Source of the DNA: Capitulum mitella
Taxonomy: Eukaryota > Arthropoda > Thecostraca > Pollicipedomorpha > Pollicipedidae
Direction of reading: 5' to 3'
DNA length: 64,000 nucleotides
Assembly: GCA_030062745.1 (NCBI GenBank)
Contig: CP099848.1
Coordinates: 14,979,568-15,043,567, forward strand
The notes below the pieces were generated by a model that saw nothing but the letters and a program-made list of their open reading frames with translations, made no database searches and was not told the DNA's origin. How positions within the stretch are numbered: the stretch's first letter is position 1; the number at the start of each line of letters is the position of its first letter. Below, in pieces: positions 1 through 64,000 of the stretch. The translations under genes and the position numbers were made by a program.

Positions 1-870
1 GGAATGACACCCTGGCAGATTTAGACTCTAAACAATAGGCAATGAAATAGGACTAAACCTTTAAACCTAAGCCCTTCCAGACTTATGCAGGATTTCCGAT
101 AAGGCGTGAAGGGCCATGCTTTTTCATCTTAAAATGCCGGGACCAAAAATATTTCATTGTTTTTTGGAGGTAGGTAAACATTTTCTCTGTGATATTTTAC
201 AGGATTATGCTGAATGTTATTGATGCGTAACAACGTATAGTTTACTATGACATCAGTAAAGTTTTACCCTTCGTTTATTTCCAGTCACTAATCGCTACAG
301 CATGACGCAATCAGGTGTCGAGAAAATAACTTGAAAACCCCTTGTTAAGAGGATGAATTGATATGTCTACCGCAGGACTCGAAGGGGGCAGGAAGAGGAA
401 GAAGACGTGACAAGACGGATATGAGAAGGAGAAAGAAAATGAGATAATGTGACGTGAATTAAACAGGAAAGGAAATGCTAAAGATAAGGACCGCAGCTAC
501 GAGGAGACATCGGATAGCGGCGTGCCTCTGTACGGTCATGCAGTTTTCTTTTGACCAAAATAATGCGCCTCCTGCTTCGCTCAGATCTACGTGATGAAAA
601 CCCTCTTCTGACGTCATTTGAACCCAGGACATCAATTTAATCCCTGGTGCCTTGACTAACGCATATCTCGGCTCACTGGGAAACGAGCCATTGGAATCAT
701 TACCTTGACGTCATTTGGCCTTCATAGGCACACTGTCGGATTGTGTTCCCGACGCAATAAATTACGCCGACCCCGCCCAGTCTCAGACTACTCCTCCGGA
801 CACAATGCCGTGACGTCACTTGGTCCCCCAGGACGTCACCGGTTCTGTCTGACGGCCAGACTAGCAAGTG
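1..870. other. intergenic, no recognised feature
   Basis: Mixed-composition DNA with a purine-rich stretch near 370-480. Stops are frequent in all frames, and no conserved protein motif, tRNA box or terminal repeat was seen. I see nothing to annotate here. Confidence 0.5.
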
Positions 871-1720
871 GCTCTGCCCCGCTCAGACCGGCCAACCGGG
901 CCCAGCTCCCTGACGTCGCGCGCGCCCGGCAGAACCATTAATCACCTCTCCTCCGACCGGCCGCCGTCTGGCCCCGCGAGATCCACTCCGGAGCTTGTCC
1001 GGTGGGTCCTCCTCCCCCCACGGGGTGCGATTCAGGCCCGGGTCAGATAGTGTACTTCGTGCCGGGCGGTTTATTCCAGGCCTCTTCTGTCTTCTGGTTT
1101 GTCTCGTCCTACTTGGCCCAGCAGACCCCGCCCGGCTGGTCTGCCCGGGCCCACGTGGTCCTGTTCAGATATGTCTGGTCCGCCCCGTCGCTCGGTCCAG
1201 TGAAGACCTCTGCCTGGCGCCGTCCTCTGTGCGTGGTTCGCTGCGGCCAGGTGTGGTGGAGCGGCTTCCGGTGTCGGTCGGCCGGCCGGCTCCTCCGCAG
1301 CTCGGCTCCGCTGAGCTGCCGGCCGTCGGCCGCCCGGTCCGGTAGCTAGCTGCCGCTGGAACCTGGCCAGTACCGCTAACGACGCGGCGGCGTCTTGCGC
1401 CGTTTCGGCCGCGAGCGGGTTTCATTTGCGGCGGTTATTATGGCGCGGCGCGGCGCCGGAGACCGGTGATCATCGGGTGGCCGCGGCCCCGACCATTCGA
1501 GCCGTCCCGTAAATCGTGCGGCGCCGGACCGCGCAGCGGAGGGGCTGCGGAGTGCCGCCGCGGCGGGCCCCGGCCGCGGAGCGCTGCCGCAGCTCCCGAG
1601 CTGGGGCCAGGGCGCGCCGGCCGGGAGAGCACCGTCTCAGATAACAGGTGCCGAGTGGGTTCGGCCGGATGTTGGAGAAATAGTGCCGCAGCGCCGGGCC
1701 GGCCTTGGCAGTAAATTTAT
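870..1720. other. GC-rich, CpG-dense island without a recognised gene
   Basis: About 850 bp of very GC-rich sequence with undepleted CpG. Several overlapping open frames on both strands are low-complexity Arg/Pro/Gly/Ala translations, as expected when GC-rich DNA has few stop codons. No conserved domain is visible. It could be a promoter CpG island for a gene whose exons I cannot recognise, or simply a GC-rich block. Confidence 0.45.
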
Positions 1721-3060
1721 CTGCTTGGTCAGGTACCGTTTCAGATTGGATATATTAGGTCGGCCGGACCATTCTTTCATGAGGCTAGCCGAGCTGAAAA
1801 GCAGCATTGACCGCCAGCGACGGAGTTGGGCGTACAGTGGGCTCTTTGGCTTTTAGCTTGTGGCAAAATGCCATTAGCCAGAGGGCATTTCAGAAGTTGC
1901 TCAAAGGTAACAAAGACGCATAGATCCATTAGACGCACGCAACGCGGGGTCAAATGGTGGTTGGGTTATCTCTTGGATCAATAACTGGTCGGATCAGCTG
2001 CTTTTCCTGCTGTAGCTGCCAGTCACACAACTCCTGCGTCAGCTCAGGTATTCATTTCGAAGGCGTAGTTTGTACTCTTCAAACTCGTGATGACTGGAAT
2101 AAATCCTTCGTTATTTCAGTCGCGTAATAGAAGACACATTGGTTTCAGCTGTTTTCCGCGCGGTTAATAAATGCTATCAGACATGTGCCCCGAAATAATC
2201 ATTCATTTTTTCCAGTTTTGAAGCTGTTTGACCCTGAGGCCAAAACTCAACAATGCTCAGAAAAATCATAGTACGATTACTGTGGTATATCGGGAAATTC
2301 TTAGTTTTCAATGGAAGGCAAAAAGTTCAAGTGTTTAAGGGGCCAGATAGCGTGTCACATTTGTAACGCCATCTCTATGAAAACGGTAGCTGGGCGCGAC
2401 TTTAAATTTTATACCGCTACTGCAAACTGAGCTAAGCAGAACCGTACAGTCAAAACGTCCCCAACAGGAATGATGCATGTATCAGGTATTCAATCAAACT
2501 AATTCTCAAGAAATTTGCGTGGTCGCATGGCTATGAAATCTGACGAGTCATTTTGCTAGCAGGACGTCCCCACCTAAACCTCTTAGCTGAACAGACCCCA
2601 CGAGACCACCGCTACAACTCTAGCTTCCAGCTCACGTGGCTCACGTAGCACAAAACTTCAGCGTTGGAGCACAGTGCAACAGATCATCCTGTAGGTATCC
2701 CGTCTTTCTGTACCGACATTTTTTTTAAAATAGGAGCTATTTCACTTTTCGAAACTCAAGACAGTTTAATGTCACGGCATGCCAAACAGTCAGTGCAACA
2801 GTTACAGTTACAGTGCAATGGTTTTACACGATAGCTCTACATTCCACTCACTACACAACACTACATCCCACACAACACTCCCGTTCAGTGAGTAAATGGA
2901 CGTCAAAGGAGCTAGCGTTGAAGAGATTGCTTTTTGTCCCTGCGCAAATGTGATCGCTACAGTCATTTTTTACATGTCCTGCTGTGTGTTCAAAATGCTG
3001 TTCTGATTAAATGTGCTCGTATAATGTACACGCCATTCTAGTTAGGCTTCCGGTCTTTGT
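1720..3060. other. intergenic, no recognised feature
   Basis: Moderate-GC sequence with no open frame of interest, no array and no recognised element ends. Confidence 0.45.
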
Positions 3061-3109
3061 CGGTCATTTTCATTGTCAGATAGTCCTGACACAGATCTGC
3101 AGACGACGG

Positions 3110-3215
3110 CCTCTTAGTTTGGACTGTATATTTGTCATGGCCTACAGGGGACACAGACACCAGGGTTCGAATCCAAGGCTGTCTTGTAGAGCACCACTCT
3201 GCCACGCCTCTATCA
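3110..3215 (-). repeat. possible tRNA-derived SINE promoter (A and B boxes)
   Basis: On the minus strand the sequence TGGCAGAGTGG (plus 3194-3204) matches a pol III A box and GGATTCGAACC (plus 3164-3174) matches a B box. They are only 19 bp apart, closer than in a functional tRNA, and the T-stem does not pair properly. A tRNA gene is therefore unlikely. A decayed tRNA-derived SINE head is the best reading. No poly(A) tail or target duplication was identified. Confidence 0.35.
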
Positions 3216-3960
3216 GGAAGAACATTCATATGGCTGTGGAAAGTTCTCTTCATCTGTCTTCACGATTTATTGTTCGGATTCAATGAGATTTTAAACCGTT
3301 GACCTTCGCTGACGATAGCGATTGATGATGTCCCGCGCAGAGCTGCAGTTCCCTCCCTGCTAAATGCCACACAGGCCTGTGTCGATGCTTAGGGCTGCTG
3401 ATGGGATTCGTAGCCGATGTATTGTGCTTTGCCTTCTTGCGCTACCTAATTGCATTTGTACTTGTTATTCTCACTTTTGTGTCATATTCAACTGTCGGGG
3501 AGTTGCTCCAAGCAAATCCACGAGAAATGCACGTAATGTTGATGTTCTTCTTATCAACATGAGTATCGGTTCGATGGCCGCTGAGCCAATTGCGTGACGC
3601 ACAATCCTAGTAGATGGAAAATCATAAGACTCTAAATGTAATTGCATAAATTAGCTGGAACCGATTTCGGTGAATGAGTCAAAGTTTGACATTCGCTATG
3701 AATGCGGCTTTGGACAAAGTTTTACATAAACACGCTTGGAAATTTATAATAATCATAATGCACCAAATAGGACCAACAAAATATTTTACATGTGATATTG
3801 GAGAGTTGAGTACAACATGCTGATCCCACTCCCTTTGCCTTGGTTTTGCCGATGCTGTCCTAAATCTGACACTGCTCCCGTATTTGCTCACCTTTGAACA
3901 ATTTCAAAATCGTCCTTACTCCTTCCAGCGGCGCGCTGTCTCGTTTTCCCGTCAGTAACG
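3215..3960. other. intergenic, no recognised feature
   Basis: AT-leaning DNA with short open frames only. Nothing supported. Confidence 0.4.
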
Positions 3961-4525
3961 GCACATTCTTTCCCAGCCTCCTTCGACTGTCCAGCGGCAG
4001 TGGACGGCGAGGTCGTTACGCCCGTCAGCCGCCTGGCACGCCATGGCACCCAGCGACCGGCCGGTCCGCCGGCGGCCAGGGCAGAGCGCCGGTCACCAGC
4101 CGCGCGCTGCCGACACGGAACTCCCTGCCGAGCCGCGTGCGACGCCGTTGGGAGCGTCACCGGCCGTCTGCGGCGTGGGGCGCCGTCCGCGGGGTTCACT
4201 CGGCCGGCGGCGGCGGTGCAGCGTGTGACCGCCGGCGCCCGGGAGCAGCTGCGGCGGCGGCGCGCGGAGCCGACGTCACGCTGCGGGAGTGAGCCGCGCC
4301 GAGCCGGACCGCACTGGTGGCAGCTGCCGGCAGCTGAGAGAGCCTCTGTCGCGCTCACGCTGCCCAGGACTGTGTGCGGCGCGCGCAGGGCGATGCGGAG
4401 ACTCGGGGCGCCATCTCGAAGACCGTCGGCAGGGCAGCGCGGGGAGGCCGAGCCGTGCTGTGCTGGTCCGAGGCGATCCGAGGCAGTAGGCGGCTCCGGC
4501 GAGACGGCCAGCCTGGTAACTCCGG
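3960..4525. other. CpG-dense GC-rich island
   Basis: About 560 bp of CpG-rich sequence with sharp edges against AT-rich flanks. Overlapping open frames on both strands (up to 178 codons) are Arg/Ala/Gly-rich and mutually antisense, so they look like composition artefacts. It could be an unmethylated promoter island. No TATA box or adjoining conserved exon was recognised. Confidence 0.45.
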
Positions 4526-7500
4526 CGCACTTCTGACGTGATGTTGAACAAAGATGACAAATGCCGTCGGTGGCATCGTTTCGTTGTGATGGATGTTACT
4601 TCGGTCAGGGACTCGTTGGTTGCAGAACATTTGTTTGCCCCGAGCATTGCGTCTGGGTAGCAGTGACAGTTGTTTTGTTTTGTTTCGGTTCGTGTTTTGT
4701 GACTGCTGGACGAAAATGGGTTATCTCAGCTATAATGGGTTATCACAGCTCTATATTTATAAAGGTATATGGCTCAGTTCTATAGAGGAGAGAAAACCTA
4801 CTTGGTCGTATTCATATTGAGTAGATTGAATGGTGGTAGCATGTTCCTAAAATGTTTATTTCGAGTCCTCTTTTGTCTCATGATAACTTCTTTAATTCAG
4901 TAAGTGGTATATTCAGCTTTTAAAAGTAATTGGATTGTTTCCAGTGGGCGTTTGCTTTTATTCTAACAAGACATTTTTTGTCGAACTGGTACTCGTGACA
5001 CACGTGCACGCCCATGAAGTAAAACATGATAAACCAGTCACCCTACAGTGCTTTTGTAACTGAACCGCTCATGTACCGGAGGTTTTTGGCTGCTTGTCTA
5101 AAACTGTGCATGGGGCACTACCGGTTGAAGAAACATTGGCAGACATTAGCGGGTGGAGGACGCTGTAACGCACCTGTAAATCTGGATGCCAGAAAGTCAG
5201 ATGAAAGAAAGCTACCGTGTTTCAGGGTTTTTTCGAAAATTTACGCCGATACACTGAGAGCATTAACATGGCGTAAGTCTTCTGCCGCTGTTGAAGGAGC
5301 ATGCTATGATTTGGACAGCGCTGTGGTCGGTATTCACGATCTTCGGAATACGACTAAAACACAAAAGGAAAATCATTTCTTACGAAATGCCAAATTGATG
5401 TCAACCCTGAAACAGAAATGAGTATTTCTTGTCACGATGTGCACAACCGGTGACGAGTTTCTCTATTACCTGTGCAGCCAATGGTAATTACAGGACAAGT
5501 GCATAAGAGTGTCACTAACCTAATGTTTAATTGATGTACCCTAATACCCAGCGTATATCCTATCAACCTAAATACATTAATAAATGTTTGATGTGTTCCT
5601 TGATGGCATTTGGCATAAAATGACTGAAATAATCATTCCATAACTCTGCATCTTCGGAGACCTATAAATAGCATTGAAATGTGTTCTGTATTTCTCACTA
5701 CCTGCTCAATCATTATATCTCAACAACGGTTTTTGACTACTCACAGTACTAGCACATATACCTTGAACCCTAGCAGGATGGCCTATACTCCGGTCCATGC
5801 TCCTTACACTACACCGCGAGCATATTTATCGCCTGCAATGACGCGAAATTTCCCCACACAACCAAGAATGTAATACTCGTCGCCACATCTCAGGCATTTC
5901 GAAATGATGGGCATGCCTATCGGACCGGAGGGTAGCGGGCGTGCAGTTGGCAGCTCCCTGGCAACAGCCGCTGGGCGTGCGGGGAAGACGCTGCTATGGC
6001 CTCCGTTCTGCTGAGACGCAACTGGCGGCAAAATGCTGATGCAAGTGCCGGAGAAACGAGGAGACACAAAGAGAAAGATAGAGACAGATAGAGATAGAAG
6101 AGACGGGAGAGAAAGAAAGAAGAGAAAACTGAAGGCAAAGAAAGAGAGGGTAATGCGAGGCGGCAACGGCGCTCAGGATGCAATCACAGATGGGGGACCT
6201 TTTGTATAAGGAGTGAATCGTGATGAATAGGCCAATATAAAAAAGCAAGAGTCATGAGTCAAGAGTCATGGGGATAGGGTGGCTGGACAAGACGGATGCA
6301 ACGTTCTTCAGCCCAATGTGCTCAGACGATGACGGTCATAGGAAAAAATGACCATGCGGTATGTGGACACATATACGGATAGCAAAAATGACAGCATTAG
6401 CACGCTCTTATTTCGTTATTTTTTACCGCTGTCAACACTTGCGATGTCAATCTTTACACAGACAGAAAATAATTATTTGTACACATTTATTCGTAAACAT
6501 CGTTTTCCGTACGGTTAATGTGCAGATTTTGTTTCACATGCGACTTGAAATGACTTCTAATATTAAGTGGAAAAATTAGTTGAAGTTTAAACGTATCACT
6601 GACTATCCACTGATACCACTGATTACCAACGAACATCTGTCATACTGTTGTATGTTGGAAGATTTTCCTTCTCCCTATAAAAACTGCATTACACCTGCAA
6701 GGATCTTGGTAAAAATTTCAAAAAAGAAAAAATTAAAAATAAGGGATCGAAAAAAGTGTAGCAGGAAAAAGCGGTAAAGCAGAATTGGCAGATGGAAATT
6801 TGGTAGGTCGTCATAATGCCTGTTGATGAGTAATCCTTAGCACAAACCGTACGAGAAAAGTTGGCAAAATTGGCGTCTGTATCGCTTCCATAAGACAACG
6901 TAAAGTTGTGTCACTAGCTGCAGCTGCAGTCTCAGCACGTTCCAATTTGCTCAGCAGAATTAGCCAGTACTCGTCTGTCCGTGACAGCGCAGTCTTGAAG
7001 CCACAACTCACACCATTGCTGTCAGCCTTACTAGTCAGAACCACTTGAAGACTTTGGCAATAGAGGTTAATTTAATCATCACAGTCAATTTGAAATGACT
7101 GGGGCTGACATGTCAGCACCATAATGTTTGGTTTCATTGAACACCATGAGTACTTACCCAAACAATGCTGAAGTCGACATCAGTCACATTTTCAATAACT
7201 CCTGTCATGATAGCACGCAAATTCCATTTTAAAACAAAACAGACCGTTCAGCAGATTCATGTGCTGGACAGACTTACCACCTGCAATGTTTGATATTAAT
7301 CCATTGGCTTGCTCCATTTTTCGTATGACTGCAGCAGAGACGTTTCCGATTATTCAGGTGAGAAGAAAAGTGGGTGGAAATGTCACTGGTTAAACTGCAG
7401 CGACGATGATAGCCACTGCCCAGAGAGAAAATGTAACTGATGGCAAGCGATGGGTCACTTGAAAGGCCAGTGATGGGACCAATTCCTAGCGGGCATTTCA

Positions 7501-8940
7501 ACTTCACGACCGCTGACTGAATATAAAACAGAAGAATGGCAACCATCCAAGGATAAAGCTTTTCATTCAGGCTGATTCTCGTGAAAGATTGTCTTCCGTC
7601 GACGCGTCTATTGGATGAGTCTCCTTTCAAACCGCGTCTGCACGGAGCTCTGACGCAAACCGCGACCGTGGGAGGTTTCAAAAGCCCGCGCCAAACCGCG
7701 GACGGGCAGTGAAGCACCGATCGAGCCCATGCGAAGGTTGGGCTCTTTAGTTTCCCGCGTTCTCGAATCGGGCGAGTGCGTCGCGACTCGGTGGAACGGT
7801 CCGCGCGGTCGGACGTTTCGGCCGTCAGGTGGGCCGATTTTCCTGAGGGCCAGTCGCCGCCCGGACGGCTGCTGATCAATACACGCCGGCCGCAAACAGA
7901 CGTGGATGCGCCCGTCACAGCTCCTACAGCCGACGTCCGTCCTGTGATCGGCTCTGGCAGCTGCAGATTGAGTTTACGCATGCCTTCTTCCGGCGTCGTT
8001 CTGCCCGGATGCCACCAGGACATGCTCTGATCTGTTGGCGACACGTTCTTAGACAGTTGCTGATTGCTTCTGAAACTGCCTGTTCCCGGGAAACTTCTTC
8101 CATTGTTATCTCTGTAGCTCGCGACAGAGCCCTGAACATGGAAATGTTTTGTAGAACGGGAAGAGCTTCAATCTTATTTCCTTACTTTCCACTGAGAGTA
8201 TGAACTTGTGAGTCAGTAACGGCAACTGACGAAGTTCGATCGGCCTCCTCACACGTTAACGGTAATCAGCAACAATACACCAGACGACGGATACTGAAAT
8301 GTAGCCGGCATGTTCTTTCTGTAGCGGCAACTTGAAGCAAGAAAAAGAAAATTATCAGCATTCGGTCAACATGTGGATTGGACCCGGAAGTCAACGCTCA
8401 GCTTATGAAGACCCATGAACAATCAACGTTGACATCTCGGCAGAATCAGAACGCATGTTGAGCGGTTCCTAATTCATGAGCTCATGTATTGGCAACTTAC
8501 TCCCTTCTCTAGATCTGATCGGAAAACGCTGCGCATTTTGTTGTGAAAGCCACCACTAGCGTCAAACGCTGCGGCGTGTATGAACACGGCGGTGAACTCG
8601 GTCACGAAAGTTACCTAATCATCCACTGGGTAGCTGCTACACCCAAGCTATCACCCTATAGCTGCTTCACCCAAGCTAGCTCTCCAGGTTACCGGCCAAC
8701 TACTGGATGTATGCGGTTCTTATTGCACTCCCCTAGGGATGGCTTAAACGTCGCCGGCGCTCCCCGCGCATTGTGAGAGCCTGTCGCGAGTCTGCCCCAC
8801 ACTAGTCTACGGCCCGGCAAAAGTCTCGGCGGTCCACCGGGACGATATAGTCCGGCTCTTGGCCGCCCGTTTGTGTTCACGGTCCGCCGGGTCGGCTGGC
8901 GTCCCCGGTGATCAGTCTCCCGACGTCCGGCTCCGGACCG
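4525..8940. other. intergenic, no supported gene
   Basis: Mostly AT-leaning DNA, with a GC-rich patch around 7600-8000. The longest open frames (5026-5421 plus, 131 codons; 7274-8044 minus, 256 codons) show no domain, conserved motif or convincing splice context. An AGA/GAGA-rich tract lies at 6055-6155. I see no element ends. Confidence 0.4.
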
Positions 8941-8944
8941 GGAC

Positions 8945-9395
8945 ATGACGGTCTACCGGACTCTACCGTCGTGCGACGCTGCGTCAGATCATGACGAGTC
9001 TACCGGACTATACCGTCGTGCGACGCTGCGTCAGATCATGACGAGTCTACCGGACTATACCGTCGTGCGACGCTGCGTCAGATCATGACGGTCTACCGGG
9101 CTCTACCGTCGTGCGACGCTGCGTCAAATCATGACGGTCTACCGGACTCTACCGTCGTGCGACGCTGCGTCAGATCATGACGAGTCTACCGGACTATACC
9201 GTCGTGCGACGCTGCGTCAGATCATGACGGTCTACCGGGCTCTACCGTCGTGCGACGCTGCGTCAAATCATGACGGTCTACCGGACTCTACCGTCGTGCG
9301 ACGCTGCGTCAGATCATGACGAGTTTACCGGACTCTACCGTCGTGCGATGCTACGTCAGATCATGACGAATCTACCGGACTCGGTGCTGTTGTGA
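8945..9395. repeat. 46-47 bp minisatellite, about 10 copies
   Basis: Each unit begins ATGACG and contains CTACCGGACT, then TACCGTCGTGCGACGCTGCG. Starts fall near 8945, 8991, 9038, 9085, 9131, 9177, 9224, 9270, 9316 and 9363. Two unit types alternate: a 46 bp type with GACGGTC and a 47 bp type with GACGAGTC. Single-base variants define a higher-order triplet. The last units decay into 9363-9420. All six frames are interrupted or repetitive, so coding is unlikely. Confidence 0.92.
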
Positions 9396-9419
9396 CAGTT
9401 CTTCAGGTCGTGACGGATA

Positions 9420-9832
9420 ATAATATAAAAAATAAATAAATTAAAAAACTAAATAACGGACCCTGCCGTCCTGTGACGCTGCTCCAGACCGTGATTAATC
9501 TATAGAGACGACAACAGTGGGACAACACCGGAGGTTTCTGATGGGTCCCATGTAACGCCAGAACGAAGCTACGGGCGTGTTTCCGACGAAACTGCGACGT
9601 GAAAAGATCTTGCAACGAGGCCACATGCGGGCCTATGTGGCAATATTATATGGCTCTGTAACATTGCTTAAGGGGAGTCGGTGACGATGATACCGACTTT
9701 GTAACGATGCCTAAGAGGAATACTTACAGAGCTATGTGGTTTTACTTATACTTTACTTTACTTAATACTTACAGAGCTATCGCAAACTGGTTTTCGAAAC
9801 GGCGGCGAAAAAGCCGGGAACGGCACAGGAGG
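9420..9832. other. intergenic, small duplication
   Basis: The sequence ATACTTACAGAGCTAT occurs twice (near 9720 and 9765) around a TTTACT-rich tract. Nothing else was recognised. Confidence 0.4.
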
Positions 9833-10112
9833 GTTGTCGCCTCTCTCGCCCTGCCGGCAGCGTGACAGGAGAGTGCCCTCTCTGTCTCATCCTGTCATGA
9901 CATCAAAGGTTATCTCCCTGTCTCGTTTTGTCAGCGAAGCGGCAGAAGAGTCATCTCCATGTGTCGTCCTGAGAGTAACCTCGCAGGAAAGCTTCCTCCC
10001 CGCTTCGTTCTGCCAGTGACGTCACAGGAGAACTGTCTCCCTGTCTTGCCCTGCCAATGGCGTCACAAGAGAGCTTCCTCTAAGTCTCGTCCTGCCAGTT
10101 ACGCCACAGGAG
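9833..10112. repeat. degenerate ~48 bp tandem array
   Basis: About six diverged units share CTGTCTCGTCCTGCCAGT followed by GACGTCACAGGA and CTTCCTCC. Units differ by many substitutions and small indels, so the array is older than the one at 8945-9395. No coding potential is evident. Confidence 0.7.
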
Positions 10113-12790
10113 GATCTGCCGGTCCGGCCGCCGCTCCCGACAGTGTTGCGACGCGATCGCCGCCGGCGATTTCAATAACGCAACCGTCAAATCAAAACCG
10201 GCGATGACATTTGACAATTTTCCGCTGTTTATAGAGACCAAAAAAGCGGCGCAGTGGGCCGGGTGCAATGACTCGCCTCCCGGCCGCCGCCGTTCGGCCA
10301 GCTCCGCTCTAGAGGTCACGCGCACTGAACTGAGTTTCGGACTGTGTCGCTGGAACGGAGCGGACTGACGGTCATTGCGCGTCCCTGATGGTGCAAACCA
10401 GTCGTGATAAACTGCGAATTTTTTCCGTGTGACTGTTGCCTTCCATGACCATCAGAATGGTTTCGTTGTGTTTTAGATGGGGACGAGGGCACTGACATGC
10501 CCAATAACGTGCTTATTTCATCTCTGCGGGTATGGGCATGGTGCGTGGACTGTGCGAAAAAAATATAACAGGCATTAGTTTTGAGATTCACAAATAAATG
10601 CCAGCAGTTAAAACCGGCATTACCTGCTCTATTAATTTGCAAGAAATAATGTAACCTTTGTCGAACGGCTTAAACCAAACGCAATTTTTGTTTTGCCGCT
10701 GCCCGTGCATAGCTGTTGACCTGAACACTGAGCCTTCGCACAGGCGCGTTGGCGCAGACATTTTAGCAGTTCTCAGGCCACGGAGAATCTTATTTTCCTC
10801 CTGAGAATTCGTCATTCTGACAGTTCCGAGCACCTGTCAGCCGCGTGAGCCAGAAAGCCCTCTCCGCAGAGCAGATTTTCCGTCAGTTTTCTGACAGAGT
10901 CCGCGCCGGGTTTCTGGACCCATACAAATGTCACAAATCGCATGCAAATTTGGACGGAAGTTGGATCTAAATGAACACATGTTATCAACCAAAACGAGCT
11001 TTTGCAATTGGTATTTCTTCGGAGAGGAACTGAACTGCACTGCAGCATATGCACACCGGCCGTTGTGGGTTTAACTCACAGTTCTTCCGTCGCAGATCCA
11101 GCAAGCTCATTCTGAGAAACCTGACGGGGAGATGAGGAGTCGAGCGGAGCGAAACGATGCGCCGTATTTCATCGCTGCCTAAATTACTGCATCCATAACC
11201 ATGGGAACTAATAAACGGCGTACTCGAAGGCACGATACGAGTGGGCAATCGGTATCTGAATTCCGGACATTGTTGAGGCGGGGAGTTCGTCGCGGTGCGA
11301 ACGACGAACGTGAGTAGAGGTAGGACTAGCATGCTGCACGCAGGTCACGGCCGTGCGTAGTGAATGCTGCTGGAGACTACTGGTTGACGTCGGTAAGTGG
11401 CCCGTGCGTTGCATTCCCGAGAAAACATCAGACTAACGTGAGACACGGACGCTAACACAGGGGCGGTTCATACAGAGACAGAGACTGCGTGCTCTCGCCG
11501 GCCGCCGGAGCGTGTCGCCGCGTTCGGGCGCAACCCGGAATAGCCGGAGCCCAGGCAATCAAATGGCGCCGCTGACGTCACGGCGAGTGGCGTCTCCAGG
11601 CTGGAAGACTCTCCGCGGGACCGGGGAGGCGGCGGCGGCGGACGCCGCCTCAGATAGCGCGGCCATTTCCTCGCGACACTGCGGCCGGTGATGAACCTCT
11701 GGCAATTACCGGTCCAGACGGGCAGCAGCCGGCCGCCACCGGCCACTGAGGCTGCTCTCGAGGGCCGGGGGAAATGTCACGGAGGGTAGGCATGCCGACG
11801 GCCGAGAAAACCGCGGCTACCGAAAACCACCACTCTGAGTGGGACTATTTTCAGAGTTCCCAGACATTCGGCGAGGGCATTAACTGCAGCTGGAGCTAAT
11901 TGGTTTTACCTTTGTTCGTGTGCAAGCCACTATGATGAGACATCAAGGGCATGTCTCGCGCAGAAAATGGCTCACACCCCTGTACATCGAGGCCAATTGC
12001 CGCACTTACAGCGCATCACGTCACCGTATGACCACCGCCCGACCTGGCAGGCCGGGCTCCGTGAAGCGGGCCCGTCTCTCGGCGGTCGGTCGGGGCTAAC
12101 GTGGCCCTTACTGCGCCGGAGGACCGTCCGTCCCTCGATGATCAATGATCATCGGGAGATGGACGGTGCCGGCGGCCGCCAGAGGCCACCAGCCGCCGCC
12201 GGGTGCCGGTCATGCAGATCTGACGGCCTCACTGGGCCGCCGGACCGGCCGACTGAGCTGACCGGCCGCAGCAGGCAATGGCGGTGGACAGGGAGGCGCG
12301 GGGGAAGGGGGGGGGGAACCAGCAGGGGCAGCTGCCCCCCTCCCGGGATTTTGGGGGAAAACTTATGATTTTGTCCCCCCAAAGTTCTAGCGGGCCCCGA
12401 GCGTGCGGGGAGGTCAAAATGGGATAAAAATAAACGTGTTGGCGTGCGTATTACACAAATGCAGATATCAAAGTTGTGACCAAAAGGCCTCTGGCCCCCT
12501 CAGAAAGTCATGCACATACAGTCCTGGAGGGTCTCTGGACCTGACCACGGATGATTGATGACTGATATTGAATTTAGAGGCGTTCCTCGACCTACTGGTC
12601 ATTATGCGCCGCCTGTAAAGTCTGTGTGAGCTATATTACGTTAGAGTGTATGTGGCGATTTTAAGGACAGTACAAGTGTTTTATTTAACGTTACATGGGG
12701 AAACTGATGTATACAAGTGCCTTTTACGTTGAGTTGTATGTGTGCCAACGAAATTTAGAACCCGCTTATAACATCGGCATAGTGTGGGGC
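10112..12790. other. intergenic with CpG-rich patches
   Basis: CpG-dense patches lie at about 11480-11760 and 12020-12320. Between them is ordinary mixed sequence. A G-rich run followed by CAGGGGCAGCTG near 12310 resembles the outer end of the CAGGG-type elements found at 32022 and 47230, but I found no partner end or target duplication. No gene is supported. Confidence 0.4.
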
Positions 12791-13313
12791 CTCCGTGAAG
12801 CGGAGACGAGAAGGGCAGGGGGAAGAAAAAGGGGGTCGTCGTCTCTGCTATTGTCAGTTATGTTACTTTTAGCCCTCCTAAAAGAAGAAAACATTTACTT
12901 TGTCATTTACGTTGGATTTTGCCAAGGTGCCGGCACGTGGCCCGCTCCTCACGAAGAGCACCGAGGGGTCTTTATCGTGCAGGTTAGGAGGAGATTGCCC
13001 ATACCGCCTCTCACGCTTGCTAAGCGTTCACCCTATCACGCCGGATGTTGCGGAAGAGAGGAAGGAGGAAGAGGATTTGGAGTGTTGTGTAGTGGTTATA
13101 TCCTATAGTGTAGCGGTGGAGTTTGATCTGCGTCGCCTGTTGGTGGCTTGAGCTGGTACGTCGCGTAGTCCCCACGGCTGCCTCAGTGCGCGCGGGCGGG
13201 GCCCGGGACAGATTGACCAATAAATAAAATGCACGATCCTGGCTAAGTTCCTGTGAGGCAGGTCACCGATACTGGTTGTGTGTAGCACTGTTTGTTGTCG
13301 TGCAAATGTTATG

Positions 13314-13529
13314 TTAGAGTTTTCCTGCTAGGTGTGTGTCACTGAGATATCTGAATAGCAGATGGAATAGGTCTGGGTGCTGGTTACCCTGGAGGGTGCT
13401 CAGGGTGAGCGGAATTTCCTTTTGTTGACAGAAGGCCTTAATGGGTCGTCTTTGTGCTTCAAAATCCCCACATTCTAGCAGGGGATGGCTAACGTTATGT
13501 GGTGCGTTGCAGCTATTGCATTGTGGCAC
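13314..13529 (-). pseudogene. LINE C-terminal zinc-knuckle fragment
   Basis: The 71-codon frame begins MPQCNSCNAPHNVSHPLLEC, the CX2C...H...C motif that follows RNase H in I-type LINEs. It ends in a stop at 13314. Sequence to the left (12790-13313) may be the 3' untranslated tail, but I saw no poly(A) or simple-repeat tail. Confidence 0.8.
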
Positions 13530-13779
13530 TTGGTAAGAGCCGCCCTCTAAGATTAGTTGTGTGTATTTTGTGCAGCCTTTCTAAGTCTGGTGAGGACGAC
13601 TTCTTGTTGCCATCATTTTTGATTTGATGTGTCCCAGGCGCCGAGTGTGGGCTTGATTGCGTACAGGTGTCCGTGGTGGTTTTGTGTCCAGTTCCTCTGT
13701 TGTTTTTGACGGATGTGTTGCTGGAGGGCTGCCTTGTAGTCGTCCAGTGAGAATATTACGTCAAAACATGTGTCGAAGG

Positions 13780-14260
13780 CTAATGATTATTTCGCAATCT
13801 GGTCTGCTCGCTCGTTGCCTTTGGTGTTTGCGTGTCCCGGTATCCAAAGGAACGAAATGTTGTTTACGGTAGGGACACTTGCTGTTGCATGAAATCTATG
13901 ATGCAGTGTGATGGGTCGACCGTGTTGCTGATGGCTTGGAGTACTGATTTCGAGTTGGAACAGACAACCACATTAACCAGGTTGTGTCTTATTGCCATGC
14001 GAATGTTTATCAGGATGGGCATGGCTACTGCTGTGAAGGCTGATGTTTTGCCGGGGAAGCGGTTGCCGAGCTGGAAGCCTCGCGATGAGAGTTCGAATCC
14101 GACTTTGTCCTCGATTTTGGACCCGTCCGTGCATACGAATAACCTGTGGTTGTTGACAGTGATGTGCTCATTGAATCTGGCGAGGATTTCTGTTCGTGTT
14201 ACGTCTGTTTTTCGTTCTATTACTCTGTATTCGTCGTTCGTCGTCGTGTTCGTCTGTATT
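13780..14260 (-). pseudogene. LINE RNase H domain fragment
   Basis: Minus-strand translation shows LFVCTDGSKIEDKVGFG, then TAVAMPILINIRMA, VVVCSNSKSVLQAI and FLWIPGHANTKGNERADQI. These correspond to the ordered D-E-D-(H)-D blocks of a retroelement RNase H. A stop follows IAK near 13788. The acidic residue expected in the second block is not evident, in keeping with decay. Confidence 0.8.
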
Positions 14261-14896
14261 CTACCGTGGATGGTTGGTGAGTCCAGAATGGCCTGAGGGA
14301 CGGTCTGGATGCAGTGGGTGGTACAGAGCCGTGCTTATTTGGACGTGAAATGGTGGGGATTTGCGTGCTGCATGGCTCCTGTCCAGTCTGTCATGTTTGA
14401 AGCAAGACTGCGCCGGGTGGTTTTCCGTGGTCTGGACTGTTATGTAGTACCGACACAGTTGTTGTGTTCGTCTGGTCTGTAGTGTCGGTATGTCTGTGTC
14501 GGCCAGAAGGCTGACGATGGGTGTGCAGTGCAGTGCTCCAGGGGCTGCTCTGATGCTGTGGTTTTGTATGATTTCGAGCTTTTGTGCTAGAGGTGGAGAA
14601 ATGCTGTTGAAAATGGAACTGTTGTATTTCGGAATGGGTCTAATGATGGTCTTGTAGAGTCTGAGCAGCGTTTGTCTGTTTCCACCCCAGTCTGTTCCTG
14701 AAAGGCAGCGGAGGATGTTGACGCGCTTCGCGCATCGTTTCGTGGTGTTTTTGATGTGTTGTTGAAATGTCAGTTTCTCGTCTAAGTGGATACCGAGAAA
14801 TTTGAAGCTTTTGACCTGCTCGATGACCTCGCCATGGATGTGCAGGTTACATGGGCCTGGAGCGCGGACGTATGCGACTTTTTTATGCGACCCCAT
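14261..14896 (-). pseudogene. LINE RT thumb/connection fragment
   Basis: The 211-codon frame begins KKVAYVRAPGP and contains VKSFKFLGIHLDEKLTF, the palm/thumb motif of non-LTR RTs. TLLRLYKTIIRPIPKYNSSI and a long connection region follow, leading to RNase H. It overlaps the preceding RT frame by about 115 bp, which marks a frameshift between the two. Confidence 0.85.
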
Positions 14897-15369
14897 TTTT
14901 TACACCACTTTGCAATGTGGCCTAGTCCTGACTGTACGGTGTTCTCGGTTTTTAAGAAGCAGTGGTTAATGGCCCAAATGGCCACGTCGTTCGCAAACAG
15001 CGAATAATGTAGAGCTTTGCAGTGGAGGCCGTCAAACATGTCGTTGATCATGATCAGACAGAGTGTTGGTGAAATGACACTTCCTTGTGGTAGGCCCTGG
15101 TCCTGTGCTCCATTGCCGGAGGTGGTGTTGCCGCATCTGACCTTTTCTGTTCTGTCCCGAAGGAAGTTCCGTAGAAAGTGTGCTAGGTGTCCGCTTAAAC
15201 CTAGCTTGTAGAGTTTGTGTTCAAGTGCGTACTTGTGTACTCGGTCGAATGCGGCCGTGATATCTAAGTATGCAGCCACTGTGGTGCGTTTATAGTTGAG
15301 TCCGTGTTTGATTTCGTGTACGATGCGAATGAGATTGTCTACGGTAACTTGTGTTTCCTGAAGCCGCAC
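14782..15369 (-). pseudogene. LINE reverse transcriptase core fragment
   Basis: This is the longest intact piece of the LINE, 195 codons. It covers fingers/palm motifs A (D at residue 36), B (QGLPQGSVIS at 91-100) and C (FANDV at 125-129). FAND in place of FADD removes one catalytic aspartate. The frame runs on into unrelated residues after about residue 155, where the thumb region continues in the neighbouring frame (14261-14896). Confidence 0.85.
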
Positions 15370-16380
15370 TGGTGCTCGTCGAGCAGGTTTTTCCTTTCCA
15401 AAAAGTGTCGTAGGCGTGTGTTTACCATGCGCTCGACGAGTTTGCTGGCACAGCTGGTGAGTGATGTTGGTCTGTAGCCTTTTGGTTGAGTGTGGTCTTT
15501 CTGGGTTTTGCCAAAGGGATGATTATACTTTGCCGTCAGTTTGGTAGAAAAGAGTCGTTTAAGAAGAGATGGTTAATGGCCGTTAAGAGGCACGTTAAAA
15601 AACTTTACTCAAGTGTCTGAAAAACTGATAATGGATGTCGTCCGACCCAACCGACGTGTTACCGCATTTGCTGATGGCAAAGCCTAATTCGTGCATCGTG
15701 AATGGTGTGTTGTATGGTTTAGTGTTTGTTGACTGAAAGTCCGTGCTGGTTGCAAGTGTCTGAAGTGACGTTGTCAGTGTTGTGTTGTAAGTGCAGTTTG
15801 CTGACACATTGGCGTTATGTGTTTTGAAGTGTTCCACGACGTCGCCAGGTTCTGTGATGTGCTGGTTGTTTATTGCCAGATATGGCAAGGACCTGGCGGT
15901 GGGTGTTTTCGGTGAAAGCGTTTCATGAGTGTCCAGATGGTGCCTGTGGATGTAAATCGATTGAATGTGGATGCATGTTCTTGCCAGGATGCTCTCCTCG
16001 CTTTACGTATGGTAGGGCGGCAGAGTGTTTTTGCTCAGTAGTACTCCAGGAGATGCGCTTCTCACATTACCCTTTTGTACCGCTTTAGAGCTCGGCGTCG
16101 TTTTGCGGTCGCCTGCTGACATTCCGGGACCTAACAAGGCGCTGATGCCTTTTTCTGGGTTGTTTAGATTTTGGAACGGTGGCCTGTGCTGTTGAGCTGA
16201 TGACTCCTAAGACCACACCTATAGTGTGGTCTGTTGAGTTCAGTAATGCGATGTCCACCATAGCCTCGTATTTTGGCCAGTCCGCGCTTTTTCAAATTCC
16301 AGGTAGGTGAGTGCAGTGAATTGTGAACCCAATGAACCTTTAACAGCCACAGGGGCGACGTCATTCCAACGGGCACCTAA

Positions 16381-17060
16381 ATGCAGGAGCCCCCCCCCCC
16401 CCTAGAACACCCTGTACATACCTGGAGTCTCTGGACCTGACCGGGGCTGGGTGTGCCCAGGGTCCTTTGAAAGCCAGTGGCTCCAATGAGCCCCTAATTA
16501 AGAAGTGTGGAATTCATGAGTTACAGGAGCCCCTGAATTTCATTTTAATTAATTACTTGGGACCCTAGGCCTGGGCGAGGGCTCTGACCACCTTCAAATG
16601 CCCTAAATACACCCGGAGCTCCTGGTCAAGTCCAGAGACCCTCCGGACATGTATAGGGTATTTTTGAGAAGGCCAGGGGTCTTTGGTGTATCCGGGGGAC
16701 ATTTCAAAGCCAGGGGCCCCACTGGACTTATAATATCAGCCACAGGGGCCGCTGGCTTCCAATGAGCCCGCAGATACACTGGGCACTTGCAGTGGAGTAT
16801 TGACAATGTCGTGCAGAAGAGGATCACATCGAGTCAAGGGGCCCTTCCAGCCATGGGGACTCGTGACTCAGGTGGCCCTGTTGTTGGGTTAAGGGACCTT
16901 TTTTAGACTCCAGGTCTTGTTATGATGTCTTTTTTTCATGATTTTGTCCAAGAAGAAACCAGATTGGGTCAATGGGGCCCGTCTGGCCAAGGGGCCCCTC
17001 TTCGTGGCTTAAGGAACCTTATTTTTGGATTTCGGGGTCTTTTTCTGGGCTCGAGGTCCT
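16381..17060. repeat. degenerate GGGGCCC-type repeat block
   Basis: The sequence is rich in AGGGGCCC/GGGCCCC words with the phrases GGAGTCTCTGGACCTGACC and GGGACCTT, arranged in diverged ~25-35 bp units. It starts at a poly-C run immediately beyond the LINE end. The phrase TCTCTGGACCTGACC also occurs at about 12525, and an inverted form lies near 16615-16650. It belongs to the same broad style as the arrays at 32.2-38.0 kb and 47.2-47.9 kb. No terminal repeats were found here. Confidence 0.55.
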
Positions 17061-17099
17061 ATTTTGGTGCTTCGGAGGCCAGTATTTGACGTCACATTA

Positions 17100-17185
17100 T
17101 CCCAAATATTTTCACTATTAAGCCTTCTTATGATTATTAAGCCTTATTATTAAGCCTTATTATCATTAAGCTTATTAAGCCTTCT
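17100..17185. repeat. TTATTAAGCC short tandem repeat
   Basis: Four or five irregular copies of ATTAAGCCTTATT occur in tandem. GC-rich non-coding DNA with no recognised gene follows to about 17880. Confidence 0.7.
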
Positions 17186-17881
17186 TATGCATGCTATTAC
17201 TTTTGCTGGTGACGGGAACCCATTGCCGCCAGAGCGGGGCCCACGCCGCCGTCACTGGTAGCAGGACGCCTCTCCGGACAGGACCGGCGTAGGCAGGCCG
17301 GCGCGCCGCCGGGCCGGATCAGGTCCTTCCCTGGGGGGTCGCGAGCGTTGCGTGTCGATCTTCAGAGTCTGCTGCGCCGGCAGGTGGTCCGCGGCCCTCG
17401 TGACGAGTCCGTGGTAGTCCTACTGAGTGGAGGTCTGCTCAGGTGGGTCGGTTTGTCGATGATGCGTTGTGTTAGTTACACGCCGGTGGTCTGCTCAAGC
17501 ATGTGTCGGTTGACAGGATGGCGCTCGATGCTCTCATCGGTGCCACCAGGGACACGACTCTGCGAACTGTTTCCGCTACCTGAGGGCACCACCCTGTGAA
17601 CTGTTTCCGCGAGCTTATCGTGAGCACTTGAGACAGACGCGCCCCTTGGGGCTGGCTGTTGACTAGATTTGCGGGCAGCAGTGGAAACTGAGTTGATTAC
17701 TGTGCGACTGAAGCCTATCTGCTGCCTGGATTGAGCGGAACTTCTGAGACTGCCGCTTTACCATGGGGAATGATGGTGGCCAGTGCGCACACGATGTATG
17801 CAATGCTCGATACATTTCCTGTGAAGCCATTAGCAAATTAAGACGGCCCCCAAGTGGATGCCTCCGCGTGCGGACTGCGTT
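17185..17881. other. GC-rich intergenic DNA
   Basis: The block at 17200-17420 is CpG-rich. There is a partial duplication of CACCA-GGACACGACTCTGCG and CACCACCCTGTGAACTG with TGTTTCCGC (17540-17610). No gene or element ends were recognised. Confidence 0.4.
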
Positions 17882-19057
17882 GAACCCTATTCCCGTTTCG
17901 GGGAGGGGGACCTTGAGAAGCGCTGCTCTCCAGTTTTTTGCCCGCCATTTCCAGGGATTTTGAGGTTACCTCATGAAACTCGGTGAACATGAAACCCTTT
18001 TCCTAGCGAGGCCTCGTTTGTTGGGAGGCATCTAAGACCATTTTTGCACTGGTACAGATAAAATAAGAACAACTGTCAAAAATACTATTATTAAGACGGA
18101 GTTATTAAAACAGAACTTAAAACTTTGCATCAGTGTATAGGTAAGGAGATGGAAAAACATACAAAAATGCTTTGTTGGTCTGAGATCACTTAAATGGGTC
18201 AGATCAAGGTTAAAATTCAAAATTTGGTTTTATGTTACTTTTCTGAAGCTACTTTTCAAAACGCAAACACTGGGATATATATGACTCAGAGCAGTGCTCT
18301 CTAATTGTACATTAAGTTTAGGATCGATATCAAGTCGGATCACGGAGCTATGGCATAAAATGTAGGGGCTCGTACTCAGTATCTCGACAGCCATAAAAAG
18401 TACTTTTAGAAGCATGGTCAGTTAAAGCGACTGGAGTCGTTTTCGAACGCTGTGAAATGAACTCAAGACCATTCCGTGTGGCTCTGAGGTTATTTCAGGT
18501 CATTTAAGGCCAAAGCTCGTGAGCTGACCTGATGAACATGCACCATGACGGACCTCGTTTTTTCATGTCCGTGGTGCCGTCTGTATCAATCTTATACAGA
18601 CAGTGTAATGCGATTTATTCTTCTTAAGAATAACTTGATTAACAGAAGCTAAAAATGCTTTTAACTTAAATGTCATTTTAGCTTTAAAAATGTCCCTTTT
18701 TCGAAGCTCTGTATACGCATACGCATTTTCCCTAAATTCATAACGTACGGGTTAATGGTAAAAGTCTCATCAGTTAGCTCTCGATTCATGCCAGCTGCAT
18801 CAAAATCGGCCGTTAAACATCCGAGTTATAGCAAATAGAAAACTACCTCCCTTTCTGACTTCTTTGTCCCCATGTATCCACCCGTTTCATGATTATCAGG
18901 GCTTCCTTTTATAAAAAATCTACTTCACGTCATGACGAATCGATTGTCTTTTGTTGCGATGAAATCGGACGGGTAGTTCTCGTAATGTCAAGGGCAGGGG
19001 CGAATAAGCCCCACGCCATACGGGAGTGTGCCCTAGCGTTATGGGTACAAGAATAGG
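17882..19057 (+). mobile_element. diverged TTAA-type non-autonomous DNA element, copy 1
   Basis: It starts GAACCCTATTCCCG, close to the ends of the two better copies at 36665 and 53751. The same landmarks follow in the same order: GAAACTCGGTGA near 17980, ATATCAAGTCGGATCACGGA near 18330, CATCAAAATCGGCCG near 18797 and GATGAAATCGGACGGGTAG near 18960. A GC hairpin and an AATAGGTTTA end come near 19057. It is much more diverged than the other copies, so it is an older insertion or a sister family. No coding capacity is seen. Confidence 0.7.
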
Positions 19058-20480
19058 TTTAGGCTACAAGGTAATGTTATGCCTCTGTTCAATGTACCGT
19101 CCGTGTTCCGGCGTACATATAGTCGGCCTGCGTTGCGTGACGAGGAGGACTGGTCATGTTGTTCGGTGCCAAGGTGCACAGATATCAACTGATTTATCAG
19201 CGGGCAAAAATGGTAGACGAGGTATGTAATCGTTCGGTGGCAGTCACTTTCCTGTGGTTCCTGAGGATTGTAAAGCACCTCCGCCTGGGGACACCGTATC
19301 TTGTGTGAATAACTGGGCCTTCGGGCCGAAGCCTTTTCGTAATCATGCCACTGTTGGCAAATAATGGGTCGTCTCAGGGGTGCAAGGTATAATCGCTGTA
19401 TTACGAAAAAGGTTTGAACAATATATTAGAACAATTCCTGGAATTCTGCTGAAACGTGTGCCGTAAAGGTGAGAAGAAAGAGCATATTCCCGTCCCATGC
19501 CATAAAGCGTCACTGGCATTCTTCTCTTTTGTTCCCTGTGCTCCACAAAGCTGTCCACAGCCTCAACAGGTCGAGATGATCCATTTGATTGACACGTCCT
19601 TGAACATTATTAACAAATTAATATTAATTAGTCACTCTTCTGCCCGGATTTGCAAGATCGGGTGTGCAGTCGGAGTCTATACAGTGAGCTGTGCTTATAA
19701 CGGGGTCCGATCGCTGACATCACCTAGCCAACCATTCGAAAGGATTTTTTTTTAAATGCGTGACTTAGCAGTAAGCCTGGAGATGTTAGACGTGCTGAAT
19801 ATGTTCACATTGACATCAAAGTGCAAGTTCATCGGTTTGGCAAAAGCAATTGGATGTAAGCCTAACCGCTTTCTGTGATGAAAATGGAAGAGGTTTCTGA
19901 ATAGGCTTTTCATGCCCCACGGACTTATTTTTACGGGCAGGTCTTGTTTCCAATGGCTAGTTGTCGTGGTGTTGATCAAGTGTTGACACTCCATACCGGG
20001 AACACGGCGGAGTGCATTTCGTCCTAGCGCTGCCGCGCTACGAATTTGAAAACTTCAGACGTGAAGAGACGGAGATGCATTTTATCGTCCAGCATTTTAG
20101 AAACAAATTCGATTCACCGGCGGAACGTGAGACGAATAAGTCAAATGGCCAAATAAGTGGCATATGTCTCTTCAGCTTCCGGTCGCCCTTCCGCTTTCAG
20201 TATTCAGTGTCAGACAGTAAAAACCATGCTCTGCTGCGGTAGTTTTCCCTGTCTTGTTACGGCGGCTATGGCATTCATGTGCATTACACTGCGGTTCCTT
20301 TTTCACACGAAGAATTGCGTGAGGCTTGTCTCCTGAATTCACGAGGAAAACACCCCAATCACGGCAAAACGGGCTTGCGTTGTCGAGCGAAAGCACGATA
20401 CCCAAACGATGCGTTGTCCTTTGTGTGAGGGCACCTTCCACCACGGCGAGGGACTTGTGAGATCGTCTAAGGCCTGTGAG
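19058..20480. other. intergenic, no recognised feature
   Basis: Only short open frames, with no motif, array or element ends recognised. Confidence 0.4.
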
Positions 20481-20780
20481 CTGTCTTACCCGGTAAAAAG
20501 CGTGACGCCGTCCATTCCGCGGGAGCACTGCCGGCGAACGGCTGAGCCGCAGGCGACCGCTGCCGCGGACAGCAGCCCTGAAGCCGCCGACAGGTGCGGT
20601 TTTCTCCGGCCGCAGCTAGGCGGAACGACATGAAAGGCGTGGGCACCGTCTTCAGGTCCGCGGCGGCGTCCGGAGGCGGCGTGCCGTCCGCCGCCGCGCC
20701 CTTCAAAGGCCCGGCCGCACCTGGGAGCCACCGTCACTACCACCCTGATCACAAGAATTCACGGGCAGAGGCTCGATGGC
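20480..20780. other. CpG-dense GC-rich island
   Basis: About 300 bp CpG-rich block. Antisense open frames of Ala/Arg/Gly-rich sequence reflect composition. No gene recognised. Confidence 0.4.
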
Positions 20781-21179
20781 GCCCGAGGCGGTCCAACGGA
20801 CGACACTTGAATGGCGTGAGAGGCTTGGATCTTGCTTACTTTTACTGTTATTGTTACTACGCCTCCAGCAACTGAACAGAAAATTGAGGGGTGGGGCATT
20901 TAACATTTTTTATGGAGGTAATTTAAGTTATTGTTAACTGTTCCTGCTGACTTTTACCAATGACGGATTGGGCTAACAGATAAGAAGATTCAATAATAAT
21001 GCACTCTTAGTAATTCACTGAGGATACGAAGGCATTGTATCTTTCTTCACCGTGTGATGTATTGTGCTAGCTATACACGCAATGATTGGTTTTAGTTTTA
21101 GTTCACAATTTGGAACTCCGAAACGCGGAATCTCTTTAAATATCAACGCGAAACTAAGCACATTTTTCCCAAGGTATAT

Positions 21180-21186
21180 ATGTATG

Positions 21187-21238
<52 letters not shown>
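21180..21238. repeat. (TA)n microsatellite
   Basis: A TATG-containing head is followed by about 50 bp of TA dinucleotide repeat. Open frames through it (poly Ile-Tyr) are artefacts. Confidence 0.97.
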
Positions 21239-21239
<1 letters not shown>

Positions 21240-21552
21240 CTTGCTTTTTAGGTTGGCGGTCACAGAATGAACCAAATAAAAAAGCACTTCTTTGAAAGTT
21301 GTCACACGTAGTCGTACTGCCGCTTGATTTCGTAAGCCCGCATTTGGTCTCACGATGTGATTTCTCGAACGTCGTCGTCACAATGTATCCATTTCTCGGT
21401 GACCGCTCACGTGTCAGGCATACTTCCTGTCGGCACCAGTGCACTAATGTTTCAGTCACTGATCCTTGCGACCTCAGCTGGTCTTCAAGAGATTGGGAGC
21501 AACTAGTCGAGTGACGTCATTCGCGAAGCACCGCTCTCGACTCCGGCACTGG

Positions 21553-21783
21553 CCACCGCTCACGCTGAAGGAGCGGGCACCAGCTGGACTGCGTTCACGC
21601 TGGTGAAAGAGCGGACACCAGCTGGACTGCGCTCACGCTAGTGAAAGAGCGGACACCAGCTGGACTGCGCTCACGCTGGTGAAGGAGCGGGCACCAGCTG
21701 GACTGCGCTCACGCTGGTGAAGGAGCGGGCACCAGCTGGACTGCGCTCACGCTGGTGAATGAGCGGGCACCAGCTGGACGGGT
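21553..21783. repeat. 38 bp minisatellite, about 6 copies
   Basis: The unit contains GAGCGGGCACCAGCTGGACT followed by GCGCTCACGCTGGTGAAG, with very few differences between copies, so it is young. CCAGCTGG is palindromic and recurs every 38 bp. Confidence 0.93.
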
Positions 21784-22540
21784 CGGAATAAATAGCGTGT
21801 AATCCCTCAAAGTTTTCTAATTTATCAGGGCGGCCCGGGACTGAAACGAACGCCGCTCGGATGAAGGCGTTGCCGCCGTTGTACAAAGTCGCCTGGTGAC
21901 CGATCTGTTGTCTCCTCCTCGCGAAGTGGCTGCTAATGTCAGGCCATTGCGACGTAGCTGGTGTTATGAGCTGGGCGAAATTAAGATTCATTGCATTTGA
22001 AATAAGAGCCAAAATACCCTGGGGAGGGGAGGGGGATGGCGAGTTGCGGAAGTTCGAGACAATACTGACGCTGATTGAGTTTGGAGGTGCGCTGTACGTT
22101 TTATGATGTCTGCTTCATCAACATGGCAAAATGTCTTTTGTCATTGGTGAAACTGCCAACAGATATCCAAAACATGCGCGATTAAACAAAAACAAAAAAT
22201 AAAACGGTGAAAGGAATGTAAAAATCCCCCAAAAACCTCCAGTTTCATTTATATTGAAGCCTGACACATGCCGTATAGAAATGGATATCGATCTTAGGTA
22301 ACTAGTAGTCACTTTTCTGAGCAGCATTTATTCAGTTCCACGCGTTTGTTTATCATAACTCTATCACAACATCTTTCAACGCAAGTTGACGAGGCTCCTT
22401 TCGCTCCTCGTTTTGGTCGTCATACTCCCATTAGCAAGAAACCACTTTTCAGAAAGTGCTTTCCTTGAAACACGCTGATGGGATCCCATTTTCAAAGAGT
22501 ATTTTTCCAGTAGTGCCTGGCAGCTTCACTGAAAGACTAG
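21784..22540. other. intergenic, no recognised feature
   Basis: Mixed AT-leaning sequence with short open frames only. Confidence 0.4.
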
Positions 22541-23640
22541 ATTTTCAATTTATCCCGGGGGCGGGCGTGTGGCGAGCTCGAGGCAGACACTGCTCTCGTT
22601 CTGAGCGCTATGGACACCACAGACGGCAGGCTAAACGGAGATCTGTTGACTGCAGACGGCAGACTGAGCGGCGGTCTGCTGACTGTGGACGCCACAGACG
22701 GCAGCTGATGGAGGCGGCGGCGGCGGTCGGCCGGCTCGCTTCCGCTGTCGAGCGGCGCCGCCGACACCTGGGCCAGCGGCGTCCGATGGAAAAACGTTCA
22801 GATCAAACAAAACAGCCACGTCGCGGGGAGAGACGAGAAAAACACTGGGCTGACGACAGCGCATCACGCAAACTTTTCCCGGGCTCGGGAGCTCGAGTGC
22901 TTTCGATACGAGGGCCCAACGAAACTACTTACCCCTCGCGCAAGGTAAGCAATGGTAACCATCGTTAAGCAATGCCGCAACGCATTGTTTTGTGAGTCTC
23001 CTCCTGCCACCGGCAGCAAAGTTCCGGAACAAAGCGGCCATCGATTGCGGCGGCGTGCAGCTCTATGGGCGGCGCGGCCCGTTTGCAGGCGTGTTTTCGG
23101 GCTGGGCCGAGCCGGAGGCGTGCCCGTCTCCCCGGAGAACGCCGCGCTGCTCGCAGCGCCGCCTGGCTCCATTACGGCTCGCCGACCCGGCTGAGTCGGC
23201 CACCCGGCGGAGAGCGCCGGCCGGCCGATAATGATGTGCAGCCCGATGACGTGGGAACAGACGGGCGCCGCCGGCCGGCGGCCTGACCCGACGAACGGCA
23301 AATGGCGCCGCCGTCGGCGGGGGAGGGGGCGATGGCGTATCCGCGGCCGGCCCCCTCCCGCCCTCCTCCCCCGGCCGCCATTAGACGAGTGTGCTCGGCA
23401 CGCGGCTGGCGGAGGCCGTTGGCTCCATTCAGCGACAGCAGCGGGCGGCCGCCGGCCCGATGCTTTTCAGCCCGGTCGGCCGCCCGCCGCCGGCCGCCAG
23501 GCTGGCCGTGAATGGTGGTGACAGCGCGCGGGGCGGTCCTTCTGCAGCGTCTCCGGCAGAGTCCGGCGGTCCGTCCACAGCGTTCCCGGTGGAGCCCGCC
23601 GGTCCGCGTCGCAAGAGCTCCTGCTTATAGTCGCTCCCTG
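22540..23640. promoter_or_regulatory. large CpG island, possible orphan promoter
   Basis: About 1.1 kb of very GC-rich, CpG-dense sequence, the longest such island in the window. Near 22620-22700 the phrase GACGGCAG/GCAGACGG recurs. Open frames on both strands are composition-driven (Arg, Pro, Gly, Ala). A promoter island is the natural guess, but no adjacent conserved exon or clear start element was recognised. Confidence 0.4.
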
Positions 23641-24050
23641 CTCCAAAGCAGTGTTTGCTGTTTTGCGGCGAGACGACGGTTGCGTTTTTTTTCGTTGTAG
23701 CCCTTCCTGGTGTCTGTTTGGTTTATATTCAACAGTATTTGTTTTACAGTGCCAAACTGTATGTTTCGCAGTCACCAACATCTACTGTCTGCCATCCACT
23801 GCTACTAGGTCTTGGATTTATATCTGAGTATCAGACCTGAGCCAGCGGTGTGTGCTAAATATTTGGTGATAATGCGCCAATTCACATCGTCCGATTTCTG
23901 ACATCCTGCTGGGTGTCGGCCCGTGCCCGGCGCGCTCTACCTCATTTCCGGGGCCGGGCAGCAGACGGCCGTCGTCGGTGGGCCCGTGTCCCGTGTTTGC
24001 TGCTGGATGGCGGCCCTGGCTCGACGAGGTCACGTTGACAGGTCTCTAAT
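23640..24050. other. intergenic, no recognised feature
   Basis: Mixed-composition sequence between two GC-rich islands. Nothing recognised. Confidence 0.35.
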
Positions 24051-25065
24051 GACGTTGTCAGGCCGGCTCTGCCCCCGCTCCCCCCCCCTTGCCCCAGCCC
24101 CGGGCTGCACTGCGGGCCCACGTGCAGCGCCGGTATGGATCGGGGACCTCGGCGCGATGGATCTGCCGGATCGGACCGCCAGATGCAAAACGACCCACGT
24201 TGGCTGAAATAAAAATAGCTGCGGGAAATGGAAACTGGGGTGGACTTACAGTGAGCGTGGCTTCCTTAGGACTAGCTAATGGAACTTTGTACCTACCCAC
24301 CTCACGAACAGCACAGTTTTGAGCAAAAGACGACTGAGTAGGCACGAAATGAGCGGTAGTGGGCAAGATGACAGCCTTCTAATGAAAACGTCCAACATGA
24401 TGTGTTAAATTTATGGAATGGGTGCACCACGATCTCATTGGCATTCCTCTAGAAACTCGTAGCTTTGCAGATGCGACATCGAGATTCGAGGCTCTTGTGT
24501 GGATTCACTCAGAAATCCCACGATTCCGTCGCACCAGACCACCAATGACTCACCCTGGAGCCTCAGGATCCGGGACCTCCGCTTCTCATGCATTCCGCGC
24601 CGATCCCCCGTCCAGCCCCGTCCCCCTGGCCAGTCAGACGCTGCGGCGGTCGAGCGAGACCTGTCCACCGCAGGCAGGTCGGCCGTCAGCGCGGCCGTCA
24701 GGCAACAGCCGGCGCGTTTTTTCCGCGATCTCCAGGTCGGCTCGAGTACCGCCGGAGGGCATCCCGGCGGGCCCGAGTGGCCGGTCATCTCTCCGAGAGC
24801 GCCGGCCGGACGGTGGCCGCGCGCCGCGGCGCCCGATCGATGCCGCCGCGGCCGTGAGGGATCAGGCCACGCTCCGGCCGGCACCGCTCGCCGCGGCGGA
24901 GGCTGGATTTTTCGCGGCGCGGCCGTGGCCGTGCTGGCGCAGATGGCGCTCAGTCGTCCAGGGATCAGGCCCGAACCAGGCAGCGGCTCTGAACGGACTG
25001 GACGGGGACACGGGCGGTCTAGCAGAGGTGCGGCGCCCGCTAAGACGGCGTCAAAGAAACGATCA
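24050..25065. other. GC-rich CpG-dense block
   Basis: Two GC-rich stretches (24060-24200 and 24560-25060). A 220-codon open frame (24413-25075, plus) is overlapped by other long frames on both strands and is low complexity after its first 40 residues. I do not support it as a gene. I cannot exclude a lineage-specific exon. Confidence 0.35.
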
Positions 25066-28000
25066 GGAGGCTTAGGTGGTATTACAGAGTCCTGGCTTCA
25101 GTCCAGACGATTTCAAGAGACCCTTTGGAGATAGGGGAACTTACATACCTTGCCGAAAGGCAGAATAGGCAGTCTGTGACCGCAAAACAGTGTTGATGGA
25201 TGCGCAAAACCACACGCATAGACAAGATATGAAATCCTAAAAATTTAGGAGAAATTACCGTTTCTGTCAGTCGATGTCGGTTCGGTTGTCGGAGTGGTGC
25301 GACTCGGTTTGCGGCATTACGGAAAAACTCCGGTGCCTTCGTATTATTTGTCTCTTGATCGAGGTTCTTGCAAAAATTTATTCCAAGAGTTTTGAATCAG
25401 GGATGAAAATTCCAAAAATGGCCAACTTTGGGCCGAAAATACTCCTCGCCAAGTACGGCATTAGACGCACTATATGCTAAATTTGGTTAAAGATGTGTGA
25501 CACCGCCGAACATCCTATTTTGTCTTTGGCCTTTGGTACGTGAGTTTTCATATTCATGTCATGGTCTTACCTCGTGCTGCGAACGCTAATGTCAATTTTG
25601 GTGCCAATAAATATGGCTTCTGCTTTATCAATGTGTTGCTGTTGACTACGATGGCTCTAGTTCTACAGTGTCAAGTAATTCCCCGTCACTGGCCGTATAT
25701 GGGGATTATTACCTTGTATTTGACATAATGCACGACATTTGGAATACCACTGCTATGACATATACTTCTCTTTGGCATGTCAACATCCTCGCTGGTGACC
25801 CTCGGGGAATTACGCGCACTGGTGAATGTATTTTGCTCCCCTGTTTCTCCTGATCTATGACACTGATCGCAACAGGGGGAGGTGGTTCGCGTGGTGATCT
25901 CCCAGCCTCCAAAATCTAATGGCGTAGATCAAGTCAGTCGAGGTCACACGAAGACATTGGGAATGTGGCAACCGTTTCCTTCACCAAATCTGCGGAACCG
26001 ATCACAACCCAGTTCTGGAATCTTATTCGTATGATGAGCTCACGTACCGCAAAGCGGAGTTAACATAGGTCTAGTCATTCGAGGCCAAGAGAGGTCAAGA
26101 TTCGAAAGTGCTTCAGTTAGTAAAAATAAGCACGAACACAATGCGATGGGTTATCAGTTCTCGGATAAAGTTACATATCCATCGCCTAGTAAACTGCTTG
26201 GGTCATCTGAGGTCTTCCGAGGTTAGCCGAGGTCACCGAAACGCATTTACAAAAATCTAACTGAGATCATTTGTGTAATTCTGGAGAAGAAGGCAGTGTT
26301 TCATGTTCAGTAACTGAACCTGGATGACCTCAGCTGGGTTAACCCAGCTTGTCTATGTTTTGAGCATCTACATTCATCATGCGGGCAAGGTCTCCATCAG
26401 TTTTGCCCTATTTTATCTTGTTACGTTTTATATATTTTATCTTGTCTTTGCCTTACTATATCTCATGTCCCATTTCCGAAACGCTCCCTTTTTCAGGGCG
26501 TCACCTTAGTTGACCTCCATTGACATGAACTAGATCACTTCAGAATAAGCACATTCATTCTGTTGACAACCACCCACAACTTTTTGCTGATATGGAATGA
26601 ATAAATTCCGAAGAAAGGAAGACGGAACGCTTTATGTGTTCTTTTAATATGGATGACCTTGGCTAATCTGACGTTAGCTTCATGTGTTTTAGGACTGTGA
26701 GTTTATCACACGGGCTAACTCGCCACAAAATTTCGTAGTCGGCTGACCGGCAACAGCTGTGCGCGTCTTACGGCCCGACACACGTGAAGGCGTTCGCCGC
26801 CAATGAAGGACCGACGGTGAGACCCGTCTCACAACTTTGCCGAGCCATAGTGGAAAACGTCACAGAGCGATTTTCAGTCGGTCCTTGGTACATGTACATA
26901 AGTCTACGCTTCTTTCGCGGTGTGAAAAGGTCTCAGAATGAGCTTACAGTAAAAATGGATGTTTCGTTAGGCGCAGAATCAACTCTGTAAGGGGATGCAT
27001 GTGAGTCATGTGCGTGCTTCAACATATTTGTGAAGATAAGGAGAAAAGATGAGAAGGTGTTTTCGTCTGTAGGTAGCAATGTCTTTCATGATGAAAAAGC
27101 GGGCAGTCAGAACGGTACACCATTCGACCGAGCTCATTCCGAAGTGGCACTGCAGCATTTTGCGAATCTCCTATCATAATGATGCAGAACAGTTTTGATC
27201 ATAATTCGTGTCATTATCGGAACATGCACTCCTATGCCAGCTCTCGCTGGCTGTTCGAAACAGAACCTCTTCCACACTGAAAATATCTTGCCAGCGCTGC
27301 ATGGCATTTCGTAGTGCTGGTTCTGTAATTGTCAAGAGTTCCAGACGTCAGTTTCAGGCGTGTCAACCGGCCGGCTGGCAGTCTCGAGACGCGACAGGCG
27401 TCAAACATTCAGTGGCCATTTCAAAGTTGTAAGTGAGTCCAGGCGACGGCCCGGATAGGCCCAGTGCGACTGACAACATGGTTAGCCGGCGGGACAAGTT
27501 GACAACGCTCCTGCTGGCATGCGACGGAATGAGCCGAGCGTCTCAAGTCTGGACAGCCGGAGAGGACACGACGTTTGGGAGAGGCTCAAAGCGCCTCATG
27601 CAACGGCAGAAGTCACCATAATGAGCCTGTGGATGTTTGCACGGACCACGGACGCTCAAGCATTTTTGCCGTAAGAGTCCTGTATAAGATCATCATTCCA
27701 GTTTTTGGAGCGGCAGAGCTGGTTTTCGGGATAAAATGACAGTTACTTTCTACCAAAATTTCACACCTCACCAACAATGACAGATATGCATGATACATGG
27801 TACACGTATTTTAGTCCATATGCAGCAGTCAGTTCATATCCAACAGGATCTGCTCCAAAACAAGCACAGTGCTAGAGCACCGACATTTTTCGGTAGCTCC
27901 AAGCGCTCACGATGACTCCTTGGGCAACTTTTACAAACGTCATAGGATGGGCTTTTTAAGGATATTTTTCCTAATGTGTGCATTTTCCGGTCCATGCGGC

Positions 28001-28640
28001 AACGAGCTAATCGTTTCTGTGACTAAGGATACGGAATAGCATATGCTACCACACAGTATGCAAATAGTTACCTTTAAAGTCTCCAAAACATTCTCACTTT
28101 CATTTTCCGAAACACGCATTCTCCCATGACACATTCAACCATACTTATTTATCAAAGAAATGAGCCAAGGCCCGACGCCGCTGCTGGGGAGAAGGAGCCG
28201 GATAATCTAGTCCGGTGCGTAGTAGCCACCCGGTCCGAGAACAGACACTTGTATCTTACCCGAAACCAAAAGGGTCGGCCGTGTCGTGGAGCTGCACAGT
28301 ATGAGAAAGATCCTCCAAACAGCGCCATCTAGTTCGGCGCCTGGGGCTAATTTTTTCGACTTTGGGGCCGCTTGTGTAGCGTAAGAGTCAGGGTCTAGCA
28401 CCAAATCTTTTCTTTTCATGGATTCTGGTCCTCACGGTAACCATTTCAACATCTTCAGGCTAAATAATACGACACTAATCCACAAATGCCTAAAATGTTG
28501 TGCAAGTAAAATACATCATGTATCTTATCCTCGAACATCGCGAGTTTGCCAAATCAATTGTCATCGCCTGCGAATCCTAACGGAAATGACCCAATGTACC
28601 TCTAAGGTCATGGATGCATCCTATTAAATTTGCTGATTAG
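25065..28640. other. intergenic with scattered AGGTCA-like words
   Basis: AT-leaning DNA. GAGGTCA/AGGTCA-like half-sites recur at 25930-26350 with irregular spacing. No gene, array or element ends recognised. Confidence 0.4.
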
Positions 28641-28897
28641 GGCACCAGGATTGTGCCTGATTCCGCATCGAATCAAATCGGCACCGTATCGGTTCGGTAA
28701 TTTAACACGTTTGTTTTGAATTACAAACTGAATCGAAACATTTAATACCCGCCGTGAATCAGAATCGGAACTGAATCGGTTTACCACAAAGTTCGCAGAG
28801 TACAATGACAACCTTAACAAGTAACATTTTCTGCATTTTTGGGCATTTTTGCGTTTTGTATTTAAGTGTTAAATACACATACACATGCACACGCAAG

Positions 28898-28949
<52 letters not shown>

Positions 28950-29110
28950 CATAAATGACTTCCAAATGGTTCTGAGCTGAATCAAAACTGAGTCGGTTCA
29001 CTTGTGACTCGGGACTTGAATTGAATCGAAGTTCACGTAGGCGAATTAAACACAATCTTGTGGAACAAATGCATTCGATAGAAGGTATTGTATCGGTCTT
29101 GGGGCCATTG
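28640..29110. repeat. GAATCGG-rich dispersed repeat with internal (TA)n
   Basis: Words such as GAATCGGAACTGAATCGG and GAATCGAAGTTC occur densely on both sides of a (TA)n tract at 28900-28942. The left edge TAGGGCACCAGGATTG looks like a hAT-type terminus, but no matching right end or target duplication was found. A related block lies at 60400-60625. Confidence 0.55.
28900..28945. repeat. (TA)n microsatellite
   Basis: About 45 bp of TA repeat preceded by CACA-rich sequence. Confidence 0.97.
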
Positions 29111-30035
29111 ACTGCTAGGTCATTTGGTGTGGGGGAGGGTTGCTCCATACACACTAAAATGTCTTGTTAAGCTACATGTTGACATTGGAATATCGGGCCG
29201 TTACTGAGTCCCGCCGTTATCCGATGATGGAAAAACTGCTCCGAAGGGGTAAATACGATGCCTCCTTACGACATTTACCAACCGTGCAACGGTGCCGATT
29301 CGAGTATTTACTGCAGTCCCCTTGCCGTCTATCTTCCACCTATGTAAGACGTCCACTCGCCGCCGCTGAGGTATCTCTTGACATCCGATAGCTTCATTTG
29401 TAGCTGTTTATATTGATACAGCACTGCATGGGACCACGCATGCTAACGATGTTATTCACTGGTGTTCAAAATCAAATCATATATGTGACTATACTGCCAG
29501 TTCCAATGACCTATCAGCATGAACTTACTTATGTCGCATGATTACCCCACGCCCAAAATAACTGCATTAACTGCATACCTTAGGGTATGCATAAGGGCAT
29601 ACCTTGCTGAATTAATAGCGCTAAGCTTGGTTTACGAAGACCTCGTTCTAGAACGAAATCCGCAGCACCAATGCATCAGCATGGCCTGTTGCTCGGGCTG
29701 TGTTAACCCAAAGGGGCGATGATGCTTCAGCGGTAGCGATAGTTTCCTTCGACAGCATCTTTTCTGATTGACGATATGCTATAGATTCAGACCGACTCAA
29801 CAATAACGGATAGTTGCATGCTGAGGCCCGTAAATTGACGTCAAACGTGAATGAAAGCGGTTATTTATAAATGAATGCTACCATCCCACAAAAAAGAATC
29901 CCCACTTGGGAAGATACATTCTGCGCCTGGCCCCGAACGGAATCCGTCATGTACGTTTTAGATGGGCGCTATGTAGTCGACTGAAGTGACAATGACCGCA
30001 CGACGTGAATATCCGACAGCAGCGCCAGCATCGCG
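29110..30035. other. downstream flank of the PhyH-type gene
   Basis: About 920 bp left of the stop codon of the minus-strand gene. I saw no exact AATAAA on the minus strand in the nearest 200 bp, so the transcript end is not placed. No other feature recognised. Confidence 0.4.
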
Positions 30036-30226
30036 TCAAAGGCGCAGAGCTTCTGCCTCCCGCTGGGCAACGGCGTGACTGCCGGACTTCAGCGAAACCT
30101 CAGGTGTCTCGTCTCGCCGCCAGATGGCAGGAAAGTACTCGGAGATGGCGCGGTCCCCAGGCCGGAGTGGCGCCAGCAGAGGCGGCGACACTTCCCAGGG
30201 CCGGGAGGCGATGACGGCGTCGTCTC
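30036..30226 (-). CDS. PhyH-type gene, last coding exon
   Basis: 191 bp from the TTTGCCGCAG acceptor to TGA at 30036. The split codon restores Gly in WLGDDAVIASRPWEVSPP. The C-terminus ends in EALRL. Confidence 0.92.
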
Positions 30227-33200
30227 CTGCGGCAAACGAGAACCCGCGAATGGAAAAGGCCAACCAGCGCGGCGAGTGAGACGGGGACGCACGATCGGCA
30301 CGGGAGTCTGCGAGTTCTGACGGACAGATAACCAGAGCGTCGGCGTCATCGGACCGCGACAGATTGTTGCCCGGCGTCCTCGTTATCCTCGACCTCACAT
30401 CCTGTTCAGCCCGCCTGACACAGGAACTTACTGTAAACAGCCAATGAAAATCGACCTTCAGCCTATCAGGCCGCAGAACAGAACGAGCGATGAGTGCCAG
30501 TAGCTTCAAGGTGGCAACATTGCTTACGTTACACATTACACTTTACGTTACATTACATTACAAATTACGTTATTTATTTATATATATGTTATACAGTATT
30601 ACACACACAACATTACATTACGTTACACATTGCACTTACGTAACACGGATGCCTGAATTTAGTTGGCAGAAAGCTACTGTGGCTTAGCATCTGCCTTGCA
30701 TCCAGAAACATTTAACTAGCCGGCGAATAAATTCGACAGGTCTCACCAGCAAACCATAGGCCGAGGTGCCAGGAAACGAACTTCTAAAAATGACCGTCAG
30801 ATGCAAATGAGATTTTTACAGCACGGCCGTTCTTTTCATATCATGCTATTGACGACGTTTGTGTATCTGTAGTCGGAGCAGTGTCTGTATTTTACCATCA
30901 AGTTCCACTAACGGAAAACACGTTAAGTCGCCGCATGTCGTCCCAGTGAGAAGGTGATACACCTTATCATTGTACAGAGGACTCCATAGGCGATAGTCTG
31001 AACCAGCGTAAACTGGTGTCTTCTGACCCATGAGCATTAGTGGACAGTTTATTGAGCTAGCCATAGACAAGGAGGCGCCAAAGGAATCTTTAAGCTGTGC
31101 GGGCAATCCGCCGAGTCAGTGCGCGCGCAAGAAAAACAGATCATTTTACTTGGCCAGAGTGTGGAGAGAGTGTAAACGTCTTACTGGGCTACGTGAAGGG
31201 AGGATAACGGACGTCTTACCGAGCCAGCGGGTGGAGAGCACTCGACGATGTGACGTCCGGGAGGCGTTCCCGGGAGCACCGTGCACAGTCTTCATGTGGA
31301 AGACGATGCAGTCGCCAGGCTGAAATCAGAGACGTTACTGTTACATGTTTTAACATTTCTTGTAGCATGCGAACCTTACGTTTATCACATAGAGCGATTT
31401 GTAAGCAAATCTCGCCCTGCGGAGCATCACATTGACAAGAATCTTGGAACGCTCCGCAGCTGCGCTGACTTTTGCCCGTTGCGGCGCGGGGAGTTGACAA
31501 GCATCATAAACACATGTTGACGACGCGTCAAACAGAAAAGTCAAGCAGTGGTAAGCCATCTGAAAATCTTCTAGCTTTCCTCACTTGAGCGAGCTGGAAG
31601 GAGTGTGATGTTAGTGTGATGTTAGCCTCACACCTGGCTACATAAGCTCAGATTGGACGTGCCGAATCCGCAGTTAACGTTTGTTATTCACGGGTGGCTT
31701 TTTTAAATGTGTATTGTGTCGTGAGATAGTGAGTTTTCTCGAGACATGTTCAATAACCCTGCAACCTTTTCGTTGTCAGGGATGAATCACATGACCATAG
31801 TGTTATATCTTGGGCAGTTTATCCGGGAAGTTATCAAGAAGATTGTTGTCTTTTAACAGGTCGTGTCACATGGAGGAACCATGTTCATTCCGGCATTTTT
31901 TTCATTTGATTAAATTGGTTGAATTCTAATAATCTGATGATAGCCAGTCACAGGTGGTGATCACATGATGATGGCCAGTGGCAGGTGGTAATCACAAAAC
32001 GCAGCTCAACATACTCAGGCACAGGCCCAGATCCAGGGGGGATAGGGCGATCGCCCCCCCCCCCCACGAGGGGGCCCCTTCGGGGCCCCTCTCGGGTCGG
32101 CTCCAAAGGAGCCCCTTTCAGACCCAAAAGAGGCCCCGAAGGGGCCTCGTATGAGGTTCACGGGGTCTCAATGAACACGTGACGAGTTCTTGACGCAGTC
32201 AGGGGGCCTTTGGGGCGGTTAGATGACCCCTGAGATGCGTAGAAGTGCCCCTGAAGCTCCCAGATGCCCCCTGAGACCATAACAGGGCCCCGCACGGCAG
32301 ACTGCCGCTGAGACCGCAGGACGGCCACAGGGCCACTGAGATAGCCAATGTGAGGACTGAGTCCCTAGGACGGCAGAGGGGCCCCTGGAGTGGCATAGGG
32401 TCCCCAAATGAGTCTCACGGACTTGTGTGAAAAGCTGAAGATTCCTGATGCAAAGTGCCTCCGGTAAGGCCAATGAGACTTTCAGATGGCAAGATGGCCC
32501 CCAAGATAGAGGGGCTCCTAAAGCTCTCTTAGGGTCCCCGAGACTGCAAGAGAGGCCTCAACACGGCAAAACTTAAAGGGATCCAAGCCTATAGAGGGAC
32601 CCCTAATGGCCTGTGGGGGCCCCCTGTCGGTTCGTAGTGCCCCCTGCCAGCCTGTCCAGGCCCCCTGCCAGCCTGTAGCGGGACCCTGCCGGCCTGCAGG
32701 GGCTCTTGTTTCCTATAGGGCTCCCTGCCAGTCCGAAGGACTCCTGCTGGCCTACAGGGGACCCTCTGCCGGCCTGCAGGGGTCCCTTGCCGGCCTGCAC
32801 GAGCCTCCTGCCGGCCTGCAAGGGGCCTCCTGCCGGCCCTCTGGGCCCCTACCGGCTTGTAGGGACCGCCTGCCGGTCTGCAGGGCTCCCTGCCGGCCTG
32901 TGGGTCCTGCCAGCCCTCGGACCCCCGCTGGCCTGTGGAGCGACCCCCTACCGTTCTATGGGACCCCTGCCGGCCTGCAAGGGTCCCCTGCCGGTCGGAA
33001 AGGGCTCCTGCTTTCGTATAGCTCGCTCCCTGTCGGCATGAAGGGCATGGGCCCATGCACCTTCCGACATGCATGGGCCCTTGCCGCCGCCTGTAGGGAT
33101 CCCTGCTGACCTGTGGAGGAAATCCTACTGTTCTGTGGGGCCCTCTCGGCCTGAAAGGACCCCTTGCAGGTCGGAAGGGGTCCCTTGCTTGCCTGCAGAT

Positions 33201-36200
33201 GGCCCCCTGTTGGCATGAAGGGGCCCCTGCTAACATGCAGGGGCCCTCGCCGCCGCCTGCAGGGCCCCCTGCCGGCCTGTGGAGGGCCTCGCTTACGGTC
33301 TGTGGAGAGTATGGATGCGCCAGATATCCGGTCCGGCCGGGTATCCGGCCGGATATCTGACATTATCCGGTATCCGGCATACCGCCAGATATTTCTGTGA
33401 TTCGGCCGGATATTGCCGGATAGTTGGCCTCCCGGTGTACGATGGAGACGTTCTTATGTCTGCCTACAAAACCGTTTCAGGAGCAACGTGCATTGTTATA
33501 TCAGACTGTCGATGTAACGGACAGTTCCAAGCAGGGGCGGCTGCTTAGAGGGGCAAAAGGGGCAGCTGTCCCCCCATCTCCAGTCGAAATTTAACATTAA
33601 CCTTATGGCGTTGGATGGCAAAAAATGAGTTAAAGAATCGGCTTGTCGCCCCATCTCTGGAGAGGCTCCACTGCCACTGGGTCCAAGGTTTCTCTGGTCG
33701 CTGGGTCCAAACACTACTTTTTCTTCTTCGTTCGGAAGGGTTGAGACGTAATTTGCAAGAGTGGGACTCAAGCTCAGAACAATGCAACAACAGTCAGCAT
33801 ATACTCAGCAGACCAATCTGTGGTGCATCATCTTTCTGTTTTCTAAACATTTTTATCTGTCTCAACTACTCTTGTGCAAATGCATTAATCCAGCGCCGCC
33901 TGGCGTGTTTTTGTACCCGCGACCGTCTGTGAGGTATCAAAAAGGGCACTCGCTGCTATCTTGGGATCTAACCACTGGATCCGAGCCAGTCTACCACCAA
34001 TCGATAGCCCTGGGTCTTGCGATTCAGAAAATGCTATGTTAGCCCTGGTCACGTGGCTGATTACGTCACAAGCCACTTAAACACATAACACGACGTCGGA
34101 AAGACTGGCATCAGTTTGTACATCACATCATTGGTAATAGTGGTCTTCGAGCCTTCAACTGGGTACCGAACGAAATAAATTTTTCGAGCCTCCAACTGGG
34201 TACCGAACGAAAAGCCACGATCTTCTGCATCGGAAGCAAGCCAAAGTGTTAAGAAATGTCCGGCCAAGGTCGGCCTAGGTCAGATGAAATACTGGTCTTA
34301 CTTTACATGCGAAAGATCGATACCGACCCGCAGCCGTTTTGATCCACGTAACAAAAACGACGGGAGTGAAACCTTCTGATGGTCAGCTTTGCATTACCTG
34401 CCTTTCATCCGGTCAAAGTCAGTCTAGGTCAGGTCAGATAATGTTGCATTACTCTTCCTGCCAAAGAAAAATAATTACGCGCTAATTTCTGCTCTGTCTG
34501 CTCTTGATCGGGCCAAGGTCAAGCCAGGTCAGGGCAGAAAACATTTTTCTTCTTTTGACTAGGAACAACAATTTCTCCCTGCTGTTACTGAACCGCCTTC
34601 ATTTGCTTTTCTTTCATTTGCTACTGAACGACATTCATTTGTTTCGGCTGAATGCTGCATTTTATTTCGTTTTGACATCTACTGTGACGTGACCTGCAAT
34701 GACCTCACGTTGCATTTGGTGAGCCTTGCCAAGAGGCGCATATAGATTTGCTTCTCTGGCTTGAACGATGGGGAAGGTCAGCAGCAACCACTTCTATCAC
34801 CCACAATGCAAATCAGTCCAATTGTCATCATGCACGTGACCTAGCACGGCCTCTAATGTTGACGTCTGGCGGTCGTATATCCTTTTGGGGATCATGTCCT
34901 CTGTAGATCCAAATAATTCGTGCACTACATTGGCGAATATTATCCAGAAAGAAAACGAAGCATGTTCGCACCACCACCAAAAAAGGCGAAAACACACATG
35001 CAAGAACCCACTTATAACGCCATATCTCTAAGACTTGACCTAGCATGAAAATGGTTTGATGTCAAAATATGTAAAATTAACTGATAAACAGGTACTGAAA
35101 ATTTAGTCGGGTTAACTCTTACTGTTCAGGAGTCATTCAACAAAAACAGGGAGCGGCACCCTATTTGACACCCTCCAGGCGGTGCCGGGTTAAACGACAA
35201 TGTACGTCAGTGAGCATACCTTAGTATTTGTAAAGAATGCTTATCAAGCCAGGCATTCTAGGTCAGGGCACTATGATGGCATTCTGCGTATTCTGGACCC
35301 TTTGCCTTTTGTCTGCAGTCAGAGATGGTGAGCTCTGCTATGATTGGTGTATTTAATATCCATTTTTTACAGTGAAACATTTGGAACTTTACGATAACTG
35401 CAATCGGTATTAGGTATGATTCACCAACTTTTAACATTTTGTATTTTATATTTTTCAGTTTTTGATATCTTTCTTTTTTCAGTTCAGCCTTCTTCGTCTC
35501 ATTTTTCAGCAAAAAATAGTAAATAAAAATAGGCAACCATAACATCCGGTACCCGGCCGGATATCCGGCCGGATCCGACCGAATATCCGGCATTCCGATC
35601 CGGCATATCCGGTATCCGGCCGGATCACAAAAATCCCGATCCGGTGCATCCCTAGTGGAGAGGCCCTGTAGTGTGTAGAGGAACCCCCAGACGGCCTGAA
35701 GAAGGGTCCTCTGACATCTGTGGAGGCCACCAGTAAAAAAATGTGTTTGGCGCGATCATCGACAATCATATAAGAGCTATCTGGTTGCAACTAATCAAGT
35801 TTGGCAATGGCAATCGTCCATTAGAGCAAAATTTTGACTGGCCGTTTTTATTCAGCGGGCCCACTCATATGATACAGCTCAAAGTCGGTCGCTCACCCCC
35901 ACCCCCGAAATTCTGGACCGGCTATACCCTTCTGCGAGCCTCTTGTGAAATGCTGTGTTAATTTTTTGTCCAGGGGCCCCACATGAAGTGAGGGGACCCA
36001 CCGCTGGGTGAGGACCACTTCCCCGAAATTTTTGGCTTGCTGCTCCCCTGCCCTTGAGTGTGTTAGGCGAGCCTATGGCACACAGAAGGTCCCCTGCGGC
36101 TGCCAGCCAGGCTCCTAAAGCGCTAACAAAGGCCCTGATACGACTAGAGGGGCCTTAAGACTGCCAGATATACCCCATATAACAGAGGAAGACCCCTGAT

Positions 36201-39200
36201 ACAGCCATGTGGACTACCGGGGACGTTCATAGAGCCCATGACACTGCACAGGGGCCCTGAAATCGCCAAAAGGTCTTTTGTAATTTCCAGAGGGCTCTTG
36301 GGACCGCAAAAATGTTTCCCAGAGACAAGAAGGGCACCTAAGACAACAGGAGGTACACTGATTCGACCAAATGGGTTCCGGAACTACTAAGCCTTGAGAC
36401 GTCCAGACAACTCCTGAAACGGCCAAAGGACCTAGAGCATTGCCAGAGGCGCTTCTGCCACGGCAGAGACAGATTTATAGACGGCCCTTGTTACTGTCTG
36501 CGGGGTTTCTTAGAAGGCGAAAATTCCCCAGGGACGACAGGAAGGAACCCGAGATGGCTTAAATGTCCCTGAAGCTGCCACATGGGTCCATGACACTGCC
36601 CGAGCAGTCCCTGAAGCTGCCAAAGGAACGCTTGAGACTCCCGAGGGACACGTGAAACTGTTAACCCTATTCCCGGCAGGGGGGGCGGAATCCGCCCCCC
36701 CTCGGGTTTTTTGCTTGCCAATTCCAGGCTTTTTAACGCAGCTTTACGAAACTTGGTGACTTTTCCTAGCTATTCTTTCTACGTGCTGTGACAAAATTTC
36801 AGAATTTTATTTTGCTCAGGGGCGGAGCCAGGCAACGTTTTTGGGAGGCACCTCATGCCATTTTTGGCCATGTTGAGGGTAAAAGGAAAATGTCTGCCAA
36901 AAACAGAGTTTTAAAGCTAAAACTTAAAACTTGTATGGATGTATAGCTAAATAGTTGGGCAATGTGCAGATATAATTTTGTTCATCTGAGGTTATTTTAC
37001 AAGGTCAGGTGAAGGTCAAGAGTCAAAATTTGTTTTTTTCGCAATAATTTCGGTGCCGTTTTTTTTTAAATGCCAAACTCGGAATATATATGACGTAGAA
37101 GGGTGCCTTCTACTTGTGTACCAAGTTTTAGCTTGATATCAGGTCGGGTCAAGGAGCTATGATCTAAAATGTCAGTGCGCGTACCCTATATCGCAATAGC
37201 CAAAAAATGAAATTTTTGAAATAGACTGAATTCAAATGATTGAAAACGTTTACAGATAATATTAAATGCACACGAGATTATTCCAAGTGACCCCAAGGTC
37301 ACTGGAGGTCATTTAAGGTCAAAGGTCACAAGTTGATCTGAGAAACGTGTGACCATGACAGTTCCCCCTTTTTCAAGTCCCTGGCATCGCCTATGCTAAC
37401 ATTATACAAACATTGTAATGCGATTTGTACTTCTTTAGTATAACATGACTATCAGAAGCCAAAAAAGGGTGTTTTCCTCTTTTGTTCATTCAGTTGTTAG
37501 AAAACTAATCCTCCTATTTTTGAAACCCTGTGAACGCCCATGAATTTTCTCAAAATTTCAGATTTGCGGACCCATGGTAAAAGCCCTATTCATATTCTAT
37601 CGATTCATGCCAGTTTCATCGAAATCGGTCCATAAACAACGGAGTTATAAGAAGTCCAAAAGTACCCCCCATTTTGACATTTTTTCCCCCCTGTATCCAC
37701 AAATTTCAAAATTTTGAAAATTTTTTTTTATAAAAGTGTAGTTCACGTGACGGCAAATCGATTGCCGTTTGTTGCGATGAAATCGGACAAGTAGTTCTCG
37801 AGATCTCAGGGGGGGCCGAATCCGCCCCCCCCCCCTGCCGGGAATCGGCCATACCGTCTAGCCCTCCGGGAATAGGGTTAAAGGAACTTGAGACCACTAC
37901 AGGGCCCTGACACGGCAGACGGCCCGAGACCAAAAAGGTAGCAAAAAAGTCTCCGGAAGCTACGATGGGGCAGAGGGACTTCTGGACCAGACAAAGACAC
38001 GGCATTTGAAGTAGAGGGAGGGACGCAGCCGCCTAAATTCACACCGTTGTTGTCATATTTTGGCCACATTGCACGGGCACAAAGCACAAAACGTTCTCAA
38101 GTGGGGTGACGCTCTTGAATTTTTTTGGTTACTTTACTGGGCAAAAACTGCAAAATTCCATCAAATATTTCAGTTTTGGGCCCAAGGAAATCAACTTTTT
38201 TTCATATCTGAGGAGCAAAAAATGGGGGGATGGCCGGGAGTGGGGGGCGCAGCACTGACCATTCGCACCCCCCCCGCCCCGACGAAATCCTGGATCTGCC
38301 CCTGCTCAGGCACCAATTGGAACTCAACCTCCTTTTATACATACATCTTTCTAAAGTTTTTTCTTTGACCGCTGCATTTTCCAAAGCTGCGTTGCATGTG
38401 CATACACGTATAATATTTTTCGACTCCGATTAAGACCGTAAAGATGCTAAGATTTTCATGCCCAAAAACTTGGAGGAGATTGCGAAACTAATGGATTTAA
38501 CTTCCTGAAGAACGAGATAGCCCCTGCGATTTGCGAACCACTTTTGGAGATTATTACCATTAACCTTCGCACCGGATTTTTCTTAATTTTGTATCAGTTA
38601 CGCGACTCGAGATAACCAGAGGTTTCATAACTGTTTCGGTCTTAAGCGCTGCAGCAGGAATTCGTTCAAAAATTTGCCGTCCTTTTATCTCGTCTTTCTA
38701 GTTAACTACAGAATTTAGCTTTACCAGAGTCGAATTAAGTTAAATGCTGCACAGTCGTGTGCCAACCTAAAGGATTACCAGAAAAGGCAAATTTCTTTCC
38801 AATGCGTTCTAGCACGATGTTTCACGAGCGTTTCTACTTCGCGGCAAAGGCAAAACCGACCCAGACAATTTTTCCCATTTCCACAGCAGACCATCAGAGC
38901 CCACCGGCGTCGCATGCCACCTCCACGAGCAGAGCCTCAGGGCTACCAGGGGAACATCTCACCTCCACGGCCCAGGCCAGCAGCTCGTGCTGGTCGCCGT
39001 CGATCTCCTGGCACGGCACGTCCTCGTAGATGCGGTGGCTGCCGCCCGTGGAGTCGCAGAGCGGGTAGCGCTGTTCGGTGGCGAACTTGCGCGGGTAGAA
39101 CCAGGAGCTCCACAGGTGCGAGCCGCGCACGAACGAGATGGCCGTCTCCAGAGGCACCGGGTCGACTGGCATCCAGATGCTGCACACCTAGTGTTCGCGG

Positions 39201-42200
39201 TCATAGGTCAGTCGGGGTCATCGGTGCGCGAGCGGCATGTTGTAGATGCGGTACCACGTCATAACGTCCATTGATTGATCGGACGATTTGTCAAGCACAT
39301 TTCATCAGGTCCTCTATTCAAACCTGCGCAATGCGACGGGCGTCGCTGAACAGCAGCCATAGGCTGCGTGAAAACAAGCCAACACACGGTGACTTGGTTG
39401 GGATATGCGACAAGTATTGAGACCTACCTCTGAAGGGAAGCTTGTTGTGTGTGAGAGCGGGGCCACAAACCAGTCTAGTTAATGCTCGGGAAAGGATGAA
39501 TCCGTTGAATCCAATCCTTCGGTCACGATACAGTGCAATATTACGTTCCCCACTGTCCTTGTATCGTGATACGAAAGGCCGTGGAGGGGAGGATATGAGA
39601 GCGAGGTTTACATTTATTCACTGAGTCATCCATTGGAGGCTGAATACCGTGCTTAACATTGAGATTTCTGATCTGTTGTCAACAATGGCGTATCAAGACA
39701 ATGGACGGCAAGTCTCCTCTCCCTGTAGCCTGCTCCACGGCCAGGCTTCTGTGCACGTACACGGGCCTGATACCCTTACGTGCTCCCGTGACCGTTGCCT
39801 TTCGATTTGGATCGCAGTGCCTGGGAACGAGCGGGCTGCAGGACTAAGGCACGGTGAGCCGAGCCGTGATGGAAACGATCACATACAGGCGCAATGACAA
39901 ATGAAGTCAGTGGACGCTGGGCCGCAGGAGCTGAACTTCCAAACAAAGATCTACATAACAATCCGGGCAAGTTAAGAGCAAGGAGGACGTAAAACGAGAC
40001 ATCGCAGGAACTGAAAGCAGGAGTCGAGAGGAGCAGAGAGCGCGACTTGAACCTCAGCGCGCACCTTAGATCCGTCGATGGGGTAGTAACTTTGGTCGTG
40101 GTGCCAAGGCGTGCGCTTTGTAGTGCCTGGCTCCTTGTTGAGCACGTGTTCGTGGTAGATGGCCGCCACCTGACGCAAATCGCATCTCATCAGATGATTT
40201 CAATACCGCGGTGGGGTAAGACAGTAGTGCCCATGCAAGCTCGGATTATTCCACAACACCAAACAGTAAAACGTAGCGAAATATTCATGGAAATGCCGAT
40301 TAAACATTCAAGTCGGTGAACTCGTAACACGTTCGAAATTTGTGCTACAAAACTGAGGTAACACTATTGCTTTGCGAAACACGTTTACACCTGCTTGTGA
40401 GCGAAGGAAATCATCATGATCTGATACGAGTAAACCACGCCCATCAGACGCATGCGTTCTTTTTCATGAACATGGAACTGTTCTTCAACAGCGACGTTGT
40501 TACAACGATGTTAATGAAACGTCTCTGACCTGAGACTCCATCAGACGGCCAGCTATTTCCGCCGCTGGTGACTCCATGATGAACTTTTTGAACTCGGGGA
40601 TCTTCTCCCAGTTACAGTAATCGTCAAAGTAGGCCCCCTCATTTTCGCTGTCCTGTGACCAGGAGTGACGTTATTCGGAATGACAACATATCACAACGGA
40701 ACGCAAAACGCTCTGATAGGCAACGTGCGAAAAAATGTACTTAACACGCGCACTGGGAGGGGGTCTTTTTGTGCCCCTCCACCTGTTTTTCTTGAATGTC
40801 TCGAGAACGGATCGGAACTGGTTGCTGCTACTTGGGACATTTATGGCAGTTGAATAACTTGTCGAGTGACGGTGAAAAATCGGAAGTCTGCCGGAAATTT
40901 TTGAAGTTTCAAGCATTTGAAGTCAGGCAAACATGACGAAAACGACGGTAGTCGCTGATAAATGGGAACTTTGTGAAAGAATTAGCGTTCTTCTTGAGAC
41001 TACCGTTTGAACACAATGAGGCGACGTCATTCGGACGTAAGTGATGGATGTACCAAGACCACAGCCAGGCCAAACAGGGGTCAGGGTCATCAAAGGTCAA
41101 GGTCAAACAACTTATGACCTGATCCAGATTTGCTTTGCAACATATCAGTTTGTATGAAATATGCATTCAAAGACCCTAATAAAAACACGTGTGCGCACAC
41201 TGATACGCTTACATATAGCAAGGTCAGTGAAGGTCAAGGCCGTTAAAAGTCAAGTTCAAATATCTTGTGACCTGGCCCAGATTTGTTCTGTGACATGTTG
41301 ATTTGTATGAAATATGCATTCAAAGACCCTACTAAAACACGTTTGGCACATTGATACTCAAATGTATGTGTATGTATACATGTACATACATACGTAAATA
41401 TAAACACTGGAAGTGACCAAATGTACCGATGTTGGTTACCTTCACTGAAAATACGCCAAAAGATACATGTTACGCCCTTATTTACTCTCAACTTGTCCCG
41501 TGTTGTTCGAAATCTGATCTGCAAAAGATGAAAAAATGCCGCCATAGGTCAATGACCTGACATGACCTCGACCCAGAATCCTCAGTCAGGGCACCAAATT
41601 AATGGAAATTGTCGTATTCCAGGTTTTAACGGCCAAACAAGCACCGTTTCCCTTTCGTTCAAAAAGATGTACGGAATGGCCTATACGGGCCGAGAAAGTG
41701 TCCAAAGTTGACCTTTTCCGCCAAATTTGACCTCGAAGATATTGACCTAGGGTCCTGAAAATCACGCACAATGTAAATCGTTATAGTCCAACCCTGTCCA
41801 TAAAATTTCATGTCTCTAACTCTCTCCGTTGCCGAGATCGGAGGGGGCACTTTTTGACCCCCTTCCAGTGCGCGTTAGCGCGAAACCCCTTTCCCCTGGG
41901 GGTTAAGTAGCCGAGTCCATCAGGAAACTGGTGTTCGGGAGCATGCTCTTCGTGAAGACATCAACATGAAACGATGAATCTGCCATGCGGAGGGATCCTA
42001 CATGTGCAATAAAAAAGCAAACGCTGCAAAGCGTCGTACAGGTCGTTCCAGAACATTCTACTAATGCAAAATACCTTCATCTGGAACCGCTCGACCATCT
42101 GAAACGGGACGTTACATCTTGAACAAGTATTTTTAACTCAGATAGCTATGTTATGTCTCGTAGTCCTACAAGTTCTACAACGGTGCATTATGTCTGTAAA

Positions 42201-43449
42201 TACTGCGTTTACTGAGTTTCAGAACGATTTCCCGTGAATTTACCCCGCGTCCCATTAGTCCGCTGCACGGCGGCACGATGAGGTCTACGCCAACGAACGT
42301 TGGGGGGCCCGTATTACGTCATCATTTAAGGGAATTATCGATCTTGCACACAGTCTTTTGTAGTGAGATAATTCAGCTGTGACCTGCAGTACTACAAAAC
42401 AATGTCCGACATGCAGTATTTCACAAAACTATAACACCTATACCATGGACTCTTAGAGCCTCGCATGCAGGCAGCGGCACGGTACCCAGGATAAAGTCCA
42501 TCGAGCACATACTGCTGCAGTCGACCCAGCTCCTGCACGCCAAATGTGCATGCATATGGTGAGTTTAAAATAAATGGCAAAGCAGTCATTCACACCCTGT
42601 TTCTGACACCTGGCGCCTTGTGTAGGTCGTCAACGACTCTCGGAGCCAATGTGTGTGATTTCTGGGCACACACCAGACCAGTGATTGTTTACAGAGCTAA
42701 CCGGAGCGGCGTGGTCACGCAACGCCAGACAGCCGAGGAACGTACACACGGACAGACATATCGTCTGGACAGACACAGTGCAGACGTTCGTGGCGTCGCA
42801 TATCACTTTCCAGGAACGCTTTCTGTGTAGCACTTCCCGTTCCGTGTTGTTACTGGTGTAAGCAAACGGAGGTTATGGTTCGCCCGTCGTAATAATAATA
42901 AATATCGCACTATTTAATCGAGTGGCAAATCCGACGTACCAGCACACTCAGGGACGTATGCGTGATTTCGCAGTGGGTGACGGACGGCTCAAATTTTTCC
43001 ATCGAAAATCCAGTTAAGCGCGCCGCGGGCGCGTAAAATCCCTTCCATGTCGCACAACATCGTATGTTAGCAATCTGCTTATTTCTACCTTCCTAGCTCA
43101 AATTTATAATAGTAGGTATTTATTCACATGCATATAAATACATGTAAAAAAACTGATAAGGGGAGGGGCACGTGTCCTCTGTGCCCCGCCCCGCCCTGAA
43201 TACGCCACTGAGCACAATGAAACCACTCAATAATTGGCCGGTAAGTGTGAGACTGCGGGCGCCTCTCACCCCCTGCCACTGACCCTGAGACTCTCGGCGA
43301 ACGGGCTGGGCGCCGCCATGTTGGAGTCGATGCCGCGCCGCACCTGGTCCACCCAGTGTTGCGAGAAGACGCGGCGCAGGCAGACGGCGCCGTCCATGGC
43401 GAACTGTTGGATCTCCAGGTCAGAGACGAGACGCGCCATGGCGTCTCCA
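30036..43449 (-). CDS. phytanoyl-CoA dioxygenase-family protein, complete, 6 coding exons
   Basis: A predicted 299 aa Fe(II)/2-oxoglutarate-dependent oxygenase of the PhyH fold; the substrate is unknown. Six exons join in frame (43439-43284, 40652-40530, 40169-40065, 39187-38963, 31319-31220, 30226-30036), with GT-AG introns of 2631, 360, 877, 7643 and 993 bp. The first four introns are phase 0 and the last is phase 1. Visible family signatures are FDDYCNW, SPAAEIAGRLM, HEHVLNKEPGT, TPWHHDQSYYPIDG, DPVPLETAISFVRGSH, PGDCIVFH, TVHGAPGN, RRVLSTRWLGDD and RPWEVSPP. The iron triad is HxD (H116, D118) and distal H216; the 2-oxoglutarate-binding arginine is in RRVLSTRW (residues 228-234). Length matches the roughly 280-300 aa relatives common in bacteria and some invertebrates. 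The start ATG has good context (GACGCCATGG). A strong acceptor 10 bp upstream implies an additional 5' exon. No canonical SKL-type peroxisomal tail is seen. Confidence 0.93.
31220..31319 (-). CDS. PhyH-type gene, coding exon 5 (distal His exon)
   Basis: 100 bp, with TTTCAG acceptor and TCG|GTAAGA donor (phase 1). It encodes PGDCIVFHMKTVHGAPGN and RRVLSTRWL, carrying the third iron ligand and the arginine that binds the 2-oxoglutarate carboxylate. Confidence 0.93.
32180..33301. repeat. degenerate GGGGCCC / GCCGGCCTGCAGGG minisatellite, left part
   Basis: Dozens of imperfect units of about 21-30 bp. From 32600 the consensus contains CCTGCCGGCCTGCAGGGG; earlier units are more AGACCCCTGAG-like. 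The translations (AGRQGPL/PACRGPL repeats, up to 215 codons) are array artefacts. The array resumes after the inserted hAT element at 35663, showing it predates that insertion. Confidence 0.9.
33302..35662. mobile_element. non-autonomous hAT-like element nested in the minisatellite
   Basis: The termini TATGGATGCGCC (33310) and TAGGGATGCACC (inverted, ending 35654) are flanked by a perfect 8 bp duplication GTGGAGAG (33302-33309 and 35655-35662). Both subterminal regions are packed with CCGGATATCCGG-type palindromic words, typical of transposase-binding clusters. Inside are AGGTCA-like half-sites (34260-34530), a 37 bp direct duplication around CAACTGGGTACCGAACGAAA (34150-34215) and a lone CAGGGGCGGCTGC end near 33532. 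No transposase is recognised. Confidence 0.9.
35663..36660. repeat. degenerate GGGGCCC minisatellite, middle part
   Basis: Continuation of the array at 32180-33301, with units such as AGGGGCCCTGA and CTGCCAAAGG in ~30 bp spacing. A non-array stretch at 35720-36050 interrupts it. Its right side reads TTGCTGCTCCCCTG near 36041 and may be another element end. Confidence 0.75.
36661..37881 (+). mobile_element. TTAA-flanked non-autonomous DNA element, copy 2
   Basis: The body at 36665-37877 (1213 bp) is flanked by TTAA on both sides. Its inverted ends begin CCCTATTCCCGG. TTAA duplication plus CCCT ends fit the piggyBac superfamily. A GGGCGGAATCCGCCC hairpin sits just inside each end. No transposase is present. 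It is inserted into the minisatellite, which resumes at about 37882. It matches copy 3 (53751-54953) along its whole length. Confidence 0.88.
37882..38300. repeat. end of the minisatellite and right end of the 6.3 kb element
   Basis: A short continuation of AGGGCCCTGA-type units to about 37990. Unique-looking sequence follows, then the G/C-rich inverted terminus. Confidence 0.6.
38313..38962. other. intron 4 of the PhyH-type gene, right part
   Basis: Unique AT-leaning intronic sequence between the element's target duplication and the exon 4 donor. Nothing recognised. Confidence 0.5.
38963..39187 (-). CDS. PhyH-type gene, coding exon 4
   Basis: 225 bp, 75 codons, phase 0 at both ends, with CACTAG acceptor and GAG|GTGAGA donor. 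It encodes the jelly-roll centre: IWMPVDPVPLETAISFVRGS then FYPRKFATEQRYPL and a lid segment ending ELLAWAVE. The next exon is 7.6 kb away because the intron hosts a large mobile element. Confidence 0.94.
40065..40169 (-). CDS. PhyH-type gene, coding exon 3 (HxD exon)
   Basis: 105 bp, 35 codons, phase 0 at both ends, with GCGTCAG acceptor and AAG|GTGCGC donor. It encodes YHEHVLNKEPGT and TPWHHDQSYYPIDG, with the first His and the Asp of the iron-binding facial triad. Confidence 0.94.
40530..40652 (-). CDS. PhyH-type gene, coding exon 2
   Basis: 123 bp, 41 codons, phase 0 at both ends. It encodes DSENEGAYFDDYCNWEKIP and SPAAEIAGRLMESQ. It is bounded by a CACAG acceptor and a CAG|GTCAGAG donor. 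It contains the NW-x-x-IPEF and SPAAEIAG signatures of the family. Confidence 0.93.
40653..43283. other. intron 1 of the PhyH-type gene
   Basis: Holds a ~130 bp direct duplication (41090-41215 and 41235-41365). AGGTCA/TGACCT words occur at 41040-41760. The edge of a repeat reading CCTGAATACGCCACTG ends at about 43212. No further exon is needed for the protein. Confidence 0.5.
41090..41365. repeat. two-copy ~130-145 bp direct repeat
   Basis: Both copies carry AAGGTCAAG/AAAGTCAAG, then ATCTTGTGACCTG-like sequence, CCAGATTTG, and the shared phrase TTTGTATGAAATATGCATTC followed by AAAGACCCTA. The copies differ at about 15-20% of positions. Confidence 0.8.
43284..43449 (-). CDS. PhyH-type gene, first coding exon
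   Basis: Coding from ATG at 43439 to a phase-0 donor AGG|GTCAGT at 43284, 52 codons (MARLVSDLEIQQFAMDG...). A textbook acceptor CTCCCTCCGCAG lies just before 43449, so the exon starts there and an upstream exon must exist. The nearby GTGAGA donor is rejected because it would break phase with the next exon. Confidence 0.88.
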
Positions 43450-43665
43450 CTGCGGAGGGAGATGGACGCGCTGAGAGACGCCCGACTCACACGGAGGGAC
43501 GACGAGCTCTGGCACAAACGGACGGACGGACAGAGCTCACAGAAATTTCCTGCCAATTTTAAAGGGAAATGAGTTAACATAACGAAAAGGACGGCCGCAG
43601 TGGATAAGAGATAGGCAAAATGTTCAGAATAAAGCCAAAAGCGATTTATTTATTATCCTCCTATC

Positions 43666-43667
<2 letters not shown>

Positions 43668-43757
<90 letters not shown>

Positions 43758-43760
43758 GTA
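43668..43760. repeat. (TA)n(TG)n compound microsatellite
   Basis: About 45 bp TA followed directly by about 45 bp TG. Confidence 0.98.
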
Positions 43761-43914
43761 GGGATAAATAGAATTTTTATTTGATGACTAGTAATAAGAA
43801 AACTTATTTATTTCCGTTGGTCAAAATAAAATGGGCTACATCCGTTGAGAAACCCACACTTGGGGATGGTTCGGTTGTCGGGCCCTCGGCTCGGCCCACC
43901 CAGTCATTTACAGA

Positions 43915-44035
43915 AATCGACGCGCCTGTCACAGACGGACGGACAGAGTGGACGGACGGACAGACAGAGCGACTGACAGGCCGCGGACTGACAGATGGAG
44001 AGAGCTGACTGACGGATGGACGGTTGGGACGCTGG
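43915..44035. repeat. GACGGACA-type short repeat
   Basis: Irregular runs of GACGGACGGACAGA and CTGACAGA. The array is low complexity. Confidence 0.75.
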
Positions 44036-44389
44036 AGTCAACAGGGTGGGGCTTCAGTACAACAGAGGGCACAATAATTCAGCCTGGGAATAGCGTCAAA
44101 CAGGACGTAAGGCGTTCTCGATACGGCAAAAGTTACGGCGGATGTGAGGCGGGGACAACACGGGAATGTGCATGACGCGGACACGGCCGGCTCTGCAGGG
44201 ACAGCGTTGACACCGCTCCCGTCAGCGCGGCTACAGCAGCCGCCACGTCATCAAACATGCTGGCTGCTGCGGTGAAAACACGGACAGGGAGCACAACAGA
44301 ACAGTCAAGGCGGTCAGTGGTACTGGCCGGGGTCGGCTCAGCATCGAACTGCACAGACGCAGAGTCAGGTCCAGTGGCATCGCGCGGCC

Positions 44390-44530
44390 ACAGAGTCACT
44401 CGTTCAGTGGACACTGCACGGACAAGCGAGTCAGGGCCAGTGGATACCGCACGGACACTAATTCAGGTCCAGTGGACACCGCAGGGACACAAAGGCAAGC
44501 CCAGTGGACACAGCGCGGACAGCGGTGGCG
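44390..44530. repeat. degenerate ~30 bp tandem repeat
   Basis: About five units of CCAGTGGACACCGCACGGAC with variable linkers. The antisense open frame across it (44396-44908) is an array artefact in its second half. Confidence 0.8.
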
Positions 44531-44994
44531 GCAGTCAGATGATATCACAGCACTGGCGGAAAAGTTCACGGGGACCTGCGAGCCGCGAAGCTGCCGGTCT
44601 CGATGGGTGGTCAAACCGCAAAGAAAAACCAGTTTGTAAGCTGTGGTGCTCGTTTTTTTTACACCTGCGAAGTAGAAGCAAACATCCCCCCACACTATAC
44701 CAGTCGCGTTCACTGACTGCCTAGCGGCCACTACGGCTCTGGGCTGACGCACCTGGTGTGTACTGCGTTGCTGGCGTAATGATAGCATGATGTATCGTCT
44801 CATTTCAGAAGTACTGTCTCTTTTGGAATCAGTGAGAATATTTTTAGGCTGTTTCTGTGGAATTATTTCCAACCGACATGGCCAGAAGATGGTGGCCAAA
44901 AGCCACAAAAATCATGGCAGTTCCATGATCTGTAGGTTGTTGGCTGTCAACACTGCCATTATGGCGGCGTAGACAAAGGTTTGCGACTTTGAAG

Positions 44995-45201
44995 CAGACA
45001 TGTACCCGGATCCCGATGGAATGCAGGCTATCCTCGTTCGCGTCAGATTCTAAGCTGACCAGGGTAAGCGTTGCTGGGCACCGCCTTGCTCCGGAGGGTC
45101 ACGACCTTCCCGAGATGAAGCAATAACCCGCCCAGGCCAACGAGGAGTTGATCACGACACAGGGATAACCTGCATTCCATCGGGGTCCTGGCACATGTCT
45201 G
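44995..45201. mobile_element. foldback MITE with ~39 bp inverted repeats
   Basis: The left arm 44995-45033 begins CAGACATGTACCCGGATCCC. The right arm 45163-45201 is its inverted copy, about 34 of 39 positions matching. The arms enclose 129 bp. No target duplication is obvious and there is no coding capacity. The superfamily is unknown. Confidence 0.75.
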
Positions 45202-45439
45202 TTGTGATGTCAGTATTATCACGTAGATCTCCATTCCACCCTGCCAATATGAGCCAGCATCACTTAGCGCCTCTGGCAACAGAACTTTCTTCGCAGCTGA
45301 GACACAGGCTGAAACAAATTGATCCTAAACATGTCGTAATAAGGATAAAACGTACCCTGTTTCTGTTAAATGCACTTTCCGTAACAGTAAATCTTTGAAT
45401 GTATTTTAGTGGTGGGCATTAAAAGGAAACGGCACTGAA

Positions 45440-45850
45440 CATTATATAAAGGGCACTTTTGAGGAGCAAAAGAGCCGAGAGCCGAGTAGCGAAAGCCAAA
45501 GGGCAGGGTATGGCAGAGGGCAGGGCAAGCCAAAGGGCAGGAAATGGCAGAGCGCAGGAAAATGCAAAAGCCAAGGCAGAGCAGCGCGCAGGGCAAAGCA
45601 GAGGGCATAGCAAAGCAGAAGGCAGGGAAATCCAGAGGGAGGGACAAAACACAATGCAAGGTAAGACAAGTAAGAGGGCAGAGCAATGCAGAAGATAAGA
45701 AAATGCGGAAGGGATGTCAAGAGAAAGAACAGGACATGACAAAGGTAACGGCAAGGAAAAGGGCAAAAGAGGGTAACAGACCCGGGAAAGGGCAAAGTAA
45801 GGAAAGGTAAGGCAAACGGCAGGCAAAATAAGGTAGAGACGCCGGGAAAG
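45440..45850. repeat. purine-rich GGCAGAG/AAAGGCA degenerate array
   Basis: About 400 bp of AGGGCAGAGCAAAGCAGAGG-like units of roughly 20 bp, with near-complete purine bias on the plus strand apart from the C of GCA. Long open frames on both strands (Lys/Arg/Gly/Gln or Leu/Pro/Phe) follow from this bias. Confidence 0.85.
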
Positions 45851-46071
45851 ATAGGGAAATATACATAAAACCCAGAGTAGGGGGTTACAACCAATAAATT
45901 TGACGTGTGTCATTGATTAGAAGAGGAATTCGCATATTGCCATCCTTAAAAAGGGATGTTTGGCTGGTGCGCACCGAATGGATGACTGGTGGGCACGAGC
46001 TGAGGGCCACCGGGCAACTGCCCACAGTCAACATTGTAAAAGATGCCGTGCTCCGTGATCAGAACACTCAC

Positions 46072-46560
46072 CACGTAGAGTGCCGCCCACAGATGCACTG
46101 ATTCTCCACTCGTCAGCGGCGTCACAGGCTGGTGACCAGCTCTCAGCTCTGCCACGGTCCCCCGAGTCCCTCCGCGTCCCTCCTCACTCCAGTCCTCCGC
46201 CCGGTCCTCCCCCGGGTCCTCTGACGCGTCCTCCTCGCTCCGGTCCTCCGTCCGGCACTGTTCCCGGCGGCGCTGCCGCGTCCGCCCGCTGCGTTGGTCG
46301 GCCGCGGTCGGTGACTCGCCCCTGCGCGAGCTGCCCGGCGTCGGCTGCCGCCCGCACTGTTCTCGCCCGCTCGTAGCGCCGCCAGCCGTGATTCGCGGCA
46401 CGCGCCGCCGACAGGGCCGGACACGTGGCGCCGCCAGGCCAAACATGCCGTCAAGGACGACCGGCGCCGACTGAACACGGCTGGAGATAACTGGAGGCAA
46501 CTGGAGCTGGCGCCGAGCGACTGCAGACTGGGGACGAGCGCAGGAGGCAGCTACATGTTT
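46072..46560 (-). promoter_or_regulatory. CpG-dense block with a strong donor, candidate upstream exon
   Basis: A CpG-rich block contains, on the minus strand, CTCTACGTG|GTGAGT with the donor at 46071. The gene to the left needs a 5' exon spliced into 43449. This block is the nearest CpG island upstream, so it may supply the promoter and first, non-coding exon. Splicing it on does not give a continuous reading frame into ATG 43439. This is inference only. Confidence 0.3.
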
Positions 46561-46849
46561 TTTTTTAGCGGGAGGGACGCGCCCTTCCCCACTTTTTGAC
46601 ACGCGGTGCGAGCGCCCCTCCCCCACTACCCAGCCCCCCCCGCTGTATGCCACAGAAACAATTGGCTTTAAAGGAGTTTAGAAAAAATCATCTTTCAAAT
46701 TCGACTCCAAAGAGAAACCAAAGTCCGTTTTTTCTGCCCTTTCGTTTTTTTGGGGGGGGGGCGGGAGGGTTTTTTGGCCTTCTTAGCAGCCATCAGCTTC
46801 CACACGCCCCTCCCCATGTATTGATCAACCACTCCTCGTGGACACGGTC

Positions 46850-47220
46850 CCATTTCAGGTAAATGTCCTCGCACAGATCAGGTAACACTCACATGCTCAG
46901 TGCCATATAGGTAAGGCGGTTCCTCTTCTTGCACAGATGAGACATCTGCAAAGAATCTGGTTCCTCTCCAGACCAGACACGTCTACGATGCAGGCGCCCC
47001 CCCCCCCACAGATCAGGCGCCCCCACACAGATCAGGCACCCCTCATGTGTTTGGTGAGCCCTCTGCAAACCAGATGCCCATACGGGACTTGGCGCCTCAT
47101 CCAGAACATGCACGTCTTACTAGGTGACCACCCTGCGCAGGCCAGGCTGATTGTGTGCATGTTTATTTCCATTTTATGCGTTCGTTTTTTTACAATTTAC
47201 ACTTCACCAGACTAGTCCTT
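46850..47220. repeat. degenerate CAGATCAGGCGCCCC repeat block
   Basis: Loose ~28 bp units containing CACAGATCAGGCGCCCC or similar. No ends recognised. It adjoins the 689 bp element. Confidence 0.5.
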
Positions 47221-47221
47221 A

Positions 47222-47926
47222 GCTGGAACCAGGGCAGCGCAGCAAGGGGGGAAGGCAGAGAGGACAGTTGCTCCCCTTCCGGCAAGCAAGGGCAGGAGTG
47301 TGTTCCCTCCCCTCCGGAAAAATTGGGGAAACCCCTTTTACCCAAACTGAAGGTTTTGTAGTTACTCATGTTATCAAAATTCAGACCAAGGAGGCCCCCA
47401 TAACTGAGCGAGGTGGTCCTTTATCGGGCTCAGGAGACCCTTTTCTGCATCAAGAGGCCTCTTTTCTGGATCAGGATGCCCCGTTCATGAATAAGGTATC
47501 CCCTGCTCGGGATCAAGAGCTCCTGCTTTGTGTTAAAGAGGCCCCTCTGCTGGCTCGGGAGGCCCCCTTGATGAATCAGGAGGCTTCAGTTCTGGATTAG
47601 GAGGCACCCTCTACATATCAGGAGGCTCTTGTGATCGCCAGGGGCCCCTGTTCTAGATCAGGAGACCCTGTTTTGGGATAAGGAGGCCCTTTGCTGGATG
47701 GAGAGACCTTCTTTATGAATCAGGAGGCCTCTGTTCTAGAATATGAGGTCTCTTCTCAGTATCAGGAGGCCCTGTTTTGGAACAGGAGGCCCTATTTTGG
47801 ATAACGAGCCCCTTTGCTGGATCGTGAAGCCCCATGTCTGAGTCAGGAGGCCCCGTTTTGTCCAGGAGACCTCCTGGAAAATCCCCCCCCCAGCTCAAAA
47901 TCTGTGGCTCCGCCCCTGGCTGGAAC
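47222..47926. mobile_element. 689 bp minisatellite-filled element with 8 bp target duplication
   Basis: It is flanked by GCTGGAAC on both sides (47222-47229 and 47919-47926). The outer ends read CAGGGCAGCGCAG and, inverted, CAGGGGCGGAGCC, the same CAGGG style as the 6.3 kb element. The interior from 47390 is a ~28 bp degenerate array around GGATCAGGAGGCCCC. No protein is encoded. Confidence 0.8.
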
Positions 47927-48604
47927 AGTATACGGTTTTTTACACAGACACTTGGCTAGCGATACCATGGGGTTTGGTGGGTCCGCACCCCCGCCCTCGT
48001 ATATTCAGGGATTTTAGGATTAGGTCTATGGCAATGACTGGAAAGAAACGGTCTGAAGTACTACGAGGACCCCCCCCCCCCAATAATTTTAGAAAATGCC
48101 CGGCCATGCCCAGAGATATAGTGTTCTCATACCTGACAATTCAAAATATAAAGCTCGAATGACCGCTGTCTTCATCGACACTATTTTGAGGATGCTGACA
48201 CACCTAAAAATATTTTACCCTGGAGAACTGCTTTTATCATTGGTGGCCAGATGGGGCTTCATAGGGAGAAATCATATGACGCATCTGTTTTGAACCAGCC
48301 TTTCAGCAAACAAAGTGATGGAGAAAATGGTGTCAAAAGTTTAAAACTGAACATCACATTGCCACAGGAGCACACGGAAAAGTGTCTCAGCTCATCTGGT
48401 TCTTGGGCACAGCTCATGCCCGCGTATATGTATCTCAAGATAAAAGTGCATTGATATATGTGCCTTTATATCCGTGAATATGCGAGTAAACTGCCAGTTT
48501 CATTTTAAATATGTAGCGCCCTTTCTTGAGATCCTCCCTGGAAGCGATCACTCCTCCTGGACGAATGGTCCCCTTCCCCACATTTTTCGTCGCGTGCCTA
48601 TACC

Positions 48605-49110
48605 CCTGGTGGCCAAAGACGAATGGAGACGGCCCAGAGACGACAAGAGGAGGCCATAACAACGGGAGAGGGCTGGACACAACCAGAAAAGACTGGATGC
48701 TGATAGAGACGATCATATAGCGAGAGACAATTTGAAACGGCCAGAGACGACCAGAGACGACCCAAGATGGCCAAAGACGGTCAGAGACAGTCAGAGACGA
48801 CTGAAAACGGCCAAAAATGACCAGAGACGACCAGATACGGATGGAGATAGCCACAGACGGCCAAAGACAGAGAGAGACGACTAAAGATATCCAAAGACGA
48901 CCTGAAACCAGCCGAAGATAACTGGAGATAGCCAAAGACGGCTAGAGACGACCGAGCACGAACTTATCTAACGGCAAGCGCTCAGAAGCTGTGGATGGAG
49001 ACGGTTGGAAATAAGTGCAGATGGCAAGAAATTACTGGAGACAATCAGAGACGACTGGAAGCATTTAGTCGCTACTGGAGGAGACCGGAGACGGCTGGGC
49101 ACGACTGTGA
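48605..49110. repeat. 10 bp-period CCAGAGACGA array
   Basis: About 500 bp of decamer-like units (CCAGAGACGA, CCAAAGACGG, TGGAGATAG) with a period near 10 bp and high divergence. A 166-codon antisense frame rich in Val/Ser/Leu/Trp arises from the repeat. Confidence 0.88.
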
Positions 49111-52100
49111 TAGCGAAGCACACGTGTGACGGGCCCTGGAGCAGGTGCGGTGGCGGCGTCCTCGCCATTTGGATAATTTAAACATTAGCCACATTGTTAT
49201 GAATAGGAAATCACTTAAGACTGGCTCTAGATCAAGGGTGTACTAGCCGTTGGAACAGGTGGGGTGGTCGCCGGGACTTTACCAATTTTGGAATCACCCA
49301 TAATCAATAGAGAGCACTCTACATCAGCTGCATGGTGCTCTGTGACAAGAAATCACCTGAAAGTATCTTTAAGAGTTGAAGACAGTAAATCTTCAGAATT
49401 GCGGTGCTAACTTCCGCAAGCTTATAATTGTTGTCGAGCCGTATGTTCGTACCTCCGGTCCGTTCGGTTTATTATGGCCTAAAGGGCGGCACTTCTATCA
49501 CCATGCCTCCTATGCCTGGAAACGTAAGTAATTTGGTATCTATCTTTTGTCCTTCGAGAAAGCACGGGCTCGAGCATGCGGGTTTACCGTGCTCAGGATT
49601 CATCGCGGATTCTTGTACTGTTGAATTCCAAATACGTTGTAAGTAGAATTTCGCCGATGATCTTTCTAAAATAAGTCCGCTAGATCTTCAGCCGTAGATG
49701 TCGACATTTCAAGTTAGCGGAGTCTCAGCGTGGAGCTAGGTTGTGTATACTCGAGGGCGTTTGTGTCCTAGAATTACATGTGGTCTGTCCCGATCTATCT
49801 ACCACTATACCCAGTAAGGCGCCTCGTGTAGCGCATTATGAACGAGGCCTGCTTCACTGCTGTTTACATCATCGTTTTCGCTTGACTGATTTCATAACGC
49901 AAAGGGGACCTTATCGATCTGCTTCATTATTTTGTATCTGAAGAATTACGAGCTTAAACACAGAGTCACGAGAAACACTTATCGGGTGAAATATTTTCGT
50001 CGTATCGGGTCAAATATTGTTGCACCTGTATCGGGACTTGATCTTAGTGCCCGCAACGCATCGGACTCTGACTATCAGTTATGATAAATGTAGCGCAGTC
50101 TAACACGCTTCCAAGATTCTACTGCTGAAGCTCCTGAGGACTGTGACAGAAGGGCATTCAAATTTTGTGAAGATTTGTAAAAGACAGACGGAGAAAGTCA
50201 CAGAACCCAAGTCAACAATCCTAAATGGGGTTCATATGGGCTACATGTGGGGCAAGTGGGTTTATGTGGGCATGGGCTGCAGGCTGGCTGGTTGCAGTGG
50301 CGCACCTAGGATTTTTTTCTGCACTGTTGGTCGAGCCCAAAGCTCTCAATTGATGTAGTGCACAGGGTTGATTCTCCGATTTTAATTTTTAGTGGTAAAA
50401 AGTACCGCTTTCGTCATAGAGGATCTGATGCTCCAGGCGTCCTCCCGTTGGGCGTGCCAATGTGCGCAGATGTGGATAGATGATGCCGGTAGCGCAGTTG
50501 GTGACGAAATATTTCACTGGAAAATATTCATTTCCTATTTACAAATGAAAAACACAAAAATCGTATGATGTGTATTTGTATATTGTATGGTTGCACGCAA
50601 AAACACGGTGTAAAAATGTCACATTATTTAAATCTGGTCTGGCATGCCATAATCTGTAACCATTTGGCGGCCATTTTCAAGAGCCTTTCCTGTCACCTTA
50701 CTACACACCGCTTCGGAAACTTTGTTCTTTCCGCGGTTCTGTTCTGCATTGCAGAGGTCGAGTCGTCTTTGGTTGTGTGACTACCTACTGTGACAAGTCG
50801 TCCTAAAAAAGGCTGGGTTGAATTTGAAATCTTACTTTATTTGGTTAGGATTAGCGAAACACTGTAACTGTCACCATGGTCTCAAATGCCAAGGTAGGCA
50901 CCTATGCGCATGGTTTAGGTCTATCCGCAATTTTCCACGTTAATATTTAAATAACTCTAGGGTGTTTGAAGTTTAGCGTTATATCTCCATAATGTTCCCC
51001 ACATTCTGAGCAATAATTTGCAAGGTCATTTATTTTTCATTCTAGGTACCCATGGTGAAAATTACAACGGCTACCTATTTGGAAGCGCGTTAGCTTCCCT
51101 ACGTAAACTAGTGTTTCACATCTCTGTATTGTGCCCAAACAGTGAATATTGGTAAACAATGACTTTTTGCTATTTTTGAAATACGTGACTATGAACAGTT
51201 GATCAGAGATTTAGTGTCTGCACGATTTTGGTCTTCAGGACGTCATCGCATGGTCATAAGGATTACGTTTATACCAATTCAATAGACTTTTAGGTGGGGA
51301 GCACTAGATTTGTGCTTCATTGTTTGTGTGCTTTTATGTGTTTTTATTTGTGTGTTTGCTGAATGTCGTTTTTAACGTGTTTTGCCTTTTTACTTTGAGA
51401 CGACACTCAGAAGAACCATTTTAAGAATGGAGTATTTTTACTGTCGCCGTATACATACATCAGTGGTAGTATAATGTCACTGTCAATAAATCGGGCCACT
51501 TCTGCCTTTTCACTGGACGCGATGGACCACATTGTGGAAGAGGACAACAGTTGTGTCAAGGTGCATACTCTATGTCTGCAGCGACAGTAAAGCGAAATGC
51601 AGAGTGCTCGGGAATATCCAGAAACCAGCGGAACGCGCCGTGGGAAAATGGTTCACCGGTGGCCGGAACCAGCACGGCGGCCGGAAACGATGCCAGCAGG
51701 CCGCGCTACCGACCAGCCACTCGCCGAGTACCGAACATGGCCCGATAAGCAGCCGCCGGCGCACCGAGTGAGCGGAACTACCGACTAGACGCGACCTGAC
51801 GGCCGATTAGACGGGGGCCTGATGGTGTGCAGGCACTGGAGATGCTGGAACGGCGTGCTGCCAATGAAAAGGTGGTGCGGCAGCTGCGTGGGATGCTAGA
51901 CAGCGCGGTATGTACTCGCGTGCAATGTGACTTCAGTGCAACGCAGCAACAGAGACGGCTTGCGGGGGCGGATGGGTGGGACAGGGTGGTAACGACTTGA
52001 CAGGTGCAGGAGTGGTTCGAGAGACGTACTGACAACGCTGCTCTGCAAAGAACGTAGAAGTGGTGCACCAACTACGGGAAGAGTTGACTTGCATCGACTG

Positions 52101-52740
52101 AGTGATGTGGTGTATCCAGAGACTCGTGATTTGGCGTGCCTTGCGGTTGGGTAGGCGCAGAAGTGCCAGGTATTGTTAAGTGTTTCCAGCCGGGGAAGTC
52201 GTGTGTTTGCAGAGGACCGAGGCAAGTAGCGTAACAGTATTTAGTTGGGCGGCGATTCCGGCGTTGCCACGACCCATAACTGAGCAGTCCAGTGTGTCTT
52301 CCAGATTTGCAACGTTCATTATCTGAAAGTTTCAAGTCAATTTCAGTTCAATGCCTTTCGCAAGGCGTGTTGTTCCTTATAAGACCGCAAGGCAGCTCAA
52401 ATGGTAGGGGGAAAGATATTTGCAGTGACATTGATTGGTGCGCGCAGCGTAGCTTTAGTGCTGCCATCTAGTGGACATATGTGGAACCTTTGCGGTCGTG
52501 TTTAGTAGCTAGCCTGTCACTCGCGGTAAGTCTCGTTGCTGATACCGCTTGGAAATAAAAGTTGAGCTGTGAGGCCAATATCTAACAAATGTGGTTGATC
52601 ATGCAGAACGTCAGTAGACAAATCTGGTCCACATGATTATGCGAGATGTGTGGCTGCTTTGTCCCGTGTCCGTCTAAACGTAGTATGTATGACATGCACC
52701 CCGGATTCAGCCAGGGGCAGCCCTGGCTCGCCCAGAGCTT
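49111..52740. other. intergenic, no supported gene
   Basis: AT-leaning sequence with short frames. A short GGGCTACATGTGGG-type segment (50228-50300) is followed by a CAGTGGCGCACCTAGG repeat edge. A GC-rich patch lies at 51640-51800. Nothing else supported. Confidence 0.4.
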
Positions 52741-52749
52741 CACAGTTCA

Positions 52750-53270
52750 AGCCCAGATAAACTGATGGGCCCAGAGGCAGCCCATGCGCACTTTGTTGAG
52801 CCCACATGTAGCCCATGAGATGAAGCCTACATGCGGCCCAGATGAAGCCCACATGCAGCCGCATGGACGCAGCCGAGGGGGGTCCGGGGGGCGCAGTCCC
52901 TCTAGACCTGCATGTTTGTGAAAACCGTTGCACATCGTCTTACTGGCAGGCGGTTTTCGTATGATTTCAGTTCACTAAGCCCGCAACCCCCCTTAAGAAA
53001 ATCTTGGCTGCGCGCCTGTGCAGCCCAGATGAAGCTCACACACACACTGGATGAAGCCCACGCTGCTCCCACATACAGCTCACATGAAGCCCTGACAAAT
53101 CCCAGGTGAGCCCACATGGGTCCCACATACAGCCCAGATGAAGCCCACACACATCCCATCTGGGACCCATCTGATTTCAGGGGACATACCCGGATGGGGC
53201 CCACATGGATAGCCCAGAAGGACCCCACATGAGAGCCCATATAATGCCCAGATGGGCCCCATTTGGGGCT
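52750..53270. repeat. GAAGCCCACATG minisatellite with an inserted short element
   Basis: Degenerate ~25 bp units contain CAGCCCACATG and CAGATGAAGCCCACA. At about 52872-53018 the array is interrupted by a short sequence running from GAGGGGGGTCCGGGG to GGCTGCGCGCCTGT. It may be bordered by GCAGCC on both sides. That insert resembles small dispersed repeats ending in G-rich hairpins. Confidence 0.8.
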
Positions 53271-53746
53271 GCTGGCTGGAAACGGTACAACAGCACAGAC
53301 GGTTAGATTTCGATGCTAGGGGTGCAGCCGGAGAGCGTAGATTCGACCACCACTGCATTCAAATAGCGGGTTAGTTTAAGCCATTTTAAGCCCCAGGGAG
53401 GAAAAATCTTTTCTATAGCCTTGACTTGTCGTTGGACCCACGTGGTATTATTTTGGTTTGCAGAGGCTAGTAGCATCCACAAAAGTGTGGAGAGGGGGGC
53501 AAAAACGTCTTTTTCTCCAGAGGGCTTATGTTGAATTTACCCCAAAGTGGGGTCATGACTAACAGCACAATTAGTCGAACCTTAGCGCACACTTAGCACA
53601 GATGTTGAGATTCATATAAACATTATTACGTCGTCCAACATTGGACGTACCCAAGGCCGTAAACAAGACATACCCACCTGATGCATGTGGAGTGAACGAG
53701 AGGTCGGAGCTGCCCGTAGGTGGCAGCAGTGACGGCAAGAACACTA
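53271..53746. other. intergenic, no recognised feature
   Basis: Mixed sequence between the GAAGCCCACATG array and the third TTAA element. Nothing recognised. Confidence 0.4.
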
Positions 53747-54957
53747 TTAACCCTATTTCCGGCAGGGGGGGCTGAATCCACCCGCTTGGGTTTTTTGCTT
53801 GCCAATTCCAAGCTTTTAGACGTAGCTTTACGAAACTTGGGCACTTTTCCTAGCTATTTTTTCTACGTACTATGACAAAAATTTTGAAATTCGATTTTGC
53901 TCACAGGCGGAGCCAGGCAACGTTTTTGGGAGGCACCTCAGGTCATTCTTGGCCCTGTTGAGGACAAAAGGAAAATGACTACCAAAACTAGCGTGTTTAA
54001 GATAAGACTTAAAACTTTATATGGATGTATAGCTAAATAGTTGGGCAACGTGCAAATGTAATTTTACTTATCTGAGGTCACTTTATAAGGTCAGGTGAAG
54101 GTCAAAAGTCAAAATGTGTTGTTATAGCAGTAATTTCGGAGCTATTTTTTTAAATGCCAGATCCGAAACATGTATGACGTAGAATGGAGTCTTCTACTTG
54201 TGTACCAAGTTTCAGCTTGATATCAGGTCGGGTCACGGAGCTATGACCTAAAATGTCAGTGCGTGTACCCTAGGTATCACAGTAGTCGTAAAATGGAATT
54301 TTTGAAACAGTGAATTCAAATGACTGAAAACGTTTACAGATAATATTAAACGCACACGAGATCATTCCAAGTGACTCCAGGATCACTGGAAGTCACTGAA
54401 GGTCAAAGGTCACAGGATGATCTGAACAGCATGTGACCATGACAGTTCCCCTTTTTCATGTCCCTGGCACCGCCTATGCTAACATTATTCAAACTTTGTA
54501 CTACAGTTTCTATTTCTTTAGCATAACATGACTAGCGGAAGCCAAAAAAGTGCTTTTGCCTTTTTTATTCAATCAGTTGTTGAAAAACCAATCCTCCTAT
54601 TTTTAAAATCCTGTGAACGCCTATGAATTTCCTCCGAATTTCAAATGTGTGGATCAAGGGTAACAATCCTATCCATCATCTCTCGATTCATGCCAGTTTC
54701 ATCAAAATCAGTCCATAAACAACGGAGTTACAAGAAGTCCAAAAATATCCCCCATTTTGAATTTTCTCCCCCTATATCCACCCTTTCAAAATTTTGAAAG
54801 TTTCTTTTGTTTAAACGTAGTTTACGTCATGGCAAATCTATTACCTTTTGTTCCGATGAAATCGGATGTGTAGTTCTCGAGATCTGAGGGGGGCCGAATC
54901 TGCCCCCCCTTGCCGGGAATCGGCCATACTGGCTAGCCCTCCTGGGATAAGGTTTAA
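53747..54957 (+). mobile_element. TTAA-flanked non-autonomous DNA element, copy 3
   Basis: TTAA at 53747-53750 and 54954-54957 flanks a 1203 bp body beginning CCCTATTTCCGG. It aligns along its whole length with copy 2 (36665-37877), with small indels and perhaps 10% substitutions. The right inverted end is worn (GGGATAAGG). No transposase. Confidence 0.88.
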
Positions 54958-55264
54958 GGCAATTACAGCGCAGCTGCGCTAAATATGACTCATCTATCTA
55001 AATATATACCTTAATATGAAAATCTCATAGCATAGTAAAAATGCTTACGGGACGAGTGACTGATACCTGATGAGGTACCCGACGTGACGCAAGACTTTGG
55101 ACACCTGAGCCCAAGAGGCAACAAACAAACAAAGGTAAAAGCTTGTCTCTCCTAACCCATAACGGTGAGCAGTTTCGAAGGGTCTCAGAAAACCGAAGTT
55201 AAACTGAGTGAGGTCTTGTTACTATTATTATTTTAACAACCTTTGCTCCTGAGAGAAGTGCCGT
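54958..55264. other. intergenic, no recognised feature
   Basis: Short AT-leaning spacer between copy 3 and the CpG-void block. Nothing recognised. Confidence 0.4.
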
Positions 55265-56759
55265 CTTAAACTGGGGTATGATCATTCAGGCATCCAAAGA
55301 TCTTGACCATTTCTTGAGTATTCCAGGCAGGTCTTTCAGTGCTGATTTAATGGTAATATTAATGTTATAGTGATATACAGATATGTCATTGTGAATGAAA
55401 TGGCAGTATTCAGGGTTAAATGCATTTGGGATGTGATCATTTTAAACTGTGGTAGTTAAAACTTAATTATGAAAAAAGGAAAAACCTCAGCATTTGAAGT
55501 TGTAGATTTATATGAATTATGTATGTAGATTCACTTAGGATATCTGCACATGAATGAAAAATACATGAGTTTCCACAGCAGATTGCAGTGTCTGTGCTTG
55601 GTGAATTCTGGAAATCACTTTCAGTCATACTGTGCTCATGATAGGTGTTCTCATAAAGTACCAACCCAATCCAAGCATCCCCCAGTATGGCACACAAATA
55701 TTTGAAACAATCATTTTGATTGAAATATGAATTGGTTCAAGTTGGGTTAAATGATAAAGAGTGCTTTGTGTACCATTTTCAGTCACACTATGTATGAGAG
55801 GTGTTCTGATTCCAAAAATAAATCCAGTACAACCATTCCTTAACACAGTAAGAAAAGATGTTGGATTTAGTCTTGATTGGCAAATGAACAGGGTAAAATT
55901 GGGGTATATGATACATTATATGTGATTTGTCATTTTCAGTGGCACTCTACTCACAAAGCGTACCATTGTTCCATAAGTTGATGCTGTTCCATTACTCCTT
56001 TGCACCTTATGGAAATTTGTGAAATATTCTTCTGATTGGCTGGGAAAACAAAAATGAAGCTCTGCTGATGGATTTTGAGAAACTTTTTTTCATTTGATTG
56101 CACCATATTTTGTCCTAATGAGTCAAGTACAGGTGTAAACTGTGTGTTCACATGTATTTAAATTTTACAGAGCACTTCTGTTAGCATATGCAGCCTGCAT
56201 AATCCTCATGACTGAATGCAGTAAAGATGTCTACTAGATTGTGTGATGCTGGTAAAATTGAATGGACAAACTTCTGTCATTACCTAGTATGGACAGGATT
56301 TTTTTAAATCATGTCCTTATCCACAAACATGAAATATGGTGTGTATTATGCCAGATGTATGTCTTCATCAGTTTGCAGTTTAAATGATTAAAAACTCTGA
56401 AATGTGTTTGAACACTGTGTATTATTTATGTTTTAAGAAGTAATAACCATGGAAGATGCCATGTTTTGAATGTAAAACTTTAGTGGATCCATAACACAAT
56501 GTTGTGCTATATATGGTTGGGTGTGGCCCAATAAAATTCATGCTTTATGGTGTATTTTGCATCTGGTACTGTCAGGGGTAATACTAATCACAGTATAGCT
56601 ACAGGAAACCATATGTGCTGATAATTTGTAGATTGGTACTAAATGCTTTCTAGATAGAGTCTCTTTGATTCCACTTATTGTTTGGCTGGTCTGGATAGTT
56701 GCCTGAACATACTGAAATATAGCCATCAGATGAGCAAACCCCACTCTTCATTTCACCAG
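55265..56759. other. AT-rich, almost CpG-free block upstream of TRAPPC12
   Basis: In about 1.5 kb I find one CG dinucleotide (at 55959), whereas flanking DNA is CpG-rich. TG and CA look frequent. Three diverged copies of CATTTTCAGTCACACT plus AGGTGTTCT recur near 55618, 55787 and 55934. The block ends directly at the TRAPPC12 start region with TTCATTTCACCAG, an acceptor-like sequence, so part of it may be a 5' UTR intron. No gene seen inside. Confidence 0.6.
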
Positions 56760-56761
56760 CC

Positions 56762-57022
56762 ATGGCGGAGGAACGCCAGCCGTCGATCCCGACGCTTCAG
56801 CAGTATTTCGGCTCGCCGAAGGCGGACGATGACGTGTTCAGCCAGCTGACGGACTCAGGCCATCACTCGGCTGTGATGGCCAGCCAGGTGAACCTGGCCC
56901 AGTCGGCCCAGGTGGTGCCACCTCCGGCACCGGCCGAGCCGACGCCGCCTGGCCCGCCGCAGCTGCCGCAGGTTTCGGAGATGGCGCCGAACGTGGAGGA
57001 GACCTTCAAGCAGGAGCTGCAG
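56762..57022 (+). CDS. TRAPPC12: TRAPPC12 coding exon 1
   Basis: 87 codons from ATG to CTGCAG|GTGGGA, phase 0. Starts [20 protein letters not shown]; the second half is Pro-rich ([17 protein letters not shown]). The [11 protein letters not shown] segment resembles the PSLSTFFGD segment of vertebrate TRAPPC12. The donor is followed by a stop in the open frame. Confidence 0.85.
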
Positions 57023-60000
57023 GTGGGAGGCTGACACTGGTGCTGTGGTGGTGCTTGAAATGGAAGCAGTATGGCCCTCGAATTGTGCATTAGTATGCTC
57101 GCCTGCCACGCTTTGATTGGGACCAGAGATGTATTTTGCGGTTTTGCGTCGCACAGACGACCTTAACTCGTGATCATTGTGATGGAATTTCTCAAAGGAT
57201 AGTGAAATATCCACCGTTTTTGTCTATGAGGACGTGTCAGCTCGCCATCTTAATGCATGTGCAATTATGACTGCGATTTGAGGGTTAATGTACTGAATCT
57301 TACATGTTTTCCTAGTAAGTCGCCCCCGCAGGTTTGCGTGTTGCCGACGCGACCACATAACAATATCGTTCTGTTGTACTTTCTGTGCATTTCTTGCTCT
57401 CTGAATGGTGCCACATCACTGTTCTGGGACTACTCCCTTGCCCCCTTTTCGTGGGCTTTTATCATCCATTACACGAATTGAAACCATTTATCGGCCTGGT
57501 GTCGCGTGCTCCACAAATGGTTCACTTCCCCGTGCCGTTTGTCTTGCTGGTGTTTGGTCATTTGTGTCTCGTGGCTTCCCCGTGCCGTTTGTCTTGCTGG
57601 CGTTTGGTCATGTGTGTCCGGTGGCCGCCGCCGCCTCCCTGGTCGGGTCTCCCTGGCGACCTGAGTTCGCCCGGCCGGAACTCGGCCGGCCCCGACGCCG
57701 CTTTCGCCGCCAGGAGGCGCTGGCGTACGAGGAGCGCCGGCCACGGTTCAGCATCGGCCCGGAGTCGGCTGACGAGGTGGCCGAGCTGGTGGCAGAAGTG
57801 GAGCGGCTGCACGCGGCCAGCCAAGAGCTGTCGCCGGTAAGTGAGGACGAGCTGGACCTCTGGCTGGTGAAGGGGGACGCCGGCGGTCGGCTGGGGACGC
57901 TCGTCGGCCGGCGTCTCAGGCCAGGGGCGGCTGGGGCGGACGCTGTCCATCGGCTCATTGAGGAGAAAGGGCTGACGGCGGCGGCACGGCCGTGGGGCGG
58001 CGGACAAAATTGGTCGGCTCAGACGGTACCCTTGGACGATGGTCAGCCTCTGCCCTGCGGCTGCGTAGCGGACAGCCTGGAGGATGCAGATGTAGGGCCA
58101 GCTCATTGCATTTTTTTCGGTAGGACGCTCCGTTGGTGAATGTGCTTTTCGTGGATGGGGCCGGCAGCATTTCGGCGCAGCCGACTGGCGCGGCGTCGGC
58201 CCGTGTCTGGAGGCACGATCGACACGACCTCGCCGACGGCCAACTGAGCCCCTTCCTGCGCCTGACCGCCTGAAACCGCGGACCAGAAACGCTGAACTTC
58301 GGGACTCTGTACTCTGGACTCTGGACTCTGGACTCTGACAGTGTCCGCTGACCGCCTCGCGGTTTTATCGCAGACCGCTGAGACGACGTCGTCGGTCGAA
58401 ACCTCCCCTCCCCGCCTGGATATGCCGCCGCTGGCCGCCCCCGCCGCCGCCGACGACGACTTCGGGGACGTCACGCAGCAGGTGAGCGGCTCGCCATTGG
58501 CGGCGAGTGAGGAGAGTAGCAGGCGAGCAGGCACCCAGGGCACTGGTCAGCAGACGTGTGTTGTTTGCAACGACGCCTTTTCTTTATCATACGTTGGCTG
58601 AATGCATGGGGGTTCATACCCCAGATGCATTCGGCTGTTTCGTGTCGTGCAGTTAGCGTAAATTGGCGTTGCTCTCCTAGATGTGCATTTGATTTTAGTC
58701 ACGTCTAAGATGTTTGTTGGTGACACATTCACTTTTCGAGTCTCTGTGGCGTACTCGTTTTTGCGGGTTTTGCACTTTGCTTTTTTCCTTCCTCTTCTCG
58801 GCTACCTGCGGTAAAAAATCCCAGATCCATAGTGTTGCGCCCGTGGTAGGCGTAAGCTGAGGCCAGATGTAGGTGTAGGCTTTTTTAACAATGGTCCGAG
58901 TCCAGCCTGTCATGTAGCAGGTGTATAGGAGGTGCCCATACCGTTTCTGGAAGGTCAGTTCGTGATTGAGAACGCCTAACCCGCTGCGTAGCCTGCAGAC
59001 CTGTAATAGGTTTCTGTGGTACGTCTGGTGGTCATTTCTGGACTGAGGACGCCGTTTACGCCGTGCGGCAGGTGGAGGAGGTCTCCCTGGCGGACGATTC
59101 CGCGCCGCCGCCGCTGCCGGCGCCCTCCTTGGGCGGTTACGACGCTGGCTCGACCAGCGCCGGCCTGGACCTGCCGCTGACGCCAGACGACCCGGACCTG
59201 ATGGCCGGGCTGGCGGGGTCGTCACTGCTGCCCAACACAGAGGTGGGCGTATCTGATGTCACGCGAAACACGGGGCGGTGTCTGTCACTCGCGCGCTTCA
59301 CGCAGGGGCAGATTTTTGTGAGGTTTGTGAGCGTCAAGTTGAACAACACAGTTGAGACAACTAATAGTGTTGAATGCCATACGACTGGGGTCGTTATTAA
59401 TGCACAGGACAGAGGTAAAGGCAGCCACGTATGCATGTCACATAGTTGCCGGTGGTCGTGGGCGTACAGTGCAGATGTGGTGGTCGTTCTGTTCTGCGTC
59501 ACAGAGGCCAGCATCGTCTCGAAGTTCGGGTGTCATCATAAGGTCTCTGCTGGCGCTCTGGCAGCGTGTGGCTTTCTTGATATCTGCCCCCGCTGACCTC
59601 GGCGGTAACCGAGGCCTGTTGCCGGCCCCCAGATGGACCGGCAGTTTGACGCCTGGATCCCGTCGGAGGAGACTCAGAACGTGCTGTCCACCATGTCGCA
59701 GAGTCTGCCGGGTACCTTCTACCCGAGCCGGGATAGCCTGACACTGCCGGGCTGTAGCCTGCAGGCCGACCTGGTGAGACATCAGGAACATCTTTGTGCT
59801 ATTCCAGTACAGTCTGTCTTTTATCGCGGACCTTCCGCCGGGTGTTTCGTGCCGTTAGAATACGTCAGTCTTTGACCAGCTCTCCTCAGACTGACCCGGC
59901 CTCTGGGCTGATGCTGCAGTGCATGTGACCTGACGTGGTCCCCTCCTCAGACGGACCCAGTCTATGAGCTGGTGCTGCAGTACATGTGACCTGACGTGGT

Positions 60001-63000
60001 CCCCTCCTCAGACGGACCCGGTCTCTGGACTGATGCTGCAGTGCACGTGACCTGACGTGGTCCCCTCCTCAGACGGACCCGGTCTCTGAGCTGATGCTGC
60101 AGTACATGTGACCTGACGTGGTCCCCTCCTCAGACGGACCCGGTCTCTGAGCTGATGCTGCAGTACATGACGTCGGCCGAGGCTCGGAGGCGTTCGGTGC
60201 TGACGGCCGACAGCGTGACGCAGGACGACCGCGGCATCCGCCAGCTGATCCAGGTCAGCGTCGGGCCCGGCCGGCTCCGGGCTCGTCCCGCCGGGCTGGC
60301 TCTGCGGAGAGCCGTCAGCGGTCGTATCACGCGGCTCTGGACTTGCCGGGACGACTCGGCGCAGATTTGTGCGTAATTCACCCCCGGATTAATGACGTGA
60401 TGTACTGGCCATGTGAACCAATCCTGATTCCGATTGGATATTTTGTTAAGGCGAATCGATTCGGTTCTGATTCATTGGTGATTAAATGGCAAGTCTGCGA
60501 GTCTGTTGCGATTCTGATTCACTTTGTGTTCAAGTGAATTGACCCTGATTCTGATACACTACGGAAGTGTGAAATTGCAGAGTCGATTCGGAGTCGATTC
60601 GAGTCGATTCAGAATCAAGCAGAGGCCCTGGCTCAGTGTCAATGCAGAGCTTCTGTTGGTGCCGGTGTGAGGCCGATATGCGGTCGCTTGTTGGGCAGCC
60701 GTGCTGTGGTTTTGCGGTTCCCTGAGAGCTGCACAGATTGGCGCGGGCGTACCCGTGCTGCGCCCGGAATGTGGTTGCCGCGATCCTGGCGGGCGGGCTG
60801 TTCCCCGAAACATTCGACCTGGTCCGCTTCGGCCTGACGTGGCGTGGCGTTCCAGCCGGAACACGGGGTGATAAAACCGAAGGTGATAGGTGATATTGAA
60901 GGTGAAGGTAAAGGTGATAAAACTGGGCTAACCTGACGTGGGGTGGCCTGACCCGACCTGCCTTGACTCGACTTTGCTGCTGATTGACGGTGATGTTATC
61001 GAGTGGCGGTGGAACTGATTTAACACGACCTGACCTTTGCCTGCAGGCAGCATGTTTCAGGGCAGTTGTGAACCTGATCTAATCCGACATGACCTTTCTG
61101 CTTGCAGGCTGAGTGTTGCCAGGCAGCTGTGAAGCTGACCTGACCTGGCATGACCTGTGCACTCGCAGGCGGGATGTCATCAGGCAGCTGCGAACCTGAT
61201 GTGACCTGACCTGAACTGAGCTCTGTACCAGCAGCTGGGGTGTTACTGGGCGACTGTGAACCTGACCTGACCTGAACTGACCTCTGTACCAGCAGGCAGG
61301 ATATGACTGGGCAACTGTGAACCCGACCTGACCTGACCTGACCTTTGTACCTGCAGGCGGGGTGTTACCGGGCAGCTGTGAACCTGACTGGTCGCCTGCT
61401 GGCCAACTATGGCCAGGGGTACGGCCGGGTGGGTCAGGTCAGCAAACATACAGCCAACTCGGTACAGGTGAGTTCATCCAGTTTATGTCAGTAGGAACTG
61501 GCAATGCAGTGCAGAAATCCACAGGTATAACTGAGTGACACGATATACAGGTTGAGATGTATCGGGCCATCATTTGTGCTGCGTGCTCGAGCCTGAACGG
61601 TGTTGGCTCCCTTGTTCGGTGAGGAAAAGTCTGCTCGCACGTGAGCTGCATCTGTTTTCGTCGCCTGGACTCGTTTCACAGTGGAATCTTGTGAGACAAG
61701 GCTGAACCCAGTCATGTTGTTTGGCATGCCATATCCACAATGTGCTGTTCACTACATTATCCGTGTTTTAGCTATGGTTCGTTGGTCCAGTACTCGTGTC
61801 AGCTGTAGTTCACTGGTCCGGTGTGCGTGTTTTAGCTGTGTCTCACTGGTCCAGTGCCCATGTTTAGCTGTGGTTCACTGATTCTGTGGGCGTGTTTTAG
61901 CTGCGGCTCACTGATCCTTTGTGCGTGTTTCGGCCGTGGTTCATTAGTCTGTGGCTGCGTTTTAGCTGCGGTTCACTGGTGTCATGTTTGAGCCGTGGTT
62001 GACCGGTCGTTTGTGCGTGTTTCAGCTGTGGTTCACGCGGCTGGCGCTGCTGGTGCGGCTCCGACAATTCTCCGTGGCCGAGCAGGAAGCCGAGGCCTGG
62101 GGAGACCTGGGCACGGCCGACCTCTTCTTCCAGGTTGGTCCCGTCTGTCAGAAGGATCCTGGGCACGGCCGACCTCTTCTTCCAGGTTGGTCCCGTCTGT
62201 CAGAAGGATCCTGGGCACGGCCGACCTCTTCTTCCAGGTTGGTCCCGTCTGTCAGAAGGGTCCTGGGCACGGCCGACCTCTTCTTCCAGGTTGGTCCAGT
62301 CTGTCAGAAGGGTCCTGGGCACGGCCGACCTCTTCTTCCAGGTTGGTCCAGTCTGTCAGAAGGGTCCTGGGCACGGCCGACTTCTTCTTCCAGGTGGTCC
62401 CGTCTGTCAGAAGGGTCCTGGGCACGGCCGACCTCTTCTTCCAGGTTGGTCCCGTCTGTCAGAAGGGTTCCACTCGGTCGGCGGCGTGACGTCTCGGTCC
62501 TCGCGCATCACGGCCTCCGAGCTTCTGGTCCGCCCGTCACTGTGGAAAATGTGCGGAACGCTGTCTGACTGGTGTTCTGAGTTCGGTTCCCGTTGCCACT
62601 GACGGGAATGGTAAAGTTATATCTGTATGCATTCTGTCCGGCTTGCCGTTCCATCGCCATCCAGTAGTGATTTTGGTCTATCCTAGTGCTGCATTGATTA
62701 AACGTGTTCGTTCATCCGGGTCTTCAAACCATTAGACGAACTTTTGTTGTGTCTGTTGTTGATTGGACGATTGAGGCTGCATGGTTTCTTTGTCAGGCAC
62801 GGTTTTATCCATTCTGACCAGGTGACGTATAATATGTCAGAGTGTTTAGCTGCATATCGTGTCTGTGGTTTTCCCGTCCCGGTGAGCTATTTTGTTCTTT
62901 GTGTCATCAACGTGACTCATCTCTCCTCCTCAGCAGTAGTGCTCGGACTTGTGCGGCAGGCGTTGGGGCCAGCTCGAACCTCTTAGTATTGCCGTATTTC

Positions 63001-63472
63001 CGTTCCGATTCAGTGTCATCTGCCTCCGTTACAGTACTACCCGGACCTATACGGCGGTCGTTTGGGCTAGCTGGAGCCTCTCAGTATTGCCGTATTTCCG
63101 TTCTGATTCAGTGTCATCTGCCTCCGTTACAGTACTACCCGGACCTATACGGCGGTCGTTTGGGCTAGCTCGAGCGTCTCATTATTGCCGTATTTCCGTT
63201 TTGATTCATTCTTACCTCGCTCCGTTACAGTACTACCCGGACCTATACGGCGGTCGTTTGGGCTAGCTCGAGCCTCTCAGTATTGCCGTATTTCCGTTCT
63301 GGTTCAGTGTTACCTCGCTCCGTTACAGTACTACCCGGACCTATACGGCGGTCGTCGGGGCTCGCTGGTGCCGTTCAGTTTCCGCGTGCTGCTGGCCGAG
63401 CTGCCGCGCTATATGGGGAAGTACCAGACCAGCCTGGACCGACTGTACCAGATTCACGCTGTATGCGAACAG
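56762..63472 (+). CDS. TRAPPC12: TRAPPC12 (TRAPP complex subunit 12), 5' portion, 9 exons, runs off window
   Basis: Subunit of the metazoan TRAPPIII-type tethering complex, acting in ER-Golgi traffic and autophagy (family knowledge). Nine phase-0 exons join to 429 codons: 56762-57022, 57714-57836, 58374-58481, 59072-59242, 59633-59773, 60134-60253, 61357-61467, 62026-62133, 63329-63472. The N-terminal 220 residues are Pro/Ala/acidic-rich, probably disordered, with [10 protein letters not shown]. The core matches vertebrate TRAPPC12: [78 protein letters not shown] and [14 protein letters not shown]. The C-terminal TPR repeats lie beyond 64000. ATG context is CAGCCATGG. An acceptor-like CACCAG two bases upstream suggests a 5' UTR exon. 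Introns 5-8 are built of splice-junction arrays. Confidence 0.93.
57525..57626. repeat. 50 bp tandem duplication in TRAPPC12 intron 1
   Basis: Two copies of CTTCCCCGTGCCGTTTGTCT followed by TGCTGG-GTTTGGTCAT, with 50 bp spacing. It ends about 90 bp before the exon 2 acceptor and contains no exon sequence. Confidence 0.9.
57714..57836 (+). CDS. TRAPPC12: TRAPPC12 coding exon 2 (acceptor provisional)
   Basis: 123 bp, 41 codons, ending at CCG|GTAAGT. It encodes [20 protein letters not shown] then [20 protein letters not shown], an acidic, probably helical segment. The acceptor CGCCGCCAG is the in-frame phase-0 choice, but an upstream AG is possible because the frame stays open. No clear vertebrate counterpart. 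Confidence 0.65.
58302..58340. repeat. TCTGGACTC short tandem repeat
   Basis: About four copies of a 9 bp unit (ACTCTGGACTCTGGACTCTG) within TRAPPC12 intron 2. Confidence 0.9.
58374..58481 (+). CDS. TRAPPC12: TRAPPC12 coding exon 3
   Basis: 36 codons, GTTTTATCGCAG acceptor, CAG|GTGAGC donor, phase 0. It encodes [20 protein letters not shown] and an acidic tail [10 protein letters not shown]. Low complexity; supported by splice sites and phase rather than homology. Confidence 0.7.
59072..59242 (+). CDS. TRAPPC12: TRAPPC12 coding exon 4
   Basis: 57 codons, CGGCAG acceptor, GAG|GTGGGC donor, phase 0. It encodes [19 protein letters not shown] and [19 protein letters not shown]. Disordered acidic/Pro-rich region. 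Confidence 0.75.
59633..59773 (+). CDS. TRAPPC12: TRAPPC12 coding exon 5
   Basis: 47 codons, CCCCCAG acceptor, CTG|GTGAGA donor, phase 0. [18 protein letters not shown] and [16 protein letters not shown] align with the vertebrate MDRRNDAWLPGEATR and ENLTMPGL region (from memory), opening the conserved core. Confidence 0.9.
59881..60180 (+). repeat. 61 bp splice-acceptor array ending in TRAPPC12 exon 6
   Basis: Five units with exact 61 bp spacing. Exon-like starts after CTCCTCAG fall at 59890, 59951, 60012, 60073 and the real 60134. Each unit holds the intron end TCCCCTCCTCAG and about 36 nt of exon 6 up to TACATG. The four decoys then read TGACCTGACGTGG, whereas the real exon continues ACGTCGGCC. 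Confidence 0.95.
60134..60253 (+). CDS. TRAPPC12: TRAPPC12 coding exon 6
   Basis: 40 codons, CCCTCCTCAG acceptor, CAG|GTCAGC donor, phase 0. [20 protein letters not shown] then [20 protein letters not shown] matches the vertebrate DLMLRFLGEK...VLNADSV...LKQLI stretch. Its first 36 nt, with the acceptor, are tandemly copied four times upstream. Confidence 0.93.
60390..60625. repeat. GATTCGGAATC-rich dispersed repeat in TRAPPC12 intron 6
   Basis: Dense GATTC/GAATC words (GCGAATCGATTCGGTTCTGA, GAGTCGATTCGGAGTCGATT) over about 230 bp, related in style to the block at 28640-29110. No terminal repeats were found. Confidence 0.55.
61021..61395 (+). repeat. 61 bp splice-acceptor array ending in TRAPPC12 exon 7
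   Basis: Exon-like starts follow CAG at 61047, 61108, 61169, 61235, 61296 and the real 61357: spacing 61, 61, 66, 61, 61. Each unit holds TGACCT-rich intron, a TNTGYACC-type polypyrimidine end, GCAG and about 30 nt of exon 7 (to AACCTGAC). The units are more diverged than in the exon 6 array. Confidence 0.92.
61357..61467 (+). CDS. TRAPPC12: TRAPPC12 coding exon 7
   Basis: 37 codons, TACCTGCAG acceptor, CAG|GTGAGT donor, phase 0. [20 protein letters not shown] then [17 protein letters not shown] matches the conserved W/YRAAV-L-GRLL...GQGYG block. Its start is copied five times upstream. Confidence 0.94.
61760..62040 (+). repeat. ~33 bp splice-acceptor array ending in TRAPPC12 exon 8
   Basis: Acceptor-like GTTTTAG/TTTCAG followed by CTGTGGTTCACTGGTCC recurs at 61772, 61803, 61836, 61868, 61901, 61934, 61966, 61993 and the real 62026. 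Spacing is 27-33 bp. One decoy has lost AG (TTTCGG), another reads TTTGAG. Confidence 0.9.
62026..62133 (+). CDS. TRAPPC12: TRAPPC12 coding exon 8
   Basis: 36 codons, GTGTTTCAG acceptor, CAG|GTTGGT donor, phase 0. [20 protein letters not shown] then [16 protein letters not shown] matches the vertebrate [20 protein letters not shown] region. Both ends of this exon are tandemly duplicated into the flanking introns. Confidence 0.94.
62108..62466 (+). repeat. 52 bp splice-donor array starting in TRAPPC12 exon 8
   Basis: The last 26 nt of exon 8 (GGGCACGGCCGACCTCTTCT then TCCAG) and the first 26 nt of intron 8 (GTTGGTCCCGTCTGTCAGAA) repeat in tandem. GT donors lie at 62134 (real), 62186, 62238, 62290, 62342, 62394 and 62445. 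Copies are nearly identical, so this is the youngest array. A long plus-strand frame across it is an artefact. Confidence 0.96.
62925..63365 (+). repeat. 98 bp splice-acceptor array ending in TRAPPC12 exon 9
   Basis: TACTACCCGGACCTATACGG follows CCGTTACAG at 63035, 63133, 63231 and the real 63329, exactly 98 bp apart. A worn copy starts at 62937. Each unit carries about 45 nt homologous to exon 9 and intron sequence with TATTGCCGTATTTCCGTT. Confidence 0.96.
63329..63472 (+). CDS. TRAPPC12: TRAPPC12 coding exon 9 (last in window)
   Basis: 48 codons, CCGTTACAG acceptor, CAG|GTGGGC donor, phase 0. [20 protein letters not shown] then [20 protein letters not shown] matches the vertebrate [20 protein letters not shown] block. 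Its start is copied upstream at 98 bp intervals. Confidence 0.95.
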
Positions 63473-63859
63473 GTGGGCTCGGGCGTCTGCATGTCCTCAA
63501 CTGTGGGTCGGCTTTGATGTTGGGAGGTGCTGTGCGCAGACTCAGATGTTGCTTTTTGGGAGCGTGCGCTTAGTGCTTCGTTATTGTCTGAAGCTGTCGG
63601 TTGTTGGTTTCCGTTGCCTTTGCTGTTTCGTAAGGTTTTGGGGTTGATGCCAGCAGTGGAAAAGATTTTCCGGTGCCGATGGTCTTTGCCATCAGAAGAC
63701 TGGGCTATCCCGACTCCAATGACGTCGTTTGTAGATATTCTCATGTTTCATTATTTGTAGCCGTGCGTGAGTTGCCTACAGACAATGGTATTGATGTCAT
63801 TCTTGACACCTGATATGAACCACATCTGCTGCTTTTGCCTGGCGGGCCCGCCGCCTCCT

Positions 63860-64000
63860 CTGGACCGTGTTGATTGATTGCTGACGATCGTCAGAGGCCG
63901 CCAGACCGTGTTGACTGATGGCTGACGGTCGTCAGAGGCCGCCGGGCCGTGTTGACTGGTGGCTGACGGTCGTCAGAGGCCGCCATACCGTGTTGACTGA
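63860..64000 (+). repeat. 41 bp array at the right window edge (TRAPPC12 intron 9)
   Basis: CCGTGTTGACTG-GGCTGACGGTCGTCAG-AGGCCGCC recurs with CCGTG at 63865, 63906, 63947 and 63988, exactly 41 bp apart. It is cut by the window end. Each unit includes an acceptor-like GTCGTCAG. By analogy with introns 5-8 it may lead into exon 10. Confidence 0.93.

Follow-up and report, generated by a model that had tools for sequence, protein, structure and literature searches.

The window, that is the whole stretch of 64,000 nucleotides analysed here (C10:14979568-15043567), belongs to the 477-Mb genome of the barnacle Capitulum mitella, assembled in 16 contigs, and contains part of a TRAPPC12 gene. Nine exons within 56762-63472 give a joined product of 429 aa, and the remaining exons extend past the window, to 66859 in window numbering. 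A Pfam scan of a 121-aa piece and a PDB search of a 162-aa piece gave no match; after these empty results with short pieces, the identity of the gene was settled by a protein database search. The closest relative of the joined product was TRAPPC12 of Pollicipes pollicipes (77% identity, 100% query coverage), followed by an unnamed transcript-derived protein (69%) and by Amphibalanus amphitrite (66-68%). At the joins between exons 5/6, 6/7, 7/8, and 8/9, residues run on uninterrupted in the Pollicipes and Amphibalanus proteins, and we regard the exon model predicted across the array-bearing junctions as well supported. Each of the nine exons in the window is a multiple of three in length, and the first eight introns are thus phase 0. 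Exons 6 to 9, placed by the joined product and the protein match, are as follows:

60134..60253, forward strand: TRAPPC12 exon 6
61357..61467, forward strand: TRAPPC12 exon 7
62026..62133, forward strand: TRAPPC12 exon 8
63329..63472, forward strand: TRAPPC12 exon 9

Five junctions of this gene, the acceptors of exons 6-9 and the donor of exon 8, were found to sit at the exon end of tandem arrays. The earlier note had proposed arrays at these five junctions, with units of 61, 61, 33, 52, and 98 bp (A1 to A5), and both TRF and the exon model confirmed this. A sixth array, A6, served as a comparison:

59882..60169, forward strand: A1, 61-bp unit x4.7 (TRF), spans the exon-6 acceptor; its final 36 nt are exon 6
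61015..61388, forward strand: A2, ~61-bp unit (TRF 61015-61387, x6.1; superunit of 127 bp), ~71% matches, runs across the exon-7 acceptor and 32 nt into the exon
61751..62051, forward strand: A3, ~33-bp unit (65-bp superunit), degenerate; its link with the exon-8 acceptor comes from similarity alone
62106..62468, forward strand: A4, 52-bp unit x7.0 (TRF), 97% matches, spans the exon-8 donor; its opening 28 nt are exon 8
62954..63366, forward strand: A5, 98-bp unit x4.2 (TRF), spans the exon-9 acceptor; its final 38 nt are exon 9
63863..64000 in the window and on to 64224, forward strand: A6, 41-bp unit (TRF), wholly inside intron 9

The unit contains the exon-intron boundary according to TRF in A1, A2, A4, and A5, and according to similarity only in A3. 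For the latter, the TRF call (61762-61980, p33 x6.8) ends 45 nt short of exon 8, and the sole tie is a copy similar to the exon-8 acceptor (30/40, similarity search) located 92 nt upstream of it. In the exon model, the genuine exon edge is the end copy and the surplus copies are intronic, as had been proposed. Contrary to what had been suggested, exon borders are not where the arrays start or stop: the border falls inside the unit, at a phase that differs from array to array. The description of introns 5 to 8 as largely tandem repeat fits intron 5 (70%) and intron 8 (59%, two arrays) but not intron 6 (31%) or intron 7 (47%). That the repeats are separate and locus-specific, with exon edges tandemly duplicated into introns, is supported; unit lengths differ between junctions, and four acceptors and one donor are affected. 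In a genome search with 60000-61000 as the query (40 of 73 candidates scored), the A1 part matched its own locus only. The same query gave at least 41 genome matches, at least 39 of them elsewhere at 69-80% identity, falling on ~60412-60630 (40 of the 73 candidates scored); at 60412-60630, in intron 6, lies a dispersed element of ~180 bp rich in GATTC-type motifs. Over the whole of TRAPPC12, four of nine non-redundant TRF arrays (period at least 20) span a junction, against 0.86 expected. Arrays without a junction are also present in the gene, since the 41-bp array of intron 9 is purely intronic and stops ~40 nt upstream of exon 10.

Tandem arrays are prone to assembly errors, and in amphioxus the draft genome appeared aberrantly assembled at the globin BflGb6. 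An artefact is nevertheless hardly credible here: A1 to A5 are each shorter than 450 bp, their copies differ from one another (71-97% matches), and five unit types as well as independent loci in other genes, described below, concur.

We then looked at the splice sites carried by the surplus copies. Each 37-nt junction segment served as a probe. When matches of at least 23/37 were accepted, 23 in-register copies were counted (four in A1, five in A2, five in A3, six in A4, and three in A5), with additional A3 copies out of register. Those of A1 are at 59890, 59951, 60012, and 60073 on the forward strand. The proposal that decoy splice sites are retained was borne out: the AG or GT is intact in 22 of the 23, including the AG in all five A2 decoys and the GT in all six A4 decoy donors. 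AG/GT cells match the true site in 45/46 cases and the remaining cells in 674/805, a difference that gives a hint of constraint, though copies are non-independent and were chosen by similarity. Identity to the true junction drops with distance in A1 (37, 35, 34, and 28 of 37) and in A5 (37, 35, and 35 of 37), which would fit a greater age of the outer copies, and A2, A3, and A4 presented no clear distance gradient. When scored with simple PWMs built from consensus frequencies, decoys equalled the true site in 3/3 cases for A5, 3/4 for A1 (the fourth being higher), and 5/6 for A4 (the sixth being lower). In A2, two decoys scored above the true site and three below, and in A3 the four decoys with an AG all scored below.

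If used, the decoy acceptors of A1, A2, and A5, 12 in all, would run into a stop after 11-12 codons. Those of A3 are mixed, with stops after 1-51 codons, and the A4 donor extensions have no stop of their own within the part tested. That A4 is open in all three frames was judged, by reasoning and not by computation, unremarkable for a GC-rich 52-mer. A strong branch-point motif lies 14-45 nt upstream of 11 of 17 decoy acceptors (A1 3/4, A2 5/5, A3 2/5, A5 1/3), and the same motif was looked for and not found upstream of the true exon-8 and exon-9 acceptors. These stops, the AG/GT kept in 22/23 decoys, and the branch-point motifs would all agree with decoys retained for a regulatory role, in which splicing to a decoy acceptor adds a stop, triggers transcript decay, and thereby tunes the TRAPPC12 level. 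Read from the sequence, this possibility appears improbable. Unconstrained sequence often contains early stops; the copies of any one array are non-independent, so that the stops of A1, A2, and A5 amount to three events; A3 decoys are mixed; and, of 27 non-standard combinations of an A4 donor and an A5 acceptor, 6 are in frame without a stop (7/28 when the normal one is included).

To learn whether the same structure occurs elsewhere in this genome, comparison exons were picked by Pfam family (myosin head, Cpn60/TCP1, and kinesin). Of 147 matches to myosin and chaperonin, 97 were used, and of 129 to kinesin, 54, giving 151 exons in 194.5 kb. The myosin set contains repeated alternative exons, and the AMP-binding family (18 matches) was left out of the sample. 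In total, 215 junctions were called and 214 were tested in the main test. A junction was considered positive when its 20+20-nt segment had a copy within 600 nt of the adjacent intron at 28/40 or more. Edges at domain ends were excluded by rule; one of them is C7:17092582, at which the match is overlapped by a 43-bp array. Motifs of the CTGAC/CTAAC type lie 10-40 nt upstream of 111 acceptors (first-run set, those of TRAPPC12 included) 44 times in the sense and three times in the antisense orientation, and this branch-point peak makes the junction calls credible.

Seven of the 214 junctions, three acceptors and four donors, had a self-copy in the adjacent intron (95% interval 1.3-6.6%), and none of 238 shuffled controls did. 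Five junctions passed at 32/40 and four at 34-36/40. All seven were inspected: four are clear, and the remaining three resemble decayed duplications. The clear ones, each with an array spanning the junction, are:

C5:25675782: chaperonin acceptor, p55 array
C14:14835173: chaperonin acceptor
C13:13509956: chaperonin donor, p35 x14.8 array
C2:10684129: myosin donor

A chaperonin intron contains, at C13:13508443-13509545, a 1.1-kb GC-rich array of 28/54-bp units that starts a few bases past the matched end of an exon. Contrary to what had been supposed, the process is thus not confined to one gene, the same structure being found in chaperonin and myosin genes at a rate of 7/214 over three families. 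TRAPPC12 has more positives (5/24 vs. 7/214, Fisher P 0.003), a comparison in which it had been picked for its arrays. At the rate of 7/214, a gene with 24 junctions has five or more positives with a probability of 0.0013. Since about 24,664 genes, with a mean of 7.48 exons, are annotated in Pollicipes, some TRAPPC12-like genes would be expected by extrapolation if junctions are independent.

The earlier note considered that the arrays are anchored on the junctions. Two null models were used, and they gave different answers. In the coverage null, junctions are covered by arrays no more often than intronic points, whether in other genes (7/214, 3.3%, vs. 355/7312, 4.9%; Fisher P 0.41) or in TRAPPC12 (5/24, 20.8%, vs. 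96/504, 19.0%), and by this measure anchoring finds no support. In the terminal-unit null, the end unit of an array must span the junction, and fewer junction events are expected because no other unit of the array can contain a working junction. Here, events were linked on a 1-nt grid, a set of 211 junctions was used, and P values were Poisson. The counts in other genes, at cut-offs that are nested and not independent, were:

28/40: 7 vs. 2.8-3.3 expected, P 0.02-0.05
30/40: 5 vs. 2.2-2.6 expected, P 0.07-0.12
32/40: 5 vs. 1.1-1.4 expected, P 0.006-0.015
34/40: 4 vs. 1.0-1.25 expected, P 0.02-0.04
36/40: 4 vs. 0.9-1.1 expected, P 0.01-0.03

Outside TRAPPC12, the excess is thus 2-5-fold, on small counts (4-7). 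A coarser event count gave 7 vs. 1.8-2.4 expected at 28/40; from 32/40 upward, it overlooked some junction events (3 counted). In TRAPPC12, a gene chosen after the fact, five of seven events were at junctions at 28/40, vs. 0.59-0.72 expected (P 0.0004-0.0009). With TRF alone, 4 of 49 arrays of other genes span a junction vs. 1.5 expected, one of the four being marginal (C6:6098081, 21 bp x2.0).

Such an excess could mean that junctions are preferred birthplaces of arrays, the boundary promoting local duplication through transcription-coupled breaks, R-loops, or repair at a step in composition. The 2-5-fold excess in genes not selected for arrays, which lasts at 32-36/40, the five of seven TRAPPC12 events, and the four TRF arrays all point in this direction. 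However, the coverage null shows no excess, the counts are small, and one TRF case is marginal. Moreover, constraint on the exon copy may keep old junction duplications recognisable for longer and so produce part of the excess. Longer detectability should weaken the excess at high identity, and since the excess persists at 32-36/40, constraint is not shown to account for it. A few per cent of the junctions carry self-copies; arrays may arise there by preference, but this is unproven, and we regard this explanation as tentative. If junctions truly were preferred birth sites in barnacles, a few per cent of junctions in general would be self-copied, introns would steadily grow outward from exon edges and carry spare, mostly stop-generating sites, and TRAPPC12 would be a local hotspot, a picture that we consider, on balance, rather unlikely.

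The earlier note recognised no named element class, but the structure is that of the amphioxus "mirages", the name given in PMC3087553 and PMC3902484 to tandem repeats spanning exon-intron boundaries. Examples there are Adh3 (units of 10-72 bp), the globins BflGb6 and BflGb9 (150-160 bp), PGBD5 (60 and 108 bp), and troponin C. Many copies there carry AG/GT, and regular splicing of the globin and Adh3 genes is reported to be undisturbed (PMC3087553, PMC3902484). The description is credited to Canestro 2002. Like these mirages, the barnacle units span the boundary at either end of an exon and differ in length from locus to locus; the genuine exon forms the end copy, and copies have AG/GT. Unlike them, the host is a barnacle and not a lancelet, and a single gene has five arrays. 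Amphioxus mirages are also marked by length polymorphism and somatic instability; the barnacle arrays are known from one assembly.

Since both acceptors and donors are affected, at differing unit phases, we consider it probable that the TRAPPC12 arrays are mirage-type minisatellites, born as minisatellites are in an array-rich genome and tolerated at junctions. A short tandem duplication (33-98 bp) would have chanced to span a splice junction, and the unit would then have multiplied on the intron side by unequal exchange or slippage. The outermost exon-side copy would remain functional, selection preserving the exon and splicing presumably picking the exon-proximal site, and the surplus copies would for this reason be carried as intron at little cost. 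TRAPPC12 would then stand at the extreme of what chance can yield in a genome rich in arrays, and in a part of it that is itself rich in them.

A gain of introns by tandem duplication of exon edges, the AGGT model raised in the earlier note, was also considered. The case resembles that of potato RdRp (PMC4974935), where a new intron arose from a duplication across an intron-exon boundary; here, introns that already existed were enlarged, and every array sits inside a single one. In addition, the annotated Amphibalanus proteins, read by eye, include an isoform without exactly exons 5-6, joining exon 4 to exon 7. Owing to this isoform, the positions of the exon-4 donor and of the exon-7 acceptor, these two only, look shared with this distant barnacle. 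We hold intron gain to be improbable.

Returning to mirage-type minisatellites, human segmental-duplication genes have internal tandem repeats at exon-intron boundaries that alter or extend introns, and they differ in that the variation is among human paralogues and the repeat is often also kept in transcripts (PMC2812944). Minisatellites of earthworm metallothionein were rejected as a parallel, being intronic and not reported as junctional. Turri, in 1995, is said to have described a minisatellite with multiple splice donors in human 6-16 (IFI6/G1P3), and, judged by the title of that paper, the likeness is a minisatellite providing repeated splice donors. A search of open-licence papers found no barnacle mirage case, which does not prove that mirages have never been reported in arthropods; an arthropod paper met in it reportedly deals with coding tandem repeats in a prawn. 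The barnacle arrays are a real case of a known phenomenon, in a phylum without an earlier case in limited literature searches, and come with a frequency estimate. They carry the amphioxus phenomenon to an arthropod, and the rate of 7/214 sampled junctions makes genome-wide tests straightforward, both of intron growth at exon edges and of the choice of the spliceosome among near-identical neighbouring sites.

Elsewhere in the window, a Pfam scan of 20 of the 331 ORFs of at least 70 aa found no second gene as a local control; an RVT_1 match was solid and a DAHL match was below the cut-off. The former is a reverse-transcriptase domain fragment at 14785-15522 on the reverse strand (E 6.4e-16). An Rfam search at gathering thresholds gave no match. 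Strong minisatellites were called by TRF at 8944-9382 (47 bp x9.4) and 21566-21779 (38 bp x5.6), where no gene was identified. Finally, TGACCTGAC, a tandem CTGAC resembling the branch-point motif, occurs 33 times in sense and three times in antisense in 206 kb of TRAPPC12 and sampled genes, 18 of the 33 sense occurrences coming from TRAPPC12 and one chaperonin intron. Over the window's first 56 kb, it occurs once in each orientation.
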